NCBI RefSeq assembly: GCF_036127095.1
Contig: NZ_CP108006.1
Location: 6,935,501 to 6,999,500 of the forward strand
Length of the DNA stretch: 64,000 nucleotides
Direction of reading: 5' to 3'
Source: Streptomyces sp. NBC_00335
Lineage (GTDB): Bacteria; Actinomycetota; Actinomycetes; Streptomycetales; Streptomycetaceae
The notes under the pieces were generated by a model, which searched no databases, had not been told where the DNA came from, and saw only the letters and a program-made list of their open reading frames with translations. Below, piece after piece: positions 1 through 64,000 of this stretch. Numbering within the stretch: position 1 is the stretch's first letter; every line of letters begins with the position of its first letter. The translations under genes were made by a program, and so were the position numbers.

Positions 1-37
1 GCGCGTTCCCCTGGGCAGGGGTGAACTGCTGCCATGT

Positions 38-64
38 TGCCACCTACTCGATCGGAAGGTGGCA
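38..64. promoter_or_regulatory. Inverted repeat overlapping the Nudix gene ribosome binding site
   Basis: TGCCACCT (38-45) and AGGTGGCA (57-64) are perfect 8-bp arms around an 11-base loop that contains most of the GGAAGG Shine-Dalgarno. It could be a repressor site or an RNA hairpin masking translation; which is inference. Confidence 0.4.
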
Positions 65-69
65 GAACC

Positions 70-600
70 GTGCAGTGGATGAACTTGAGTGAGCAAACCG
101 TGTACACGAACCGCTGGTTCGATGTGAATCTCGCCGATGTGGAGCTTCCCGACGGCCGGCACCTGGACCACTTCGTCATCAGGCTGCGCCCGGTCGCCAT
201 CGCCACGGCCGTCAACGAGGCGGGCGAGGTGCTGCTGCTGTGGCGCCACCGCTTCATCACCGACAGCTGGGGCTGGGAACTGCCCGCCGGGGTCGTCGAG
301 GACGGGGAGTCCATCGAGCGGGCGGCCGCCCGGGAGATGGAGGAGGAGTCGGGCTGGCGGCCCGGCCCCCTCCACCACCTGATGACCGTCGAGCCGTCCA
401 ACGGGCTGACCGACGCCCGCCACCACCTCTACTGGGCGGACGGGGCCACGTACACGGGCCATCCCGAGGACGACTTCGAGTCCTCGCGCCGCGAGTGGGT
501 ACCGCTCAAGCTGGTCCCCGACATGATCGCGCGCGGCGAGATCCCGGCCGCCAACATGGCGGCCGGGCTTTTGCTGCTGCACCACCTGCGGCTCGGCTGA
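70..600 (+). CDS. NUDIX hydrolase (ADP-sugar pyrophosphatase-like)
   Basis: Predicted 176-residue Nudix hydrolase cleaving a nucleoside diphosphate linked to another group. A complete Nudix box runs over residues 74-96: Gly74, Glu80, the REMEEE cluster at 88-93 that binds Mg, then Gly95-Trp96. It is preceded by WELPAG, the spacing seen in ADP-ribose/ADP-sugar pyrophosphatases; the exact substrate cannot be told. I chose GTG at 70 because GGAAGG at 54-59 lies about ten bases upstream; ATG at 79 is an alternative, and ATG at 34 would put that Shine-Dalgarno inside the gene. An 8-bp inverted repeat (38-45/57-64) overlaps the ribosome binding site. It converges on the dehydrogenase gene downstream. 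Confidence 0.88.
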   Translation: MQWMNLSEQTVYTNRWFDVNLADVELPDGRHLDHFVIRLRPVAIATAVNEAGEVLLLWRHRFITDSWGWELPAGVVEDGESIERAAAREMEEESGWRPGPLHHLMTVEPSNGLTDARHHLYWADGATYTGHPEDDFESSRREWVPLKLVPDMIARGEIPAANMAAGLLLLHHLRLG

Positions 601-643
601 GCCGCAGGCGGTCGCCCGAGGCCGGCCGCAGGGGCCGTACGGC

Positions 644-1540
644 TCAGCTGTACGGGTAGAAGCCCGAGCCGGTCTTGCGGCCGAGGCGGCCGGCGTCGAC
701 CATGCGCTGGAGCAGCGGGGGAGCCGCGTACAGGGGCTCCTTGAACTCCGCGTACATCGAGTCGGCCACCGAGGCCACCGTGTCCAGACCGATGAGGTCC
801 GCGAGCTTCAGCGGGCCCATCGGATGGGCGCAGCCCAGCTCCATGCCGTTGTCGATGTCCTCGCGACTCGCGATGCCCGACTCGAACATCCGGATCGCGG
901 ACAGCAGGTACGGGATGAGGAGCGCGTTGACCACGAAGCCGGAGCGGTCCTGGGCGCGGATGGCGTGCTTGCCCAGCGCGCCCCCGACCAGGGCCTCGGC
1001 GCGCTTGATGGTCTCGTCGCTCGTCGTCAGCGCAGGGATCAGCTCGACGAGCTGCTGCACCGGGGCCGGGTTGAAGAAGTGGATGCCGATGACCTGGTCG
1101 GGACGCGAGGTCGCGACGGCCAGCTTGACCAGCGGGATCGAGGAGGTGTTGGAGGCGAGGATCGCGTCCGGGCGGGTGACCACCTGGTCGAGGACCTGGA
1201 AGATCTCCGTCTTGACCTGCTCGTTCTCGACGACCGCCTCGATCACGAGGTCGCGGTCGGCGAACTCGCCGAGATCGGTGGTGAACGACAGGCGGGCCAG
1301 GGTCTCGTCCCGCTCCTCCTCGCTGATCTTGCCGCGTTCGGCGGCCCGGGTCAGGGAGGTGTGCAGCCGGGTCCGCCCGAGTTCGAGGGCCTCGCCGGTG
1401 GTTTCGGCGACCATCACCTCGAGCCCGCTCCGGGCGAACACCTCCGCGATGCCCGCGCCCATCTGGCCACAGCCCACTACGCCGACGCGTGCGATGTCGT
1501 CTGGGAGGTCCGTCACATCGTGCCTTTCGCTGCTCTCCAT
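644..1540 (-). CDS. 3-hydroxybutyryl-CoA / 3-hydroxyacyl-CoA dehydrogenase
   Basis: 298-residue NAD(P)-dependent 3-hydroxyacyl-CoA dehydrogenase, interconverting 3-hydroxybutyryl-CoA and acetoacetyl-CoA in fatty-acid, butanol-type or polyhydroxyalkanoate metabolism. The Rossmann motif VGCGQMGAGIA sits at about residues 22-32; SNTSSIP and GIHFFNP (with the catalytic His of the His-Glu pair) follow, and the C-terminal helical dimer domain carries NALLIPYL and the typical GPLKLADLIGLD. Length is normal for the single-domain family. Start ATG at 1540 (MESSERHD) with a GGGGGA purine run upstream; the open frame extends to 1657 but without a better start. It converges on the Nudix gene and is divergent from the secreted hydrolase. 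Confidence 0.92.
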   Translation of the reverse strand: MESSERHDVTDLPDDIARVGVVGCGQMGAGIAEVFARSGLEVMVAETTGEALELGRTRLHTSLTRAAERGKISEEERDETLARLSFTTDLGEFADRDLVIEAVVENEQVKTEIFQVLDQVVTRPDAILASNTSSIPLVKLAVATSRPDQVIGIHFFNPAPVQQLVELIPALTTSDETIKRAEALVGGALGKHAIRAQDRSGFVVNALLIPYLLSAIRMFESGIASREDIDNGMELGCAHPMGPLKLADLIGLDTVASVADSMYAEFKEPLYAAPPLLQRMVDAGRLGRKTGSGFYPYS

Positions 1541-1691
1541 CGCGGGTCCCCCGTACTCGTGCAGTGGTAACTGCGTTCCGGCGCCCGCCACGCCCCCCGA
1601 CGTTACCCCCGTCGTTGCCCGGCGTGTCGGGCCGGGGCGGGCATGCTGGGCGGACACGAGGCAATGTCACGCAGTGGAACGGAGTCGTCAC

Positions 1692-2981
1692 ATGGCGTCC
1701 ATCGGGAGGCGGTCCACCGGGAGGCGGCCCATCGGGAGGCGGGGAGTGCTGGCCGCGGCGGCGGGGGTGCTGGCGGCGGTGGCGGCGGCCCCCGCGCGGG
1801 CGGTCGGGCCGTCGCAGGAGGGCGGGGGGAGGCGGGGGCGCGGAGCGGGCGAGCCCGAGTTCCGTGGGATGTGGGTCGCCTCCGTGCAGAACGTGGACTG
1901 GCCCTCGCAGAGCGGGCTTTCCGCGCGGGAGCAGCGCGCCGAGCTGCTGGCCCTCCTCGACACCGCCGTCGCCCGCCGCCTCAACGCGGTGATCCTCCAG
2001 GTCCGGCCGACCGCCGACGCGATGTGGCCCTCGGCGCGCGAGCCCTGGTCGCAGTGGCTGACCGGCGAGCAGGGAGTCGATCCCGGCTGGGACCCGCTCG
2101 GCACGGCCGTCGCCGAAGCGCACGCCCGGGGGCTGGAACTGCACGCCTGGTTCAACCCGTACCGGGTCGCCAACCACACCGACCGGAGCCTGCTCGCAGC
2201 CGGGCACCCGGCCCGCCGCAACCGGACCTGGACCGTGCCCTACGGCGGCAAGCTGTACTACAATCCGGGGCTGCCGGAAGTGCGCCGCTTCGTGCAGGAC
2301 GCGATGCTCGACGCCGTCGCCCGCTACCCCCTCGACGGGGTGCACTGGGACGACTACTTCTACCCGTACCCCGTCGAGGGCCGCGATTTCGACGACGACG
2401 CCGCCTACGAGCAGTACGGCCGTGCCTTCGCGACCCGCGGGGCCTGGCGCCGCCACAACACCGACACCCTGGTCCGCGAGATGTCCGAGCGGCTGCGGGC
2501 ACTGCGCCCCGCGACGCGCTTCGGCATCAGCCCCTTCGCCGTCTGGCGCAACTCCGACCGCGATCCGCTCGGTTCGCCGACGCAGGCGGGCGTCGCCACG
2601 TACGACGATCTCTACGCGGACACCCGCAAGTGGGTGCGCGAGGGCTGGATCGACTACATCGTGCCGCAGGCGTACTGGCAGATCGGTCACCCGGCCGCCG
2701 ACTACGCCGCCATCGTCCCGTGGTGGGCGAAGACCGTCGCCGGCACCCGCGTCCAGCTCTACGTGGGGGAGGCGCTGTACCGCTGCGACGCGGAGAGCTC
2801 TACCGCGGCCTGGCGCGATCCGCGCGAGCTGTCCCGGCACCTGCGGTTCGCCGCCGGATACCCCGAGGTCCGCGGCCACGTCTACTTCTCGGCGAAGCAG
2901 GTGGTCGCGGACCCCAACGGGGCGATGGCCAGGGTGGTCGCCGACCACTATCCGACGGCGGTGGCCGTGCCACCGCGCTGA
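1692..2981 (+). CDS. Tat-secreted glycoside hydrolase-like (GHL10/DUF187) protein
   Basis: 429-residue exported protein of the glycosyl-hydrolase-like 10 family. The N-terminus has two Arg-Arg pairs (RRPIGRRGVLAAAAGVLAAV) and ends in APARA, a Tat-type signal peptide. The mature part opens with FRGMWVASVQNVDWPS, the family signature, followed by a TIM-barrel-like series including HAWFNPYR, DGVHWDDYFYPYP, GISPFAVW and DYIVPQAYWQ, with conserved Asp/Trp residues at the presumed active site. Substrate is unknown; related proteins act on cell-wall or exopolysaccharide glycans. ATG 1692 is preceded by GGAG seven bases upstream. A bidirectional hairpin lies just after the stop. Confidence 0.88.
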   Translation: MASIGRRSTGRRPIGRRGVLAAAAGVLAAVAAAPARAVGPSQEGGGRRGRGAGEPEFRGMWVASVQNVDWPSQSGLSAREQRAELLALLDTAVARRLNAVILQVRPTADAMWPSAREPWSQWLTGEQGVDPGWDPLGTAVAEAHARGLELHAWFNPYRVANHTDRSLLAAGHPARRNRTWTVPYGGKLYYNPGLPEVRRFVQDAMLDAVARYPLDGVHWDDYFYPYPVEGRDFDDDAAYEQYGRAFATRGAWRRHNTDTLVREMSERLRALRPATRFGISPFAVWRNSDRDPLGSPTQAGVATYDDLYADTRKWVREGWIDYIVPQAYWQIGHPAADYAAIVPWWAKTVAGTRVQLYVGEALYRCDAESSTAAWRDPRELSRHLRFAAGYPEVRGHVYFSAKQVVADPNGAMARVVADHYPTAVAVPPR

Positions 2982-2995
2982 CCCGGCCGTCTGAC

Positions 2996-3019
2996 GACGG
3001 GTTCTAGGGGCAGCCCGTC
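2996..3019. terminator. Short bidirectional hairpin between convergent genes
   Basis: GACGGG (2996-3001) pairs with CCCGTC (3014-3019) across a 12-base loop, placed exactly between the convergent hydrolase and DUF1918 genes. No T-tract, as is common in Streptomyces. Confidence 0.4.
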
Positions 3020-3215
3020 ATTGGTCGTGGTCGGCGGGGTGCTTCACGATGCAGTCGGGGCCGGGGGACATGACGGCCTCGTGTCCGTCCGTGAAGCGGA
3101 CGCGGTAGGGAGGGGTGCCGTTCTCTCCCAGGACCTGGGTGATCTCACCGACCTTGTCGTGCTGGCCCACGATCCTGCCGTGCTGAACCAGCTGGTCGCC
3201 CTCGGTCGCGCGCAT
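3018..3215 (-). CDS. DUF1918 domain protein
   Basis: 65-residue protein, MRATEGDQLVQHGR at the N-terminus, then RIVGQHDKVGEITQVLG and YRVRFTDGHEAVMSPGPDC. This is the complete DUF1918 fold, a small SH3-like barrel widespread in actinobacteria and of unknown function. The start is fixed by a strong GAGGAGGT Shine-Dalgarno (complement of 3221-3228) six bases upstream of ATG 3215. Confidence 0.9.
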   Translation of the reverse strand: MRATEGDQLVQHGRIVGQHDKVGEITQVLGENGTPPYRVRFTDGHEAVMSPGPDCIVKHPADHDQ

Positions 3216-3264
3216 GCTGACCTCCTCGGTGGCGGTCCGATCCGGTGCTAGCAGTTTAGGTCGT

Positions 3265-4206
3265 TCAGCCCCTTTTTGACCCATCGGGCCGCTGCGTCAC
3301 CGCGATGCAGACGAGCACCGCGCAGGCGGCGACGGGCGCGGCCGGGGACAGGTGTTCGCCGAGCAGCAGCACCGACCACATGAGGGTCAGCAGCGGCTGT
3401 GCGAGCTGGAGCTGGCTCGCGCGGGCCGCGCCGATCTCGGCCATGCCCCGGTACCAGACGTAGAGGCCGAGGAAGGCGGAGCCGACCGCCACCCAGACGA
3501 GCCCGGCCACCCCGCGGCCGGTCAACTCGACCGGTTCGTACGCGAGCCCGAGCGCGGAGCCGACGACGCCGATGGGCAGGCACAGCACCAGCGCCCAGGC
3601 GATGACCTGCCAGCCGGGCAGCAGCCGGGCCAGGCGCCCGCCCTCGGTGTACCCGGCCGCGCACACCAGCAGGGCGGCGAAGAGGAGGGCGTCGCCGGCC
3701 GAGAGGGCGCCGCCGCTCTGGGCCACGGTGAAGCCGAGGACGATGACCGCGCCGGCGACGGCCGCGGCCCAGAAGCGGCGCGAGGGCCGGGCTCCGGTGC
3801 GCAGCGAGGAGACGATCGCGGTGGTGAGCGGCAGCAGGCCGACCACCACGGCGGCGTGCGAGGTGGTGGAGGTCTGCAGGGCGAGGGTGGTGAGCAGGGG
3901 GAATCCGACGACCACACCGCCCGCGACGACGGCCAGTCCCGCCCAGTGGGCGCGGGCCGGCACCGGGACCCGCAGGGCCAGCAGGAAGGCGCCGGCCGTC
4001 AGGCCCGCGAGGAGACAGCGCAGGCCGAAGAGGGACCACGGGCCGAAGCTCTCCAGGCCCCAGGCGGTGCCGGGGAAGGTCAGCGAGAAGGCGACGACTC
4101 CGGCCGCTGCGAGGGTGGTGCCCCCGAGGGCGGGCCGGGGCCGACGTGCTGCCGTACCTCGAACTGCTATCGCGTTGGGGAGAGTAGCGCTATTCTGTGC
4201 TGTCAT
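3265..4206 (-). CDS. EamA/DMT-superfamily transporter
   Basis: 313-residue inner-membrane protein with about ten hydrophobic segments arranged as two EamA repeats; the first begins GVVAFSLTFPGTAWGLE and includes FGLRCLLAGLTAGAFLL, the second includes VWVAVGSAFLGLYVWYRGMAEIGAARASQLQLAQPLLT, the typical DMT signature. Such carriers usually export amino acids, metabolites or drugs. Its start codon overlaps that of the divergent MocR regulator, which by analogy with similar pairs probably controls it. The 3' end stops 50 bases before the DUF1918 start, in the same direction. Confidence 0.9.
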   Translation of the reverse strand: MTAQNSATLPNAIAVRGTAARRPRPALGGTTLAAAGVVAFSLTFPGTAWGLESFGPWSLFGLRCLLAGLTAGAFLLALRVPVPARAHWAGLAVVAGGVVVGFPLLTTLALQTSTTSHAAVVVGLLPLTTAIVSSLRTGARPSRRFWAAAVAGAVIVLGFTVAQSGGALSAGDALLFAALLVCAAGYTEGGRLARLLPGWQVIAWALVLCLPIGVVGSALGLAYEPVELTGRGVAGLVWVAVGSAFLGLYVWYRGMAEIGAARASQLQLAQPLLTLMWSVLLLGEHLSPAAPVAACAVLVCIAVTQRPDGSKRG

Positions 4207-5638
4207 GTACGAGCGTAGCAGTGTGGCGGAATTGGCGGAATCCCTTCGAGGCGAGCTGGACCGCTACTCGATAGGTGGAAAGCTGCCGTCGAGCCGAGCC
4301 CTGGTCGAGCAGTACCGGGTCAGTCCCGTCACCGTCTCCCGGGCCCTCGCCCAGCTCGCCGCCGAAGGCCTGGTGGTCACCCGTCCCGGAGCCGGGGTCT
4401 ACCGCGCGCAGCCCCGTACGCACACCCAGGAGCCCGGCGACACCTCCTGGCAGGCCGTCGCCCTGAGCGCCGAGGACTCCGGCGAGGTGGTCCCGCGCTC
4501 CGTGGACGCCTCCGGGGTGCTCGTCACCCTGGCCGCCCCGCCCGCCGGGGTCATCCCGCTGCACAGCGGCTACCTGCACGAGACGCTCCAGCCCGAGCGG
4601 GCCATGGCGGCGGCCCTCGCCCGGGCCGGCCGGCGGCCCGGAGTGTGGGGGCGGCCGCCCGTGGAAGGCCTGGCCGAGCTGCGGGACTGGTTCGCCCGCG
4701 AGATCGGCGGGGCCGTCGCGGCCGGGGACGTGCTGGTGACCGCGGGCGGCCAGAGCGCGCTCGCCACCGCGCTGCGGGCGCTCGCCCCGCCGGGGGCGCC
4801 GATCCTCGTCGAATCCCCGACCTACCCGGGACTGCTGGCCATCGCAAGGGCCGGTGGGTGCCGGCCGGTGCCCGTCCCGGTGGACGCGGACGGGGTCCGG
4901 CCGGAGCTGCTGGCCGCCGCCTTCGAAGCGACCGGGGCGCGGGTGTTCGTATGCCAGCCGTTGTTCCAGAACCCGACCGGTGCCGTGCTGTCCGCCGAGC
5001 GGCGGGGAGAGGTGCTGCGGATCGCGCGCGCCGCCGGGGCCTTCGTGCTGGAGGACGACTACGCGCGGTCCCTGGCCCACGAGGACCTGGGCCCGCTGCC
5101 CGCACCGCTCGCCGCCGAGGACCCGGACGGGGTGGTCGTCCACGTGCGGTCGCTGACCAAGGTCACCTCGCCCAGCCTGCGGGTGGGGGCCCTCGCGGCC
5201 AGGGGCCCGGTCTTCGACCGGCTGCGCGCCATCCAGGTCGTGGACACCTTCTTCGTGCCCCGGCCGCTCCAGGAGACCGCCCTCGAACTGGTCGGCGCAC
5301 CCGCCTGGCCGCGCCACCTCAAGGCCGTGGCCACCGAGCTGCGCCACCGCCGGGACGTCCTCACGGGGGCGCTGCGGCGGGAGCTGCCGGAGCTGGAGGT
5401 GCCCCATCCGCCACGCGGCGGCTACCAGTTGTGGGCGCGGCCCCGCGGGGGCGGCGACGACGCGGCCTTCGTGGCGGCCGCCCTGCGGGCCGGGGTCGCG
5501 GTCGCGCCGGGACGGCCGTACTTCTGTGCGGAGCCGCCCGGTCCGTTCGTCCGGCTGAGCTTCGCCGGGGTGTCCGGCGCAGGCGAACTGACCGAGGCCG
5601 TCCGGCGGCTGCGATCCGGGCTTCGTCTCGACGCTTGA
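4205..5638 (+). CDS. MocR/PdxR-type GntR regulator with aminotransferase domain
   Basis: 477-residue regulator. Residues about 1-70 form a GntR winged helix (GGKLPSSRALVEQYRVSPVTVSRALAQLAAEGLV); residues about 110-470 form a fold-type-I aminotransferase domain with PTYPG, FQNPTG, LEDDYA and the PLP-binding SLTKVTSPSLRVG (Lys in SLTK). MocR proteins sense PLP or a PLP-amino-compound adduct. It is divergent from the DMT exporter, with the two ATG codons sharing the bases CATG at 4204-4207, so it is probably translated from a leaderless mRNA and represses or activates that exporter. A GTAGC motif occurs at 4184 and again 31 bp later at 4215, a possible MocR direct-repeat site. Confidence 0.9.
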   Translation: MYERSSVAELAESLRGELDRYSIGGKLPSSRALVEQYRVSPVTVSRALAQLAAEGLVVTRPGAGVYRAQPRTHTQEPGDTSWQAVALSAEDSGEVVPRSVDASGVLVTLAAPPAGVIPLHSGYLHETLQPERAMAAALARAGRRPGVWGRPPVEGLAELRDWFAREIGGAVAAGDVLVTAGGQSALATALRALAPPGAPILVESPTYPGLLAIARAGGCRPVPVPVDADGVRPELLAAAFEATGARVFVCQPLFQNPTGAVLSAERRGEVLRIARAAGAFVLEDDYARSLAHEDLGPLPAPLAAEDPDGVVVHVRSLTKVTSPSLRVGALAARGPVFDRLRAIQVVDTFFVPRPLQETALELVGAPAWPRHLKAVATELRHRRDVLTGALRRELPELEVPHPPRGGYQLWARPRGGGDDAAFVAAALRAGVAVAPGRPYFCAEPPGPFVRLSFAGVSGAGELTEAVRRLRSGLRLDA

Positions 5639-5669
5639 CCCCGTGCGACCCGGGGATCACCATCGCCGC

Positions 5670-6245
5670 ATGCATGTTCGGGTTTCGCTAGTCGCAGCAG
5701 CCCGTGGTACCTCGCTGCTCGCCGAGCGCTTCGACGACGACCGTCCCCTCGACGTGGACGGCTGGCGCGCGGTGGAGTCCGCCGCGCGCGGGCTCGTACC
5801 GCTGGGCTCGGCCGAGCTCCGCTACTGTTCGCCGACCTCGCGCAGCCGGGCCACCGGGACCGCCCTCGGCTACGCCCCGATGGCGCAACCCGCCCTGCGG
5901 GAGTGCGACATGGGCCGCTGGCGCGGGCTCACCCTGGCCGAGGTGGCGGCCCGGGACCCCGCGGCCGTGGACCTCTGGCTCACCGATCCGCACGCCGCCC
6001 CGCACGGCGGGGAATCGCTGCTCGCCTTCATCGCCCGGATCGGCGGCTGGCTCGACACCCGGCCGGCCGACGACGGGGGAGCGATCGTGGCGGTGGCGGA
6101 GCCGTCGGTGGTCCGGGCAGCCCTCGTGTACGCACTGAACGCGCCGCCGCTGACGTACTGGAACGTGGACGTCCGCCCCTTGTCCACGCTCACCCTCGCC
6201 GGCGGACCGCGGCGCTGGCACCTCTCCCTCCAGGCGCCCGTGTGA
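5670..6245 (+). CDS. Histidine-phosphatase-fold protein, apparently without catalytic residues
   Basis: 191-residue protein with the overall layout of the histidine phosphatase (phosphoglycerate mutase-like) family: RFDDDRPLDVDGWRAVE after the first strand, CDMGRWRGLTLAEVAARDP in the middle and HGGESLLAFIARIGGWLD later. The usual RHG at the N-terminus is replaced by AARGTS, and the second histidine region reads VAVAEPSVVRAAL instead of a SHG-type motif. If family membership is right this is a non-catalytic or altered enzyme. Start ATG 5670 (MHVRVSLVAA). It follows the MocR gene by 31 bases in the same direction. Confidence 0.75.
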   Translation: MHVRVSLVAAARGTSLLAERFDDDRPLDVDGWRAVESAARGLVPLGSAELRYCSPTSRSRATGTALGYAPMAQPALRECDMGRWRGLTLAEVAARDPAAVDLWLTDPHAAPHGGESLLAFIARIGGWLDTRPADDGGAIVAVAEPSVVRAALVYALNAPPLTYWNVDVRPLSTLTLAGGPRRWHLSLQAPV

Positions 6246-6321
6246 ACCGTCTGAATCGCCCGAACCGCCCGCACCGGCTAAATCGGTTGAGGCGCAGGTG
6301 GGGCGTGCCTAGCCTGCGGGC

Positions 6322-7137
6322 ATGGACGACATCACAGACATAGACGGCGCGGGCGTGGGCGGTACGGACCCGGGCGATGCGGGCGTCCGGATCACCACGC
6401 TCGCGGAGCGGCCCGAACTGGCCGCCCGGCTCTGGGACATGAAGGACTCGTGGCCCGAGTTCGCCCAGCACGATGCGCTCGCCTGGCTGCTGTACCCGCG
6501 GATGGTGGCCGAGTTCGCGGAGTACGTCCTGGTCGCCACGGACGGCGACACGGTCGTCGCCCGGGGTTTCAGCGTGCCCTTCGCGCAGCACGCGCCGGGC
6601 CGTGACGGGGCGCTGCCCGCGCAGGGCTGGGACCGGATCCTGATGTGGGCCTTCTCCGACCAGCGGCGCGGAGTCGAGGCCGACACCGTGAGCGCGATCG
6701 AGATCAGCGTCGCCACCGACCGGCAGGGCGAGGGTCTGTCCGGCCGGATGCTCGCAGCGATGCGGGAGAACGCCCGGGCGCGCGGCTTCACCGAGGTGGT
6801 GGCGCCGGTGCGGCCCAGCGGAAAGCCGGCCGAGCCGGACACCTCGATCCACGAGTACGCGTACCGCACCCGCGAGGACGGCCTCCCGCACGACCCGTGG
6901 CTACGGGTCCACGTGCGGGCGGGCGCCGTCATCGACTCGGTGGCCCCGCTGTCGATGACGATCACCGGCTCCCTCGCGCAGTGGCGCGAGTGGACCGGCC
7001 TGCCCTTCGACACGGCGGGCCCGGTCCGCGTGCCGGGCGCCCTGTCCCCGGTCCACTGCGAACCGGAGCAGGGCTTCGCGGTCTACGTGGAGCCGAACGT
7101 CTGGGTCCGGCACGCGCTGGCGTCCGCCGGGGCCTAG
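6322..7137 (+). CDS. GNAT-like N-acetyltransferase
   Basis: 271-residue cytoplasmic protein. The central part, IEISVATDRQGEGLSGRMLAAMRENARARGFTEVVAPVRP, has the acetyl-CoA-binding R/Q-x-x-G-x-G/A pattern (here RQGEGLSG) and beta-strands of a GNAT fold. The long N-terminal part with LWDMKDSWPEFAQHD and C-terminal YVEPNVWVRHAL match a group of actinobacterial proteins of unknown substrate. ATG 6322 is chosen; the first 25 residues are Asp/Gly-rich and not conserved-looking. Confidence 0.7.
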   Translation: MDDITDIDGAGVGGTDPGDAGVRITTLAERPELAARLWDMKDSWPEFAQHDALAWLLYPRMVAEFAEYVLVATDGDTVVARGFSVPFAQHAPGRDGALPAQGWDRILMWAFSDQRRGVEADTVSAIEISVATDRQGEGLSGRMLAAMRENARARGFTEVVAPVRPSGKPAEPDTSIHEYAYRTREDGLPHDPWLRVHVRAGAVIDSVAPLSMTITGSLAQWREWTGLPFDTAGPVRVPGALSPVHCEPEQGFAVYVEPNVWVRHALASAGA

Positions 7138-7151
7138 CGCCGGCCACGGCA

Positions 7152-7772
7152 CTAGAGGAGCGCGATGGGGGCGGTGGCGGAGGAGGGGAGGTAGATGCCG
7201 CCGATGCCCGCGTAGGTGGCCCGGTAGCCCCGCAGGAGTTCGTCCAGCGGGATCGTCAGCCGGGCCGGTGTGTCGCAGCGGGCTGCTCCGAACTGGTCGG
7301 TGACGGCGGTGCAGAGCGTCCGGCCGCCCACGGTGGTGAAGGTGACCGGTACGCCGTCCAGCCCGGCCGGAGCGTCCGCGATGCGCACCGTGGTGCTGAG
7401 GTTCTTGACCCCGAAGAGCAGCCCGTTCAGCTTCGCCGGACCGGCCGTGGTGACCGTGGCCACGGCGGGCCGGACCAGCTCGGGGGCCTCGCAGAGCTGC
7501 GGGCCGGGAGAGTAGACCTGCCCGGTGGGGCAGGCCACGACGGTGGCGACCCCGCCCGCGCACTGCACGTAGAAGCGGTGGTCCTGCAGTCGCGGCAGCC
7601 GTCCGGCGGCGCCGCCGGCGCACGAGCCCTCGGCGGCGCTCGCGGGCACGGCCCCGACTCCCAGGGCGAGGACCGCCCCGGCGGCCAGTGCGGCGAGCGA
7701 GGCCAACCCCTTGGCGGCCGGTCCCCTGACGGTCAATCCCTTGAGGGACGGTCCCTTGCCGACACGTAACAC
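7152..7772 (-). CDS. Secreted protein with peritrophin-A-like (CBM14) chitin-binding motif
   Basis: 206-residue exported protein. The signal peptide has a positively charged start, the hydrophobic stretch LASLAALAAGAVLALGVG and a cleavage site near ASAAEG. The mature N-terminus contains cysteines spaced as in a CBM14/peritrophin-A domain (GSCAGG, FYVQCAGG, VVACPTGQVYSPGPQLCEAP). The rest is Ala/Thr/Val-rich beta-type sequence with a second Cys pair (LCTAV, ARCDTPA), resembling an Ig-like adhesion domain. A role binding chitin or another glycan is inferred. It converges on the acetyltransferase gene with 14 bases between stops. Confidence 0.75.
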   Translation of the reverse strand: MLRVGKGPSLKGLTVRGPAAKGLASLAALAAGAVLALGVGAVPASAAEGSCAGGAAGRLPRLQDHRFYVQCAGGVATVVACPTGQVYSPGPQLCEAPELVRPAVATVTTAGPAKLNGLLFGVKNLSTTVRIADAPAGLDGVPVTFTTVGGRTLCTAVTDQFGAARCDTPARLTIPLDELLRGYRATYAGIGGIYLPSSATAPIALL

Positions 7773-8078
7773 CCTTGCCCCCAGCTCACTCAGTGTGACG
7801 AAATGAATACGAAGTGACTATAGGGACGGCCGTGCGGCGGGCGCAACGCCTTCAGGTCATCGCCAGGGAGTGCGAATTCCCGGCGGCTTGGACGCGTTCG
7901 AGCGGGCCGGGCGGCAGGGGCGCGCATGACGGGGATCGCGGCCCGCCCCCCGGGCGGGACGCGCCGGGCGGCGTCGTCGCGCTGCGCCGGGCACGGGCGC
8001 GCCCCTCTGAGCCGGGCAGGCGCTCGCGTGAGCCGGGCAGGCGCTCGCGTGAGCCGGGCAGGCGCTCGCGAGCGTGGT
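7773..8078. other. Gene-free stretch holding a tandem repeat
   Basis: About 306 bases between two minus-strand genes. The part next to 7772 is AT-richer (TGACGAAATGAATACGAAGT region, about 7797-7822) and probably holds the promoter of the secreted-protein gene. The part next to 8079 is GC-rich and contains three 21-bp direct repeats. I see no convincing gene. Confidence 0.5.
8009..8071. repeat. Three tandem 21-bp repeats
   Basis: Unit GAGCCGGGCAGGCGCTCGCG plus T, at 8009-8029, 8030-8050 and 8051-8071; the copies differ only in the final base. The third copy runs into a 12-bp perfect palindrome CGCTCGCGAGCG. It lies immediately downstream of the LysR-like gene and may act in its 3' end. Confidence 0.85.
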
Positions 8079-8858
8079 TCAGCGCCCGCGGGGCTTCCCG
8101 CGCTTGCCGGTGGACTTGGCCGTGGCCTTGCCGCCCTTGGGCGCACCGGAGCGCGGGTTCTTGGCGGCCGGCTTGCCTCCCGACCGGGGGGCCGGCTTCC
8201 GCGCCGGCTTCGCCTTCTTCTGCTCGGGCTCGGGCTGCGTACGGCCGCGTCCGCGCGAGCTGTTGACGGTCCGCCCGCGCACGATGCCGATGAACTCCTC
8301 GACCAGCTCGGGAGTCTCGTCCGCCTCGGGCCACGACAGCGCGACACGCGACTCGGGGGCGTCCAGCAGGGTCCGGTAGGTGAGGTCCTTGCGGTGGTGC
8401 AGCCGCGCGAGCGACTGAGGCACGATCAGGACCCCGATGCCCGCCGCCACCAGCTCGATCGCGTCGGCCGTGGTCTCCGGGCGCTGGAGCGCGGCCTTGC
8501 CCGGCAGCTGCTCCCATTCGAGGGTGTCGTCCAGCGGGTGGAGCACGATGTCGTCGGCCAGCTCCGCGAGGGACAGCTCCTCGGCCGCGGCCATCAGGTG
8601 GTCCTTCGGGATCACGACGACCGTGGTCTCGGTGTAGAGCGGGATCGCGCTGAGATCCGTACGGTCGATCGGCAGCCGGACGAACCCGGCGTCGGCGCCG
8701 CGGCCGCGCAGGAGAGCTGGAGCCTCGGCGGGAGTGACCTGGACGAGGGTCAGCGGAACGTCGGGCAGCCGCTCCTTCCAGATCCGGACCCACTTCGTGG
8801 GAGTCACCCCGGGGACGTATGCGAGCTGGAACGACGGGGGTGTCCGGGAGTCTGTCAC
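8079..8858 (-). CDS. LysR-type substrate-binding domain protein with basic C-terminal tail
   Basis: 259-residue protein. Residues about 8-195 match the effector-binding (periplasmic-binding-protein-like) domain of LysR regulators: FQLAYVPGVTPTKWVRIW, GADAGFVRLP, VVVIPKDHLMAAAEELSLAELAD and AIELVAAGIGVLIVPQSLARL. The N-terminal winged helix of LysR proteins is absent; the gene starts directly with the effector domain. Residues about 198-259 are an intrinsically disordered Lys/Arg/Pro/Ala/Gly tail (KKAKPARKPAPRSGGK, KGGKATAKSTGKRGKPRGR) like that of histone H1-type proteins, so DNA or RNA binding may come from there. It is divergent from the DUF5997 gene (58 bp to its chosen start), a typical arrangement for a regulator pair. 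Confidence 0.85.
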   Translation of the reverse strand: MTDSRTPPSFQLAYVPGVTPTKWVRIWKERLPDVPLTLVQVTPAEAPALLRGRGADAGFVRLPIDRTDLSAIPLYTETTVVVIPKDHLMAAAEELSLAELADDIVLHPLDDTLEWEQLPGKAALQRPETTADAIELVAAGIGVLIVPQSLARLHHRKDLTYRTLLDAPESRVALSWPEADETPELVEEFIGIVRGRTVNSSRGRGRTQPEPEQKKAKPARKPAPRSGGKPAAKNPRSGAPKGGKATAKSTGKRGKPRGR

Positions 8859-8916
8859 CCGGCCAGATTACCGGCCGTGGTCGGAGGTGGCGCACATGCT
8901 CGATACCCTGGACCCC

Positions 8917-9321
8917 ATGACGTCGCACCAGACCACCCAGACCATGAAGCCCGCTACTGCGGCGAAGAAGCTGGGTGTGTACCTCGAGGCCACCCCCGCA
9001 GAGTTCCAGGAGGGTGTCGTCTCGCGCACCGAGCTGACCGCCCTCCAGGCCGAGCCGCCCCAGTGGCTGCAGGACCTCCGGAACAACGGCCCGCACCCCC
9101 GTCCGGTGGTCGCGTCGAAGCTCGGCATCTCCATCGCCGGTCTGGCGCGCGGCGGTGTCACCGAGGCGCTCACCACGGAGCAGATCGAGGCCCTGAAGCA
9201 GGAGATGCCGGAGTGGCTCGCGAAGGAGCGCGCCACCCAGGCCGACGTCCGCAAGGAGACCGTCCGCATCAAGCAGATGCAGGCGGAGAAGGCCGCCAAG
9301 GCCTCGAAGACCGAGAAGTAG
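8917..9321 (+). CDS. DUF5997 family protein
   Basis: 134-residue protein, MTSHQTTQTMKPATAAKKLGVYLEATPAEFQEGVVSR..., with a helical, Lys/Gln-rich C-terminus (VRKETVRIKQMQAEKAAKASK). It matches the actinobacterial DUF5997 family; function unknown. ATG 8917 has a TACCCT -10-like box seven bases upstream, consistent with a leaderless transcript; ATG 8896 is in frame, has GGAGGTGG at 8883-8890 and would add seven residues. Divergent from the LysR-like gene, which may influence it. Confidence 0.85.
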   Translation: MTSHQTTQTMKPATAAKKLGVYLEATPAEFQEGVVSRTELTALQAEPPQWLQDLRNNGPHPRPVVASKLGISIAGLARGGVTEALTTEQIEALKQEMPEWLAKERATQADVRKETVRIKQMQAEKAAKASKTEK

Positions 9322-9402
9322 GCGACGAGCAGTCGACAGGCCGTCGACAGGCAGCCGGGAGGCCGCCGGGAATCCGGCGCGTTCCCGGCCTCGCGGCTCC
9401 GC

Positions 9403-9421
9403 CCGGGGGCGTGTCCCCCGG
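9403..9421 (+). terminator. Hairpin after DUF5997 gene
   Basis: CCGGGGG (9403-9409) and CCCCCGG (9415-9421) form a 7-bp stem with a five-base loop in the gap before the AraC gene; likely factor-independent terminator without a T-tract. Confidence 0.5.
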
Positions 9422-9457
9422 CCTCCGTCGGCCCCCTCGGCCGGCACCGGCCGTGAG

Positions 9458-9901
9458 ATGCTGGTGCGCGTGACGATCGAGGACCTGGTGCGACTGCGGC
9501 GCGCCCGGGACGTGATGGACCGCGACTACGCCGAGCCGCTGGACGTGCCGGCGCTGGCGTCCGTCGCCCTCATGTCGCCCGGGCACTTCTCCCGCAGTTT
9601 CCGGGCCGCCTTCGGCGAGACCCCGTACAGCTATCTGATGACCCGCCGCGTCGAGCGGGCGAAGGCGCTGCTGCGCCGCGGCGACCTGAGCGTCACCGAA
9701 GTCTGCTTCGCGGTCGGATGCACCTCGCTGGGGTCGTTCAGCTCGCGCTTCACCGAGCTGGTCGGCGAGACCCCCAGTGCCTACCGGGCCCGGCGGCACG
9801 AGGCCGGAGCCGCCATCCCGGCGTGCGTCGCCAAGGTCTTCACCCGGCCCGTCCGCAACTCCGCGGGCGGCGGGGGAGCGGGATCCGCGGCCGCGTCGTA
9901 G
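9458..9901 (+). CDS. AraC-family transcriptional regulator (HTH domain only)
   Basis: 147-residue protein consisting mainly of the double helix-turn-helix of AraC regulators: LDVPALASVALMSPGHFSRSFRAAFGETPYSYLMTRRVERAKALL, then LSVTEVCFAVGCTSLGSFSSRFTELVGETPSAYRAR. No separate effector domain, only a 30-residue Ala/Gly-rich tail. It is followed after nine bases by a glyoxalase-fold gene, a pair often seen together where the regulator controls the enzyme. GTG at 9470 is an alternative start. Confidence 0.9.
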   Translation: MLVRVTIEDLVRLRRARDVMDRDYAEPLDVPALASVALMSPGHFSRSFRAAFGETPYSYLMTRRVERAKALLRRGDLSVTEVCFAVGCTSLGSFSSRFTELVGETPSAYRARRHEAGAAIPACVAKVFTRPVRNSAGGGGAGSAAAS

Positions 9902-9910
9902 CTTCGGGGC

Positions 9911-10327
9911 ATGACCATCAAGCTCTCGCAGTGCTTCATCGCCGTCGACGACCACGACAAGGCCCTCGCCTTCTACCGCGACGCCCTCGGCATGGAAGTC
10001 CGCAACGACGTCGCGTTCGAGGGGATGCGCTGGGTGACCGTCGGCTCGCCCGAGCAGCCCGACGTGGAGATCGTCCTCGAACCGCCGCTCGCCGACCCCG
10101 GCGCCTCACCGGCCGACCGGCAGGCGATGGCGGAACTGCTGGCCAAGGGCGTGCTCCGTGGGGTGATCTTCTCGACGGACGACGTGGACGCCACCTTCGA
10201 ACGCATCCGGGCCGCCGGCGCCGAGGTGCTCCAGGAGCCCGTCGACCAGCCGTACGGGGTCCGCGACTGCGCCTTCCGCGATCCGGCCGGCAACATGCTC
10301 CGCTTCAACCAGCCGCGCAGCAGCTGA
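9911..10327 (+). CDS. VOC (glyoxalase/bleomycin-resistance fold) protein
   Basis: 138-residue vicinal-oxygen-chelate protein: KLSQCFIAVDDHDKALAFYRDALGMEVRNDV is the first beta-alpha-beta-beta-beta unit, and GVIFSTDDVDATFERIRAAGAEVLQEPVDQPYGVRDCAFRDPAGNMLRFNQP is the second with the metal-ligand region. Members are metal-dependent lyases, dioxygenases or drug-binding proteins; substrate unknown. Co-directional with the AraC gene upstream, probably one operon. Confidence 0.9.
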   Translation: MTIKLSQCFIAVDDHDKALAFYRDALGMEVRNDVAFEGMRWVTVGSPEQPDVEIVLEPPLADPGASPADRQAMAELLAKGVLRGVIFSTDDVDATFERIRAAGAEVLQEPVDQPYGVRDCAFRDPAGNMLRFNQPRSS

Positions 10328-10343
10328 CCCCGAAAGCCCCTGA

Positions 10344-10359
10344 CCCGCGCTCCCGCGGG
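10344..10359. terminator. Short hairpin between convergent genes
   Basis: CCCGCG (10344-10349) pairs with CGCGGG (10354-10359) with a four-base loop, between the VOC gene and the convergent secreted-protein gene. Confidence 0.35.
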
Positions 10360-10362
10360 GCC

Positions 10363-11073
10363 TCACCCGGCGGCGGCCCACCCCGGGACCGTCGGCAGCA
10401 CCGTCTCGGCGACGCGCAGCACGACCGCGTCGTCGGGCACCGCGCCGTCGGAGCGCCACAGGGTCAGCTCGTAGGAGCCGCCGCCGTCCTCCGGGCCCCG
10501 GGCCACCACCAGGGTGCGGGTCGGGACACCGGAGCCGGTGCTGGCATCGCCGCCGCCCAGGTTGAAGCTGATGCTGATGGTGCGGTCCGAGTAGTAGGCG
10601 GCCGGGCGCCCCAGGACGGTCAGCGGCAGCGTGCCGTCTCCGAGGAACTTGGCCACGGTGGCGACCCTCAGCCCGTCGTACGAGGCCCTCAGGTGCACGG
10701 TGTAGGTCTCGAACTCGATCTCGCCCGAGGGGGTGTGGATCTCCTCGTCGCTGCCGACGGGCTTGAAGGTGCTGCCGCCGCCGTTCGCGTTCTTCACGGC
10801 CTCCCCGGGAGTGCCCAGCAGATCGGCGAGATCCGGACGGTGCAGCGCCTCGCACAGCTGGGCGCCGGAGACGTGCCCCGCCTCGACCGGGGTCGGCGCG
10901 GGCGTCTTCTCGGGCTCCCCGTGCGAGCAGGTGACGGGCTTCGGCTCCCCGCTCGCATTCACCGATTCCCCGCCCACCCAGAGGGCGATTCCCATGGCCC
11001 CGAGCACCGCCACGGCCGCGAGGCCCTGGCGTATCGCGGCGCCCTTGGTGATCGTCAGCCCGTCGTCGCTCAT
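10363..11073 (-). CDS. Membrane-anchored extracytoplasmic protein (DUF6215-like)
   Basis: 236-residue protein with a short cytoplasmic start (MSDDGLTITKGAAIRQG), one transmembrane or uncleaved signal segment (LAAVAVLGAMGIALWVGG) and an extracellular domain with a Pro-rich linker, two cysteines (VTCSHGE, QLCEALHRPDLADLLGTPGE) and a beta-rich C-terminus. The LC-x-ALxxPxLxxLLG motif resembles the actinobacterial DUF6215 group; I name it from memory of that family. Function unknown. ATG 11073 chosen because GTGGGGGAC lies just upstream; the open frame upstream runs through the argC control region. Confidence 0.7.
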   Translation of the reverse strand: MSDDGLTITKGAAIRQGLAAVAVLGAMGIALWVGGESVNASGEPKPVTCSHGEPEKTPAPTPVEAGHVSGAQLCEALHRPDLADLLGTPGEAVKNANGGGSTFKPVGSDEEIHTPSGEIEFETYTVHLRASYDGLRVATVAKFLGDGTLPLTVLGRPAAYYSDRTISISFNLGGGDASTGSGVPTRTLVVARGPEDGGGSYELTLWRSDGAVPDDAVVLRVAETVLPTVPGWAAAG

Positions 11074-11177
11074 GTCCCCCACCTGCTGTGATCCCCCGAT
11101 ATGTGCCCGGGGAACGTAACCCGTGATCATCGGACGGACAAGCGAGTAACACTGGGGGAGCAAGGCCGGATGACTGC

Positions 11178-13425
<2,248 letters not shown>

Positions 13426-13429
<4 letters not shown>

Positions 13430-14403
13430 GCACTGCACGCAGGCACACCGCACTGCCCAAGGCCGAGATCCTCATCGAGGCCCTGCCCTGGCTGACCCGG
13501 CACAACGGCAAGGTCGTCGTCATCAAGTTCGGCGGCAACGCCATGATCGACGAGGACCTGAAGGCCGCCTTCGCCCAGGACGTCGTCTTCCTGCGCCAGG
13601 CCGGCCTCAAGCCGGTCGTCGTGCACGGCGGCGGCCCGCAGATCAACGCCCAGCTCGACAAGCAGGGCCTGGTCAGCGAGTTCAAGGCGGGTCTGCGCGT
13701 CACCACGCCCGAGGCGATGGACGTCGTACGGATGGTCCTGGCCGGGCAGGTCCAGCGCGAGCTGGTCGGGCTGCTCAACCAGCACGGGCCGCTGGCCGTC
13801 GGGATGACCGGCGAGGACGCGCACACCATCACCGCCACCAAGCACCTGCCCGAGATCGACGGCGAGAGCGTCGACATCGGGCGGGTCGGCGAGATCACCG
13901 CCATCGACACCGGCGCGATCGAAGCGCTGCTGGCGGACGGCCGGATCCCGGTCATCTCCTCCATCGCACGCAGCGCCGACGACCACCACGTGTACAACGT
14001 GAACGCCGACACGGCCGCCGCGGCGCTCGCCGCCGCGCTCGGCGCCGAGACGCTGATGGTCCTCACCGACGTGGAGGGGCTCTACGCGGACTGGCCCAAC
14101 AGCGACGAGGTCATCAGCAGGCTCACCGTCAGCCAGCTGGAGAAGCTGCTGCCCGAGCTGTCCAGCGGCATGGTCCCGAAGATGGAGGGCTGCCTGCACG
14201 CCGTCCGCAACGGGGTGACCACCGCCCGCGTGATCGACGGGCGGGTCCAGCACTCGATCCTGCTGGAGATCTTCACGGACGAGGGAATCGGCACGATGGT
14301 CGTGCTCGACGACCAGGGTGCACAGGCAGTCGGCACACAGGCAGTCGGCACGCAGGCAGTTGACACACAGGCAGTCGACACACAGGGAGGGGACCCCGCA
14401 TGA
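13426..14403 (+). CDS. argB: Acetylglutamate kinase
   Basis: 325-residue amino-acid kinase phosphorylating N-acetylglutamate; usually the step feedback-inhibited by arginine. [12 protein letters not shown] is the ATP/phosphate loop, [10 protein letters not shown] binds acetylglutamate, and [30 protein letters not shown] plus [18 protein letters not shown] complete the fold. Conserved sequence ends near [11 protein letters not shown]; the last about 25 residues are encoded by four 15-bp tandem repeats giving [10 protein letters not shown]-type units, an unusual extension. ATG 13426 overlaps the argJ stop; the stop overlaps the argD ATG at 14400. Confidence 0.98.
14321..14386 (+). repeat. 15-bp tandem repeat at the 3' end of argB
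   Basis: Unit CACAGGCAGTCGGCA at 14321, 14336, 14351 and 14366 with few substitutions, then a partial copy from 14381. Because 15 is a multiple of three the frame is kept and copy number can change without damaging argB. Confidence 0.85.
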
Positions 14404-15599
14404 CCGGCAACCAGGAGTTCGCCGCCCGCTGGCAGGGCGCGCTGACCAATAATTACGGCACCCCCGCGCTGGCCCTCGTACGCGGCTCCGGCGCCCAGGT
14501 CTGGGACGCGGACGGCAAGCAGTACACCGACTTCGTCGGCGGCATCGCGGTCAACGCCCTCGGCCACGCGCACCCGGCCATCGTCACCGCGGTGACCGAG
14601 CAGATCTCCACCCTGGGCCACGTCTCCAACCTCTACGCCTCCGAGCCGGTCCTCGCGCTCGGCGAGCGGCTGCTCCAGCTCTTCGGCCGCCCCGGCAAGG
14701 TTTTCTTCTGCAACTCCGGTGCCGAGGCCGTCGAGGCCGCCTTCAAGATCGGCCGGCTGACCGGGCGGACCCACATGGTCGCCACCGACGGCGGCTTCCA
14801 CGGCCGCACCATGGGCGCCCTGGCGCTCACCGGCCAGCCCAAGAAGCAGGACCCGTTCCTGCCGCTGCCCGGAGACGTCACGCACGTTCCGTACGGCGAC
14901 GTGGAGGCCCTGCGGGCCGCCGTCACCGAAGAGACCGCGTTCGTGATCATCGAGCCGATCCAGGGCGAGAACGGCGTGGTCGTACCCCCGGCCGGCTACC
15001 TCACGGCCGCCCGTGAGATCACCCGGGCCACCGGCACCCTGCTCGTCCTCGACGAGGTGCAGACCGGCATCGGCCGCTGCGGCCAGTGGTTCGAGCACCA
15101 GGCCCACGAGGGCGTGGAGCCCGATGTCGTCACACTCGCGAAGGGCCTGGGCGGCGGTCTGCCGATCGGCGCCGTCGCCGCCTTCGGACCCGTGGCCGAC
15201 CTGCTCCAGCCCGGCCAGCACGGCACCACCTTCGGCGGCAACCCGGTCGCCTGCGCCGCCGGCCTCGCCGTGATCGACACCATCGCGGCCGACGGGCTCC
15301 TCGACCAGGTCAAGGAGCGCGGCGAGCGGCTGCGGGCCGGAATCGAAGGATTCGCACACCCGCTCGTCTCGCACGTCCGCGGCGCGGGCCTTCTGCTGGG
15401 TATCGTGCTGACCGAGCCGCTCGCACCGCAGGTCCAGCGCGCGGCTCAGGACGCCGGCTTCCTGGTCAACGCGCCCGCCCCCGACGTCGTACGGCTCATG
15501 CCTCCGTACGTGCTCTCCGAGGCCGAGGTGGACGCGTTCCTGCAGGCCCTGCCCGGCGTGCTGGACGCAGCGAAGTCCGCCGCGGACGTGGACGGATGA
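14400..15599 (+). CDS. argD: Acetylornithine aminotransferase
   Basis: 399-residue class-III PLP aminotransferase converting N-acetylglutamate semialdehyde to N-acetylornithine, and possibly acting in lysine synthesis. Motifs: [47 protein letters not shown] with the PLP aspartate, and the Schiff-base Lys248 in [14 protein letters not shown]. Length normal. Its ATG overlaps the last codon of argB, and argR follows after 22 bases. Confidence 0.98.
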
Positions 15600-15621
15600 T
15601 CAATCGGGGAATGGGACGACG

Positions 15622-16158
15622 ATGAGTCAGGCGCAGGAACACGAGCAGAACGGCCAGTCCGTCCCGCAGACCCGCACCGCCCGCCACCGCCGGATCGTGG
15701 ACATCCTCAACCGGCAGCCGGTCCGCTCCCAGAGCCAGCTGGCCAAGCTGCTCGCCGACGACGGGCTGAGCGTCACCCAGGCGACGCTCAGCCGCGACCT
15801 CGACGAGCTCGGCGCGGTGAAGATCCGCAACACGGGCGGAGAGCTGATCTACGCGGTCCCCAGCGAGGGCGGCTTCCGCACCCCGCAGGCACCGCTCGGC
15901 GAGTCGGCGAAGGAGGAGCGCATGCGGCGCCTCTCCGGTGAGCTGCTGATCTCGGCCGAGGCCTCCGCGAACCTCGTGGTCCTGCGCACCCCGCCGGGTG
16001 CGGCCCAGTTCCTCGCCTCCGCGATCGACCAGGCCGAACTCCAGGCCATCCTCGGCACCATCGCGGGCGACGACACCCTGATGCTGATCAGCCGCGACCC
16101 GGCGGGCGGCCAGGCCCTCGCCGACCACCTGCTGAGGCTGGCCCAGAAGGAGAGCTGA
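15622..16158 (+). CDS. argR: Arginine repressor
   Basis: 178-residue ArgR. The winged helix is at about residues 22-80: [49 protein letters not shown]. The C-terminal hexamerisation and arginine-binding domain contains [40 protein letters not shown], with the GDDT aspartates that contact arginine. It closes the argCJBDR operon and should bind the ARG-box-like sites upstream of argC and of argG, so the regulon controls its own repressor. Confidence 0.96.
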
Positions 16159-16220
16159 GCCGCCGCGGGCCCGCCGGAAACCTGGTGCCGGTCCGGCGCC
16201 GCCGCACATAGCCTCGGGGC

Positions 16221-17123
16221 GTGCTCCAACTCGTCCTCGTACTTGCGGTGTTCGTCATGAACGCCGCCGTCTACGGGCCCCTCGCCCTGCGGTGGCGGCG
16301 CCGGGCCCGGATCCGGCGCGAGATCCTCCGGCTGGTCGCCGGCCTGGACCTCGGGCCGTACCACGTCGCCGCGATGGCGCACGGGCAGGCGGTGGCGGCC
16401 GCCGCCGAACTGCTCCTCGACGGGTACCTCGGCATCGACGGCGAAGGCGCCGTGCTCCTGACGGAGGCGGGCCGCGATCCCGCCCGTACCCCCTCCCACC
16501 CGCTGCCCGCAGCCCTGCTGGAGGCGGTGCGGCGACACGATCCCGAGCCCGTGTCGATCGGCTGGATCGACCGGAACGACGAGGCGTACGGGGCCCGGCG
16601 CACCGCCCACCGCGCCGAACTGGACGCCCTGCTGCCCGAGCTCCCGCGCATGCCGCAGGACGAGGAGCGCGGGTGCCTCCGGGGCTGCTGCGGCTGCGTG
16701 GGCCTGATCCTGCTCATGGTGTGCTGGATGGTGGTGGGCGAGCTGCTGGTGTTCTCCCGCCCGCACGGACCGGTGCAATGGGCGTCGGCTGCCGTGACCG
16801 CGCTGGGCCTGATGTCGCTCTGCTACGCCGAAGCCGCCCGCCGGGCCGTCCTCACTCGCACGGAGTGCGGCGACCCCTTGGGTGACCGGATGCGGGCCGA
16901 GGTCCACCCCGCCGTGGCCGCGCTGGACGAGGAGCAGCGGGTCCACGTGCACCGCAGCGCCGACGACTACGGCCGTTGGCGCGGGGCGGACCGGGTCGTC
17001 TCCGAGGACGGGGACGACGGGGGCGCCTGGGGCGACGGGGACGACTGGTGGGAGGACGCCTACCACTACCGGGCCTCCGACGAGCCCGCCGACGACTCCG
17101 GGACCCGGCCTAGTAGCGGGTGA
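16221..17123 (+). CDS. Membrane protein of unknown function (TIGR04222-like)
   Basis: 300-residue protein starting at GTG 16221. One hydrophobic segment at residues 1-20, a long soluble Arg/Ala/Leu-rich domain, then two adjacent membrane segments at about 155-175 (GCVGLILLMVCWMVVGELLVF, preceded by a CLRGCCGC cysteine cluster) and 182-203, and an acidic Asp/Gly/Trp-rich C-terminal tail. The layout resembles actinobacterial TIGR04222-type membrane proteins but I am not certain. Its last 14 bases overlap the 3' end of the convergent L,D-transpeptidase gene. Confidence 0.7.
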   Translation: MLQLVLVLAVFVMNAAVYGPLALRWRRRARIRREILRLVAGLDLGPYHVAAMAHGQAVAAAAELLLDGYLGIDGEGAVLLTEAGRDPARTPSHPLPAALLEAVRRHDPEPVSIGWIDRNDEAYGARRTAHRAELDALLPELPRMPQDEERGCLRGCCGCVGLILLMVCWMVVGELLVFSRPHGPVQWASAAVTALGLMSLCYAEAARRAVLTRTECGDPLGDRMRAEVHPAVAALDEEQRVHVHRSADDYGRWRGADRVVSEDGDDGGAWGDGDDWWEDAYHYRASDEPADDSGTRPSSG

Positions 17124-17808
17124 CGTCGAGCGGGCCGGACTCCGTGCCGATCGCGATGTGCGGCTGCCTCTGCGGGTTCGCCCAGCGCAGCACCGCGCGC
17201 ATCGCGTCCTCGGGGACCGAGACGCAGCCGGCCGTCGCACCCTTGCCGTTCACGTGCAGGAAGATGCCCGCGCCCCGGCCCCGTACCGGGTGCTCGTAGT
17301 TGAAGGCGATGACCAGCGCGTGCGCGTACTGCTTCTCGTACGTGGTCAGGTGCTCCGCCTCGCCGGGCGCGCAGTCCGCCGGCAGCGGCTCCACCCAGCG
17401 GTTGTAGCTTTCCGAGGCGTTGTCCTGGCACCACCAGGAGTCGGGGGTCACCCGCCGGTAGCGGTACGCGGTACCGGCCGGGGCGTGCGCGATGCCGAAG
17501 GCGTAGGGGAGCGCGTACAGGCCGGCCGGGGTGGTGTTCGTGCCCTGGGTCCGGGTCGCGCCCTCGGTCAGCCCGTTCGCGCCGAACCGGGCCGGGGCGC
17601 TGCCCGCCGCGTGCCAGCGCCCCGCCCGCCGGTCCCACCAGGTCAGGCGCCCGGTCGTGGAGCCGGGGGCCGGGGCCACGGCGGTGATCAGCTGGCTGCC
17701 GCCGCCGGTGTCGGCGAGCAGGACGGGCAGCGGCGGGTCGCCGTGGGGGCCCTGTACCAGCAGGCTGGTGACGATCAGTGAGGCGGCGAGGAAGGCGGTA
17801 CGCAGCAC
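17110..17808 (-). CDS. L,D-transpeptidase (YkuD-like) family protein
   Basis: 232-residue exported protein with a short signal peptide (LRTAFLAASLIVTSLLVQG). The catalytic L,D-transpeptidase signature is near the C-terminus: FLHVNGKGATAGCVSVPEDAM, containing the His and the nucleophilic Cys of the H-x(n)-S/T-x-G-C-hydrophobic motif. Members cross-link peptidoglycan stems 3-to-3 or attach proteins to them. GTG 17808 lies three bases after the stop of the PNPOx-like gene with no clear Shine-Dalgarno, so translation is probably coupled. Confidence 0.85.
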   Translation of the reverse strand: MLRTAFLAASLIVTSLLVQGPHGDPPLPVLLADTGGGSQLITAVAPAPGSTTGRLTWWDRRAGRWHAAGSAPARFGANGLTEGATRTQGTNTTPAGLYALPYAFGIAHAPAGTAYRYRRVTPDSWWCQDNASESYNRWVEPLPADCAPGEAEHLTTYEKQYAHALVIAFNYEHPVRGRGAGIFLHVNGKGATAGCVSVPEDAMRAVLRWANPQRQPHIAIGTESGPLDVTRY

Positions 17809-17811
17809 ACG

Positions 17812-18393
17812 TCAGACGGTACGGGGCGGAAGGGGCAGCGGCAGCGCAGGCAGGCCGTCGACGCTCACTCCGATGAACTCCTTCTTCTCGCAGTACTCGT
17901 TGAACTCCTCGTCCGTCTTGCGGCCGAAGTACTCCGCGTGGAGCGTGCGCTCGCCCTGGTAGTCCATCAAGGGCACGGCGAACCCGCACACGGTGGCGAT
18001 CCGCCGGGTCCTCACGAGGATGACGGCGCGCGCCGAGGGCCCGTCGGCGTCCCCGAACCGCTCGATCAGCCCGTCCCAGCGCGGGTCGTCGCGGAAGACC
18101 GCCTCACCGTCGCCGTGGATGCGCACGATGTTCGGCGGCCCGCTGAACGCGCACCACATCAGCGTGATGCGGCCGTTCTCGCGGACGTGCGCGATGGTCT
18201 CGGCGCCGCTGCCGCCGAAGTCCAGGTAGGCGAGGGTCGTTTCGTCGATGACGACGAGCGTCCCGGCGCGGCCCTTGGGGGAGAGGTTGACATGCCCGTC
18301 GCCGGACAGCGGGGCGGTGGCGGTGAAGAAGATCGGCTGTTCTTCGATGAAGGTGCGGAGCCGGCTGTCAATGCGATCGTAGAGCTTTCCCAT
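17812..18393 (-). CDS. Pyridoxamine-5'-phosphate oxidase-like (split-barrel flavin) protein
   Basis: 193-residue PNPOx-like protein: QPIFFTATAPLSGDGHVNLSPKG is the family N-terminal strand pair, TTLAYLDFGGSGAETIAHVRENGRITLMWCAF is the flavin-binding part, and PNIVRIHGDGEAVFRDDPRW follows. These bind FMN or F420 and act as oxidoreductases; the true substrate is unknown. Start ATG 18393 (MGKLYDRID); the frame upstream of it overlaps the HEAT-repeat gene's 3' end and is not conserved-looking. Co-directional and tightly linked to the L,D-transpeptidase. Confidence 0.88.
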   Translation of the reverse strand: MGKLYDRIDSRLRTFIEEQPIFFTATAPLSGDGHVNLSPKGRAGTLVVIDETTLAYLDFGGSGAETIAHVRENGRITLMWCAFSGPPNIVRIHGDGEAVFRDDPRWDGLIERFGDADGPSARAVILVRTRRIATVCGFAVPLMDYQGERTLHAEYFGRKTDEEFNEYCEKKEFIGVSVDGLPALPLPLPPRTV

Positions 18394-18436
18394 GGTGTGA
18401 TTATCGGTGCGGCGAGGAGGGGGCGGGACCGCATTT

Positions 18437-21385
18437 TCACCAGAAGAAACGCGTCCTGCGCATCTCGGCCCAGTCGAGCTTGAAGTAGTACTGCTTGTAG
18501 AGAGCCCGCAGCTGTGGCCGTTCGATGGTCTCCCGGCGGGCCGTCGCCTGCCAGTCCCATCCACGCAGCAGGTCCAGCGCGATCCGCCGCAGTGCCGGGT
18601 CGGGGTCGTCCAGCGCGGCGGTCAGCGCCGGCAGTCCCTCGTCGGCGCCCCGGGCGGCCAGCAGCCGCAGGGCCGCCCGGCGGATGTGCGCGGGGCGCTC
18701 CGGCAGGGTGCGTGCCACCAGCGGGCCCACCGGGAGCCGGTCGGCCAGCGGGCGCAGCGAGCGGGTCGCCTCCCGGACCACCGCCGCCGACGGGTCGTCC
18801 AGCAGTGCGGTCAGTGCCTCCGTGCCGGGTCCGGGCCCGTCGAGCAGTCGCAGTCCCGCGACGGCCGCCGCCCGGACCGTGCCGTCCCGGTGACCGAGCA
18901 GGCCGGTCAGCACGGCGGAGTCCGCCCGTTCGCCGCACTCGGCGAGCCCGAGCACGGCCCCGGGCTCCGGGGAGTCGGCGCACAGCCGCAGGTACGCGGC
19001 GCGCGCGTCGGCCCCGTCCCGCCGGAGCAGCCACCGGGCGCAGGCCCGGACCGTCCCCGACGGGTCGGCGAGGTGGCGGGGTGCCTCGTCGGCGCGCCCG
19101 GCCGCGCGCAGGCCGGTGACGCCCGCCGCCCGTACGAACCCGCTGCGGGAGGCCAGCAGCGCGTCGAGCGCGGAGTCGTCGGGGCCGCGCGCGGCCATGG
19201 CGGCCAGCGCGGCCCGCGTCCACAGGTCCCGCAGGACCGCGTCCGGTTCCGCGGCGGCGCGCCGGGCCAGGTCGGGGGCCGTGAAGGAGTCCGCGGCCTC
19301 CAGGGTGATCCGTACGGCCGCCCGGCGGGTCCGCAGGTCGCGGTGGGAACACAGCTCCGCCAGGGCCGCCGCGTACCGGGGCTCGCGCAGAGCGGCCTCG
19401 AACGCCCCGACGGCCCAGCGGCCTTCGCGCCGCTTCGCCAGGTGCAGGACCATCGGGGTCAGGGCGCGAAGGGTCTCCTCCCCGGCCTCCCGGAGCGCCT
19501 CCGTGATGACGTGCCGGGCGGCCGCCCGGACCTGCGGGGTCCAGTCGGCGCAGCGCAGGACGACCAGCGGCAGCAGCTCGGGGGTGCCCGCGGCTTCGGC
19601 GACGGCGCGCTCCCGGATCCGCCCGTCCCAGTGGCACAGGGCGGTCGCGGTGCGGGCGGCGAAGGGCTCGGCGTCGGAAGAGGCCATGTGACGCACCCCG
19701 ATGTCCAGCGCGGTCCAGGCGGCCGGGTCCTCGGTGTCGACGACTTCGTTCAGGGGTGTCCCCGTCCAGTCCTTGAAATCCCGCGCCGCGTCCCGGCCCT
19801 GGTACAACCCCCATTTCAGGCGCTGCTGCAGCAGCTGCCGGGCCCAGCCGCGCACGGCCGGGTCGCGGTGGGAGGTCAGGGACCGGGCGACCCGGCGCCG
19901 GACCAGCAGCGGGCGCAGCTCGAGCAGGATCAGGGCCGCGGCCCGCACGGGCTCGGGCCGGCCGGGCGCGAACAGCTCCAGCAGCCAGGACTCCGGCCGG
20001 GTGTCCGCGTACGGCACCACCAGCGAGCGTGCCGCCCGGGCGGCGGGCGGATGCGGATCGGCCAGGTACGGCAGCAGCTCTTCCGCTGTCGTGGCGCCGT
20101 GCCTGCGCAGGCCGTGGACGGCCGCGGCCCGCACGCGCCCTTCGGGGGACCGGGCGAGGAGCCGCAGCAGGGGCAGGTCCGAGGCGTCCCCGGCCTCGGC
20201 CAGCCCGAACACCTCCCCGGGCACCGGGGAGTCCGCGCACCGTGCGCGGTAGTGGGCCAGCGGGTCCTGCCCGGCGGCGCGCAGCTCCCCGCGGGCCGCC
20301 TCCCGTACCCGCGCCGAGGGGTCGGCCAGGTGCGCGGGCAGTTCGCCGGCCCGCCCGGCCGGGCGCAGGGCGCGGACCGCGGTCGCCCGCAGGGACGCGC
20401 GGCCGTGGAGGGCGAGCAGGGAGTCGATGAGGGGGCCGTGGAGCGAGGCGGATCGGGCGTCCAGGGCCGGCCGGGCGGCCGCCTCGCACCGCCTGCGCAC
20501 CACGCGGTCCCGGCTCGCGGCGGCGGTTTCCAGCAGCCGCTCGGGCGTCAGGATCCCGCCCTCCAGGGCCAGGTCGAGGGCCTCCCGCCGGACCTCGGGG
20601 GTCAGCCCGGTGAGCACGAGCCGGGCCGTCCGCTCGGCCGGGAGCTCCCCGGAGCGCAGCGCCGCGAGGCGGTTGCGCGCGTCGGGGTCCCCGGTGAGGT
20701 CCGCGACGCGGTCCGCCGGGAGCAGCCCGTGGGCCAGCGCGGCCCGGACGGCGGCGAAGCGCATCCCCGCGTCCGCGTCCTGCGCCAGCTCGACGATCAG
20801 GGCGGCGGGCGGCGAACCGAGCCGTTCCAGGCACAGCTCCCAGGCCCAGGCGCCGTACCGGCGCGTGCTCGCGAGCAGGGCGAGGGGCGCCAGGGCGCGT
20901 AGGAGGTCCGCCGCGTCCGCGGCCGCGTCCAGTTCCGCGGTCAGCACCGCCCGCGCCCGCTCCCGTACGGGCTCCTCCCCGTCGGCGCACCGAATCAGCA
21001 CCAGGGCCAGGACCTCGGGCCGTCCGGCCGCCTGTTCGAGGGCGGCCTCCCGTACCCGGGGGTCGGCGTGGCACAGGCAGAGCGCGAGCTCGGGGGCGGC
21101 CGGGGGCGCGGCGGCCCAGGTCACCCCGTGTCCGTCGTGCCAGTGCGGGGCGGTGCTCCAGTCGGCGATCTCACGGTCGTCGAACCAGTGCACGCCCACC
21201 CGGACGGTGCCGGAGGAGGTCCACCCCTTGTAGCGCTCGAAGGTGGAGAAGTTGACGCTCGTGTCGAGCTCCGCCCATGCCTGCGGGCCGCCGCCGTCGA
21301 GGGCGCGCGCGGGGCTCTTGCCGTGCAGCAGTCGCTCTGCGGGTGAGCGGAATGTGGTCCGGGACAGGGGCGGAAGCATCTCCAT
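18437..21385 (-). CDS. Large HEAT-repeat protein with internal duplication
   Basis: 982-residue soluble protein built of HEAT/Armadillo-like helical repeats (units such as DPRVREAALEQAAGRPE, SARVREAARGELRAAG, DPAVRGWARQLL, DPALRRIALDLLRGW). Two halves of roughly 450-480 residues align: each opens with a DTSV.../ALDIGV segment followed by ALCLCHADPRVREAAL or ALCHWDGRIRERAV, then LVLIRCADGEEPVR or LVVLRCADWTPQVR, and ends in matching HLADPS...YRARCADSPVPGEVFGLAE / YLRLCADSPEPGAVLGLAE units. The N-terminus (LDGGGPQAWAELDTSVNFSTFERYKGW) and C-terminus (YKQYYFKLDWAEMRRTRFFW) are not repeats. No signal peptide or membrane segment. Such proteins are scaffolds or protein-binding surfaces; the partner is unknown. 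Confidence 0.85.
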   Translation of the reverse strand: MEMLPPLSRTTFRSPAERLLHGKSPARALDGGGPQAWAELDTSVNFSTFERYKGWTSSGTVRVGVHWFDDREIADWSTAPHWHDGHGVTWAAAPPAAPELALCLCHADPRVREAALEQAAGRPEVLALVLIRCADGEEPVRERARAVLTAELDAAADAADLLRALAPLALLASTRRYGAWAWELCLERLGSPPAALIVELAQDADAGMRFAAVRAALAHGLLPADRVADLTGDPDARNRLAALRSGELPAERTARLVLTGLTPEVRREALDLALEGGILTPERLLETAAASRDRVVRRRCEAAARPALDARSASLHGPLIDSLLALHGRASLRATAVRALRPAGRAGELPAHLADPSARVREAARGELRAAGQDPLAHYRARCADSPVPGEVFGLAEAGDASDLPLLRLLARSPEGRVRAAAVHGLRRHGATTAEELLPYLADPHPPAARAARSLVVPYADTRPESWLLELFAPGRPEPVRAAALILLELRPLLVRRRVARSLTSHRDPAVRGWARQLLQQRLKWGLYQGRDAARDFKDWTGTPLNEVVDTEDPAAWTALDIGVRHMASSDAEPFAARTATALCHWDGRIRERAVAEAAGTPELLPLVVLRCADWTPQVRAAARHVITEALREAGEETLRALTPMVLHLAKRREGRWAVGAFEAALREPRYAAALAELCSHRDLRTRRAAVRITLEAADSFTAPDLARRAAAEPDAVLRDLWTRAALAAMAARGPDDSALDALLASRSGFVRAAGVTGLRAAGRADEAPRHLADPSGTVRACARWLLRRDGADARAAYLRLCADSPEPGAVLGLAECGERADSAVLTGLLGHRDGTVRAAAVAGLRLLDGPGPGTEALTALLDDPSAAVVREATRSLRPLADRLPVGPLVARTLPERPAHIRRAALRLLAARGADEGLPALTAALDDPDPALRRIALDLLRGWDWQATARRETIERPQLRALYKQYYFKLDWAEMRRTRFFW

Positions 21386-21446
21386 CCGCGCACTCTAGGC
21401 GGTCGACACCCCCGCTGACCTCCTGTTATCCCGTCGATTGACGAAA

Positions 21447-21475
21447 CATGCAGACCAGTGCATAGTTATGCCTAC
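21447..21475. promoter_or_regulatory. ARG-box-like operator upstream of argG
   Basis: ACATGCAGACCAGTGCATAG followed by TTATGCCTACC contains two TGCA-centred half-sites (ATGCAG at 21449, GTGCATA at 21459) and an ATGCC half-site at 21468-21472 like that at argC, 45-70 bases before the argG start. Expected target of ArgR. Confidence 0.6.
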
Positions 21476-21519
21476 CGCTGTTGGACGTAACGGCGGATGC
21501 ACCGTGTAAGGAGAACCCC

Positions 21520-22713
21520 GTGGCCGAGCGCGTCGTACTCGCCTATTCAGGCGGTCTGGACACCTCCGTCGCCATCGGCTGGATCGCCGAGGAGACGGGC
21601 GCCGAGGTCATCGCGGTCGCGGTGGACGTCGGCCAGGGCGGCGAGGACCTGGACGTCATCCGCAAGCGGGCGCTCGCCTGCGGTGCGGTCGAGGCCGAGG
21701 TCGCCGACGCCAGGGACGAGTTCGCCGACGAGTACTGCCTCCCGGCGATCAAGGCGAACGCCCTCTACATGGACCGCTACCCGCTGGTCTCCGCCCTCTC
21801 GCGGCCGGCCATCGTCAAGCACCTCGTGGCCGCCGCCCGCAAGCACGGCGCGAGCACCGTCGCCCACGGCTGCACCGGCAAGGGCAACGACCAGGTCCGC
21901 TTCGAGGCCGGCATCGCCGCCCTCGGCCCCGACCTCACCTGCATCGCCCCGGTCCGCGACTACGCGATGACCCGCGACAAGGCCATCGCCTTCGCCGAGA
22001 AGGCGGACCTGCCGATCGCGACCACCAAGAAGTCCCCGTACTCCATCGACCAGAACGTCTTCGGACGCGCCGTCGAGACGGGCTTCCTGGAGGACATCTG
22101 GAACGCGCCGATCGAGGACATCTACGAGTACACCGCGGACCCGGCCCTGCCGCGCGAGGCCGACGAGGTCGTCATCTCCTTCAAGGAGGGCGTCCCGGTC
22201 GCCATCGACGGAAAGCCCGTCACCGTGCTCCAGGCCATCCAGCAGCTCAACGAGCGCGCCGGGGCCCAGGGCATCGGCCGGATCGACATCGTCGAGGACC
22301 GGCTCGTGGGCATCAAGTCCCGCGAGGTGTACGAGGCCCCGGGCGCGATCGCGCTGATCACCGCCCACCAGGAGCTGGAGAACGTCACCGTCGAGCGCGA
22401 GCTGGCCCGCTACAAGCGGCAGGTCGAGCAGCGCTGGGGCGAGATGGTCTACGACGGCCTGTGGTTCTCCCCGCTGAAGCGGGCCCTGGACGGTTTCATC
22501 AGCGAGGCCAACCAGCACGTCAGCGGCGACATCCGGATGACCCTGCACGGCGGCCGCGCGGTCGTCACCGGCCGGAAGTCGGACGAGTCGCTGTACGACT
22601 TCAACCTCGCGACCTACGACTCGGGCGACACCTTCGACCAGTCCAAGGCCCAGGGCTTCATCGAGATCTTCGGCCTCTCCTCGAAGATCGCGGCCCGTCG
22701 CGACCTCGCCTGA
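21520..22713 (+). CDS. argG: Argininosuccinate synthase
   Basis: 397-residue enzyme joining citrulline and aspartate with ATP. The ATP pyrophosphatase motif [14 protein letters not shown] is at residues 7-20; [28 protein letters not shown] and [23 protein letters not shown] are conserved. GTG 21520 has AAGGAG (21508-21513) upstream. An ARG-box operator precedes it, and argH follows beyond a strong hairpin. In S. coelicolor, as I recall, argG lies away from argH, so this linkage is worth noting. Confidence 0.98.
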
Positions 22714-22718
22714 CGCCA

Positions 22719-22739
22719 GACCGTAGACCGTAGACCGTA
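22719..22739 (+). repeat. Three tandem 7-bp repeats after argG
   Basis: GACCGTA at 22719, 22726 and 22733, directly after the argG stop codon. Confidence 0.7.
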
Positions 22740-22744
22740 GTACG

Positions 22745-22782
22745 AACCGCCTCCCCGTTACCTCCGCGGCGGGGAGGCGGTT
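22745..22782 (+). terminator. Hairpin between argG and argH
   Basis: AACCGCCTCCCC (22745-22756) and GGGGAGGCGGTT (22771-22782) form a perfect 12-bp stem with a 14-base loop. It may terminate most argG transcripts or act as an RNA processing site upstream of argH. Confidence 0.75.
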
Positions 22783-22810
22783 GCACATCCGAAGCCATGC
22801 ACGTTCTTGA

Positions 22811-24253
<1,443 letters not shown>

Positions 24254-24265
24254 CGGTCTGCCCGG

Positions 24266-24302
24266 AGGGGCGGTCGGAGCCTTTCGGGCCCCGGCCGCCC
24301 CT
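24266..24302. terminator. Hairpin between argH and convergent HAD gene
   Basis: AGGGGCGG (24266-24273) pairs with CCGCCCCT (24295-24302); no T-tract. Confidence 0.45.
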
Positions 24303-24308
24303 GCGGCG

Positions 24309-24818
24309 TTACCGGGCCCAGTCCGCCAGGGCGTCGAAGTCGGCCCGGACCAGCCCGATCCGCTCGTCGATCCGCAACAGCAGCGCGTGCGCGGGGTGGC
24401 GCTGCTCCACGTAGGCGCGGTCCATGTCCGTGATGTCGTCGTCGATCCAGGCGAAGGGCCGCTCGCCCGCGTACTCAAGGATGTACTGGGTCTTCCAGAA
24501 CGTCCCGCGCGGTGCGCGCCCGTGCATCTGCGGCCAGTCGATCCAGGGCAGTTCGGGCAGCCCCAGGTGCGGGCCTATCCACTCGTTCGCCTCGCCCTTC
24601 CAGGTGGTCGCCCAGACCAGTTCGTACGCCTCCGCGAGCGTGAGCAGCTCGTCGCCGTGGCCGGGATTCAGCCAGACCCGCAGCGGCTTGGCGCTCTCGG
24701 CCTGCGTCCAGCCGGTCGGCCGCATGCGGTGGGTGGTGTACCCCTCGGGGCGGCGCTGCGGCTTGGCCGCGTAGGGGTTCAGCGGGCCGTCCACGTCGAT
24801 GAGCAGCAGCGGCTTCAT
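24309..24818 (-). CDS. HAD-domain protein
   Basis: 169-residue protein beginning MKPLLLIDVDGPLNPYA, the DxDG phosphorylation motif of HAD phosphatases at its N-terminus, with a second acidic motif FAWIDDDITDMD near residue 130 for Mg binding. The middle, LVWATTWKGEANEWIGPHLGLPELPWIDWPQ, is typical of a small actinobacterial HAD group of unknown substrate. Start ATG 24818; an upstream in-frame ATG would add 12 Lys/Gly/Thr-rich residues. Confidence 0.8.
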   Translation of the reverse strand: MKPLLLIDVDGPLNPYAAKPQRRPEGYTTHRMRPTGWTQAESAKPLRVWLNPGHGDELLTLAEAYELVWATTWKGEANEWIGPHLGLPELPWIDWPQMHGRAPRGTFWKTQYILEYAGERPFAWIDDDITDMDRAYVEQRHPAHALLLRIDERIGLVRADFDALADWAR

Positions 24819-24901
24819 GGTCGTCTTCCCCGTTTTCCCCGTCATCCTGATCATTCCGGAAGGATTCCTCTCGTCGCCCCGAGGGGCAGCTCATTTATTC
24901 G

Positions 24902-24921
24902 ATGAGACGGCAACGTCTCAT
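24902..24921. promoter_or_regulatory. Palindromic TetR operator
   Basis: ATGAGACG-GCAA-CGTCTCAT is a 20-bp site with perfect 8-bp arms, 18 bases upstream of the tetR start. A third half-site GTCTCAT abuts the ATG at 24935-24941. Strong candidate autoregulatory operator of the TetR-MFS pair. Confidence 0.75.
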
Positions 24922-24927
24922 TTGGGT

Positions 24928-24933
24928 TATGCT
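24928..24933 (+). promoter_or_regulatory. -10 box for a leaderless tetR transcript
   Basis: TATGCT ends six bases before the ATG at 24940, the spacing seen for leaderless Streptomyces mRNAs, and overlaps the operator region. Confidence 0.45.
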
Positions 24934-24939
24934 TGTCTC

Positions 24940-25491
24940 ATGGCCATGGATCGTGATCAGGTGCTCCGCGCCGCCGCCGCCCTGCTCTCCCGCAAATCGA
25001 CCGCCACGATGGACGAGGTCGCGAGGGCCGCCGGCATCGGCCGCGCGACCCTCCACCGGCACTTCGCCGGGCGCGACGCCCTCGTACGGGCGCTCGAAGA
25101 GCTCGGGATCCGGGAATTCGAGGTGGCCTTCGACAACGCCCGCCTCGGCGAGGGCACGGCGATCGACGCGCTCCGCAGGCTCATCGCCGAAGCGGAGCCC
25201 AACGCCGAGCTGCTGGCCTTCCTCGTCACCGAGAACCAGCTCTTCGAGGGAGACCAGGTCAACGAGGGCTGGTCCCGCCTCGACGCACGCGTCGGCGAGC
25301 TCTTCCGGCGCGGCCAGCGCGAGGGCGACATCCGGATCGACCTGAGCCCCGCCTGGCTCACCGAGGCCCTTTACAGCCTCATCGGCGCCTGCGCCTGGGC
25401 CGTCATGGACGGCCGGGTCGCGGCCAAGGACTTTCAGTACATGATCACCGAGTTGCTGCTCGGTGGCGCACGACGGAGTGTGGAGAAATGA
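24940..25491 (+). CDS. TetR/AcrR-family transcriptional repressor
   Basis: 183 residues. The N-terminal DNA-binding domain is clear: VLRAAAALLSRKSTATMDEVARAAGIGRATLHRHFAGRDALVRAL, followed by a helical ligand-binding domain (LFRRGQREGDIRIDLSPAWLTEALYSLIGACAWAVMDG). Its stop overlaps the ATG of the MFS transporter, so it almost certainly senses the pump's substrate and represses the operon through the palindrome at 24902-24921. ATG 24946 is a possible alternative start. Confidence 0.92.
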   Translation: MAMDRDQVLRAAAALLSRKSTATMDEVARAAGIGRATLHRHFAGRDALVRALEELGIREFEVAFDNARLGEGTAIDALRRLIAEAEPNAELLAFLVTENQLFEGDQVNEGWSRLDARVGELFRRGQREGDIRIDLSPAWLTEALYSLIGACAWAVMDGRVAAKDFQYMITELLLGGARRSVEK

Positions 25492-27032
25492 GCCGTACCG
25501 AACAGCTGACCCTGACCAAGGGTGCCCAGGGCCGGAGCCCCGGGCGCTGGCTCGCGCTCTCCGTGCTCGTGCTGGCCGTCCTGCTGGTCGCCGTCGACGC
25601 CACCGTGCTCGGTCTCGCCACGCCCGCCCTCAGCGAGGACCTGAAGCCGTCGGGCACCCAGCTCCTGTGGATCGGCGACATCTACTCCTTCGTCATCGCC
25701 GGCCTGCTCGTCTCCATGGGCTCCCTCGGCGACCGGATCGGCCGCAAGAAGCTCCTCCTCGTCGGCGCGACCGCCTTCGGCGCCGTCTCGGTCCTCAACG
25801 CCTACGCCACCAGCCCCGAGATGATGATCATCGCCCGGGCCCTGCTCGGCGTGGCCGGCGCGACCCTGATGCCCTCCACCCTCGCGCTGATCCGCAACAT
25901 CTTCCACGACCCCAAGGAGCGCAGCCTCGCCATCGGCATCTGGGGCGCCACCGCCTCGGCCGGCGCGGCCGTCGGTCCGGTGGTCGGCGGAGCCCTGCTC
26001 CAGCACTTCTGGTGGGGCTCGGTCTTCCTCATCAACGTCCCCGTGATGATCGTCCTGGTCATCGTCGGCATCAAGCTGCTGCCCGAGTCCAAGAACCCGG
26101 TCGCCGGCCCCTGGGACCTGTTCAGCGTCGGCCTCTCCCTCGTCGGCATCATCGGCGTGGTCTACGCCGTCAAGCAGGTCGCCACGCACGGCATGGGCTG
26201 GGAGGTGTGGGCGGCCGCCGTCATCGGAGCGGGCGCGCTCTACACCTTCGTACGCCGCCAGTTCACGCTGCCGGCCCCGCTCCTCGACATGCGGCTGTTC
26301 AAGCACCGCGGCTTCTCCGGCGCGGTCCTCGCCGACCTGCTCACCGTCTTCGGCCTGTCCGGACTGGTCTTCTTCCTCTCCCAGTTCCTCCAGCTCGTCC
26401 AGGGCCGCGACCCGCTGGAGGCGGGCCTCGCCGAACTGCCCGCCGCCGTCGGCGCCGTGGTCACCGGCCTGGTCGCGGGCAAGTACGCCCGCAAGTACGG
26501 GGTACGGGCCATCGTGACCGGAGGCCTCGCCGCCATCGGCATCGCCCTGGCCGCGCTGACCGTGATCCACAAGGAGACCGGCTACCCGCTGCTCGGCGCG
26601 GCCCTGCTCCTCGTCGGACTCGGCGCCGGCTTCTCCTTCACCGTCACCGCCGACGTGATCCTCTCCAGCGTCCCCAAGGAGCAGGCCGGTTCCGCCTCGG
26701 CCGTCTCCGAGACCGCATACGAACTGGGCGCCGCCCTCGGCATCGCCCTGCTCGGCTCGGTCGTCACCGGCGTCTACCAGGGCTTCACCGCCCCCGCCTC
26801 CGTCAGCGGCCCCGTCGCCGACGCCGCCCACGAGTCGCTCGGCGGCGCGGTCGAAGCGGCCAAGTCGCTGGACCCGCAGACCGCCCAGCAGATGGTCGGC
26901 GCCGCCCAGGAGGCCTTCGTGGACGGCCTGCGACTGGCCTCCGGCGTCGGCGCGGCCGTCCTGCTGGCCACCGCCGTGGCCGCCTGGTTCCTGCTCAAGG
27001 GGCAGGAGCTCCAGGACGGCATCGAGCACTGA
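25488..27032 (+). CDS. MFS drug-efflux transporter, DHA2 (14-TM) type
   Basis: 514-residue integral membrane protein with about 14 hydrophobic segments. Motif D1-type LLVAVDATVLGLATPAL in TM1, the loop motif GSLGDRIGRKKLLLVG, and the antiporter motif C GATASAGAAVGPVVGGALL in TM5 assign it to the H+-coupled EmrB/QacA group. ATG 25488 overlaps the TetR stop (ATGA). A long hairpin after the stop probably ends the operon. Confidence 0.93.
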   Translation: MSRTEQLTLTKGAQGRSPGRWLALSVLVLAVLLVAVDATVLGLATPALSEDLKPSGTQLLWIGDIYSFVIAGLLVSMGSLGDRIGRKKLLLVGATAFGAVSVLNAYATSPEMMIIARALLGVAGATLMPSTLALIRNIFHDPKERSLAIGIWGATASAGAAVGPVVGGALLQHFWWGSVFLINVPVMIVLVIVGIKLLPESKNPVAGPWDLFSVGLSLVGIIGVVYAVKQVATHGMGWEVWAAAVIGAGALYTFVRRQFTLPAPLLDMRLFKHRGFSGAVLADLLTVFGLSGLVFFLSQFLQLVQGRDPLEAGLAELPAAVGAVVTGLVAGKYARKYGVRAIVTGGLAAIGIALAALTVIHKETGYPLLGAALLLVGLGAGFSFTVTADVILSSVPKEQAGSASAVSETAYELGAALGIALLGSVVTGVYQGFTAPASVSGPVADAAHESLGGAVEAAKSLDPQTAQQMVGAAQEAFVDGLRLASGVGAAVLLATAVAAWFLLKGQELQDGIEH

Positions 27033-27048
27033 CGCCACGCCAGAGGGT

Positions 27049-27092
27049 GGTGTCCCGCACGGAGTTGACAGTCCGTGGAGCCGCGGGACACC
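27049..27092 (+). terminator. Nested hairpin terminator of tetR-MFS operon
   Basis: Outer arms GGTGTCCCGC (27049-27058) and GCGGGACACC (27083-27092), with inner CACGGA/TCCGTG pairing around GTTGACAG. The GTG at 27075 lies inside it, which argues that the next gene starts at ATG 27102. Confidence 0.7.
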
Positions 27093-27101
27093 ATCCCGGC
27101 G

Positions 27102-28580
27102 ATGGAGATCAACGACTTGACCCCGGCGGAGCGCCGCGTATGGGACGCCTTCCCCCGCGGGGAAGGCGTCGATTTCCGGGAGGACCGCAACGAGGAGGCC
27201 GTTGACGGCGCCTCGTGGGGACCCGGCCGGACCGTACGCGCCGAAGTCCTCGCCCACTTGCTGCTGCGCGGCGCGGCCCCGCTCGACGGGCAGGTCCCCG
27301 GACTCAATGTCCGGGGCGCCCGGATCACCGGCAAGCTCAACCTCAAGTACGCCGACATCGAGCACGCGATCCGGCTGCGGGCCTGCTGGTTCGAGCGCAA
27401 ACCCATTCTCTACGGCGCCCGGTTGAGGATCGTGTCACTGAGCGACTCGGCCCTGCCCGGCCTGACCGCCTCCACCGTCAGCGTCGACATAGCGCTCAAG
27501 CTGTCCTGCTGCCGCATCACCGGGCCGGTACGCCTCGCCGGTGCCCGGATAGCAGGCGGACTCTTCCTCCAGAAGGCGGTCATCGGCACGGCGGGCCCGG
27601 CCGAGGAGGGCCAGGAGGCGGCGCTCCAGTTCAACCACGCCGACATCGGAACCGACGTCATCGCCATGGACCTCACCGTCCACGGCCAGACCCGCATCAA
27701 CGGCGCCACCGTCGGCGGCCAGATCAACCTGAACAACGCCCGGCTCCTCGCCCCCGGAGCGATAGCCCTGCACGCCGAAACCCTGACCGTCGGCACCGAC
27801 GTGCGGGCAAGGGGGCTGGAGTCGCGGGGAATGTTCAACCTCACCGGATCCAAGATCCCCGGCCAGCTCTACCTGGCCGACGCCCGGCTCATCCAGCCCG
27901 GCGGCGTCGCCCTGCGCGCCTCCAGCTGCGCGATCGGCGAGGTGTGGCTGAGCGGCCGCGAGTGCGTCCAGGGCACGATGAACCTGCGACGCTCCCAGTT
28001 CGACCTGCTGCACGTACCACCCGAGACCTGGCCCCGGCGGATCCGCATCGAGGGACTCACCTACCGCGCCCTCAGCCCGCACGTCCCAGCCGAGCAGCGG
28101 CTGCCCGCCCTGGAGCGCGAGGAGTCGGGCTACCTCCCGTACGCCTACGAACAGCTCGCCGCGGCCTACCGCACGGTCGGCGACGAGGCGGGCGCCCGGA
28201 CCGTACAACTCGCCAAACTGCGTCGCCACCGTCGGACGCTGCCCCGGCACGCCAGGGTCTGGGGGCTGCTCCAGGACGCCACCGTCGGCTACGGATTCCG
28301 GCCGCTGCGCGCCGCCGGCTGGCTGCTGGCGCTGCTGCTCACGGGGACGGCCGCCTACTGGTTCCACCCGCCGCGGGAACTGAAGGCGGGGGAGTCCCCG
28401 GAGTTCAACCCGGTCTTCTACACGATCGACCTGATGGTGCCGATCATCAGCTTCGGCCAGGAGGCGGCCTACACGCCGAGCGGCTGGTACCAGTGGCTGT
28501 CGTACCTGCTGATCGTGACCGGCTGGGTCCTCGCCACGACGACCGCGGCGGGCGTCAGCCGGTCACTGCAACGGCAGTAG
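27102..28580 (+). CDS. Pentapeptide-like beta-helix protein with C-terminal two-TM domain
   Basis: 492-residue protein. Residues about 60-310 are A/I/L-rich repeats reminiscent of pentapeptide or right-handed beta-helix proteins (LNVRGARITGKLNLKYADI, GARLRIVSLSDSAL, RLAGARIAGGLFLQKAVI, GQINLNNARLLAPGA, GQLYLADARL, GTMNLRRSQF). A helical segment with LPYAYEQLAAAYRTVGDEAGAR follows, then two membrane segments (AAGWLLALLLTGTAAYWF and WLSYLLIVTGWVLATTTAAGV) around a NPVFYTIDLMVPIISFGQ loop that looks like a re-entrant pore helix. Relatives are sometimes labelled membrane-associated oxidoreductase; I see no cofactor motif for that. ATG 27102 chosen; GTG 27075 possible. Confidence 0.75.
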   Translation: MEINDLTPAERRVWDAFPRGEGVDFREDRNEEAVDGASWGPGRTVRAEVLAHLLLRGAAPLDGQVPGLNVRGARITGKLNLKYADIEHAIRLRACWFERKPILYGARLRIVSLSDSALPGLTASTVSVDIALKLSCCRITGPVRLAGARIAGGLFLQKAVIGTAGPAEEGQEAALQFNHADIGTDVIAMDLTVHGQTRINGATVGGQINLNNARLLAPGAIALHAETLTVGTDVRARGLESRGMFNLTGSKIPGQLYLADARLIQPGGVALRASSCAIGEVWLSGRECVQGTMNLRRSQFDLLHVPPETWPRRIRIEGLTYRALSPHVPAEQRLPALEREESGYLPYAYEQLAAAYRTVGDEAGARTVQLAKLRRHRRTLPRHARVWGLLQDATVGYGFRPLRAAGWLLALLLTGTAAYWFHPPRELKAGESPEFNPVFYTIDLMVPIISFGQEAAYTPSGWYQWLSYLLIVTGWVLATTTAAGVSRSLQRQ

Positions 28581-28587
28581 CCCGGCT

Positions 28588-29259
28588 TCAGGCCGCCTTG
28601 GCCTTGGTCGCGTACATGTCCACGTACTCCTGGCCGGAGAGCCGCATGACCTCGGCCATCACCGAGTCGGTGACGGCGCGCAGCACGTAGCGGTCGCGGT
28701 CCATGCCCTCGTAGCGGGAGAACTCCATCGCCTCGCCGAACCGGACGGTGACCCGGCCCGGGCGCGGCATGCCGGCGCCGCCGGGCTGGAGCTTGTCGGT
28801 GCCGATCATCGCGAAGGGGACGACGGGCGCGCCGGTCATCAGGGTCAGGCGGGCGATGCCGGTCCGGCCCCGGTAGAGGCGGCCGTCGGGGGAGCGGGTG
28901 CCCTCCGGGTAGATGCCGAAGATCTTGCCCTCTTCGAGGATCCGGCGGCCGGTCATCAGGGCGGCGACTCCGCCGTTGGCACCGTCGCGGTCCACGGGGA
29001 TCATGCCGGCGCCGGTGAAGAACCAGGCCATGGCCCGGCCCTTGATGCCCTTGCCGGTGACGTACTCGTCCTTGCCGATGAAGTGGACCGTGCGGTCGCA
29101 CACCAGCGGCAGGATCATCGAGTCGATGAAGGTGAGGTGGTTGCCCGCGAGGATCACCGGACCGGTGCCCGGAATGTTCTCGATGCCCTCGACGCGAGTG
29201 CGGAACATCAGGCGCATGACGGGTCCGACAGTGGCTTTGATCAGGCGCGTACGGAACAA
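28588..29259 (-). CDS. 1-acyl-sn-glycerol-3-phosphate acyltransferase (PlsC-like)
   Basis: 223-residue lysophospholipid acyltransferase. Block I is NHLTFID (the NHx4D catalytic His/Asp), block III is YPEGTRSPDG, and block IV APVVPFAMIG. It transfers an acyl chain to lysophosphatidic acid at the membrane. The start is a TTG at 29259, supported by GGAGGG about seven bases upstream (complement of 29266-29271); the next ATG would cut the first conserved helix. It converges on the beta-helix protein with seven bases between stops. Confidence 0.9.
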   Translation of the reverse strand: MFRTRLIKATVGPVMRLMFRTRVEGIENIPGTGPVILAGNHLTFIDSMILPLVCDRTVHFIGKDEYVTGKGIKGRAMAWFFTGAGMIPVDRDGANGGVAALMTGRRILEEGKIFGIYPEGTRSPDGRLYRGRTGIARLTLMTGAPVVPFAMIGTDKLQPGGAGMPRPGRVTVRFGEAMEFSRYEGMDRDRYVLRAVTDSVMAEVMRLSGQEYVDMYATKAKAA

Positions 29260-29524
29260 CGTGGGCCCTCCGGCATCGAAAAGCTAGGGTTCTCGCACCC
29301 ACCACGCGGCGGTAGTGCAGGTGAGGACGATACTCGCGGGTCAGCTCTGATCGCACATCGGGTTCACGAGGTGGATACGCAGTGTTGACGCACGTTTCCG
29401 CCATGTTCCGCCCGCGCACCCCCGCCCGCCATCGGCGCTTGCCTACCATCGGCACGCGGATTCGGACCGTAGGCCCCGGAGATCCCGGGACGCCCGGCCC
29501 TGGTTCCGAGGGGGAGTGGCACAC

Positions 29525-30712
29525 ATGACGCAGGGTGGGGCAGCGCGGCGCACTGTACTGGGCGCGGCCGTCGTCGCGGCGGGCGGAGCCTTCGGCGGGC
29601 TCGTCGCGGGCGGCGGTCCGGCCGCGGCGGCGGAGAGCGGCCACGGGGGAGGCGCGGGAGGCGGTCGGGGCGGCGGCTACCGGGACCTGCCGGTGCCCAC
29701 GGTCATCGGGCACCGGGGAGCCAGCGGCTACCGGCCCGAGCACACGCTCGGGTCCTACCAGCTCGCGCTCGACCTCGGCGCCGACGTCGTCGAACAGGAC
29801 CTCGTGCCCACCAAGGACGGCCACCTGGTGTGCCGCCACGAGAACGAGATCGGCGGCACGACGGACGTCGCCGACCACCCCGGGTTCGCCGCCCGCAGGA
29901 CGACCAAGACGATCGACGGGGTCACGGTCACGGGCTGGTTCACCGAGGACTTCACCCTCGCCGAGCTGAAGACCCTGCGCGCGAAGGAGCGCATCCCCGC
30001 CCTCCGGCAGCGCAACACGCTCTACGACGGCCGCTGGGACGTCCCCACCTTCGAAGAGGTGCTCCGCTGGGCCGACCGCGAGGGCCGGCGGCGCGGCAAG
30101 CGCGTGTGGCTGCACGTGGAGACCAAGCACCCCAGCTACTTCCGCGGCCTGGGCCTCGCCTTGGAGGAGCCCCTCGCCAAACTGCTGCGCCGCTACGGAC
30201 GCGACGGCCGGGGCGCCCCGCTCTTCCTGCAGTCCTTCGAACCCTCCAGCATCCAGCGGCTCTCCCGGCTGGTCTCCAGCCCGCGCGTGGTGCTCCTCTC
30301 GGCGGCCGGCAGCCGCCCGTGGGACTTCGAGCTGGCCAAGGACCCGCGGACGGTCGCCGATCTGGTCAAGCCCGAGGGGCTGCGGTGGATCGCCGGCTTC
30401 GCCCAGGGCATCGGGCCGACCATGGACCTGATCCTGCCGCGCGATGCGGCCGGCAAGCTCGGCGCCCCGACCACCCTGGTCGCCGACGCCCACGCGCAGG
30501 CGCTGATCCTGCATCCCTACACCGCGCGCAACGAGAACAGCTTCCTGCCGGCCGACTACCGCAAGGGCACCGACCCGACGGCCTACGGGGATGCCTTCGG
30601 CGCCTTCAAGGCGTACTTCGAGCAGGGCATCGACGGCATCTTCACCGACCACCCCGACACCGGACTGCTCGCGGCGGAGGCCTTCCGCCCGGGCCGCGGC
30701 GACAGGGGCTAG
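29525..30712 (+). CDS. glpQ: Secreted glycerophosphodiester phosphodiesterase
   Basis: 395-residue GDPD-family enzyme hydrolysing glycerophosphodiesters from phospholipids or teichoic acid to glycerol-3-phosphate. A Tat signal (ARRTVLGAAVVAAGGAFGGLVAGGG) precedes a Gly-rich linker. Catalytic region: VIGHRGASGYRPEHTLGSYQLALDLGADVVEQDLVPTKDGHLVCRHE, with both catalytic histidines and the Ca-binding E-x-D. In S. coelicolor glpQ1 is phosphate/nitrogen controlled; I see no clear PHO box here. ATG 29525 has GGGGGAG upstream; GTG 29516 is possible. Confidence 0.93.
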   Translation: MTQGGAARRTVLGAAVVAAGGAFGGLVAGGGPAAAAESGHGGGAGGGRGGGYRDLPVPTVIGHRGASGYRPEHTLGSYQLALDLGADVVEQDLVPTKDGHLVCRHENEIGGTTDVADHPGFAARRTTKTIDGVTVTGWFTEDFTLAELKTLRAKERIPALRQRNTLYDGRWDVPTFEEVLRWADREGRRRGKRVWLHVETKHPSYFRGLGLALEEPLAKLLRRYGRDGRGAPLFLQSFEPSSIQRLSRLVSSPRVVLLSAAGSRPWDFELAKDPRTVADLVKPEGLRWIAGFAQGIGPTMDLILPRDAAGKLGAPTTLVADAHAQALILHPYTARNENSFLPADYRKGTDPTAYGDAFGAFKAYFEQGIDGIFTDHPDTGLLAAEAFRPGRGDRG

Positions 30713-30775
30713 GCGCCGACGGCAGACCGCCGACGGCTGACGTCAACGGCCGGCCGGAGCTTCTCGTACGAGTGG

Positions 30776-30808
30776 GCCGTGCCCGGCGGGGAAACCGCCC
30801 GGCACGGC
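30776..30808 (+). terminator. Terminator after glpQ
   Basis: GCCGTGCCCGGCGG (30776-30789) pairs with CCGCCCGGCACGGC (30795-30808), 14 bp with one mismatch and a GGAAA-type loop. It contains the GTG at 30779, so the downstream gene must start later. Confidence 0.8.
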
Positions 30809-30826
30809 CTTCGCGTCCCGCCCGGC

Positions 30827-31384
30827 ATGGACCCGCTGAAGGCTGATCTCCCCGACCTGTTCGAAACGCTCCGCCCGCTGCTCTCGGCCGAAGCCGCCGC
30901 CGAGACCGCGGGCACCGGGGTGGACGCCGCCGACCTGGAACAAGCCGTCTGGGTCAGGCTGCTGGAGCACCGCCGCATCCCCGCCGAACCCGCCGACTGG
31001 CTGCGCCGGGCGGTGCGCGGGGAGGCCCGCCGGGCGCGGCGCCGGGCCCGGCACGAAGTCCCGTACGGCCACCGTCAGCACTCGGCGGAGGGCGGGTCCG
31101 GCGCGGGGGCCCGTACCAGTACGGGCACGGAACCGGAAGACGCCCTGCTGCACGGCGAGGAGAACCGGGCCCTCCGATCGGCGGTCGCCCGATTGCCCGG
31201 AAGGTGTCCGGAGCTGATGAGGGCACTTCTATCGCCCAGGGACCTCACCTACCGTGAAATCGCAGGAGAGTTGGGTATCTCACAAGGAAGTTTGGGGCCC
31301 GTCCGTTCCCGATGCCTGGGATGTCTGCGCAGAATGCTGGCCGTAGAGGTTGCGGCTCCGGCCCTTCGGGGAATGGAGCGGTAG
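30827..31384 (+). CDS. Sigma-70 family factor-like protein
   Basis: 185-residue protein with two sigma regions. An N-terminal region-2-like helix set (DAADLEQAVWVRLLEHRRIPAEPADWLRRAVRGEARRARRRARHEV) is followed by an Ala/Gly/Ser linker and a region-4 helix-turn-helix: ALRSAVARLPGRCPELMRALLSPRDLTYREIAGELGISQGSLGPVRSRCLGCLRRML. Small ECF-type sigma factor, target genes unknown. Starts at ATG 30827 (MDPLKADLP), since the earlier GTG lies within the glpQ terminator. It is followed by a GNAT gene after 37 bases. Confidence 0.85.
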   Translation: MDPLKADLPDLFETLRPLLSAEAAAETAGTGVDAADLEQAVWVRLLEHRRIPAEPADWLRRAVRGEARRARRRARHEVPYGHRQHSAEGGSGAGARTSTGTEPEDALLHGEENRALRSAVARLPGRCPELMRALLSPRDLTYREIAGELGISQGSLGPVRSRCLGCLRRMLAVEVAAPALRGMER

Positions 31385-31421
31385 ACCAACAGGCCACCAG
31401 GTGAGCGGGAGGCATGCGCAC

Positions 31422-31928
31422 ATGGGCATGAGCGTGACCATTTCGGCGGCAGACGCCGAGGATGCCGAGCAGATCATCAAGCTGCAGTATCTGGCGTTCC
31501 AGAGCGAGGCCGAGCTGTACGGCAACTACCGCATCCAGCCGCTCACCCAGTCCCTGGACTCCCTCAAGGCCGAGCTCGCCACGGACACCGTCCTGGTCGC
31601 CCGGCTCGGGGAGGAGATCGTCGGAGCCGTGCGCGGCACCGTCGACGAGGAGGGCACCGGCAAGATCGCCAAGCTCTGCGTGCACCCCCGGCTCCAGGGT
31701 CACGGCCTCGGCGCCCGGCTGCTGAGCGCGGTCGAGGTGGCGCTGTCGGGGAACGACGCGACCACCCGCTTCCGGCTGCTCACCGGCCACAAGAGCGAGT
31801 CGAACCTGCGGCTCTACCGCAAGGCCGGCTACACCCAGGTCGGCGGGCGCACCGCGTCCGACGGCGTCCGCCTGGTGATCCTGGAGAAGGAGGCCAAGGA
31901 GGCCACCGACTTCGCGGTCAGCGCCTGA
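31422..31928 (+). CDS. GNAT-family N-acetyltransferase
   Basis: 168-residue acetyltransferase: EIVGAVRGTVDEEGTGKIAKLCVHPRLQGHGLGARLLSAVE carries the acetyl-CoA-binding RLQGHGLG motif, and HKSESNLRLYRKAGYTQVG is the C-terminal motif. Substrate unknown. GGGAGG at 31407-31412 precedes ATG 31422; ATG 31428 is also in frame. Same direction as the sigma-like gene, probably one transcript. Confidence 0.9.
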   Translation: MGMSVTISAADAEDAEQIIKLQYLAFQSEAELYGNYRIQPLTQSLDSLKAELATDTVLVARLGEEIVGAVRGTVDEEGTGKIAKLCVHPRLQGHGLGARLLSAVEVALSGNDATTRFRLLTGHKSESNLRLYRKAGYTQVGGRTASDGVRLVILEKEAKEATDFAVSA

Positions 31929-31969
31929 GCACCTCTGAGTACCTGCGCCTGACGCCTGACGCCTAACGT

Positions 31970-32404
31970 CTAGCGCTTCGCGCGGAGCCAGAGCATCCCG
32001 GTGATCGGCAGGATCACCGGGATGAACAGGTAGCCCATCCCGAAGTCCGACCACACGGTCGCGTCGGGGAAGGCCTCGGGCCGCGCCAGGGTCCAGGCGC
32101 CCACGACGAGTACGCCGGTCAGCTCGGCGGCGCAGCAGATCAGCGCCGCCTTGCGGGCCGTCTCCCCGCCGCGCACCAGCGAGTACGTGATGAACGCGTA
32201 GACCAGCGCGGCCGCGCCCGACAGCGAGTACGCGAGCGGCGCCCGGTCGAACTCGGTGGAGATCTGGTAGATCGAGCGCGAGACCGCGCCGACGGTGATC
32301 ACTCCGTAGAGCCAGACCAGCAGCACTCCCGGCCCGGTGACCAGGCGCTTTCGCCCGCCGGGCGGGGTGGCGGTGGCCGTGGCGTCCGTGTCGGTATCAG
32401 GCAC
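31970..32404 (-). CDS. Small integral membrane protein (four TM)
   Basis: 144 residues with four hydrophobic helices (VLLVWLYGVITVGAVSRSI, SLSGAAALVYAFITYSLV, AALICCAAELTGVLVVGAW, FIPVILPITGMLWLRAKR) after a Thr/Ala-rich N-terminus. Unknown function. It overlaps the next upstream gene by eight bases, so the two are co-translated. A 13-bp perfect inverted repeat lies in its last codons. Confidence 0.85.
   Translation of the reverse strand: MPDTDTDATATATPPGGRKRLVTGPGVLLVWLYGVITVGAVSRSIYQISTEFDRAPLAYSLSGAAALVYAFITYSLVRGGETARKAALICCAAELTGVLVVGAWTLARPEAFPDATVWSDFGMGYLFIPVILPITGMLWLRAKR
31994..32024. terminator. Strong hairpin embedded in coding 3' end
   Basis: CATCCCGGTGATC (31994-32006) and GATCACCGGGATG (32012-32024) form a perfect 13-bp stem with a five-base loop inside the last codons of the membrane-protein gene, close after the convergent GNAT stop. 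Likely terminates the sigma-GNAT transcript. Confidence 0.6.
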
Positions 32405-32765
32405 CGGTGTTTCCCCAGATGTCGTAGAGCCGTACTTCGAGCACGGCGAGGACGACCGCTCCCGCGGCCACCGTCACCGAACCCCATTTGGTCCGCTCGC
32501 TCAGCGAGAGCAGCCCCGCGGCCGGGATGGTCGCGAAGGCGCCCACCAGATAGGCGAGGAAGAGCACCGTGCCCTGGCCGGGCTTCTCTCCCCGGGCCAG
32601 CTGGACCAGGCCGATCACCAGCTGGGCCAGGACCAGGACGGTCACCACGGCCATGCCGATGAAGTGCCAGTCCTTGGTCGGCTGGTCCCGCGAGGCGGCG
32701 AATCCGCACCAGGCGGCGAGGGCGAGTGCGGCCACGCCGATGGCGAGCGTCAGGGCGTCGAGCAT
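32397..32765 (-). CDS. Small integral membrane protein
   Basis: 122 residues with about four hydrophobic segments (LTLAIGVAALALAAWCGFAAS, FIGMAVVTVLVLAQLVIGLV, LFLAYLVGAFATIPAAGLLSL, VTVAAGAVVLAVLEVRLYDIW). No recognised domain. First gene of a two-gene unit with the 144-residue membrane protein, overlapping it by eight bases; they may form a complex. Confidence 0.85.
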   Translation of the reverse strand: MLDALTLAIGVAALALAAWCGFAASRDQPTKDWHFIGMAVVTVLVLAQLVIGLVQLARGEKPGQGTVLFLAYLVGAFATIPAAGLLSLSERTKWGSVTVAAGAVVLAVLEVRLYDIWGNTGA

Positions 32766-32832
32766 GCAGCGAGGGTATTACGGGCCGAAAGACCCGATGC
32801 GCTCACCCCTGCCCCGGGCTTTCCTTGAAAGC

Positions 32833-33522
32833 ATGAACCTGCTGCACGGGAAGCTCGGTCCGCAATTCGACGCGCTGCTGTTCGACAACGACGGCACGCT
32901 CGTCTCCTCGATGGAGTCGGTGCACCGCTGCTGGACCCGCTGGGCCCGGGAGTACGGGATCACCGAGGAGGCCTTCGCCGCGGTGGAACTCCACGGCCGC
33001 CCGGCCGTGGAGATCATCGCCGACCTCCTGCCCGAGGACGTACGGGCCGAAGCGCTCGCCCGCATCGAGGTGCTGGAGACCGAGGACGTGGCGGGCGGCG
33101 TGGTCCTGCTCCCCGGCACCAAGGAGCTGCTCTCCGCCCTGCCCGCCGGCCGCTGGGCCGTCGTCACCTCCGCGACCCGCCCGCTGGCCGAGGCCCGGCT
33201 GCGGGAGGTCGGCATCGCCGCCGGGAAGGAGGGGGGCGCGGAGCTGGTGGCCGCCGACGACATCACCCGCGGCAAGCCCGACCCGGAGCCCTTCTTGCTG
33301 GCGGCCGCCCGGCTCGGGGTGGACCCGGCACGCTGCGCGGTCTTCGAGGACGCCCCCGCCGGCCTGGCCGCGGGCCGCGCCGCCGGGATGACCACCGTGG
33401 CCTTGACCACAACGCACCCGGCCGCCGAACTCGACGCGGACGTGGTCGTACGGGACCTTTCGGCCGTGTCCGTGCTGGTCGGAGCCGATGGCCTGACGAT
33501 CGAGACGGACGATCGGCCCTGA
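32833..33522 (+). CDS. HAD-IA family phosphatase
   Basis: 229 residues. Motif I LLFDNDGTLVSS (DxDGT nucleophile), motif II VVTSATRPLAEA, motif III RGKPDPEPF and motif IV VFEDAPAGLAAGRAAGM are all intact, as in sugar-phosphate and phosphoglycolate phosphatases. Cap domain between residues about 20 and 90. ATG 32833; ATG 32797 would add 12 residues. A hairpin lies just downstream. Confidence 0.92.
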   Translation: MNLLHGKLGPQFDALLFDNDGTLVSSMESVHRCWTRWAREYGITEEAFAAVELHGRPAVEIIADLLPEDVRAEALARIEVLETEDVAGGVVLLPGTKELLSALPAGRWAVVTSATRPLAEARLREVGIAAGKEGGAELVAADDITRGKPDPEPFLLAAARLGVDPARCAVFEDAPAGLAAGRAAGMTTVALTTTHPAAELDADVVVRDLSAVSVLVGADGLTIETDDRP

Positions 33523-33550
33523 CCGGTGTTGTCCGGTATGCGGCCGAAAT

Positions 33551-33573
33551 CCGTCCGCTATTCGGACGGCTTT
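33551..33573 (+). terminator. Terminator after HAD phosphatase gene
   Basis: CCGTCCG (33551-33557), loop CTATT, CGGACGG (33563-33569), then CTTT. Lies just ahead of the leader-peptide promoter. Confidence 0.65.
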
Positions 33574-33602
33574 GATCGGTGACGGGGAACGTCTGGTTTA
33601 CT
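33572..33602 (+). promoter_or_regulatory. Candidate promoter of metNIQ leader
   Basis: TTGATC (33572-33577) and TTTACT (33597-33602), 19 bases apart; the -10 ends six bases before the leader-peptide ATG, implying a leaderless transcript. Confidence 0.35.
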
Positions 33603-33608
33603 GGGCCC

Positions 33609-33695
33609 ATGACCACGACGAGCAGCCGCACCCTTGCGACCGAGGCGACGATGACGCCCGGTGCTCGTTGTATGTGTCGAATGCGCGCCTTCTGA
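33609..33695 (+). CDS. Putative regulatory leader peptide of metNIQ
   Basis: A 28-residue reading frame, MTTTSSRTLATEATM... ending in RCMCRMRAF then TGA. The last nine residues contain two Met, two Cys and three Arg codons, a composition suited to ribosome stalling when methionine or cysteine is scarce. It sits 201 bases before the metN start, followed by an imperfect hairpin (GGTCTC 33709-33714 / GAGACC 33727-33732). Function as an attenuator is inferred from position and composition; the peptide itself probably has no other role. Confidence 0.6.
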   Translation: MTTTSSRTLATEATMTPGARCMCRMRAF

Positions 33696-33896
33696 GGGCC
33701 CCTGCCCCAGGTCTCACGCCCCGAAGCGAGACCGGCCGAGCAGCTCCCGGCACCCCCGTGTGAACCCGGAACGCTCCTGCCCCGCGCATGCGCCGAAGCC
33801 GTCGATTTCCGATGGTTCGCCCCGTATCGCGTCCCCAGATGTATGCCCCGTGCCCGGCACCCGCTGCGCCGCGCACTCGACAGCGACGGAAATCCT
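33696..33896 (+). other. Untranslated region between leader peptide and metN
   Basis: About 200 bases with a GGTCTC/GAGACC hairpin at 33709-33732 and GC-rich sequence after it. I looked for the conserved cores of SAM riboswitches and did not see them. Alternative starts for metN lie here (33843) but give an unconserved N-terminus. Confidence 0.5.
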
Positions 33897-35006
33897 GTGA
33901 TCACCACATCGGGCCTCACGAAGGTCTACCAGTCCCGTGGCCGCGAGGTCACCGCCCTGGACGGCGTCGACCTGCACGTCCGCCAGGGCGAGGTCTACGG
34001 AGTCATCGGCCAGAGCGGCGCCGGAAAGTCCTCCCTGATCCGCTGCGTGAACCTGCTGGAGCGCCCCACCACCGGCACCGTGTCCGTCGACGGGGTCGAC
34101 CTCACCGCCCTCGCCGGCCGAGGCCGCCGCGCCGGCAAGGAGCTCCGCGAGGCCCGCAGTCGCATCGGCATGGTCTTCCAGCACTTCAACCTGCTGTCCT
34201 CGCGCACCGTGCAGGGCAACGTCGAGCTGCCCCTGGAGATCCTCGGGATATCCGGCCGCGAGCGCTCCCGCAAGGCCGCCGAACTGCTCGACCTCGTCGG
34301 CCTCGCCGACAAGGCCAAGTCCTACCCCGGTCAGCTCTCCGGCGGCCAGAAGCAGCGCGTCGGCATCGCCCGCGCCCTGGCCGGCGACCCCAAGGTGCTG
34401 CTCTCCGACGAGGCCACCAGCGCTCTGGACCCCGAGACCACCCGCCAGATCCTCCAGCTGCTGCGCGACCTCAACCGCCAGCTGGGCCTGACCGTCCTGC
34501 TCATCACGCACGAGATGGACGTGGTCAAGTCCGTCTGCGACTCGGCCGCCCTCATGCGGCAGGGCCGGATCGTCGAGGCCGGCAAGGTCACCGAGCTGCT
34601 GGCCACCCCCGGCTCCGAACTCGCCCACGAACTGTTCCCGCTGACCGGTTCCGCGACCACCGCGGAGCACACGGTCATCGACGTCACCTTCCACGGCGAG
34701 ACCGCGACCCAGCCGGTCATCTCCCAGCTGGCCCGGACCTACAACATCGACATATCGATCCTCGGCGCCGCGATGGACACCGTCGCCGGCCGCCAGATCG
34801 GCCGCATGCGCATCGAACTGCCCGGCCGCTACGAGGACAACGTCGTACCCGTCGGCTTCCTGCGCGAGCAGGGCCTGCAGGTGGACGTGGTGGAAGCGGA
34901 CACGTACCCGGCCCCCTACACGGACGTGGACGTGGACGCAGACGCGGACGCGGGGACGGACGTCGACGGCGAACTGGCCGAGCTGGTCAAGGATGGTGCG
35001 AAGTGA
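33897..35006 (+). CDS. metN: Methionine ABC transporter ATP-binding protein
   Basis: 369-residue ATPase driving D/L-methionine uptake. Walker A GQSGAGKSS, Q-loop VFQHFNLLSSRTV, signature LSGGQKQRVGIARAL, Walker B VLLSDEATSALD and switch LLITHEMD are present, and the C-terminal NIL domain (HTVIDVTFHGETATQPVISQLARTYNIDISILG), which binds methionine for trans-inhibition, identifies it as MetN. An Asp-rich tail (DVDVDADADAGTDVDGE) follows. GTG 33897 chosen because VITTSGLTKVY is the conserved start. Its stop overlaps metI. Confidence 0.95.
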   Translation: MITTSGLTKVYQSRGREVTALDGVDLHVRQGEVYGVIGQSGAGKSSLIRCVNLLERPTTGTVSVDGVDLTALAGRGRRAGKELREARSRIGMVFQHFNLLSSRTVQGNVELPLEILGISGRERSRKAAELLDLVGLADKAKSYPGQLSGGQKQRVGIARALAGDPKVLLSDEATSALDPETTRQILQLLRDLNRQLGLTVLLITHEMDVVKSVCDSAALMRQGRIVEAGKVTELLATPGSELAHELFPLTGSATTAEHTVIDVTFHGETATQPVISQLARTYNIDISILGAAMDTVAGRQIGRMRIELPGRYEDNVVPVGFLREQGLQVDVVEADTYPAPYTDVDVDADADAGTDVDGELAELVKDGAK

Positions 35007-35671
35007 CCTGGTCCGAAATGCAGCCGCTGCTCACGCAGGGCACCTTCGACACCCTCTACATGGTGCTGTGGTCCGCCCTGGTGACCATCCTGGGCGGGCT
35101 GCCCATCGGCATCCTGCTCGTCCTGACCGACAAGGGCGGCCTGCTCCAGAACCGCGCGGTCAACAAGATCCTCGGCGTGATCGTGAACATGGGCCGCTCG
35201 CTGCCCTTCATCATCCTGCTGATCTTCCTGATCCCGGTCACCACGGCGATCGTCGGCACCTTCATCGGCCCCACCGCCATGATCGTCCCGCTTGCCATCG
35301 GTGCCATCCCCTTCTTCGCCCGGCTCGTCGAGACCGCCGTCCGCGAGGTGGACCACGGCCTGGTCGAAGCCGTCGAGTCCATGGGCGGCGGCATCCCGAC
35401 CCTGGTCGGCAAGGTGCTCCTCCCGCAGGCGCTGCCCTCGCTGATCGCCGCCGTCACCACCACCGTGATCACCCTGATCGGCTACTCGGCCATGGCCGGC
35501 GCGGTCGGCGGCGAGGGCCTCGGCTCCAAGGCCATCACGTACGGCTTCCAGCGCTTCGAGACCGGCTTCATGATCGCCACCGTGGTGGTGCTGATCGTGC
35601 TCGTCACGGTGATCCAGCTCATCGGCGACGGCGTGGTACGCCTCCTCGCGCGGCGCGGTCGGACAGCCTGA
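35003..35671 (+). CDS. metI: Methionine ABC transporter permease
   Basis: 222-residue permease with about five membrane helices. The EAA-type loop contacting MetN is VEAVESMGGGIPTLVGKVLLPQALPSLIAA, and TLIGYSAMAGAVGGEGLGSKAITYGFQRF is typical of MetI. GTG 35003 overlaps the metN TGA (GTGA). Confidence 0.96.
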   Translation: MTWSEMQPLLTQGTFDTLYMVLWSALVTILGGLPIGILLVLTDKGGLLQNRAVNKILGVIVNMGRSLPFIILLIFLIPVTTAIVGTFIGPTAMIVPLAIGAIPFFARLVETAVREVDHGLVEAVESMGGGIPTLVGKVLLPQALPSLIAAVTTTVITLIGYSAMAGAVGGEGLGSKAITYGFQRFETGFMIATVVVLIVLVTVIQLIGDGVVRLLARRGRTA

Positions 35672-35772
35672 ACCGGCCCGAGCCGGACATCACAGACTTT
35701 TTCCCCAGAAAGCCCGCACTTGTCGTGCTTGGGCCGTCATCCATACAGCAAGACGCAAGAAAGGCACTCTTC

Positions 35773-36636
35773 GTGCGCAAGAACATCAAGCTCACCGCCC
35801 TCGCCGCCACCGTCTCGGCGCTCGCCCTCGGCCTCACCGCCTGCGGCAGCTCCTCGGACCCGTCCTCCACCAAGGCCGACGGCGGCAAGACCGACGAGAG
35901 CAAGCCCCTGGTCGTCGCGGCGTCCCCGTCCCCGCACGCCGACATCCTGAACTTCGTGAAGGACAAGCTGGCGGCCAAGGAAGGCCTCAAGCTGGAGGTC
36001 AAGGAGTTCACGGACTACGTCCTGCCGAACACCGCCACCCAGCAGGGCCAGGTCGACGCCAACTTCTTCCAGCACGTGCCGTACCTCGACGACTTCAACA
36101 AGAAGAACGGCACCGACATCGTGCCCGTCGTGAACGTGCACCTGGAGCCCCTGGGCCTCTACTCCAAGAAGTTCAAGGCACTCACGGACATCAAGGCCGG
36201 CCAGACCATCGCCGTCCCCAACGACCCCACCAACGAGGGCCGCGCGCTCCAGCTGCTCGCCGCGAACAACCTCATCACCCTCAAGGAGGGTGTCGGCACC
36301 GCCGCCAAGCTGTCCGACATCACCGACAAGAAGGGCCTGGAGTTCAAGGAGCTGGAGGCCGCCACGGTCCCGCGCGCCCTGAACGACGTGGACGCCGCCG
36401 TCATCAACGGCAACTACGCCATCGAGGCCAAGCTCGTCCCGGCCAAGGACGCGCTCGTCCTGGAGAAGGCCGAGGGCAACCCGTACGCCAACATCCTGGC
36501 GGTCAAGAACGGCAACCAGGACGACCCCCGGGTCCAGAAGCTCGCCAAGCTCCTGAACTCCGACGAGGTCAAGAAGTTCATCGACGAGAAGTACCAGGGC
36601 TCGGTCATCCCGGCCTTCGGCAAGCCGGCCGCCTGA
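35773..36636 (+). CDS. metQ: Methionine-binding lipoprotein
   Basis: 287-residue NlpA/MetQ-family solute-binding protein. Signal peptide KLTALAATVSALALGLTACG with lipobox LTAC, anchoring it outside the membrane. The ligand-binding core has PLVVAASPSPHADILNFVKD, LPNTATQQGQVDANFFQHVPYLDDFN and TIAVPNDPTNEGRALQLL, the family signature around the methionine site. GTG 35773 preceded by AGAAAGG. About 100 bases separate it from metI, then two hairpins close the operon. Confidence 0.96.
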   Translation: MRKNIKLTALAATVSALALGLTACGSSSDPSSTKADGGKTDESKPLVVAASPSPHADILNFVKDKLAAKEGLKLEVKEFTDYVLPNTATQQGQVDANFFQHVPYLDDFNKKNGTDIVPVVNVHLEPLGLYSKKFKALTDIKAGQTIAVPNDPTNEGRALQLLAANNLITLKEGVGTAAKLSDITDKKGLEFKELEAATVPRALNDVDAAVINGNYAIEAKLVPAKDALVLEKAEGNPYANILAVKNGNQDDPRVQKLAKLLNSDEVKKFIDEKYQGSVIPAFGKPAA

Positions 36637-36677
36637 CCCCCGCGAGCGGCACCGGGACGGCCCGATCCGGCCGCCCC

Positions 36678-36716
36678 GCCCGGCCCCGTCCACCCCGCCG
36701 GTGTACGGGGCCGGGC
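36678..36716 (+). terminator. First terminator of metNIQ
   Basis: GCCCGGCCCCGT (36678-36689) and ACGGGGCCGGGC (36705-36716), perfect 12-bp stem with a 15-base loop. Confidence 0.8.
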
Positions 36717-36736
36717 GCTGCCCGCTTCCGGGCAGC
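36717..36736 (+). terminator. Second terminator of metNIQ
   Basis: GCTGCCCG-CTTC-CGGGCAGC, perfect 8-bp stem with four-base loop immediately after the first hairpin. Confidence 0.7.
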
Positions 36737-36878
36737 CCGGCCCTGCACATCACCAGGCCAATGCTGCATGCTGTGGCCTACGACCCGCGGCCGCGGACCG
36801 TATACCCCGTGTATGCCGTCCCGCGCCACGGTCGCCTCGCATCACGGTCGCACCACGGTCTCAGGCTTGGAGCTGCGC

Positions 36879-37607
36879 ATGACTACCACCTTCCCGGACG
36901 TCACCATCAGCACGGACCGGCTGGTGCTGCGCCCCTTCGAGGAAGAGGACGTCACCGCGCTCGCCGAGATGATGAACGACGAACAGGTCACCGCCTGGAC
37001 CTCCGTCCCGCAGCCCTACACCTACGCCGACGCGGTCACCTGGGCCACGCGGACCGCCCACACGGAACGCACCGAGGGCCGCGGCATCGTCTTCGCCGTC
37101 ACCGAGTTCCTCACCCAGCGGCTCGTCGGCATCGTCCACTTGCAGGACACCGACTGGCGCACCCGCACCACCGAGGTCGGCTACGTCACCGCCCCCTGGG
37201 CCCGCGGCGAGGGCTACGCCAGCGAGTCCGTCCGCGCCGTGGCCCGCTGGCTGTTCACCGACCAGGGCTTCGAACGCCTCGAACTGCGCACCGCCGCCGA
37301 CAACACGGCCTCCCAGCAAGTGGCCCAGAAGACCGGTTGCATCAGTGAAGGCGTCCTGCGCAACGCCTGCATAGTGCGCACCCAGAACCCCGACGGCTCC
37401 TGGGCCGACACCCGCAGCGACCTCATCGTCTGGGGCCTGGTTCCCGAGGACGTGGACGAGGACGCCGAGGACTACGGGGACGGTTACGCCGACGGCTACT
37501 CCGTGGGCTACGCGGAGCCCCGCGACGACGTACGCGACGGCTACCGGATCCACCCCGCCCGCGCGAACGACGCGAACGGCTACGCCGTCTTCTCCGACCG
37601 GAACTGA
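36879..37607 (+). CDS. RimJ/RimL-like GNAT acetyltransferase
   Basis: 242 residues. STDRLVLRPFEEEDVTAL at the start, TTEVGYVTAPWARGEGYASESVRAVARWLF (acetyl-CoA site) and LELRTAADNTASQQVAQKTGCISEGVLRN are typical of the RimJ/RimL group that acetylate ribosomal proteins or small amines. An unusual Asp/Tyr/Gly-rich tail (DEDAEDYGDGYADGYSVGYAE) extends it by about 45 residues. ATG 36879 has GGAG at 36869. Confidence 0.88.
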   Translation: MTTTFPDVTISTDRLVLRPFEEEDVTALAEMMNDEQVTAWTSVPQPYTYADAVTWATRTAHTERTEGRGIVFAVTEFLTQRLVGIVHLQDTDWRTRTTEVGYVTAPWARGEGYASESVRAVARWLFTDQGFERLELRTAADNTASQQVAQKTGCISEGVLRNACIVRTQNPDGSWADTRSDLIVWGLVPEDVDEDAEDYGDGYADGYSVGYAEPRDDVRDGYRIHPARANDANGYAVFSDRN

Positions 37608-37714
37608 CCGAACCACCGGGTAGTCTCACCAAGCCCGCCCCCCTCGACGAAGCCTCGCCCTGCCCCCGGCCACCGCCGGGAAGGGCCCCCTCCCACATCA
37701 GGAGACTGACGACG

Positions 37715-38932
37715 ATGGCCGACCGGGTCACGGTGATCGGCTGGGACGGCTCCCCCCTGACCGCGGCCGCCCGGTCCGCGCTCTCCGCCGCCACCCTGGT
37801 GGCCGGCGCCGCCCACCACCTCGCGCTCCCCGAAGTCCCGCCCACCGCCGAACGCGTGCGCCTGGGCAGCCTGTCCATCGCCGCCACGCGGATCGCGGGC
37901 CACCGCGGCACCGCCGTCGTCCTCGCCGACGGGGACCCCGGCTTCTTCGGCGTCGTACGGGCCCTGCGCGCCCCGGAACACGGCCTGGAGGTGGAGGTCG
38001 TACCGGCCGTCTCCGCCGTCGCCGCCGCCTTCGCCCGCGCCGGGATGCCCTGGGACGACGCCCAGGTCGTCGTCGCCCACCGCCGCACCCTGCGCCGGGC
38101 CGTCAACGTCTGCCGCGCCCACTCCAAGGTCGCCGTCATCACCTCGCCCGGCGCCGGCCCCGCCGAACTCGCCCTGCTGCTCGAAGGCGTCCACCGCACC
38201 TTCGTCATCTGCGAGGAACTCGGCACCGACAAGGAACAGGTCACCGTCCTCACCTCCGACAAGGCCGCCGACCACAGCTGGCGCGACCCCAACGTGGTCA
38301 TCGTCATCGGCGGTACGGGACCGGCCTCGACCGCCGCCGAACCGGCCTGGCTGCTCGGCCGGAGCGCGGCCCCGGCCACGGGACGCGGCTGGGCCCGCCC
38401 GCAGATCGACGTGGGAGAGGGCGAGGCCACGCAACTGCGCGCGGCCCAGCTCGCCCGGCTCGGCCCGCGCACCGGGGACCTCGTCTGGGACATCGGCTCC
38501 GGCTCCGGAGCCCTCGCCGTGGACGCCGCCGCCCTCGGCGCCGCCGTCATCGCCGTCGATGCCGACCGGCACGCTTGCGAACGCACAACCGCCGCCGCCC
38601 GCGCCCGGGGTGTGCAGCTCCAGGTCGTCAACGGCCGCGCCCCGCACGTCCTGGAGACCCTGCCCGAGCCGGACGTCGTCCGCGTCGGCGGCGGCGGGGC
38701 CGCGGTCGTCGCCGCCGTCGCCGACCGGCGCCCCGAACGGATCGTCAGCCACGCCTCCACGCGCGACGAGGCGGAGGCCATCGGCCGGGTCCTGACCGAG
38801 GGCGGGTACGCCGTCGAGTGCGCCCTGCTCCAGTCCGTCGCCCTGGACACCCGTACCTGGACCGAACAACAGCGCACCGTGGCGTTCCTGCTGGCCGCCG
38901 AACGCCCCGTTAACCGCCCGGACCGTACCTAG
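37715..38932 (+). CDS. cobL: Precorrin-6Y C5,15-methyltransferase (decarboxylating), CbiE-CbiT fusion
   Basis: 405-residue bifunctional enzyme of aerobic cobalamin synthesis that methylates C5 and C15 and removes the acetate side chain. Residues about 1-205 form the CbiE tetrapyrrole methylase (VTVIGWDGSPLT, LADGDPGFFGVVRAL, VPAVSAVAAAFARAG). Residues about 225-400 form CbiT with SAM motif LVWDIGSGSGALAVDAAALGAAVIAVDAD. ATG 37715. A cobalamin group with cobT and cobA downstream. Confidence 0.93.
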   Translation: MADRVTVIGWDGSPLTAAARSALSAATLVAGAAHHLALPEVPPTAERVRLGSLSIAATRIAGHRGTAVVLADGDPGFFGVVRALRAPEHGLEVEVVPAVSAVAAAFARAGMPWDDAQVVVAHRRTLRRAVNVCRAHSKVAVITSPGAGPAELALLLEGVHRTFVICEELGTDKEQVTVLTSDKAADHSWRDPNVVIVIGGTGPASTAAEPAWLLGRSAAPATGRGWARPQIDVGEGEATQLRAAQLARLGPRTGDLVWDIGSGSGALAVDAAALGAAVIAVDADRHACERTTAAARARGVQLQVVNGRAPHVLETLPEPDVVRVGGGGAAVVAAVADRRPERIVSHASTRDEAEAIGRVLTEGGYAVECALLQSVALDTRTWTEQQRTVAFLLAAERPVNRPDRT

Positions 38933-39160
38933 CCACGAGCCCGGGGTAGGCTGGCCGATCGTCGCACCGCCCGGACGATTCGGGCATGCGGCTCCGGCTG
39001 GACGCGCGACGTGGCGCAGTCCACAGAGGACCGTGGCGGTTATGGCCGACACGGTGACGAACGGGCAGGACAATACTTACTGGTTGTCGTGCGGCCGTAC
39101 GTGAGGCCTCGTGGGCGACCGGGCAGTCGAAGAGGCAACACCGATGGGCGAGGGGTACGC
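38933..39160 (+). other. Gap upstream of bluB-cobT
   Basis: 228 bases without a gene; contains a TAGGCT -10-like box near 38946 and the short inverted repeat GACAA/TTGTC around 39068-39086. No B12-box riboswitch sequence recognised. Confidence 0.4.
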
Positions 39161-42100
39161 ATGACTGACACCGGCCAGGTTCCGGGCGAGGGTCTCCCGG
39201 ACAGCACGGGCATGGTGGATCAGCAGGGCGTCCCCGCCCCGGTTCCCATGTCTTCCCCGGCAACCGGGAACTACGCCTTCCAGGACCTCGTGGACAACCC
39301 GGCCGAGCCGGAGGACGAGGAACTGCTGCTGATGCCGAGCAGCCAGGGCGCGTGGAGCGACCCCCAGGTCGTCCCGCCGGTGCCCGCCTTCCCCGACTTC
39401 CCCGAGCCCTCCGCGTACGCGGACGCCCCGTACGCCGATTTCGGCGGGGCCCCCGAGTACCAGCAGCCCCACCCGGGCCGGCTCCCGGTCCCCGACGCGC
39501 CGCTCGGCTACGAGCCCGCCGGCTACCCGCAGCAGCCCTTCGACGGGCAGCAGTTCGCGGAGCAGTCGTCCTTCGCGGACGCCTCCTTCGCCGACGCCTC
39601 GTACGGCGCCGGTGTGCACGAGGCCGGCGGCCGGGATTCCGGCGCCCTGGACCTCGGCGGCCTCATGGCCCCGCAGCCCGTCTCCCAGCCCCAGTCCCCG
39701 GCGGCCCCCGTCGCGGCGGCCCCGGTGCGGCGGCCGCTGCACATGGGCCCGCCCGTCCCCGAGGCCACCGGCGGAGTCGTACGGTCCCTCGCGGACCGCG
39801 GCCCGGCCGCTGCGCCCGCCGCCGCCCCCGTGCAGGCCCAGGCTCCGCTGACACCGGCCGCGCCCGTTCCCGTCCCGGTCGCCTCGGTGCCCTCCGGCTC
39901 CGAGCCCGCCGCCCCTGATCTGAGCACCCCGGCGACGCCCGTCCCGGTGCGCCAGTCCGGGCCGCCGACCACCGGGCCCGAGTACCTGGACTTCACGCAG
40001 GCCGAGGCCGAGCACGTGCCGGGCCCGGCGCAGCAGCCGGTCGAGATCCCGGTCCAGGCCGGGACGCCGTGGACCGCGGAGCCGGCTCCGGAAGCCGCGG
40101 CGCAGCCCGTCGTGGAGCCGGTGGCCGAGCCCGTCGCGGAGCCTGCCGCCTTCGCCGAGCCCGTCGCGGCTCCCGTCGCCTTCGCCGAGCCCGAGGCGGT
40201 CCTCGTGGCCGAGCCGGTGTCCGTGGCCGTGGCGGAGCCGGAGCCGGTGCAGGTGCCGGTCGCCGTGGCCGAGCCGGTCCTGGTGGAGCCCGTCGCCGAA
40301 CCCGTCGCCTTCGCCGAGCCCGAGGCCGCCGTGGTACCGGCGCCCGAGCCCGTCGCGGTGGCCGAGCCCGAGGCCGAGGCCGTCGCAGTCGTCGCCGTCG
40401 CGCCGGAGGCGGAGCCCGTCGTGGAGAGCGTGCCGCAGCCCGCAGAAACGGTGGTTCAGGCCGAGGAGCCGGAGCCCCTGGCCGAGCCCGTGGCCGCCGT
40501 GATCGCCGAGATCCCCGAGCCCGAGCCGGTCGCCGTGGCGCAGGCCGACGTACCGCTGGAGGCCGGACAGGCCCCCGAGGCCGGAACCGAGCCGGAAGCC
40601 GAGCCCGAGGCCGAGCCCGAGGCCCCCGTCACCGAGGCGGCCCCCGGATACGCCGACGCCGAGCGCGAGGCCGTCCTGCGCGTCATGCGCGAGCGCCGTG
40701 ACATCCGCAAGGGCTTCCGCCGCGACCCCATCCCGCACGAGGTGCTGCTGCGCGTCCTGGAGGCGGCCCACACCGCGCCCAGCGTCGGCCACTCCCAGCC
40801 GTGGGACTTCGTCGTCATCAAGTCCGCCGAGACCCGCCGGACGATGCACGAGCTCGCCGAGCGCCAGCGCGAGGCCTATGCGAAGTCGCTGCCCAAGGGC
40901 CGCGCCAAGCAGTTCAAGGAAATCAAGATCGAGGCCATCCTCGACACCCCGGTGAACATCGTGGTCACCGCCGACCCCACGCGTGGCGGCCGCCACACCC
41001 TCGGCCGGCACACCCAGCCGCAGATGGCTCCGTACTCCTCGGCCCTCGCCGTGGAGAACCTCTGGCTCGCCGCGCGCGCCGAGGGTCTGGGCGTCGGCTG
41101 GGTCAGCTTCTTCGACGAGCGCGAGATGGTCCGCGAGCTCGGCCTGCCGGAGCACCTGGAGGTCGTCGCGTACCTGTGCATCGGGTACGTGGACGAGTTC
41201 CCCGACGAACCCGAGCTCGCGCAGGCCGGCTGGTCGCAGCGCCGGCCGCTGGCGTGGGTCGTGCACGAGGAGACGTACGGGCGCCGCGCGCTGCCCGGCG
41301 AGGAGCCGCACGACCTGCTCTCCGAGACCGTCGCCAGCATCCGCCCGCTCGACGCGAAGGCGCTCGGCGAGGCGTGGGAGCGGCAGAAGCGCATGACCAA
41401 GCCCGCCGGGGCCCTGGGCATGCTCGAAATCATCTCGGCCCAGCTGTCCGGCCTCTCGCGGGTCTGCCCGCCGCCGATCCCGGAGCCCGCCGCGGTGGCG
41501 ATCTTCGCGGGTGACCACGGCGTGCACGCCCAGGGGGTCACCCCGTGGCCCCAGGAGGTCACCATGCAGATGGTGGCCAACTTCCTGGGCGGCGGAGCGG
41601 TGTGCAACGCGTTCGCCAACCAGGTGGGCGCGGAGGTCTGCGTGATCGACGTGGGCGTCGCCGGCGACCTGCCGGCCACGCCGGGCCTGCTGCCGCGCAA
41701 GGTCCGCCCGGGTACGGCCGACCTGTCGGTCGGGCCCGCGATGACCCGCGAGGAAGCCGTCGCCGCGATCGAGGTCGGCATCGAAACGGCCCGCGACCTG
41801 GTCGCTGCGGGGAACAAGGCCCTCCTGACGGGCGAGATGGGCATCGCCAACACCACGGTGTCGGCGGCGCTGATCTCGGTCTTCACCGGGGTGGACCCGG
41901 GTGAGGTCACCGGCCGGGGCACGGGCATCAACGACGAGACGCACGCCCGCAAGGTCGAGGTCGTACGTCGCGCCCTGGAGCTCCACCAGCCGGACCCGGC
42001 GGACCCGATCGGCGTCCTCGCTGCCATCGGCGGCCTGGAGCACGCGGCGATCGTGGGCCTCCTCCTCGGCGGAGCCTCCCTGCGGACCCCGGTGATCCTG

Positions 42101-42364
42101 GACGGCGTCAGCGCCGGCGCGGCCGCGCTGGTGGCTCGCGCGATCGCCCCGGAGTCGCTGTCCGCGTGCATCGCGGGACACCGCAGCGCGGAGCCGGGCC
42201 ACGTGGCCGCCCTGAACAAGCTCGGGCTGCGCCCGCTCGTCGACCTGGACCTGCGCCTCGGCGAGGGCACGGGGGCGCTGCTGGCGCTGCCGCTGGTGCA
42301 GAGCGCTGCGCGGGCCATGCACGAGGTGGCCACGTTCGACTCGGCGGGTGTCACGGAGAAGTAG
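39161..42364 (+). CDS. cobT: Fusion: low-complexity N-terminus + BluB + CobT
   Basis: 1067-residue protein. Residues 1 to about 495 are low complexity, Pro/Ala/Glu/Val-rich, with many AEPVAEP, AFAEPVA and VAVAEPE units (DNA about 40100-40630) and no membrane segment. Residues about 497-710 are BluB, the flavin destructase making 5,6-dimethylbenzimidazole: MRERRDIRKGF with the catalytic Asp, AAHTAPSVGHSQPWDFVVI, and GLGVGWVSFFD with the conserved Ser. Residues about 720-1067 are CobT (nicotinate-nucleotide:DMB phosphoribosyltransferase): FAGDHGVHAQGVTPWPQEVT, LLTGEMGIANTTVSAAL, DGVSAGAAALVA and the catalytic Glu region RLGEGTGALLALPL. The fusion couples ligand synthesis to its activation. ATG 39161 has GAGGGG upstream. 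Confidence 0.9.
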   Translation: MTDTGQVPGEGLPDSTGMVDQQGVPAPVPMSSPATGNYAFQDLVDNPAEPEDEELLLMPSSQGAWSDPQVVPPVPAFPDFPEPSAYADAPYADFGGAPEYQQPHPGRLPVPDAPLGYEPAGYPQQPFDGQQFAEQSSFADASFADASYGAGVHEAGGRDSGALDLGGLMAPQPVSQPQSPAAPVAAAPVRRPLHMGPPVPEATGGVVRSLADRGPAAAPAAAPVQAQAPLTPAAPVPVPVASVPSGSEPAAPDLSTPATPVPVRQSGPPTTGPEYLDFTQAEAEHVPGPAQQPVEIPVQAGTPWTAEPAPEAAAQPVVEPVAEPVAEPAAFAEPVAAPVAFAEPEAVLVAEPVSVAVAEPEPVQVPVAVAEPVLVEPVAEPVAFAEPEAAVVPAPEPVAVAEPEAEAVAVVAVAPEAEPVVESVPQPAETVVQAEEPEPLAEPVAAVIAEIPEPEPVAVAQADVPLEAGQAPEAGTEPEAEPEAEPEAPVTEAAPGYADAEREAVLRVMRERRDIRKGFRRDPIPHEVLLRVLEAAHTAPSVGHSQPWDFVVIKSAETRRTMHELAERQREAYAKSLPKGRAKQFKEIKIEAILDTPVNIVVTADPTRGGRHTLGRHTQPQMAPYSSALAVENLWLAARAEGLGVGWVSFFDEREMVRELGLPEHLEVVAYLCIGYVDEFPDEPELAQAGWSQRRPLAWVVHEETYGRRALPGEEPHDLLSETVASIRPLDAKALGEAWERQKRMTKPAGALGMLEIISAQLSGLSRVCPPPIPEPAAVAIFAGDHGVHAQGVTPWPQEVTMQMVANFLGGGAVCNAFANQVGAEVCVIDVGVAGDLPATPGLLPRKVRPGTADLSVGPAMTREEAVAAIEVGIETARDLVAAGNKALLTGEMGIANTTVSAALISVFTGVDPGEVTGRGTGINDETHARKVEVVRRALELHQPDPADPIGVLAAIGGLEHAAIVGLLLGGASLRTPVILDGVSAGAAALVARAIAPESLSACIAGHRSAEPGHVAALNKLGLRPLVDLDLRLGEGTGALLALPLVQSAARAMHEVATFDSAGVTEK
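40100..40630 (+). repeat. Degenerate coding repeats in cobT N-terminus
   Basis: Irregular repeats of GCCGAGCCCGTCGC-like units encoding AEPVA/FAEPVA/VAEPE motifs, within the fusion gene. No fixed period. Confidence 0.7.
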
Positions 42365-42380
42365 CCGGGGCTGCGGGGCC

Positions 42381-42497
42381 GGGGTGGGGTGTCGTCCGGG
42401 ACTCATGATTTATGGCGCCCTGTGCGCGCTGCGTCATGGTCGGGCTTCCTTTCGCGCCAACACATCACGTTTTACGTCCCGGACGACACCCCACCCC
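42381..42497. repeat. 117-bp element bounded by 22-bp perfect inverted repeats
   Basis: Left arm 42381-42402 begins GGGGTGGGGTGTCGTCCGGG; right arm 42476-42497 is its exact reverse complement. The 73-base interior is AT-richer (GATTTATGG, CACATCACGTTTTAC) and continues partial pairing (TGAT and GGCGC on each side). It begins 16 bases after the cobT stop. It could be a terminator, a MITE-like element or a structured RNA. Confidence 0.8.
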
Positions 42498-42514
42498 GTC
42501 CCCGTCACCGGCGG

Positions 42515-42650
42515 ACCAATCCAGCCCCTCCGGCGTTTGAGGAGCGGGGGTCCGGGGGCGGAGCCCCCGAAGGGGTCCGGGGTGGAGCCCCGGTTTCGAA
42601 GGGGCGGGGTGGGGAAAGCCCCGCAGGGCCCCCGATGAGCCCCGTCGGCC
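42515..42650. repeat. GC-rich Streptomyces intergenic repeat
   Basis: Contains CCAATCCAGCCCCTCCGGCG then TTTGAGGAGCGGGGGTCCGG and nested short palindromes (GGGGGC-GGA-GCCCCC, CCGGGG-TGGAG-CCCCGG, GCGGGG...CCCCGC). I recognise this phrase as a frequent REP-like sequence between Streptomyces genes; that is memory, not a search. Confidence 0.65.
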
Positions 42651-42901
42651 CGTCAGCCTCATTCCCGCCTCGGGAGCGAGCCCCGTACGGGCCGGGGATC
42701 ATGGGGCATGGCCCCTGGCCAGGGGTGGAGCCCGGGGTGGGGCAGGTCACCGCCCGGCCAGGGCAATGGCCCCCGAGGCGACCACCGCGCAGGTGGGTCG
42801 TATCGTGGACCCCGGACGGGCCACCGCACGTCACCGCCCGATCAGCCGCTCCAGCGACGCAGCGGCCCGCCGTCACCGCCGCATCAGGAGCCGCAACCGC
42901 C
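42651..42901 (+). other. Upstream region of cobA
   Basis: About 250 bases, GC-rich, no gene and no recognisable cobalamin riboswitch; AGGAG at about 42886 lies somewhat far (12 bases) from the cobA ATG. Confidence 0.4.
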
Positions 42902-44122
42902 ATGGGACACCCGGCACACCCCGCCTACCCCGTCGGACTCCGTCTGACGGGCCGCCGCGTCGTCGTGATCGGCGGTGGCCAGGTCGCCCAGCGCCGCCTG
43001 CCCGCGCTCATCGCGGCCGGCGCCGACATCGTCCTGATCTCGCCCTCCGCCACCCCCTCCGTGGACGCGATGGCCGAGACCGGTGAGATCCGCTGGGAGC
43101 GCCGCCGCTACGAGGACGGCGACCTGGCCGGCGCCTGGTACGCCCTGGTCGCCACCCGGGACCGCGCCGCCAACGACACCGCCTCCGCCGAAGCCGAGCG
43201 CGAGCGGATCTGGTGCGTCCGCGCCGACGACGCCGAGGCCGCGAGCGCCTGGACCCCGGCCACCGGCCGGGTGGAGGGCGTCACCGTCGCCGTACTGAGC
43301 GGCAACGACCCCCGTCGCTCCGCCGCCGTCCGCGACGCGGTCGTCGAGGGGCTGCGGGACGGCTCCCTGACCGCGGCCCGCCCGCACACCCCCGGCGTGT
43401 CCCTGGTCGGCGGAGGCCCCGGCGACCCGGACCTGATCACGGTCCGCGGCCGGCGCCTGCTCGCCGAGGCCGACGTGGTCATCGCCGACCGGCTGGGCCC
43501 CCGCGACCTCCTCGACGAGCTCCCGCCGCACGTCGAGGTCATCGACGCCGCGAAGATCCCGTACGGCCGTTTCATGGCGCAGGAAGCCATCAACGACGCC
43601 CTCATCACGCACGCCAAGGCCGGCAAGGCCGTGGTCCGGCTCAAGGGCGGGGACCCGTACGTCTTCGGCCGCGGCATGGAGGAGCTCCAGGCCCTCGCCG
43701 AGGCGGGCATCCCCTGCACGGTCGTGCCCGGCATCTCCAGCTCCATCTCGGTGCCCGGCGCGGCCGGCATCCCGGTCACCCACCGGGGCGTGGCCCACGA
43801 GTTCACCGTGGTCAGCGGTCACGTCGGCCCCGACGACCCGCGTTCCCTGGTGGACTGGGCCTCGCTGGCCAAGCTCACCGGCACCCTCGTCATCCTGATG
43901 GGCGTCGACAAGATCGGCCTGATCGCCGAGGCGCTGGTGCGCCACGGCCGCCCCGCCGACACCGCGGTCGCCGTCATCCAGGAGGGCACCACCGCCTCCC
44001 AGCGCCGCGTGGACGCCACCCTGGCCACGGTCGGGGAGACCGTGAAGGCCCAGGAGGTGCGGCCGCCCGCCGTCATCGTGATCGGCGACGTGGTGAAGGT
44101 CCACCGGCCCGCGGCCGAGTGA
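42902..44122 (+). CDS. cobA: Uroporphyrinogen-III C-methyltransferase with precorrin-2 dehydrogenase domain
   Basis: 406-residue CysG-like protein. Residues about 1-150 form the NAD-binding CysG N-domain (LTGRRVVVIGGGQVAQRRLPALIAAGADIVLISP); residues about 160-400 form the SUMT domain (VSLVGGGPGDPDLITVRGRRLL, DAAKIPYGRFMAQEAINDALI, VVRLKGGDPYVFGRG, VPGISSSISVPGAAGIPVTHRGV). It makes precorrin-2 and probably sirohydrochlorin, feeding cobalamin and siroheme. ATG 42902 begins at MGHPAHPAYP. Confidence 0.93.
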   Translation: MGHPAHPAYPVGLRLTGRRVVVIGGGQVAQRRLPALIAAGADIVLISPSATPSVDAMAETGEIRWERRRYEDGDLAGAWYALVATRDRAANDTASAEAERERIWCVRADDAEAASAWTPATGRVEGVTVAVLSGNDPRRSAAVRDAVVEGLRDGSLTAARPHTPGVSLVGGGPGDPDLITVRGRRLLAEADVVIADRLGPRDLLDELPPHVEVIDAAKIPYGRFMAQEAINDALITHAKAGKAVVRLKGGDPYVFGRGMEELQALAEAGIPCTVVPGISSSISVPGAAGIPVTHRGVAHEFTVVSGHVGPDDPRSLVDWASLAKLTGTLVILMGVDKIGLIAEALVRHGRPADTAVAVIQEGTTASQRRVDATLATVGETVKAQEVRPPAVIVIGDVVKVHRPAAE

Positions 44123-44188
44123 CACTCCGCAATCCCGCAACCCCGCAGAGCCGTTGGCACCGCACCCAGGACAAGGCAGTATCACCCT

Positions 44189-45001
44189 GTGGCTGATCTC
44201 ATCACCGTCGAGGACCCCGACGACCCGCGCCTGCGCGATTACACGGGCCTGACCGACGTAGAACTCCGGCGCAGGCGCGAGCCCGCGGAAGGCCTCTTCA
44301 TCGCCGAGGGCGAGAAGGTGATCAGACGCGCCAAGGACGCCGGGTACGAGATGCGCTCGATGCTGCTCTCCGCCAAGTGGGTCGACGTCATGCGCGACGT
44401 CATCGACGAGCTCCCGGCCCCGGTCTACGCCGTCAGCCCGGAGCTCGCCGAGCGCGTCACCGGCTACCACGTGCACCGCGGCGCCCTCGCCTCCATGCAG
44501 CGCAAGCCGCTGCCCACGGCCGAGGAACTGCTCGCCACCACCCGGCGCGTGGTCATCATGGAAGCGGTGAACGACCACACCAACATCGGCGCCATCTTCC
44601 GCAGCGCGGCCGCCCTCGGCATGGACGCGGTGCTGCTCTCGCCCGACTGCGCGGACCCGCTGTACCGGCGCTCCGTCAAGGTCTCCATGGGCGCGGTGTT
44701 CTCCGTCCCCTACGCCCGGCTGGAGGCCTGGCCCAAGGGCCTCGACTCGGTCCGCGAGGCCGGCTTCAAGCTGCTCGCCCTCACCCCGCACCAGAAGGCC
44801 TCGCCGATCGACGTGGCGGCTCCTCAGGACCTGGAGCGGGTCGCGCTGATGCTCGGCGCGGAGGGGGACGGGCTGTCGACGCAGGCACTGGTCGCGGCCG
44901 ACGAGTGGGTACGGATCCCGATGGCGCACGGGGTGGACTCGCTGAACGTGGGCGCGGCCGCGGCCGTCGCCTTCTACGCGGTGGCCAGCGGCCGCCCGTA
45001 G
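44189..45001 (+). CDS. SpoU/TrmH-family RNA 2'-O-methyltransferase
   Basis: 270 residues. N-terminal substrate-binding domain (EGLFIAEGEKVIRRAKDAGYEMRSMLLS), then the trefoil-knot SPOUT domain: motif 1 EAVNDHTNIGAIFRSAAALGMDAVLLS, motif 2 LMLGAEGDGLS and motif 3 IPMAHGVDSLNVGAAAAVAFYA, which bind SAM. Methylates a ribose in rRNA or tRNA; target unknown. Starts with GTG 44189. Confidence 0.92.
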   Translation: MADLITVEDPDDPRLRDYTGLTDVELRRRREPAEGLFIAEGEKVIRRAKDAGYEMRSMLLSAKWVDVMRDVIDELPAPVYAVSPELAERVTGYHVHRGALASMQRKPLPTAEELLATTRRVVIMEAVNDHTNIGAIFRSAAALGMDAVLLSPDCADPLYRRSVKVSMGAVFSVPYARLEAWPKGLDSVREAGFKLLALTPHQKASPIDVAAPQDLERVALMLGAEGDGLSTQALVAADEWVRIPMAHGVDSLNVGAAAAVAFYAVASGRP

Positions 45002-45020
45002 TCCGGGGGGCTCTTCCGGG

Positions 45021-46274
45021 CTAGAGCTTCTGGGCCAGCGCGATGCCCAGCGCCACGAGCAACGTCACCACGACGAAGACGATCAGGCGCTGGCGCATCA
45101 GCTTGGGGTCCGGCCGTGACGGCCGCCGCCCCGTGCCCGTCGTACGGGGAGCCGGACGGCCGCCCGTACGCCCGGCGGTGGAGCCGGGTCCGCGCGAGCC
45201 GGTGCCCCGGGCCGAAGAGGGCCGCGAGTCCGGCCCGCCGCGGGGCCCCTGGCCCTTGGCCGGAGCCTTGCCCTGGCCCGCTCCGGTTCCCGTACCCGCT
45301 CGTCCCGGCACGGGAGTGCCGGCGCTACGGCGCTCCGTGCGCTGCTCGGCGTACCCCTCGGTGCCCTCGGCGTACCCCTCGGGCAGCCGGCCCGTCGGCC
45401 GCTCGGTCCGTGCCCGCTGCGCGGGCGGGCGGCCGTCGCCCATCCCGTGTGCCTCGCGGGCCGCGATCTCCTTGAGCCGCATCGACAGCTGGAGCGTGCT
45501 GGGCCGCTCGTCGGGATCCTTCGCCAGGCAGGCCCGTACGAGGGGTGCGAGCGCGTCCGGAACACCCTGGAGGTGGGGCTCCTCGTGCACGACGCGGTAG
45601 AGCATGACCTCGGAACTGCCGTGTCCGAAGGGCGAGTCGGCGGTGGCCGCGTAGGCGAGGGTGGCGCCGAGCGAGAAGACGTCGGTGGCGGGGGTGACGG
45701 CGGCTCCGCGGACCTGCTCGGGCGCCAGGAAGCCGGGGGAGCCGACGGCCGTTCCCACGTGGGTGAGGGTGCTGGCGCCGGTGGCCCAGGCGATGCCGAA
45801 GTCGATGATGCGGGGGCCCTTGGGCGACAGCAGGATGTTCGAGGGCTTGAGGTCGCGGTGGACCACCCCGGCCTCGTGTACGGCGACCAGTCCCTCGGAG
45901 AGCGCCGCGCCGATCGCGGCGATGGCCGCGGCCGTCAGGGGGCCTTCCTCGGCCACCTTGTCGTGCAGGGAGGGGCCGGGCACGTACTGCGTGGCGAACC
46001 AGGGACGCTCCGCCTCCAGGTCCGCGGCCACCAGGCGCGCGGTGCACCCGCCGCGGATCCGCCGGGCGGCGGAGACCTCGCGCGCGAAGCGCGAACGGAA
46101 CTCCTGGTCCTCGGCCAGGTCCGGCCGGATCACCTTGAGCGCGACGCGCTGTCCGCGCCGGTCGGAGCCCAGATAGACGACGCCCATGCCGCCGGCGCCG
46201 AGGCGCCGGTGCAGCCTGAACGAGCCGACGACACGCGGGTCCTCGCGCCGGAGCCGCATCATCGCCATGTCCAC
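45021..46274 (-). CDS. Membrane-anchored Ser/Thr protein kinase
   Basis: 417 residues. Residues about 15-280 are a complete Hanks-type kinase: RLGAGGMGVVYLG, VALKVIRPDL, HRDLKPSNILL, IIDFGIA, GSPGFLAPEQV and DVFSLGATL. A long Arg/Gly/Pro/Ser-rich disordered linker with a repeated EGYAEGTEGYAEQ segment leads to a single membrane segment near the end (LIVFVVVTLLVALGIALAQKL). No extracellular sensor is possible after the TM, so it is tail-anchored. GTG 46274 and ATG 46268 are both possible starts. It converges on the methyltransferase gene. Confidence 0.93.
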   Translation of the reverse strand: MDMAMMRLRREDPRVVGSFRLHRRLGAGGMGVVYLGSDRRGQRVALKVIRPDLAEDQEFRSRFAREVSAARRIRGGCTARLVAADLEAERPWFATQYVPGPSLHDKVAEEGPLTAAAIAAIGAALSEGLVAVHEAGVVHRDLKPSNILLSPKGPRIIDFGIAWATGASTLTHVGTAVGSPGFLAPEQVRGAAVTPATDVFSLGATLAYAATADSPFGHGSSEVMLYRVVHEEPHLQGVPDALAPLVRACLAKDPDERPSTLQLSMRLKEIAAREAHGMGDGRPPAQRARTERPTGRLPEGYAEGTEGYAEQRTERRSAGTPVPGRAGTGTGAGQGKAPAKGQGPRGGPDSRPSSARGTGSRGPGSTAGRTGGRPAPRTTGTGRRPSRPDPKLMRQRLIVFVVVTLLVALGIALAQKL

Positions 46275-46601
46275 CCCGCTGACCGGTCGTCCTGTTGACG
46301 TGGCACAGCTTACGGACCATCCGGCATGCGCGCTCAGAGGCCGCGCCCTCGCCGGGGGATTCGATTGTCAGTACGGGGCAGTCCACTTGGGGAATCGCCG
46401 GACCACCGGTAGGACGCATGTACGGAGCGGGGTGCTCCGGTCAAGCCGGGCCGGAGCCAAGGGAATTGGGGTTCGAGGCGGGGTGGCGGGGGAGCGGCGG
46501 CCGCAGGGGCGGCCGGGCCCGGCCCGTTGATCTTGGGAGTGCCTGGTCGGCGGCCGGACGTGTGCGGGGAGTGACGGAAGTGAGCGAAGTCACCACGCTC
46601 T

Positions 46602-46623
46602 GGTCATCCCCTCCGGGATGACC
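46602..46623. terminator. Perfect 9-bp hairpin
   Basis: GGTCATCCC-CTCC-GGGATGACC; no T-tract. No upstream gene on either strand ends nearby, so it may end a small RNA or be an operator. Confidence 0.45.
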
Positions 46624-46753
46624 CTCAGAGCGGGGGGCCGGTCTCCACCCAGGGGAGTACGCGCGAGGTGGGCTCCTCATCCTCCTGGAGGCCAGGCAAT
46701 GGGTACGAAGGCATGAGGCCAGGAGCCTTCCCCGCACCTAGTGTTGAAGACAA

Positions 46754-46799
46754 GCGGCGGGTGGAAAGTACTCGTCCCCCGAGGTCATAAACCCGCCGC
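46754..46799 (+). promoter_or_regulatory. Structured 5' leader of small membrane protein
   Basis: GCGGCGGGT (46754-46762) pairs with ACCCGCCGC (46791-46799), enclosing an inner CTCG-TCCCC-CGAG hairpin, ending 24 bases before the start codon. Confidence 0.45.
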
Positions 46800-46822
46800 T
46801 GCCAATCGACAGGGAGAGGACC

Positions 46823-47008
46823 ATGGCGGACATCGCACGGCAAGGACGCAAGGCATTCGCGTTCAACAGCCATGAGTCCGGTCGTCGCCACCCACTGGTG
46901 GCCGCGGCCATGGTGCTCCCCCTGGCCGCCGTCCTGCTCTTCCTCTTCGGAGGCTTCGACCAGGTGGTGGCGCAGGCGTCGTCCGTAAGCGTGATGCTGG
47001 GGCGCTGA
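46823..47008 (+). CDS. 61-residue membrane protein
   Basis: MADIARQGRKAFAFNSHESGRRHPLVAAAMVLP... with one hydrophobic helix (LVAAAMVLPLAAVLLFLFGGF) and basic residues before it, suggesting N-in topology. No recognised domain. A strong GGGAGAGG Shine-Dalgarno lies seven bases upstream and a classical terminator follows, so it is a real monocistronic gene. Confidence 0.8.
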   Translation: MADIARQGRKAFAFNSHESGRRHPLVAAAMVLPLAAVLLFLFGGFDQVVAQASSVSVMLGR

Positions 47009-47362
47009 GCGGCGCCCCGGGCCCAGGAGAGCGGCCTGGGCCGGGACTATCACCGGCCGAACCCCGTGGGGACGGGGGAGCGGTCGACGGACGGCAGGTG
47101 AAGGGTGCTGCGCGTACGGCTGGGGAGCCGGACGCGCAGCACCCTTTTTCATGCCCGCCCCTTCTTCGCGCGTTCCGCGCACCGATCGGCGCCGGCGCGC
47201 TTCCCGGGCGTCGGGCCGCCGAGCCGGATGCTGTCCGGCTGATGTGACGTCCGTCCGGTGGCGTCCGTCCGGCGGTACCGCCACTGCCGCGCGGCCCCGT
47301 GCTGCGTACGCTCGTCCCGAGGAGCACCCGCCCGGGGTGCGGAGCGCGGGGAGAGCCGAGGC
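47009..47362 (+). other. Gap between small membrane protein and APH-fold gene
   Basis: 354 bases. The first part holds the terminator; the second is GC-rich promoter region for the phosphotransferase. No gene seen. Confidence 0.5.
47103..47149 (+). terminator. Classical intrinsic terminator
   Basis: GGGTGCTGCGCGT (47103-47115) and ACGCGCAGCACCC (47132-47144), perfect 13-bp stem with an inner CGGCT/AGCCG pairing, followed by TTTTT. One of the few T-tract terminators in the window. Confidence 0.93.
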
Positions 47363-48574
47363 GTGGTTCCGCTGGAGCGAGTGAGTGCGGCCGAGCTCGC
47401 CGCGTACGCGGGCGCGGCGGAGTACGTACTCCTCGCGGACCGCGACGACGGCACGGTGGTCCGCTGCGGGGACGTGGTGGCCAAGGCGCACGCGCGCGAC
47501 AGCGATCCCGACGCCCTGGCGGTACGGATCCGCGTGGCCGGGGACCCCGCTCTTTCCGGGGTGCTGCTGCCCCCGCTGCGGACCGGGCTCGGCCTGGTCG
47601 GATCCCGGCCCGTCTCCCTGTGGCCCTACGGTGCTCCGGTCGCTCCGGACCGCCCCGAGGAGGCCCCCTGGGAGCCGGCCGCCGAGCTCCTGGCCGCCCT
47701 CCACCGGACCCCGCTCCACCACCTCCCGTACCCGCTCCCCCCGATGCGCGGCCCGGCGAAACTCGCCCGCGCCCTCCACCGCCTCGACGCGGCGCACCCT
47801 CCCGCGGCCCCGGTCGCCGCGCGGCGCGCCGTGCCGGGACGCCCCGGGCCCACGGGCGCGGAAGCCGAAGACTCGGGCGGCGCGACGCGGGGGCGCCCGG
47901 CTGGGGAAGGCCCCGCCGGCCACGACCACGACCGCGGCGCCGGGGGCGGGCCGACCCGGACCGAGGCGGTCGCCGCCCTCCCCGTCGCGACGTCCTCGGG
48001 CCGGGCCGACCGGGCCCGCCGCGCCGTCCTGTCCATCCCCGCCGGGCAGGCGACCGCGGCCGGGCCGACGGGCGCGGACGCCGACGCCGCGGAGTTGGCG
48101 CGGCTCGTCCGGGTCGCCGCGGCCACGCTCCCCGGGTGGGCCCGGGGGGAGGAGCCGGCGCCGTCCGGCGGGGCGCTGTGCCACGGCGACCTGCACCTCG
48201 GGCAGCTGGTCCGGGGCCCGGCCGGGGGCTGGCGGCTGATCGACGTGGACGACCTGGGGCTGGGCACGCCCGCCTGGGACCTGGCCCGGCCCGCGGCCTG
48301 GTACGCCGCCGGGCTGCTGGACACCGGGACCTGGCTGCGCTTCCTGGACGCCTACCGCGCCGCCGGCGGGCCCGCCGCCGGTGCGGTAGGCAGCGATCCC
48401 TGGCCGGAACTCGACCTGGCCGCCCGTGCGCTCACCGTGCAGACGGCCGCGCTGGCCCTCGCCAAGGCCGCCGGAGAACGGCGCCGACTCGACGACGTGG
48501 AGCGGCTGATGGTGGAAGCCTGTGCCCGAATTGCCTCCCTCCCGCCCGACTTGGAGCCGAAGGCTCCGTCGTAG
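47363..48574 (+). CDS. Aminoglycoside-phosphotransferase-fold kinase
   Basis: 403-residue APH/choline-kinase-fold protein. The N-lobe carries YVLLADRDDGTVVRCGDVVAKAHARD (Lys). Catalytic loop LCHGDLHLGQLV and metal loop LIDVDDLGLGTPAWDLARP are intact. An Ala/Gly/Pro/Arg-rich insertion of about 100 residues lies between lobes (about 150-250). Substrate unknown, not necessarily an antibiotic. GTG 47363 has GGGGAG nine bases upstream; GTG 47381 is an alternative. Confidence 0.85.
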   Translation: MVPLERVSAAELAAYAGAAEYVLLADRDDGTVVRCGDVVAKAHARDSDPDALAVRIRVAGDPALSGVLLPPLRTGLGLVGSRPVSLWPYGAPVAPDRPEEAPWEPAAELLAALHRTPLHHLPYPLPPMRGPAKLARALHRLDAAHPPAAPVAARRAVPGRPGPTGAEAEDSGGATRGRPAGEGPAGHDHDRGAGGGPTRTEAVAALPVATSSGRADRARRAVLSIPAGQATAAGPTGADADAAELARLVRVAAATLPGWARGEEPAPSGGALCHGDLHLGQLVRGPAGGWRLIDVDDLGLGTPAWDLARPAAWYAAGLLDTGTWLRFLDAYRAAGGPAAGAVGSDPWPELDLAARALTVQTAALALAKAAGERRRLDDVERLMVEACARIASLPPDLEPKAPS

Positions 48575-48639
48575 GGTGAGGCTCACGCCACCGGGTACGC
48601 ATCCGGTGTCGAAGCGAACGGCGAGGAGTTGATCCGGTC

Positions 48640-48960
48640 ATGCAGTGTCCGAAGTGTCACGCGATGATGCACACCTACAACCGCAACGGTGTCCAGATAG
48701 AGCAGTGCAGCGGCTGCAGGGGCATCTTCCTCGACTACGGCGAGCTCGAAGCGCTGACCCGCCTGGAATCCCAGTACACCTCCCAGTACGGCCAGGTCCC
48801 GCCCCCGGCCGCCCCGCCGGCCCCGGCCCCTGCGGCGTACCCGCAGCAGCACGCCGCCCCCGCGCCCGCCTGGGGCGCCCCGCAGCACGGCGGCTACGGC
48901 CACGGCCACGGCCACGGCCACCGCAAGGGCGGCTTCGGCCGGATGCTCTTCTCCTCCTGA
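48640..48960 (+). CDS. TFIIB-type zinc-ribbon protein
   Basis: 106 residues. MQCPKCHAMMHTYNRNGVQIEQCSGCRGIFLDYGELEAL is a zf-TFIIB domain with two CxxC pairs. The rest is Pro/Ala-rich followed by a GYGHGHGHGHRKGG histidine run and GGFGRMLFSS. Perhaps a metal or nucleic-acid binder; function unknown. Confidence 0.9.
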   Translation: MQCPKCHAMMHTYNRNGVQIEQCSGCRGIFLDYGELEALTRLESQYTSQYGQVPPPAAPPAPAPAAYPQQHAAPAPAWGAPQHGGYGHGHGHGHRKGGFGRMLFSS

Positions 48961-49084
48961 GCCGCAAGGGCGGGACGGGAGGACCGGAACCGACCGGCAC
49001 CGGCCCGCCCCACCGGCCTGCGGGCCCAGGGTCCCGAGCACGCGAAAGCCCCGACCGTGGGAACGGCCGGGGCTTGTCGACATC

Positions 49085-49159
49085 TGGTGCGCGATACTGG
49101 GATTGAACCAGTGACCTCTTCCGTGTCAGGGAAGCGCTCTCCCGCTGAGCTAATCGCGC
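49085..49159 (-). tRNA. tRNA-Val (GAC), copy 1
   Basis: Minus strand. Anticodon arm CTTCC-CTGACAC-GGAAG gives GAC. Acceptor GCGCGAT/ATCGCGC, D arm TAGCTCAGCGGGAGAGC, T arm GGTTCAATCC. CCA is encoded (complement of TGG 49085-49087). Confidence 0.95.
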
Positions 49160-49213
49160 GGGACCACACTCACGGTGAGAACACCGCAGGTGGCAAGTGT
49201 GAAGCGTACTGCG

Positions 49214-49285
49214 TGCGCGATACTGGGATTGAACCAGTGACCTCTTCCGTGTCAGGGAAGCGCTCTCCCGCTGAGCTAATCGCGC
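49214..49285 (-). tRNA. tRNA-Val (GAC), copy 2
   Basis: Same sequence as copy 1 throughout the body, 72 nt, same acceptor GCGCGAT; CCA not encoded. Confidence 0.95.
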
Positions 49286-49304
49286 GGGGATCCTTGCGGA
49301 TCAG

Positions 49305-49376
49305 TGGACGATACTGGGATTGAACCAGTGACCTCTTCCGTGTCAGGGAAGCGCTCTCCCGCTGAGCTAATCGTCC
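49305..49376 (-). tRNA. tRNA-Val (GAC), copy 3
   Basis: Body identical to the others but acceptor stem GGACGAT/ATCGTCC. CCA not encoded. Its 5' end is one base from the encoded CCA end of tRNA-Cys. Confidence 0.95.
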
Positions 49377-49377
49377 T

Positions 49378-49451
49378 TGGAGGTGGAGACGGGATTTGAA
49401 CCCGTGTAGACGGCTTTGCAGGCCGTTGCCTCGCCTCTCGGCCACTCCACC
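49378..49451 (-). tRNA. tRNA-Cys (GCA)
   Basis: Minus strand. Anticodon loop CTGCAAA gives GCA; acceptor GGTGGAG/CTCCACC with the U73 discriminator typical of tRNA-Cys; CCA encoded at 49378-49380. Confidence 0.95.
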
Positions 49452-49496
49452 ATGGAGCAAGCAGGGGGTCCTCGGGAAGATGATCCCCCACCTTAG

Positions 49497-49569
<73 letters not shown>

Positions 49570-49736
49570 AGGTCGCCGTGTTCGCTCCGGGGTTTTGCCC
49601 CTTCGCTCCCTGGCGACGAGTTGAACTCTAGCGGATTCCCGGGCCAGCTCAAAAACGCGTTTCCGCAGCGTGCTGCCGCCCGATCACCGCCGGTCACCCG
49701 GCGGACGCCTCACCGGCGCCCGGGCGTCACCGGTCA

Positions 49737-49742
49737 TAGACT
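49737..49742 (+). promoter_or_regulatory. -10 box for a leaderless pabB transcript
   Basis: TAGACT ends seven bases before GTG 49750, with no Shine-Dalgarno between, the usual leaderless layout. Confidence 0.5.
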
Positions 49743-49749
49743 CGCAGCC

Positions 49750-50862
49750 GTGCACGACCTGCCTCCCCTCGCCCGCTTCGGCGGCCTCCTCGCGACCGAT
49801 CTCCGAGATGTCACCAGTGATCCTGGTGCCCTCGACTCCACCGGCTTCTGGGCGGTGACGGCCGATTTCGAAGGCCGTCTCGTCTGCGCGCGCTTCGGGG
49901 ACATACGCCCCGACCCGGTGCCGGCCCCCGTACCCGGGGCCTGGCGCGGCCCCGACGCCGACGCGTGGACCTCCTCCCTCGACCGCGCCGCGTACACCGC
50001 GGGCGTACGCCGCATCCGCGAGCACATCGAGGCGGGCGAGGTCTACCAGGCCAACCTCTGCCGCGTGATGTCCGCGCCGCTTCCCGATCCGGCGGGCGCC
50101 GATGTGGACGCCCTGACCGCGCTGCTCGCGCGCGGCAACCCGGCCCCGTATGCAGGAACGATTCGGCTTCCGGCCCACGGCGTGGAGATCGCCACCGCGT
50201 CCCCCGAGCTCTACCTGCGCCGCAGCGGCCGCCGCGTCGAGTCCGGCCCGATCAAGGGCACCGGCCGCACCGCCGCCGATCTGCTGCCCAAGGACCACGC
50301 CGAGAACGTGATGATCGTGGACCTCGTACGCAACGACCTCGGCCGGGTCTGCGCCACCGGCTCCGTGACCGTCCCCGAGCTCTGCGCGCTCGAAGAGCAC
50401 CCGGGCCTGGTCCACCTCGTGTCCACCGTCGCCGGGGAACTCGCCGACGGCGCCGGCTGGCCCGAGCTGCTCGCGGCCACCTTCCCGCCCGGCTCCGTCA
50501 CCGGAGCCCCCAAGTCCTCGGCCCTGCGGATCATCGAGGCCCTGGAGACCGCCCCGCGCGGCCCCTACTGCGGCGGCATCGGCTGGGTCGACGCCGACCG
50601 GGGCACGGCCGAGCTCGCCGTCGGGATCCGGACCTTCTGGATCGACCGCGCTGCCCCCGGCGGCCCCCGGCTGCTCTTCGGAACCGGCGCCGGGATCACC
50701 TGGGGCTCCGACCCCGACCGCGAGTGGGCGGAGACCGAGCTGAAGGCCGCCCGGCTGCTGCGGGTAGCGTCGGGAGCGATCGAAGCGCACACGACCGGTA
50801 CGACCGGCATGACCGGACCGGTCGATGCACAGACGGACGAAAGCGGGAGGACCGTACGGTGA
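49750..50862 (+). CDS. pabB: Aminodeoxychorismate synthase component I (chorismate-binding)
   Basis: 370-residue chorismate-binding enzyme that makes 4-amino-4-deoxychorismate for folate. YTAGVRRIREHIEAGEVYQANLCRVM begins the catalytic domain; SPELYLRRSGRRVESGPIKGTGRT, VDLVRNDLGRVC, FPPGSVTGAPKSSALRIIEALE and YCGGIGWVDADRGTAELAVGIRTF complete the chorismate site. The N-terminal regulatory domain is short. Its TGA overlaps the pabC GTG, and no glutaminase gene (pabA) is adjacent. Anthranilate or isochorismate synthase can be excluded by the pabC coupling rather than by sequence alone. Confidence 0.9.
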   Translation: MHDLPPLARFGGLLATDLRDVTSDPGALDSTGFWAVTADFEGRLVCARFGDIRPDPVPAPVPGAWRGPDADAWTSSLDRAAYTAGVRRIREHIEAGEVYQANLCRVMSAPLPDPAGADVDALTALLARGNPAPYAGTIRLPAHGVEIATASPELYLRRSGRRVESGPIKGTGRTAADLLPKDHAENVMIVDLVRNDLGRVCATGSVTVPELCALEEHPGLVHLVSTVAGELADGAGWPELLAATFPPGSVTGAPKSSALRIIEALETAPRGPYCGGIGWVDADRGTAELAVGIRTFWIDRAAPGGPRLLFGTGAGITWGSDPDREWAETELKAARLLRVASGAIEAHTTGTTGMTGPVDAQTDESGRTVR

Positions 50863-51686
50863 GGATCTGGCTCGACGGAGCACTGAGGGACGCCGACGAA
50901 GCGAAGGTGTCCGTGTTCGACCACGGGCTCACCGTCGGCGACGGGGTCTTCGAGACGCTCAAGGCGGAGCGCGGGACGACCTTCGCACTCACCCGGCACC
51001 TGGAGCGGCTGACCCGCTCGGCCCGCGGCCTCGGCCTGCCGGACCCCGACCTGGACGAGGTGCGCCGCGCCTGCGCCGCCGTACTGGACGCCAATGCGCT
51101 GCCGCTCGGCCGGCTGCGCGTCACCTACACCGGGGGCGTCTCCCCGCTCGGCTCCGACCGAGGCGAGGCCGGCCCGACGCTGATCGTCGCCCTCGCGGGG
51201 GCAACCCGCCGCCCCGACACCACCGCCGTGGTCACCGTGCCGTGGGTGCGCAACGAGCGCTCCGCCGTGGCGGGCCTGAAGACCACCTCGTACGCCGAGA
51301 ACGTGGTCGCGCTCGCCGCCGCCCACCGGGCGGGCGCCTCCGAGGCACTCTTCGCCAACACCGTCGGGCGGCTCTGCGAGGGCACCGGCTCCAACGTGTT
51401 CGTCGTCCTCGACGGGCAGCTGCACACCCCGCCCGTGGCCTCCGGCTGCCTCGCGGGCATCACCCGGGCCCTCGTAGCCGAATGGTGCGGGGCCAAGGAG
51501 ACCGACCTGCCCTTCGAAGCGCTGGAACAGGCGGAGGAGGTCTTCCTGACCTCCTCCCTGCGTGACGTCCAGGCCGTCGTACGGATCGACGGGCGCGAGC
51601 TGGGCTCCGCCCCCGGCCCCGTCACGGCCGAGGCCATGCGGATCTTCGACGCCCGCTCCGCCGAGGACGCCGACCCCCGCTCCTGA
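50859..51686 (+). CDS. pabC: Aminodeoxychorismate lyase (class-IV aminotransferase fold)
   Basis: 275 residues, PLP enzyme releasing pyruvate from aminodeoxychorismate to give p-aminobenzoate. IWLDGALRDADEAKVSVFDHGLTVGDGVFETLKAERG is the family start; the PLP lysine is in AGLKTTSYAENVVAL, and LCEGTGSNVFVV plus VFLTSSLRDVQAV follow. Branched-chain or D-amino-acid aminotransferases look similar, but linkage to pabB favours PabC. GTG 50859 overlaps the pabB stop. Confidence 0.88.
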   Translation: MRIWLDGALRDADEAKVSVFDHGLTVGDGVFETLKAERGTTFALTRHLERLTRSARGLGLPDPDLDEVRRACAAVLDANALPLGRLRVTYTGGVSPLGSDRGEAGPTLIVALAGATRRPDTTAVVTVPWVRNERSAVAGLKTTSYAENVVALAAAHRAGASEALFANTVGRLCEGTGSNVFVVLDGQLHTPPVASGCLAGITRALVAEWCGAKETDLPFEALEQAEEVFLTSSLRDVQAVVRIDGRELGSAPGPVTAEAMRIFDARSAEDADPRS

Positions 51687-51742
51687 CCGGTGCCTGACCT
51701 ATTCGCTGTCCATCGGGCCGCAGGGCGGGTAGAACTCGATTG

Positions 51743-52567
51743 ATGACCACCACCCTGCGGCCGAGCGGGCCGCTTCAGCAGAGCACCGGCGGGGCGCGCT
51801 CGCGCCCCTACGAGATCCGCGTCAACAGCAGGCGCGTCGGCGCCCTGCTGCTCGCCGCCGACACCCCCTTCGGGCCGACGGTGGCCGAGATCCGCGAACT
51901 CGCCGTCGACGAGCCCGACCGCCGACGCGGCCGTGCCACCGTCGCCGCGCTCGCCGCCGAGGAAGTACTGCGCGGCTGGGGCTGCCGGCGGGTCCGCGTC
52001 TCGGCCCCGGCGGACTCGGCGGGCGGCCTGCGCCTGGCCGCCGCCCTCGGGTACGCCGAGTACAGCCGCAACATGGCCAAGGAACTCCCGGCCGAGGCGC
52101 CCGCCCTCTCCGAGGGGGTCACGGGCCGCCCGATGACGGAGGCCGAGTTCGAGACCTGGCTCGCGGCGGGGCGGGAGGAGTACGCGCAGAACTGGATCAG
52201 CCGCGGCATGTCGGCCGAAGCCGCGCACACGAAGTCGGAGAACGACCACGCGGCCATGCTGCCCCTGGGCCTGGCGACCCCGGGCGTCAGCATCAGCGTG
52301 CTGGAGGCGGCCGGCGTCCCCGTGGGCACCGTGTGGGTCTCGCCGAACCAGGGGGACTCCTACGTCTACGACGTCGCGGTCGCCGAGGAGCACCGCGGCC
52401 ACGGCTACGGCCGGGACCTGATGCTCCTCGCGGAACGCACCGCCCTGGCCGCCGGCCACCGGGTGCTCGGGCTGCACGTCTTCAGCGACAACGTCCCGGC
52501 CCTGCGGCTCTACGAGTCCCTCGGCTACCGGACGACCAACTTCAACTACGCCAAGGACCTGATCTGA
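51743..52567 (+). CDS. Tandem GNAT acetyltransferase
   Basis: 274 residues with two GNAT domains. The first has EIRELAVDEPDRRRGRATVAALAAEEVL and the second has VYDVAVAEEHRGHGYGRDLMLLAERTALAAGHRVLGLHVFSDNVPALRLYESLGYRTTNFNYAKDL with an intact RGHGYG acetyl-CoA loop. The first loop (RRRGRA) is degenerate, so probably only the second is active. ATG 51743; substrate unknown. Confidence 0.88.
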   Translation: MTTTLRPSGPLQQSTGGARSRPYEIRVNSRRVGALLLAADTPFGPTVAEIRELAVDEPDRRRGRATVAALAAEEVLRGWGCRRVRVSAPADSAGGLRLAAALGYAEYSRNMAKELPAEAPALSEGVTGRPMTEAEFETWLAAGREEYAQNWISRGMSAEAAHTKSENDHAAMLPLGLATPGVSISVLEAAGVPVGTVWVSPNQGDSYVYDVAVAEEHRGHGYGRDLMLLAERTALAAGHRVLGLHVFSDNVPALRLYESLGYRTTNFNYAKDLI

Positions 52568-52608
52568 GGGCCTGATCCGAGGAACCGGAGATTTCCTGCC
52601 GGGATGAC

Positions 52609-53109
52609 CTAGGCGTCCTGGGCGAGCAGCCGGTCGGCGATTTCCTCGATGCGCTCGCGCAGGCCCTCCTGGCTCTTGCCGCCGTCGAGGCGCTCTCCGT
52701 CGATCACGTAGGTCGGGGTGCCGGTCACGCCGATCGCCTTGCCCTCGGCCTGGTCGGCGTCCACGATCAGCATGTGCCGGCCGTCGATCAGGGCGGTGTC
52801 GAACTCCTCGGCGTCCAGGCCCAGTTCGCGCGCGACCTCGACCAGTACCGATTCGCCGGCCTTGCCGAGCTCCGCGGTGCGGGCCAGCACGGCCTCCACG
52901 TAGGGCCAGCCCTGACCCTGCTCGACGGCCTCCTCGGCGGCCTGCGCGGCGGCGAAGGCGTGCTTGTGCTTCTCCAGCGGGAAGTGGCGCAGCCGGATGT
53001 CCAGCCGGTCGCCGTAGCGGGCCCGCAGGGCGCGCACGTCGTCCAGAGCGCTGTGGCAGTCCGGGCACTGAAGTTCGCACCAGACGTCGAGGATCACGGA
53101 ATCGGTCAT
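52609..53109 (-). CDS. DsbA-family (FrnE-like) thiol oxidoreductase
   Basis: 166 residues, thioredoxin-fold. Active site VWCELQCPDCHSALDDV (CxxC = CPDC) near the N-terminus, a helical insertion, and the cis-Pro motif IGVTGTPTYVIDG. No signal peptide, so cytoplasmic. Function likely disulfide exchange or isomerase-like. Confidence 0.9.
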   Translation of the reverse strand: MTDSVILDVWCELQCPDCHSALDDVRALRARYGDRLDIRLRHFPLEKHKHAFAAAQAAEEAVEQGQGWPYVEAVLARTAELGKAGESVLVEVARELGLDAEEFDTALIDGRHMLIVDADQAEGKAIGVTGTPTYVIDGERLDGGKSQEGLRERIEEIADRLLAQDA

Positions 53110-53202
53110 ACGGACAGTCTCCCAGCCCGCGGGGATGGGTAAGGACCGGGACCTCGGGAGGAGACGGGACCCGGAGATGTCCCGGATATCCGCCCGCGGG
53201 GG

Positions 53203-53222
53203 GCTCCGGCCGTGGCCGGAGC
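53203..53222. promoter_or_regulatory. Perfect 20-bp palindrome in a divergent promoter region
   Basis: GCTCCGGCC-GT-GGCCGGAGC, between the DsbA-like and the plus-strand membrane gene. A CGGGAC/GTCCCG hairpin lies nearby at about 53165-53185. Possible operator. Confidence 0.4.
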
Positions 53223-53309
53223 GGGGGTCGCCGGTGCAGGATGGATGGGGACAGAACGCCCGGCCCGCCGGCCGGGCGCGACCGACCGATCCGCTCCTGG
53301 AGGCCCCGC

Positions 53310-53756
53310 ATGCTCGCCGAGACCATTTGCTCCGCGGTGTCCGCGGCGGGCCTGGGCATCGCCGCGCTGACCGCCTACCGCAAGCGATTCCTCGCGGCCA
53401 CGCGCATCGCCGCGTACTCGCTGGTGCCCGTCGGCCTGGTGATGACGGGCGTCGTGGCCTGGGCGACCGGAATCGTCTTCAAACCGACCGTCTGGGCCGG
53501 CTTCGCCGTGCTGGGACTGGCCTGGGTGCTCTTCACGACCACCCGCGCGATCGAGCGGCGCGGACGCGGCGCGGGGGAGGGGGAGCAGGAGAAGCCGAAG
53601 GCCGTCAAGGGACGCCCGGCACGGGAGGCCGTCGCCCCGGCCGCTTCCGCGCCCTCGCTGGGTGACGGTGCCCGTCCGCGGCCGACTCCGGCCGCCGCCG
53701 CCCCCGCCGAGGACTTCTCCGACATCGAGGCGATCCTCAAGAAGCACGGCATCTGA
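53310..53756 (+). CDS. Small membrane protein with disordered tail
   Basis: 148 residues. Three hydrophobic stretches (AETICSAVSAAGLGIAALTAY, AAYSLVPVGLVMTGVVAWATGI, TVWAGFAVLGLAWVLFTTT), then a charged Pro/Ala-rich region ending DFSDIEAILKKHGI, a short conserved-looking amphipathic motif. Function unknown. GGAGG at 53299 precedes ATG 53310. Confidence 0.8.
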   Translation: MLAETICSAVSAAGLGIAALTAYRKRFLAATRIAAYSLVPVGLVMTGVVAWATGIVFKPTVWAGFAVLGLAWVLFTTTRAIERRGRGAGEGEQEKPKAVKGRPAREAVAPAASAPSLGDGARPRPTPAAAAPAEDFSDIEAILKKHGI

Positions 53757-53871
53757 CCGCACGGCCGCCGGGACGCGAACCACCTGATCTGACGGGATCC
53801 GGTGAACTCGCGGGTTCAGTCTGGCGTGTTGAGCGGCGCGCGCGGCTGCGCTGGGCCATCATCGCCCCGAC

Positions 53872-54045
53872 ATGCTCGACACATCACCGGGTGAGCCGGC
53901 CGTTCCCGCGCCGGTCACCGTCCCCGTCGCCGAGGAGCCGAGAGGCTGCCTCTTCGCGCTCTCCCAGCCGCCCCTGATGATCTTCCTAGGCGTGATCGGC
54001 TGCCTGCTCCTGCTCGCCGCCGTGCACGATCTGTTCCTGCTCTGA
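53872..54045 (+). CDS. 57-residue membrane protein
   Basis: MLDTSPGEPAVPAPVTVPVA... then PRGCLFALSQPPLMIFLGV followed by a hydrophobic helix (IGCLLLLAAVHDLFLL) to the C-terminus. Its codons keep G/C at third positions. It overlaps the end of the convergent CGNR gene by 60 bases, which makes the call less certain. No function known. Confidence 0.55.
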   Translation: MLDTSPGEPAVPAPVTVPVAEEPRGCLFALSQPPLMIFLGVIGCLLLLAAVHDLFLL

Positions 54046-54612
54046 GCCCGGCTCCGTGCCCAGCTCCGATTTGCGCCGGGCCCGGTACGCCGCCACGTGC
54101 AGCCGGTTCCCGCAGGTACGGCTGTCGCAGTAGCGCCGGGAGCGGTTGCGGGACAGGTCGACGAAGGCGCGCCGGCAGTCCGGGGCCTCGCAGCGGCGCA
54201 GCCGCTCCTGCTCGCCCGAGACCACGATGAAGGCCAGCGCCATGCCGCCGTCGGCCGCCAGGTGGTCGCCCACCGAGGCGCCCGGGGCGAAGTAGTGCAC
54301 GTGCCAGTCATAGCCGTCGTGGTTGGTCAGCTGCGGGGTGGTCCCGGCCGTCGCGACCAGCTCGTTGATCAGCACGGAGGCCACGCGGGAGTTCGGCGCC
54401 GCGAAGACCTGGGCGAACTTGCCGCGCACCGTGCGCACGCCGGCGAGGTCGCGGGCGCTGAGCTCGCCGACGTCGCTGATCGCGTACTCGTGGACGAAGG
54501 CGCGCAGCGCGTTCACGTCCGCCAGCGCGTCGGGCTGTTCCGTCTCGGCAGAGGTGTTCACCAGCGCGACGACGACGTCGAGCGCGCGACGGGTGTCGTG
54601 GGGGATCTGCAC
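53986..54612 (-). CDS. CGNR zinc-finger (ABATE-domain) regulator
   Basis: 208 residues. The N-terminal ABATE-like domain (ALDVVVALVNT, ALADVNALRAFVHEYAISDVGELSARDLAGVRTVRGKF) and the C-terminal zinc ribbon LRRCEAPDCRRAFVDLSRNRSRRYCDSRTCGNRLHVAAYRARRK with two CxxxxC/CxxxxC pairs and the CGNR motif identify the family, thought to be transcription regulators. GTG 54612 has AGGGAG upstream; the longer frame to 54726 is Arg/Gly-rich and not conserved-looking. Confidence 0.88.
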   Translation of the reverse strand: MQIPHDTRRALDVVVALVNTSAETEQPDALADVNALRAFVHEYAISDVGELSARDLAGVRTVRGKFAQVFAAPNSRVASVLINELVATAGTTPQLTNHDGYDWHVHYFAPGASVGDHLAADGGMALAFIVVSGEQERLRRCEAPDCRRAFVDLSRNRSRRYCDSRTCGNRLHVAAYRARRKSELGTEPGSEQEQIVHGGEQEQAADHA

Positions 54613-54800
54613 GGGGTCTCCCTGAAGGGCCGGGCCTGCGGTGACGGTCTGCTGCCGCCGCCGCTGGCCGACTCTAGCGGGTCCCCCCCAAAGCGCACCG
54701 GCGCCGCCCACGCGGGTGGCTTCCACGTGAACAGCGCCGGCACTTCCGTATGTGGTTGTCCGCCGTGCACCGTCGCCCCGAGTCGGACGGTGTCGTACGG

Positions 54801-54820
54801 CCCCCGGACTCAGCCGGGGG
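54801..54820 (-). terminator. Hairpin after ssgB
   Basis: CCCCCGG (54801-54807), loop ACTCAG, CCGGGGG (54814-54820), 23 bases beyond the ssgB stop on its 3' side. Confidence 0.6.
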
Positions 54821-54843
54821 AGGGTTCCCTCTGTAGGCCTGGC

Positions 54844-55257
54844 TCAGGATTCGGCCAGGATGTGGGAGAGCTCCTTGTCGAGGTCGAAGTGCCGGTGTTC
54901 GGTTCCTGGTGGAACCGCGGCGTCCGTCCGCTTGAGGAACGACTCCAGTGCTCGGGCGGGTGCTTCGAGCAGGGCTTCTCCCTCCGGTGAGCTCAGGGCG
55001 ATGCAGACGACCCCCTGACCGTGACTGCGGGACGGCCAGACACGGACGTCGCCGGTACCGGTGGGCCGGTGAAGGCCCTCGGCGAGGAGGTCGCGGGCGA
55101 ATACCCATTCGACCGTCTCCTCGGCGCCGGTGTGGAAGGTGGCGTGCACGGCGTAGGGATCGGCCGTGTCATACCGCAGGCCCGCGGGAACAGGCAGTGA
55201 GGACTCGCTCGACACAACGAGGCGCAGGTGCAGCTCGCAGCTGACCGTGGTGTTCAT
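54844..55257 (-). CDS. ssgB: Sporulation-specific cell-division protein SsgB
   Basis: 137-residue SALP protein, nearly identical from memory to S. coelicolor SsgB: MNTTVSCELHLRLVVSSESS, YDTADPYAVHATFHTGAEETVEWVFARDLLAEGL, DVRVWPSRSHGQGVVCIALSSPEGEALLEAPARALESFLKRTDAAVPPGTE and HFDLDKELSHILAES. SsgB localises first at future sporulation septa and recruits FtsZ, in place of Min/Noc positioning. In S. coelicolor its transcription depends on the stress sigma factor SigH; a weak GTTT plus GGTGGC element lies about 70 bases upstream of the start (complement of 55322-55342). Divergent from the TIGR02611 gene. Confidence 0.97.
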   Translation of the reverse strand: MNTTVSCELHLRLVVSSESSLPVPAGLRYDTADPYAVHATFHTGAEETVEWVFARDLLAEGLHRPTGTGDVRVWPSRSHGQGVVCIALSSPEGEALLEAPARALESFLKRTDAAVPPGTEHRHFDLDKELSHILAES

Positions 55258-55434
55258 AAGCGCCAGGGCCTTTCGCTCAGTGTGCGCTCGGGGATTCGCA
55301 CGTCGGCGAAATCGACATGCCACCTACGGTGCCGTTGTAAACCCCTCTGACCGTTTTGCGGACCTCTGGGTCCCTCGGACGGCGGATCCAAACGACCATT
55401 CACGTGTGCTGGGACCTCGGGTAGATTCGACCTC

Positions 55435-55917
55435 ATGAACACGGGGAGTGACCGCGAGACCAACGAGTCCGCAGCCGAATCCGCAGCCGAATCCACCGAG
55501 CAGTCAGCGGGGCAGTCGACGGAGGGGGGCGCCGCCGAGCAGGCGCCGCACGTCTCCAAGGCGCCGGCCTTCATCAAGGCCCGCCGGGGTCTGCACCTGA
55601 GCTGGCAGGTCGGCGTCTTCGTCGTCGGTCTCGCCGTCGTCGGCGCCGGCGTCGCCATGCTGGTGCTGCCCGGACCGGGCTGGGTGGCGATCTTCGCGGG
55701 CCTCGCGATCTGGGCCACCGAATTCGCCTGGGCCCACCTCGCCCTGCGCTGGACCAAGCGCAAGGTCAGCGAAGCCGCGCAGAAGGCCCTGGACCCGAAG
55801 GTCCGCCGCCGCAACATCATCCTGACCAGCGTCGGGCTCGTGATCGCGGGCGTCGCGATCGGCGCCTACCTGTACATCAACGGGTTCGTGCTGCCCTGGA
55901 ACCGCGAGGTGGAGTGA
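55435..55917 (+). CDS. TIGR02611 family membrane protein
   Basis: 160 residues. A disordered Ser/Glu/Ala N-terminus is followed by QVGVFVVGLAVVGAGVAMLVLPGPGWVAIFAGLAIWATEFAWAHLALRW, with the PGPGW motif of TIGR02611, and a third hydrophobic segment near the end (ILTSVGLVIAGVAIGAYLYI). About three membrane segments; function unknown. ATG 55435. Confidence 0.92.
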   Translation: MNTGSDRETNESAAESAAESTEQSAGQSTEGGAAEQAPHVSKAPAFIKARRGLHLSWQVGVFVVGLAVVGAGVAMLVLPGPGWVAIFAGLAIWATEFAWAHLALRWTKRKVSEAAQKALDPKVRRRNIILTSVGLVIAGVAIGAYLYINGFVLPWNREVE

Positions 55918-55975
55918 GCCCGCACAGGCATGGCGGAGAGCACCGCTGACATGCGGTAATGTTTGCGGTGCGTCC

Positions 55976-56047
55976 GGGCGATTAGCTCAGTGGGAGAGCA
56001 CTTCGTTCACACCGAAGGGGTCACTGGTTCGAACCCAGTATCGCCCA
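55976..56047 (+). tRNA. tRNA-Val (CAC), copy 1
   Basis: Plus strand, 72 nt. Anticodon stem-loop CTTCG-TTCACAC-CGAAG gives CAC. Acceptor GGGCGAT/ATCGCCC. CCA not encoded. A very strong terminator follows. Confidence 0.96.
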
Positions 56048-56053
56048 CCCGGA

Positions 56054-56098
56054 CCAGAGGCCCGGAGACTTATCAAGTCTCCGGGCCTCTGGCGTTTT
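56054..56098 (+). terminator. Terminator after tRNA-Val copy 1
   Basis: Perfect 18-bp stem (56054-56071 / 56075-56092), three-base loop, followed by CGTTTT. Strongest terminator in the window. Confidence 0.95.
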
Positions 56099-56142
56099 CA
56101 CCCGTCCGGCCCCGGCTCCGGCCCCGCCGGAGCCCCGCCGGA

Positions 56143-58509
56143 CTACCTCAGTCGGCCGATGGCATCCCGCAGCCGGCGGGCGTCGCGCAGCCGCTTCTCG
56201 TAGGTGGCCCCCACCGCCAGCAGCAGCACCCCCGCCAGGGCCGGCGGCAGCCAGCGCGGCAGCGCGTCCACCACCTGGACCACGTACGGGGTCAGCTCGT
56301 GCAGGGCCACCGCCGCCAGCGTCGCCCCGCCCAGCAGCAGCGGCGCCCGGAGCCGGCCCCGGGCACCGGCCAGGGTCACCCCGAGCGCGGCCGTGCCCAG
56401 CAGCAGCGGCCGCAGCCAGTGCGGATCGCCCCACACCGCGAGGGTGCTCGGCAGCAGGGTCGCCGCCAGACCCGGCCCGTACGCCGTCCAGGACCCGGCC
56501 AGCGGATCGCGGCGCCGCCGCAGGAATCCCACGGCCAGCGCCGCCGCCGTCACCGGCAGGGTGTAGGCCTCGGGCACCGTCACCTCCGAAGCCGCGAGCC
56601 GTACCCAGGTCGCCGCCAGGAACAGCGCCCCGGCCGGCCAGCCCGCCGCCGACCGGCGCTCGGGCCGCACCGCCGCCGCCGCGCACACCACCCCGGCCAG
56701 CGCCAGGACCAGCGCGAGCACCGGAGCGTCCCCGGTGGCCAGGGCCACCGCGAGGAGGCCCGCCGCGGCCGCCGCGGCCTCCGCCGGGACCCGTACGGAG
56801 CCCAGCCGCGGCCCGAGCGCCGCCACCGCCGCCGGGATCACCAGCACCGGCGGCGCCCACCAGGCCACCGGCCGCTCCAGCAGTGCGCCCAGCGCCACCG
56901 CGAGCAGCGCCGCGTACCCGACGGCGAGCGCGGCCGCCCCCGAGCGGGCCCACGCCGGAGCGGGCCGGTACGCCGCCCCCGCCGCGCAGGCGGCCCCCAG
57001 CAGGCCGAGCACCCCGAAGGTGGCCAGTCGGCCGTCCAGGGCCGCCACGGACACGCTCCCGGCCCCCGCCAGCGCACAGGCGCCCGCGGCGAACCCGGCG
57101 CCCGCGGGAATGCCGCCCGCCGCCCCGGACCGCAGCGCGAGCGCCCCCGCCGCCAGCGTCACCGCGACCTGGGCCGCGAAGACCGCGCCCGGGGCCGGGT
57201 CCAGCACCACGGGTGCCGCGAACAGCGCCGCCCAGCCCAGGACCACCGCCGCCACCCCCGGCTCCCGGCGCCCCGGGAACACCCGGACCAGCCACCACGC
57301 CGCCCCGGCCGTCAGCAGCAGCGCCACCAGCGGAGCCAGCCCCGGGCCGTTCACGGCCGCCGCGGGGGGCGTCGTCACCGACCAGACCTCCTCCAGCACC
57401 CGCAGCCGGCCCAGCAGCACCGTCGCCACCCAGGCCGCGGCGGTGACCGCCTCCAGGACGGCCACCCCCGCACCGGCCAGGGCGAGGCCGCGCCGGACCG
57501 GCTCCGGGAGCGCGGAGACCCGTAGGGCTCCCAGCAGGGGCAGGGCCACCACCAGGTAGCCGACCGCAGCCCAGGGCGGGCGCAGCTCCGGCGCCGCCAG
57601 ACCGCCCAGGGCGGCCACCGCCGCGAGGCCGCCCGCCGTCGCGAACGCCACCGGCATCCGGGCGCTGCGCCAGGCCACCGCCACCGCCAGTGCGGCGCCC
57701 GCCGCCAGCAGCGCCGACGGGCCCAGGGCCGCGCCCGCCGACCGTGCAGCCACCGAATCCGCCAGACCCGTCAGCAGCGCCGCCCCGGCCGCCACCGAGC
57801 CCGCCGTCCCCGCCCAGGAGGACCAGCGCCCCGGCCGGAGCAGTGCGAGACCCGCGTCCAGGGCCGCCGTCGCCAGCAGCGCCCAGCCCAGCTCCGCCCC
57901 CGACGCCCCGCCGGCCAGCGCCGCCAGTGGCAGGGGGAGCTGGGCCGTCAGCAGCGCCGCGGGCAAGGGGGCCCGCAGTTCCTGTACGGCCGGGGTCCGG
58001 CCGTACGCCGCCCAGCCCGCCGCCAGTACCGCGCTCGCGCCCGCCGCGTACGCCGTGCCGTCCACCTCCGGCATGCCGACGGCGTACAGCGCGTACGCGT
58101 CCAGCACCGTCAGCAGCAGGCCGACGGCGGCCACCGCCTCGGCGGTCGAGCGCAGCCCCCTGCGCAGCAGCGCCAGCGGGGCGCCCAGCGCCGCCGCCGT
58201 CACCACGGCGAGCACGGCGCTGCGCCCGGCGATCCCGAGCGAGCCCCAGCTGACCAGCGTGAACGCCAGCGCCGCGACGGCCAGCAGCACCGCGCCCAGG
58301 ACCAGCAGCACGTTCTGCGCACTCGGGGCCGAGGCCTCCGTCGCCCGTACGGGCACCTTCGGCACGGCCGGCGCACCCCACGCGTGGGGGGCCTGAGCGC
58401 CCAGCAGCCACGCGCGGCGACTCAGCAGGAAGTGGCGCCGGGCGTCGAGTTGGATCAGTTCGCGGTCGATGAGCACGAGCTCCTCGGCCGGCGGCAGGGG
58501 GTTGTTCAT
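56143..58509 (-). CDS. SCO7613 C-terminal-domain membrane protein
   Basis: 788-residue integral membrane protein with many Ala/Leu/Gly-rich hydrophobic segments, around twenty or more, separated by very short loops (e.g. VLLVLGAVLLAVAALAFTLVSWG, GVCAAAAV and PALAGVLLLAVGATYEKRLRDARRLRDAIG at the end). A short N-terminal soluble helix (PPAEELVLIDRELIQLDARRHFLLSRRAWLLG) precedes them. This is the SCO7613-type family of actinobacteria, of unknown function. The start ATG 58509 (MNNPLPPAEELV) is preferred over a longer 59139 start that would overlap the SRPBCC gene. Confidence 0.85.
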   Translation of the reverse strand: MNNPLPPAEELVLIDRELIQLDARRHFLLSRRAWLLGAQAPHAWGAPAVPKVPVRATEASAPSAQNVLLVLGAVLLAVAALAFTLVSWGSLGIAGRSAVLAVVTAAALGAPLALLRRGLRSTAEAVAAVGLLLTVLDAYALYAVGMPEVDGTAYAAGASAVLAAGWAAYGRTPAVQELRAPLPAALLTAQLPLPLAALAGGASGAELGWALLATAALDAGLALLRPGRWSSWAGTAGSVAAGAALLTGLADSVAARSAGAALGPSALLAAGAALAVAVAWRSARMPVAFATAGGLAAVAALGGLAAPELRPPWAAVGYLVVALPLLGALRVSALPEPVRRGLALAGAGVAVLEAVTAAAWVATVLLGRLRVLEEVWSVTTPPAAAVNGPGLAPLVALLLTAGAAWWLVRVFPGRREPGVAAVVLGWAALFAAPVVLDPAPGAVFAAQVAVTLAAGALALRSGAAGGIPAGAGFAAGACALAGAGSVSVAALDGRLATFGVLGLLGAACAAGAAYRPAPAWARSGAAALAVGYAALLAVALGALLERPVAWWAPPVLVIPAAVAALGPRLGSVRVPAEAAAAAAGLLAVALATGDAPVLALVLALAGVVCAAAAVRPERRSAAGWPAGALFLAATWVRLAASEVTVPEAYTLPVTAAALAVGFLRRRRDPLAGSWTAYGPGLAATLLPSTLAVWGDPHWLRPLLLGTAALGVTLAGARGRLRAPLLLGGATLAAVALHELTPYVVQVVDALPRWLPPALAGVLLLAVGATYEKRLRDARRLRDAIGRLR

Positions 58510-58623
58510 GGTTCGGAGTGTGGTGCCCGTCACCCCGTCAGCACATGGGTGCGCGTACTCATCTCCGGACGGGTTCCCGCTGAGTACCGGGTGCGCGCCC
58601 CCGCCGCGCGCAAGACTGGAGGC

Positions 58624-59166
58624 ATGGACCGAAGCAGCGGCGGCCCCGACGGCACCCACGGCGGCGCGGACGGCAGGAGCCGCGGCGCCCCCGCCAACCC
58701 CGGTGGCCGGTGGACCCGTTACCGCTTCCGCAGCGTGTGGGACCTCGACGCTGCGCCCGCCCGCGTCTACGCCGCCCTGGAACGCCCCGAGTCCTACCCC
58801 CTGTGGTGGCCCCAGATCCGTGCCGTCGCCCCCGACGGCGACGGGAGCGGCGGCACCGCCCTCATCCGCTCCGCCCTCCCGTACACCCTGCGCGTGAGCG
58901 CGGCCGAACTCCTGCGGGACCCCGTGCGCGGAATCCTGGAGGTCGCCCTGCTCGGCGATCTGGAGGGCTGGGCGCGCTGGACCGTGGAACCGCGGTCCGG
59001 CGGGACGCGGGCCCTGTACGAGCAGGAGGTCGAGGTGCGCCGCCCCCTCATGCGGTTGCTCGCGTTCCCCGGGCGGCCGGTGTTCCGGCTCAACCACACC
59101 CTGATGATGCGGGCCGGACGGCGCGGACTCGCCGCACATCTGGCGGCCCCGCCGGAAGCGGTTTGA
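58624..59166 (+). CDS. SRPBCC/polyketide-cyclase-fold protein
   Basis: 180 residues. After a Gly/Ser-rich N-terminus, RFRSVWDLDAAPARVYAALERPESYPLWWPQIRAVAPDG is the START-like (SRPBCC) entry, with LEVALLGDLEGWARWTVEP and LFYEQEVEVRRPLMRLLAFPGRPVFRLNHTLMM-like segments forming the hydrophobic pocket. Probably binds a lipid or aromatic ligand. ATG 58624; divergent from the large membrane protein. Confidence 0.85.
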   Translation: MDRSSGGPDGTHGGADGRSRGAPANPGGRWTRYRFRSVWDLDAAPARVYAALERPESYPLWWPQIRAVAPDGDGSGGTALIRSALPYTLRVSAAELLRDPVRGILEVALLGDLEGWARWTVEPRSGGTRALYEQEVEVRRPLMRLLAFPGRPVFRLNHTLMMRAGRRGLAAHLAAPPEAV

Positions 59167-59203
59167 ACCAGCCCCGAGCCTTCTGTATTGTTCAACCCGT
59201 TCC

Positions 59204-59275
59204 GGGCGATTAGCTCAGCGGGAGAGCACTTCGTTCACACCGAAGGGGTCACTGGTTCGATCCCAGTATCGCCCA
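59204..59275 (+). tRNA. tRNA-Val (CAC), copy 2
   Basis: Differs from copy 1 at two positions (C for T in the D arm and T for A in the T loop). Same anticodon CAC and acceptor stem; CCA not encoded. Confidence 0.96.
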
Positions 59276-59282
59276 CCGGGAC

Positions 59283-59312
59283 AGGCCGGTCCGTCTCATG
59301 ACGGACCGGCCT
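59283..59312 (+). terminator. Terminator after tRNA-Val copy 2
   Basis: AGGCCGGTCCGTC (59283-59295), TCAT, GACGGACCGGCCT (59300-59312): perfect 13-bp stem. Confidence 0.9.
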
Positions 59313-59345
59313 TCCGCATGTACGGCCCCTTTGCCGCACGGCCCC

Positions 59346-60071
59346 TCACGCCGCCGCGGGCAGCTCCGGCCGCAGCGGCCAGTTCGGATCCACCGACTCG
59401 GGCGTGCCCTGCCGCGCGAACCACGCCTGCAGGCCGCGCGCCTGCGCCGCGTGCCACACCTGCTGGAGCGTGTGCAGCTCCGCCGGCGTCAGCCGCTCCA
59501 GCCGGCCCGCGAACCGGCGCCCCACGGCCCGTACGAGCTCCAGCGATGCCAGCGCGTCCGCGCCCGCGTCATGGGCCCCCTCCAGCTCTATCCCGTAGTG
59601 CGCGCACAGGTCCGTCAGCGTCCGGCGCCCCTTGCGGTAGCGGTCCAGATGCTTGTCCAGCACCCGCGGATCCAGCACCGTCAGCGGCCGGTTGTCCAGG
59701 TACCGGGACAGTGAGGACGCCCGGTGCCGCCGCAACTCCCGGTCCAGCAGCGTCAGATCGAACGGCGCGTTCATCACCACCACCGGCCTCCCCGCCAGCT
59801 GCTGCTCACCGAGCGCGCGGGCTATCTCCTCCACCACCGGCGCGGGCCACCGCCCGTTGCGCTGGAGGTGCTCATCGGTCAGACCGTGCACTTCCGTGGC
59901 CCCCGGGGGTACCGGGATGCCGGGATTGACCAGCCAGCGCGTCGAGCGGATCCGGCCGCCCGCGCACTCCTGCACGATGAGCGCGGCGGACACGATCCGG
60001 TCCTGTTCCACGTCCACCCCGGTCGTCTCCGTGTCGAATGCGGCCAGCGGGCCCTCATACCAGCGTGTCAT
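59346..60071 (-). CDS. DnaQ-like 3'-5' exonuclease
   Basis: 241-residue DEDDh exonuclease: Exo I AAFDTETTGVDVEQDRIV (Asp, Glu), Exo II VVMNAPFDLTLLDRE (Asp), Exo III GAHDAGADALASLELV (His, Asp). The VNPGIPVPPGATEVHGLTDEHL motif is typical of the PolC/DnaQ epsilon group. Likely a free-standing DNA repair or RNA-trimming nuclease. ATG 60071; the frame to 60116 adds 15 residues. Confidence 0.93.
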   Translation of the reverse strand: MTRWYEGPLAAFDTETTGVDVEQDRIVSAALIVQECAGGRIRSTRWLVNPGIPVPPGATEVHGLTDEHLQRNGRWPAPVVEEIARALGEQQLAGRPVVVMNAPFDLTLLDRELRRHRASSLSRYLDNRPLTVLDPRVLDKHLDRYRKGRRTLTDLCAHYGIELEGAHDAGADALASLELVRAVGRRFAGRLERLTPAELHTLQQVWHAAQARGLQAWFARQGTPESVDPNWPLRPELPAAA

Positions 60072-60326
60072 GGCGAACTCCTCGTCACCCGTCGGCAGAT
60101 GGCCCCACCCGGGCACCGCGCCCCAGGCCCCGCCACCCTTGCCCGAAACGGTGATACCCGGGCTCTTTGCCCCGTACGCCGTTTGCGGGACGCCGACTGC
60201 GGAGACAACTCAACTGGGGGACCGCACACATGACCGGTCGTCAACCCCGACACCCTGACTCGGACCTGACGCGGCCCGACACGGCCGCTCGGAACAGCAC
60301 AGCCCGGAAGGCATGGGGAGCCGGCC

Positions 60327-60917
60327 ATGGCGCTCGCGCAGCCCGAACCGGGCGGGGTGCTCGCGGGGCAGATCGATTCGCGGACCGACCCGCGGAGCCG
60401 ACCGCTGCGCGGCACGCTCGCCACCACCGCCTGCATGGAAACCCTTCAAGTGGGATACCTGCACGCCGTCGTCGCCGCGGCCGGCTGCTCGCTGTCCCAG
60501 CCCTTTCCCGACAACGGCATCGACTGGCACGTCAGCCACGGCGCCCCCGAGCACGTCGTCGACGACGAGGTGACCATCAAGGTCCAGCTCAAGGCGACCT
60601 ACCAGATACCGGCCCGACCGGCCGGGCCCACCTTCGGCTTCACCCTCGACAACGAGCACCTCGTGAAGCTGGCCCGCAGCCCGGTCGCCGTCCACAAGAT
60701 CCTCGTCGTGATGCTCGTCCCGCGGGAACGCGACCAATGGCTGAGCGCCGGACACGACCGGCTCGACCTGCGGCACTGCTGCTACTGGACCAATCTCGCC
60801 GGACACCCGGTGACCGGCCGGCGCCGGACCACCGTACGGATCCCGACCACGCGGATCTTCGACGACCGGGCGCTCTGCGAGATCATGACCCGGGTCGGGT
60901 CGGGAGGGACACCTTGA
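60327..60917 (+). CDS. DUF4365 domain protein (nuclease-like)
   Basis: 196 residues. DUF4365 features are visible: METLQVGYLHAVVAAAGCSLSQPFPDNGIDWHVSHG, then VTIKVQLKATYQ, corresponding to the D...Q-x-K form of the PD-(D/E)XK nuclease core; LVVMLVPRERDQWL and LRHCCYWTNLAG follow. The family is often associated with restriction or defence genes elsewhere, but catalytic activity is unproven. Its stop overlaps the next gene's ATG. GGGGAG precedes ATG 60327. Confidence 0.8.
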   Translation: MALAQPEPGGVLAGQIDSRTDPRSRPLRGTLATTACMETLQVGYLHAVVAAAGCSLSQPFPDNGIDWHVSHGAPEHVVDDEVTIKVQLKATYQIPARPAGPTFGFTLDNEHLVKLARSPVAVHKILVVMLVPRERDQWLSAGHDRLDLRHCCYWTNLAGHPVTGRRRTTVRIPTTRIFDDRALCEIMTRVGSGGTP

Positions 60918-62137
60918 TGAACTGGCAGTCACCGCACCTGGAGCCGCTCTCCCCACAGGAGTTCGCCGCGGGCGCCCCCGATCCCGCGCAGATCGATCCG
61001 CTCGTGCTCGGCGCCCTGCTGCACCGGCACGGCTGGCTGCGCCGCGGCGGCGCCGCCGGACGGTACGGGCGCTGGACGCCGCCCGCCCCGTACGCCACGG
61101 GCAGCGGCGGCACCAGTCTCCTCGTCCCCGAGAGCCGGACCTTCCCCGACTGCGCCGACCTGATCGAAGAGGCGCTCACCGCGCTCTCGCGCAGCGCGCT
61201 GCCGTCGGCGCGCGAGGTGCTGTACGGCCTCAGCGTGCCCAGCGACGAGATCCGCTGGGACCGCGAGATCCCGCGAGGGGCGTACGGACTCCAGGGCGAG
61301 GCCGACTGGACGATCCAGGAACAGCTCCGCTCGGCCGCCCGCCAGCTGCTCCTCGCCGGGGCCCTGGCCGACCGGGCGCGGGCCGGATACTACGGAGCCC
61401 GGCACCGGGGCAGGGCGGAGCGGGCGCTGGACGGGGTCCTGGTCGGGCCGGCTCCGGGCGGCCGGCGGCTGACCGCGTACGTCCCCGTCGACGGGGGCCG
61501 GGGCACCGTGATCCGGCTGCACCACGCGCTGCACGCCGCCCGCGAGGCCGTGGACTACCGGCGGGCCACCGGCGGCATGGAGGCCTTCGACGCGGCGATC
61601 GAGGCCGGGGTCAGCCGGGAGCTCGCCGAGGCGCTCATCTCGCTGGTCCGCGGCTCCGAAGGGGCCCGGGTGGCCCTCGCGTGGGCCCCGGCGGCGGGAG
61701 TCCCGGCCGGGTGCGCCGCCCGGCCGGAGCCGGTGGAGTTCTCGCCCGGCGACCTCCCGGTGCTCCGGGAGGCGGCCGCGCGCTACACGCGGGACGAGCC
61801 GGCGGTCCCGGTGCGGGTGGCGGGCGCGGTGGTCCGGATGCGGCGCTCGGCCCCGGGAGGCGGGGGCACGGTCCGGCTGCGGGTCCTCGCCGGGGCGGAG
61901 GTCCCGTATGTCCGGGTGGTGCTCGACGAGGAGTCGTACCGCGTGGCGGGCCACGCGCACCTGGTCGGACTGCCGATCCGGGTCAGCGGCCGCTTGCAGC
62001 GCCGGGGCGGCTTCCGCCGCCTGACCGACGCCGCGGATGTCCGCCCGGTCCCGCTGGACGAGGTCGAGCGGGACCGGCTGATGAAGTCCCTGGACGAATC
62101 CCTCGACGCCGGGGACGTGCTGCCGTCGGACGAATAG
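60917..62137 (+). CDS. Unrecognised 406-residue partner of the DUF4365 gene
   Basis: MNWQSPHLEPLSPQEFAAG... No family recognised. Visible parts: a helical N-terminal half with HGWLRRGGAAGRYGRWTPP, a basic middle (YYGARHRGRAERALD) and a C-terminal beta-rich stretch VAGAVVRMRRS...VRLRVLAGAEVPYVRVVLDEESYRVAGHAHLVGLPIRVSGRLQRRGGFRRLTDAADVRPV, which reads like an OB-fold nucleic-acid-binding domain. No signal or TM. ATG 60917 overlaps the DUF4365 stop (GGGAGGGA upstream), so the proteins are co-produced and probably interact. Confidence 0.75.
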   Translation: MNWQSPHLEPLSPQEFAAGAPDPAQIDPLVLGALLHRHGWLRRGGAAGRYGRWTPPAPYATGSGGTSLLVPESRTFPDCADLIEEALTALSRSALPSAREVLYGLSVPSDEIRWDREIPRGAYGLQGEADWTIQEQLRSAARQLLLAGALADRARAGYYGARHRGRAERALDGVLVGPAPGGRRLTAYVPVDGGRGTVIRLHHALHAAREAVDYRRATGGMEAFDAAIEAGVSRELAEALISLVRGSEGARVALAWAPAAGVPAGCAARPEPVEFSPGDLPVLREAAARYTRDEPAVPVRVAGAVVRMRRSAPGGGGTVRLRVLAGAEVPYVRVVLDEESYRVAGHAHLVGLPIRVSGRLQRRGGFRRLTDAADVRPVPLDEVERDRLMKSLDESLDAGDVLPSDE

Positions 62138-62154
62138 GACGGCCGGCCCCGGCG

Positions 62155-62778
62155 CTAGACGTGCAGCTCCGGCGGGAAGCCGGTCCAGCGCAGCTCGGCG
62201 GGCAGGTGTCGCATGTCGTTGGAGACGAGGACGGAGGCCGGGCGGCCGGGCGCGTACCGGATGACCGTGAGGGCGGCGTTGGCGTGGTTGAGACCGAGCC
62301 AGCGCCAATGCGGTGCGTCCATGGCTTCCCGGACGAGCCAGGCGATCAGGAAGTTGTGGGTGACGACCAGTTCGTGCCGGTCCTTCCCGCCGTCCACCGG
62401 CCCGGTGAACAGGTCGAGCGCCCGCCGGGCCAGCCCGGGTCCGTGCTCCCGCTCCTCCTCCGTGGCACTGGCGAGGAAGCGGAGGAAGAGGTCCGCGGAT
62501 TCCGCCGGAAGCTCCTCCTTCTCCGGCACGTAGGGGAGGTAGTCGCCGGCCACGTCCGAGACGTGCAGGGGGACGTTCTCCAGCTGGTCGCCGATCAGAC
62601 GCGCGGTCTGCTCCGCCCGGGGCAGCGGGCCGTGGTGAACGGCCGCGAGAGGGACGCCGCGCAGGCGTCGGCCGAGGAGCACGGCCTGCCGGCGGCCGTC
62701 TTCCGTCAGCCCGCTCTCCTCCGACGCCGCCTCGCCGTGCCGCGCCAGATAGAGGTAACGGGTGGCCGTGCCGGTCAT
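62155..62778 (-). CDS. Histidine phosphatase (phosphoglycerate mutase-like)
   Basis: 207 residues with intact catalytic motifs: LYLARHGEAASEESGLTEDGRRQAVLLGRRL (RHG) and LVVTHNFLIAWLV (second His). HHGPLPRAEQTARLIGDQL is the mid-protein motif. Likely a broad-specificity phosphatase. GAGGAGATCC precedes ATG 62778. Contrast with the family member at 5670, which lacks these residues. Confidence 0.92.
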   Translation of the reverse strand: MTGTATRYLYLARHGEAASEESGLTEDGRRQAVLLGRRLRGVPLAAVHHGPLPRAEQTARLIGDQLENVPLHVSDVAGDYLPYVPEKEELPAESADLFLRFLASATEEEREHGPGLARRALDLFTGPVDGGKDRHELVVTHNFLIAWLVREAMDAPHWRWLGLNHANAALTVIRYAPGRPASVLVSNDMRHLPAELRWTGFPPELHV

Positions 62779-62997
62779 AAGGATCTCCTCTGTGCCCACT
62801 GATGATCTTCTGCGTCGGGGGACGCCGCTTCCTCCTGCGCCGGTTCCACCCCCCGCCGGGGAGAGGCCCCCCCGGCGGTGCGTGCGGCGCCGTTTTCCGG
62901 GGCGCCGGCCCGGACCCCGCGCCCCGAAGGCGGGCGGGGACGGGTGTGGCCCGCCGGCCCGGCGGTAACCGTTTAGCGGCTCAGCCCATCCGCTCGG

Positions 62998-63003
62998 TAC
63001 GAT
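62998..63003 (+). promoter_or_regulatory. -10 box upstream of thrS
   Basis: TACGAT, 48 bases before the thrS start; no convincing -35 partner. I looked for a T-box leader and did not find its conserved sequence. Confidence 0.35.
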
Positions 63004-63051
63004 TCAGGCGCGCAGTGTTCTCTTGCGCACCCCCTGAGTCAGGAGAGACCG

Positions 63052-64000
63052 GTGTCAGACGTCCGTGTGTTCATCCAACGCGATTCCGAGCGGGACGAGC
63101 GCGTGGTGGCCACGGGCACTACGGCGGCAGAGCTCTTCGCCGGCGAGCGCACCATCGTCGCCGCGCGCATCGCAGGTGAGCTGAAGGACCTCGCGTACGA
63201 GGTGCAGGACGGCGAGACCGTCGAGCCCGTGGAGATCTCCTCCCCGGACGGCCTGGACATCCTGCGCCACTCCACCGCGCACGTCATGGCGCAGGCCGTG
63301 CAGGAGCTGTTCCCCGAGGCCAAGCTGGGCATCGGCCCGCCGGTCCGGGACGGCTTCTACTACGACTTCGACGTCGCCAGGCCCTTCACCCCCGATGACC
63401 TCAAGGCCATCGAGAAGAAGATGCAGGAGATCCAGAAGCGCGGCCAGCGCTTCGCCCGCCGCGTCGTCACCGACGAGGCGGCCCGCGAGGAGCTGGCGAA
63501 CGAGCCCTACAAGCTCGAACTCATCGGCATCAAGGGTTCGGCCTCGACCGACGACGGCGCGAACGTCGAGGTGGGCGGCGGCGAGCTGACCATCTACGAC
63601 AACTTCGACGCCAAGACCGGCGACCTGTGCTGGAAGGACCTCTGCCGGGGCCCCCACCTGCCCACCACCCGCAACATCCCCGCGTTCAAGCTGATGCGCA
63701 ACGCCGCCGCCTACTGGCGCGGCAGCGAGAAGAACCCGATGCTCCAGCGCATCTACGGCACCGCGTGGCCGTCGAAGGACGAGCTGAAGGCCCACCTCGA
63801 CTTCCTCGCCGAGGCCGAGAAGCGCGACCACCGCAAGCTCGGCGTCGAGCTCGACCTGTTCTCCGTACAGGACGAGATCGGCTCCGGCCTGGCCGTCTTC
63901 CACCCGCGCGGCGGCGTCATCCGCCGCACCATGGAGGACTACTCGCGCAAGCGGCACGAGGAAGAGGGCTACGAGTTCGTCTACACCCCGCACGCCACCA
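63052..64000 (+). CDS. thrS: Threonyl-tRNA synthetase, 5' part (continues beyond window)
   Basis: First 316 codons; the gene runs off the window's end. Residues 1-75 form a TGS domain, then the second additional domain with the editing motif [52 protein letters not shown], and the entry to the class II core ([45 protein letters not shown]). It charges tRNA-Thr. GTG 63052 is preceded by AGGAGAGACC. Confidence 0.97.

What the first reader, a model, noticed from the sequence alone, without database searches (positions are those of the whole stretch)
33609..33896. Met/Cys/Arg-rich 28-residue leader peptide in front of metNIQ
A short frame ending RCMCRMRAF precedes the methionine transporter, from what looks like a leaderless promoter, with a hairpin before metN. 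This suggests translation-coupled attenuation that senses methionine or cysteine supply, rather than the SAM riboswitch used in Firmicutes. I know of no experimental description of it for this operon.
Basis: partly seen in the sequence, partly recalled or inferred. Interest (0 to 1): 0.7.

Follow-up and report, generated by a model that had tools for sequence, protein, structure and literature searches.

The report
Structured leader peptide before methionine transporter
The 28-residue leader peptide in front of the Streptomyces methionine-uptake genes is real and already reported in one species; comparing many genomes shows that it sits inside a conserved folded RNA and nearly always keeps one arginine-methionine codon pair, which points to a methionine-sensing gene switch whose workings are still untested.

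Summary
The small frame (33609-33695) is real and conserved. All 140 Streptomyces metN loci with enough upstream sequence have a -10 box, an ATG 6-7 nt after it and a short frame before metN. In sister genera and part of a second family it recurs with another N-terminus. The last codons read CGA-AUG (Arg-Met) in 181 of 186 leaders, CGC-AUG in 4; the ATG-to-CGN-ATG distance is a multiple of 3 in 185 of 185, so it is probably translated.

'No experimental description' is wrong: the S. lividans leader ('metL', leaderless start from RNA-seq, termination 'unclear') is in PMC8079986.

New here: the frame lies in a covarying RNA. P1-P3 form a three-way junction inside the frame; a GAGGG motif at the stop codon co-occurs with hairpin P4; P5 stands before the metN start. 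No intrinsic terminator and no Rfam match.

Methionine fits better than cysteine: the codon after Met is Arg in 37 of 185.

Best reading: a ribosome-mediated, methionine-responsive attenuator with an unusual structured leader, acting through Rho or metN translation. Sensing and output are inferred. New variant of a known kind.

The parts
33597..33602 (+). -10 box TTTACT of a leaderless-type promoter
   Evidence: TTTACT in 135, TTAACT in 3, TTTAAT in 2 of 140 Streptomyces loci; gap to ATG 6 nt (69 loci) or 7 nt (71)
33609..33695 (+). leader ORF, 28 codons, ends RCMCRMRAF-stop; ortholog of S. lividans metL
   Evidence: PMC8079986
33615..33623 (+). 5' strand of RNA helix P1 (codons 3-5)
   Evidence: covariation
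33663..33671 (+). 3' strand of RNA helix P1 (codons 19-21)
   Evidence: covariation
33627..33638 (+). hairpin P2 (33627-33630 with 33635-33638); the weakest of the helices
   Evidence: 90.2% of cells paired; 78.7%
33640..33661 (+). hairpin P3 (33640-33642 and 33644-33647 with 33655-33661)
   Evidence: searches (99.5%; 99.2% of cells paired), with double changes
33678..33683 (+). near-invariant CGA-AUG codon pair (Arg-Met), proposed sensing site
   Evidence: CGA-AUG 181, CGC-AUG 4, absent 1 of 186
33694..33699 (+). GAGGGC motif overlapping the TGA stop codon
   Evidence: co-occurs with P4: both 171, GAGGG only 4, P4 only 0, neither 11 of 186
33713..33730 (+). hairpin P4 (33713-33717 with 33726-33730), loop GCCCCGAA at 33718-33725; one A-C mismatch (33716/33727) in this genome
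33731..33849 (+). C-rich linker, possible Rho-loading region
   Evidence: mean C 45.5%, G 28.2%, C>G in 171 of 171 loci with P4; here C 41.5%, G 28.0% over 33735-33852
33850..33876 (+). hairpin P5 (33850-33853, 33855-33858 with 33868-33871, 33873-33876) before the metN start
   Evidence: covariation
33877..33896 (+). near-invariant block around TCGACAG-GACGGAAA before the metN start (ribosome-binding region)
33897..35006 (+). metN (GTG start)
   Evidence: best model ABC_MetN, 380.7 bits, cut-off 499.7
35003..35671 (+). metI
   Evidence: best model MetI, 203.5 bits, cut-off 212
35773..36636 (+). metQ
   Evidence: best model MetQ, 187.3 bits, cut-off 374

Best explanation
It is a cis-acting attenuator of metNIQ. 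The mRNA starts at or next to the AUG of a 26-37-codon leader that ribosomes translate without a Shine-Dalgarno site. Reading is slow at a rare CGA codon followed by AUG; when charged Met-tRNA is short the ribosome waits there, its front edge just short of GAGGG at the stop codon. The waiting ribosome keeps P1 open and leaves GAGGG free to pair with the P4 loop (GGG with CCC), a state that allows transcription or translation to go on into metN. When methionine is ample the ribosome reaches the stop codon, covers GAGGG and leaves; P1 can close over the leader start, and the C-rich RNA is open to Rho, or metN initiation behind P5 is disfavoured. Shown: conserved promoter, frame, Arg-Met codons, RNA helices, GAGGG/P4 co-occurrence; leaderless start in S. 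lividans (published). Inferred: translation in vivo, pausing at AUG, the GAGGG-P4 contact, the direction of the switch, Rho versus translational output.
For: Frame kept: nine different ATG-to-CGN-ATG distances (66-96 nt), 185 of 185 divisible by 3 (the search ran to the end of the ORF plus 15 nt), and a 1-nt insertion at the stop turns CTGAGGG into CTAGAGGG with a stop at the same codon (TAGAGGG in 53 of 175 loci with GAGGG). Arg-Met near-invariant, followed by 3 (170) or 2 (15) residues and the stop. Operon for methionine uptake. RNA: P1-P4 in 28 diverse Streptomyces, 94.3% of cells paired, 18 double-change cells against 3.2 in shuffles, 0/500; P1-P3 in 34 sequences of the family, 90.0%, 37 against 11.8, 0/500; P5 19 against 4.6, 0/500. 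Excess synonymous conservation: 1.89 bits at fourfold-type sites against 1.27 in metN, p 1.1e-5. GAGGG/P4 co-occurrence. No intrinsic terminator but a C-rich linker. One strong copy in its own genome, before metN. Of 7 Streptomyces genomes without a metN match of ortholog grade, 4 have no element at E<=0.1, 2 only weak hits (E 0.019-0.058, not confirmed) and 1 (G001, fragmented) has it.
Against: Usually one or two Met codons near the end, not a run. No measurement of response to methionine. The excess conservation is at nucleotide level, so it cannot tell codon sensing from an RNA function of CGAAUG. 'Further pair types' does not exceed the shuffles for P1-P4 (201/500) or P1-P3 (126/500); P2 is weak. 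15 of 186 leaders lack a recognised P4, 11 of them GAGGG too. GAGGG and the P4 loop are too constant to covary. C>G in the linker was compared only with tiles of this mostly coding window (40 of 6386 reach it), and this genome's own linker does not reach the C threshold. In S. coelicolor the operon rises under oxidative stress in a HbpS-SenS-SenR-dependent way (PMC4991794, passages), so other control exists.
Confidence: 0.55

Rival explanations
1. Cysteine-responsive leaderless attenuator, as described for mycobacterial polycysteine leaders: the ribosome stalls at the Cys codons of RCMCRMC.
For: Every one of 186 leaders has at least one Cys in its last nine residues; Cys23 is TGT/TGC in 104 of 111 28-codon leaders.
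Against: No polycysteine run in most; the codon after Arg-Met is Arg in 37 and His in 2 of 185; Cys21 is Arg (CGC-type) in 10 of 111; the operon imports methionine by annotation.
Confidence: 0.12
2. Riboswitch-like element: P1-P3 bind a metabolite (methionine, SAM or a relative) and close the 5' end, blocking leaderless initiation; the ORF is the expression platform.
For: Three-way junction with covariation whose P1 begins 6 nt from the AUG; strong nucleotide conservation of the junction in Streptomyces.
Against: P1-P3 sequence is not kept in the g127 and second-family leaders, where folds suggest only a similar long stem; no Rfam aptamer; unpaired nucleotides of P2 and P3 loops vary.
Confidence: 0.12
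3. Arrest peptide: the nascent chain ending Arg-Met-Cys stalls the ribosome by contact with the tunnel or a small molecule.
For: Arg-Met in 185 of 186 at nearly fixed distance from the stop.
Against: Residues before Arg-Met differ between groups (MC, CC, CR, RR, PL and others), distance to stop varies by one, and codon 24 is conserved as CGA, not as any Arg codon.
Confidence: 0.08
4. Not a sensor: a structured, translated leader that sets stability or a fixed expression level of the mRNA.
For: No regulatory data; conservation alone does not prove switching.
Against: A structured RNA with a kept reading frame confined to one transport operon is what attenuators look like; near-invariant Met codon.
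Confidence: 0.13

Closest known systems
metL leader of Streptomyces lividans TK24 (PMC8079986)
   Same: Same operon, same peptide family (MSTTSDRTPATEATTTPGARCMCRRMCAF; the identical peptide is in L049 and L051), leaderless start from RNA-seq, no typical Rho-independent terminator.
   Different: The paper gives one species, marks several methionines and threonines, and calls termination unclear; the passages and the section part that I saw give no conserved structure, no comparative analysis and no GAGGG/P4/P5 elements.
Polycysteine leaderless sORF attenuators of mycobacteria (Canestrari et al. 2020; not held, title seen in a reference list)
   Same: Leaderless short ORF before a sulfur amino acid operon; proposed ribosome-mediated attenuation.
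   Different: Here no polycysteine tract, a conserved Arg-Met pair and a conserved RNA junction inside the ORF.
uORF attenuators such as ilvB-II of Corynebacterium (PMC10272879, abstract) and ilvB1 of M. tuberculosis (PMC13236596, passages)
   Same: Short ORF with codons of the relevant amino acid before the operon; RNA motif that overlaps a uORF.
   Different: Those have an intrinsic terminator/antiterminator pair; none found here.
Streptomyces-metK and Streptomyces-metH RNAs (RF03063, RF03076)
   Same: Streptomyces cis-RNAs of methionine genes, both present in this genome.
   Different: No shared GAGGG, P4 loop or CGAATG motif at those loci; no match of any Rfam family at this leader.

Membership tests
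S. lividans metL leader | leaderless-type ORF of this sequence directly upstream of metNIQ | tested here: met
   sequence and position; identical S. lividans peptide in L049 and L051. The start site itself was mapped in S. lividans, not here
Ribosome-mediated amino acid attenuator | short ORF before the operon, reading frame under selection | tested here: met
   185 of 185 distances divisible by 3
Ribosome-mediated amino acid attenuator | conserved codons for the amino acid of the operon | tested here: met
   Met of Arg-Met in 185 of 186, but not a run of Met codons
Ribosome-mediated amino acid attenuator | mutually exclusive terminator and antiterminator | tested here: not met
   no intrinsic terminator in 33500-33960; a Rho-dependent or translational form is not excluded
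Ribosome-mediated amino acid attenuator | expression responds to the charged tRNA | not testable with these tools
   needs reporter or starvation experiment
Polycysteine leaderless attenuator | run of Cys codons near the stop | tested here: not met
   window leader has C-M-C then R-M-R; codon after Met is Arg in 37 of 185; CC occurs in some genera only
SAM riboswitches and other Rfam families | match to a covariance model | tested here: not met
   no match up to E 5 in 33500-33960; whole window only tRNAs at gathering scores
Streptomyces-metK / -metH RNA | match to RF03063 / RF03076 | tested here: not met
   the matches in this genome lie at other loci
Riboswitch | ligand binding by the RNA | not testable with these tools
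   needs in-line probing or ITC

The most novel reading that the evidence does not exclude
A distinct class of actinobacterial regulator: a leaderless ORF folded into a conserved RNA whose three-way junction gates initiation at the very 5' end and whose single CGA-AUG pause decides whether GAGGG at the stop codon docks into the P4 loop, so that one methionine codon drives an RNA tertiary switch without an intrinsic terminator.
Probability: 0.2. Interest if true: 0.75.

Novelty: new variant of a known kind. Interest (0 to 1): 0.5.

Why it matters
It turns a one-species prediction into an element found in every assessable Streptomyces metN locus examined (140 of 140), with defined, mutable parts. 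It makes testable how high-GC actinobacteria without visible terminators run amino acid attenuation, whether one methionine codon after a slow codon suffices as a sensor, and how an RNA can be constrained as structure and as code at once on a leaderless transcript.

Tried and rejected
Long-range pairing of the leader (TGTCGA...) with TCGACA before metN: clear complementarity in Streptomyces (mean -18.5 against -13.9 kcal/mol shuffled; z -2.1, first 60 of 140 loci) but own and swapped partners score alike (-18.5 both), there is none in the other genera (z -0.2), and several leaders that lost TGTCGA keep TCGACA (and by eye): not supported. Pairing of the RBS strand with the leader as mutually exclusive partner of P5: same problem. 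CUGAGGG with CCCGAAG over its full length: the TAGAGGG form (53 loci) breaks the outer pairs; only GGG with CCC, or GGGC/GGGU with GCCC, remains common. Extended coding start of metN (ATG at 33843): upstream lengths before the GTG vary by single bases between loci, so the conserved block is not coding. Second copies in the same genome: one further hit at E 2.2, taken as chance. Kinship with the metK/metH RNAs: no shared motif. Weak model hits L173, L215 and L259 were read and show no leader. RNAalifold on the full MAFFT alignment was uninformative because of gaps.

Selections: A1 holds 28 of 30 representatives (90% identity) of 133 loci, L047 and L063 left out for odd inserts; A2 holds 34 sequences picked by me, without the 15 g127-type leaders (A3), whose P1-P3 were not tested by covariation; A4 (P5) holds 30 loci picked by me after I had looked at folds of every third row, several of them known to vary, so its covariation is a favourable sample; A5 holds 35 picked loci, all with P4.

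Full report
What is there. The frame at 33609-33695 encodes MTTTSSRTLATEATMTPGARCMCRMRAF. TTTACT ends 6 nt before its ATG. metN begins at the GTG at 33897, then metI (35003) and metQ (35773); NCBIfam's best models agree with these names, though all three scores lie below the curated cut-offs. The pattern scan found neither a sigma-70 consensus promoter nor an intrinsic terminator in 33500-33960; Rfam gave nothing in that stretch up to E 5.

Prior art. PMC8079986 (passages; section 14 part 1 of 2) lists metL of S. lividans TK24 before metNIQ, 29 residues, leaderless by RNA-seq, termination unclear, no typical Rho-independent terminator. In the held library I found no RNA motif for it: searches with metN and leader peptide, SCO1557-1559, methionine transporter and attenuation, Streptomyces-metK/metH, metN motif and the like, uORF and leaderless in Streptomyces; listings only, save for the papers named. 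Passages of PMC11109978 and PMC8632094 show no occurrence of metN in the main texts; their supplements were not available. PMC1262725 (section 0, part 1 of 3) reports Cys leaders in other actinobacteria and, in that part, none for methionine.

Conservation in Streptomyces. Of 150 genomes, 143 have a metN ortholog. 142 upstream regions were fetched; 140 have TT[TA]A[CA]T, 6-7 nt, ATG and the frame; two (L127, L141) are cut by contig ends. G050 has no sequence upstream. Lengths are 28 codons in 111 and 29-37 in 29.

Other genera. Model R1, built from 28 Streptomyces sequences, matched 82 of 121 genomes of the family at E<=0.1: 28 Streptomyces and 54 others, 13 of 17 genera in all. I fetched 46 of the 54 (L174-L219; the eight weakest were not fetched); 45 of 46 show TT[TA]ACT, a leader frame and metN, L215 does not. 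39 genomes gave no match, and whether they hold metN was not tested. In the class, R1 matched 30 of 296 (28 Streptomyces, G382, G241) and the core model R2 (built from A5) 52 of 394: 39 Streptomyces, three strong hits in family f17 (E 1e-12 or better) and ten weak ones between 8e-4 and 9e-3 that I did not follow; one Streptomyces, G543, had none. Within f17, 9 of 150 genomes matched at E<=0.001: eight are real by reading (seven, L233), each with a leaderless-type frame ending in Arg-Met-Cys plus two residues (GC, DR, AF, GR, AC, SH); a metN-like reading frame follows on the same strand; L259 is not an element. So the element is general in Streptomyces, common in its family and patchy beyond.

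Code. Over 186 leaders (140 Streptomyces, 45 of the family, L172 of f17) Arg-Met occurs in the last six residues of 185; Arg is CGA in 181 and CGC in 4; the next codon is TGC 82, TGT 64, CGC 37, CAC 2. L133 alone lacks it. The distance from ATG to the last CGN-ATG takes nine values, all multiples of 3, in 185 of 185. Indels between codon 21 and the Arg-Met, some of which repeat Met-Cys-Arg units (for example L196, L200), keep the frame.

RNA. In the 111 leaders of 28 codons the third positions are nearly as fixed as the rest, with codons such as GGT, GCT, CGT, TGT and CGA kept. At conserved fourfold-type codons the third position carries 1.89 bits (13 codons) against 1.27 in the first 50 codons of metN (28 codons), p 1.1e-5; for all conserved codons 1.89 (16) against 1.39 (39), p 9.9e-5. 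The window's leader folds into P1 (codons 3-5 with 19-21), P2 and P3. On A1 (P1-P4): 94.3% of cells paired against 91.9% shuffled and at most 44.7% when slid; 8 pairs and 18 cells with double changes against 2.6 and 3.2; 'further pair types' not above shuffles (201/500). On A2 (P1-P3, 34 sequences of the family): 90.0% against 86.0%, at most 41.6% slid; 37 cells against 11.8; further types 126/500; one P1 pair is A-U in 15 and G-C in 15 sequences. P5: 92.9% paired, 19 double-change cells against 4.6, covariation 0.292 against 0.133; slid by -2 it still pairs 64.2%. The shuffles do not correct for relatedness. In leaders of the g127 type and L172 the sequence of P1-P3 is different; single-sequence folds show a long stem between codons 3-6 or so and the segment just before Arg-Met, which is suggestive only.

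GAGGG and P4. Hairpin P4 has a near-invariant loop (CTCGC GCCCCGAA GCGAG in most). GAGGG and P4 are both present in 171 of 186, GAGGG alone in 4, P4 alone in 0, neither in 11 (Fisher 8e-15, not corrected for relatedness; the losses are clustered). GAGGG stays where the ORF ends earlier (L182, L186, L188), so it is not kept merely as a stop codon. Duplex energies for GAGGGC with the P4 loop are -7.6 (CTGAGGGC) and -7.2 kcal/mol (TAGAGGGC), -4.5 for the degenerate CTGAGGC. A contact is my inference.

How it may work. The Arg-Met AUG is 33681-33683 and GAGGG begins at 33694. With AUG in the A site the ribosome's leading edge would lie near 33693-33695 (footprint sizes recalled; PMC13236596, passages, uses 26 nt centred on the codon), so a pause would leave most of GAGGG free, while a ribosome at the stop codon would cover it. 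This geometry, the lack of an intrinsic terminator and the C-rich linker (C 45.5%, G 28.2% on average, C>G in 171 of 171) suggest a Rho- or translation-based output. The tile control is weak: it used this mostly coding window, where 40 of 6386 tiles reach both means, and the window's own linker has C 41.5%. P5 sits directly before the metN ribosome site and could serve a translational output.

Regulation known from papers. In S. coelicolor SCO1557-1559 rose 2.3-5.2 fold under oxidative stress in an RNA-seq study of HbpS-SenS-SenR (PMC4991794, passages); SCO1557 was activated by salt (PMC13011467, passage). I found no study of methionine response in the searches named above.

Specificity. R1 finds one strong copy in this genome, before metN. 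Among 7 Streptomyces genomes without a metN match of ortholog grade, G022, G078, G109 and G144 have no R2 match at E<=0.1, G044 and G111 have weak ones (0.019-0.058; not read), and G001 has a clear element near a contig end, its metN presumably unassembled.

Verdict. Observation confirmed; partly published; interpretation plausible and sharpened toward methionine; new is the conserved structured RNA around and after the frame. The mechanism is unproven.

Noticed in passing
33875-33896 and equivalents: A block ACTCGACAGTGACGGAAACCC before the metN start is near-invariant in Streptomyces and part of its family; P5 explains only its first letters. Function unknown.
   Followed up: partly
L196, L200, L036, L054 leaders: Inserts before the final Arg-Met often repeat Met-Cys-Arg-like units (MCRMCHMCRMC in L200), as if the sensing codons expand by slippage.
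   Followed up: no
family f17: L233, L252-L258: The element occurs in 8 of 150 genomes of a second actinobacterial family, in 3 genera; transfer or wide loss is possible.
   Followed up: partly
L187, L189-L194, L197, L200: One group of a sister genus kept the leader frame but has no P4 loop; most of these have a changed GAGGG motif too: a natural set to test whether regulation differs.
   Followed up: no
window 32569-33522, + strand: Frame upstream of the leader contains LLFDNDGTL, which looks like a HAD-type hydrolase (recalled motif); start uncertain.
   Followed up: no
window 49088-49569 (-), 55976-56047 (+), 59204-59275 (+): Seven tRNA genes, five of them clustered on the minus strand.
   Followed up: no
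L220-L222: PMC8079986 lists RF03063 as metH and RF03076 as metK RNA; the Rfam copy here names them the other way round.
   Followed up: no
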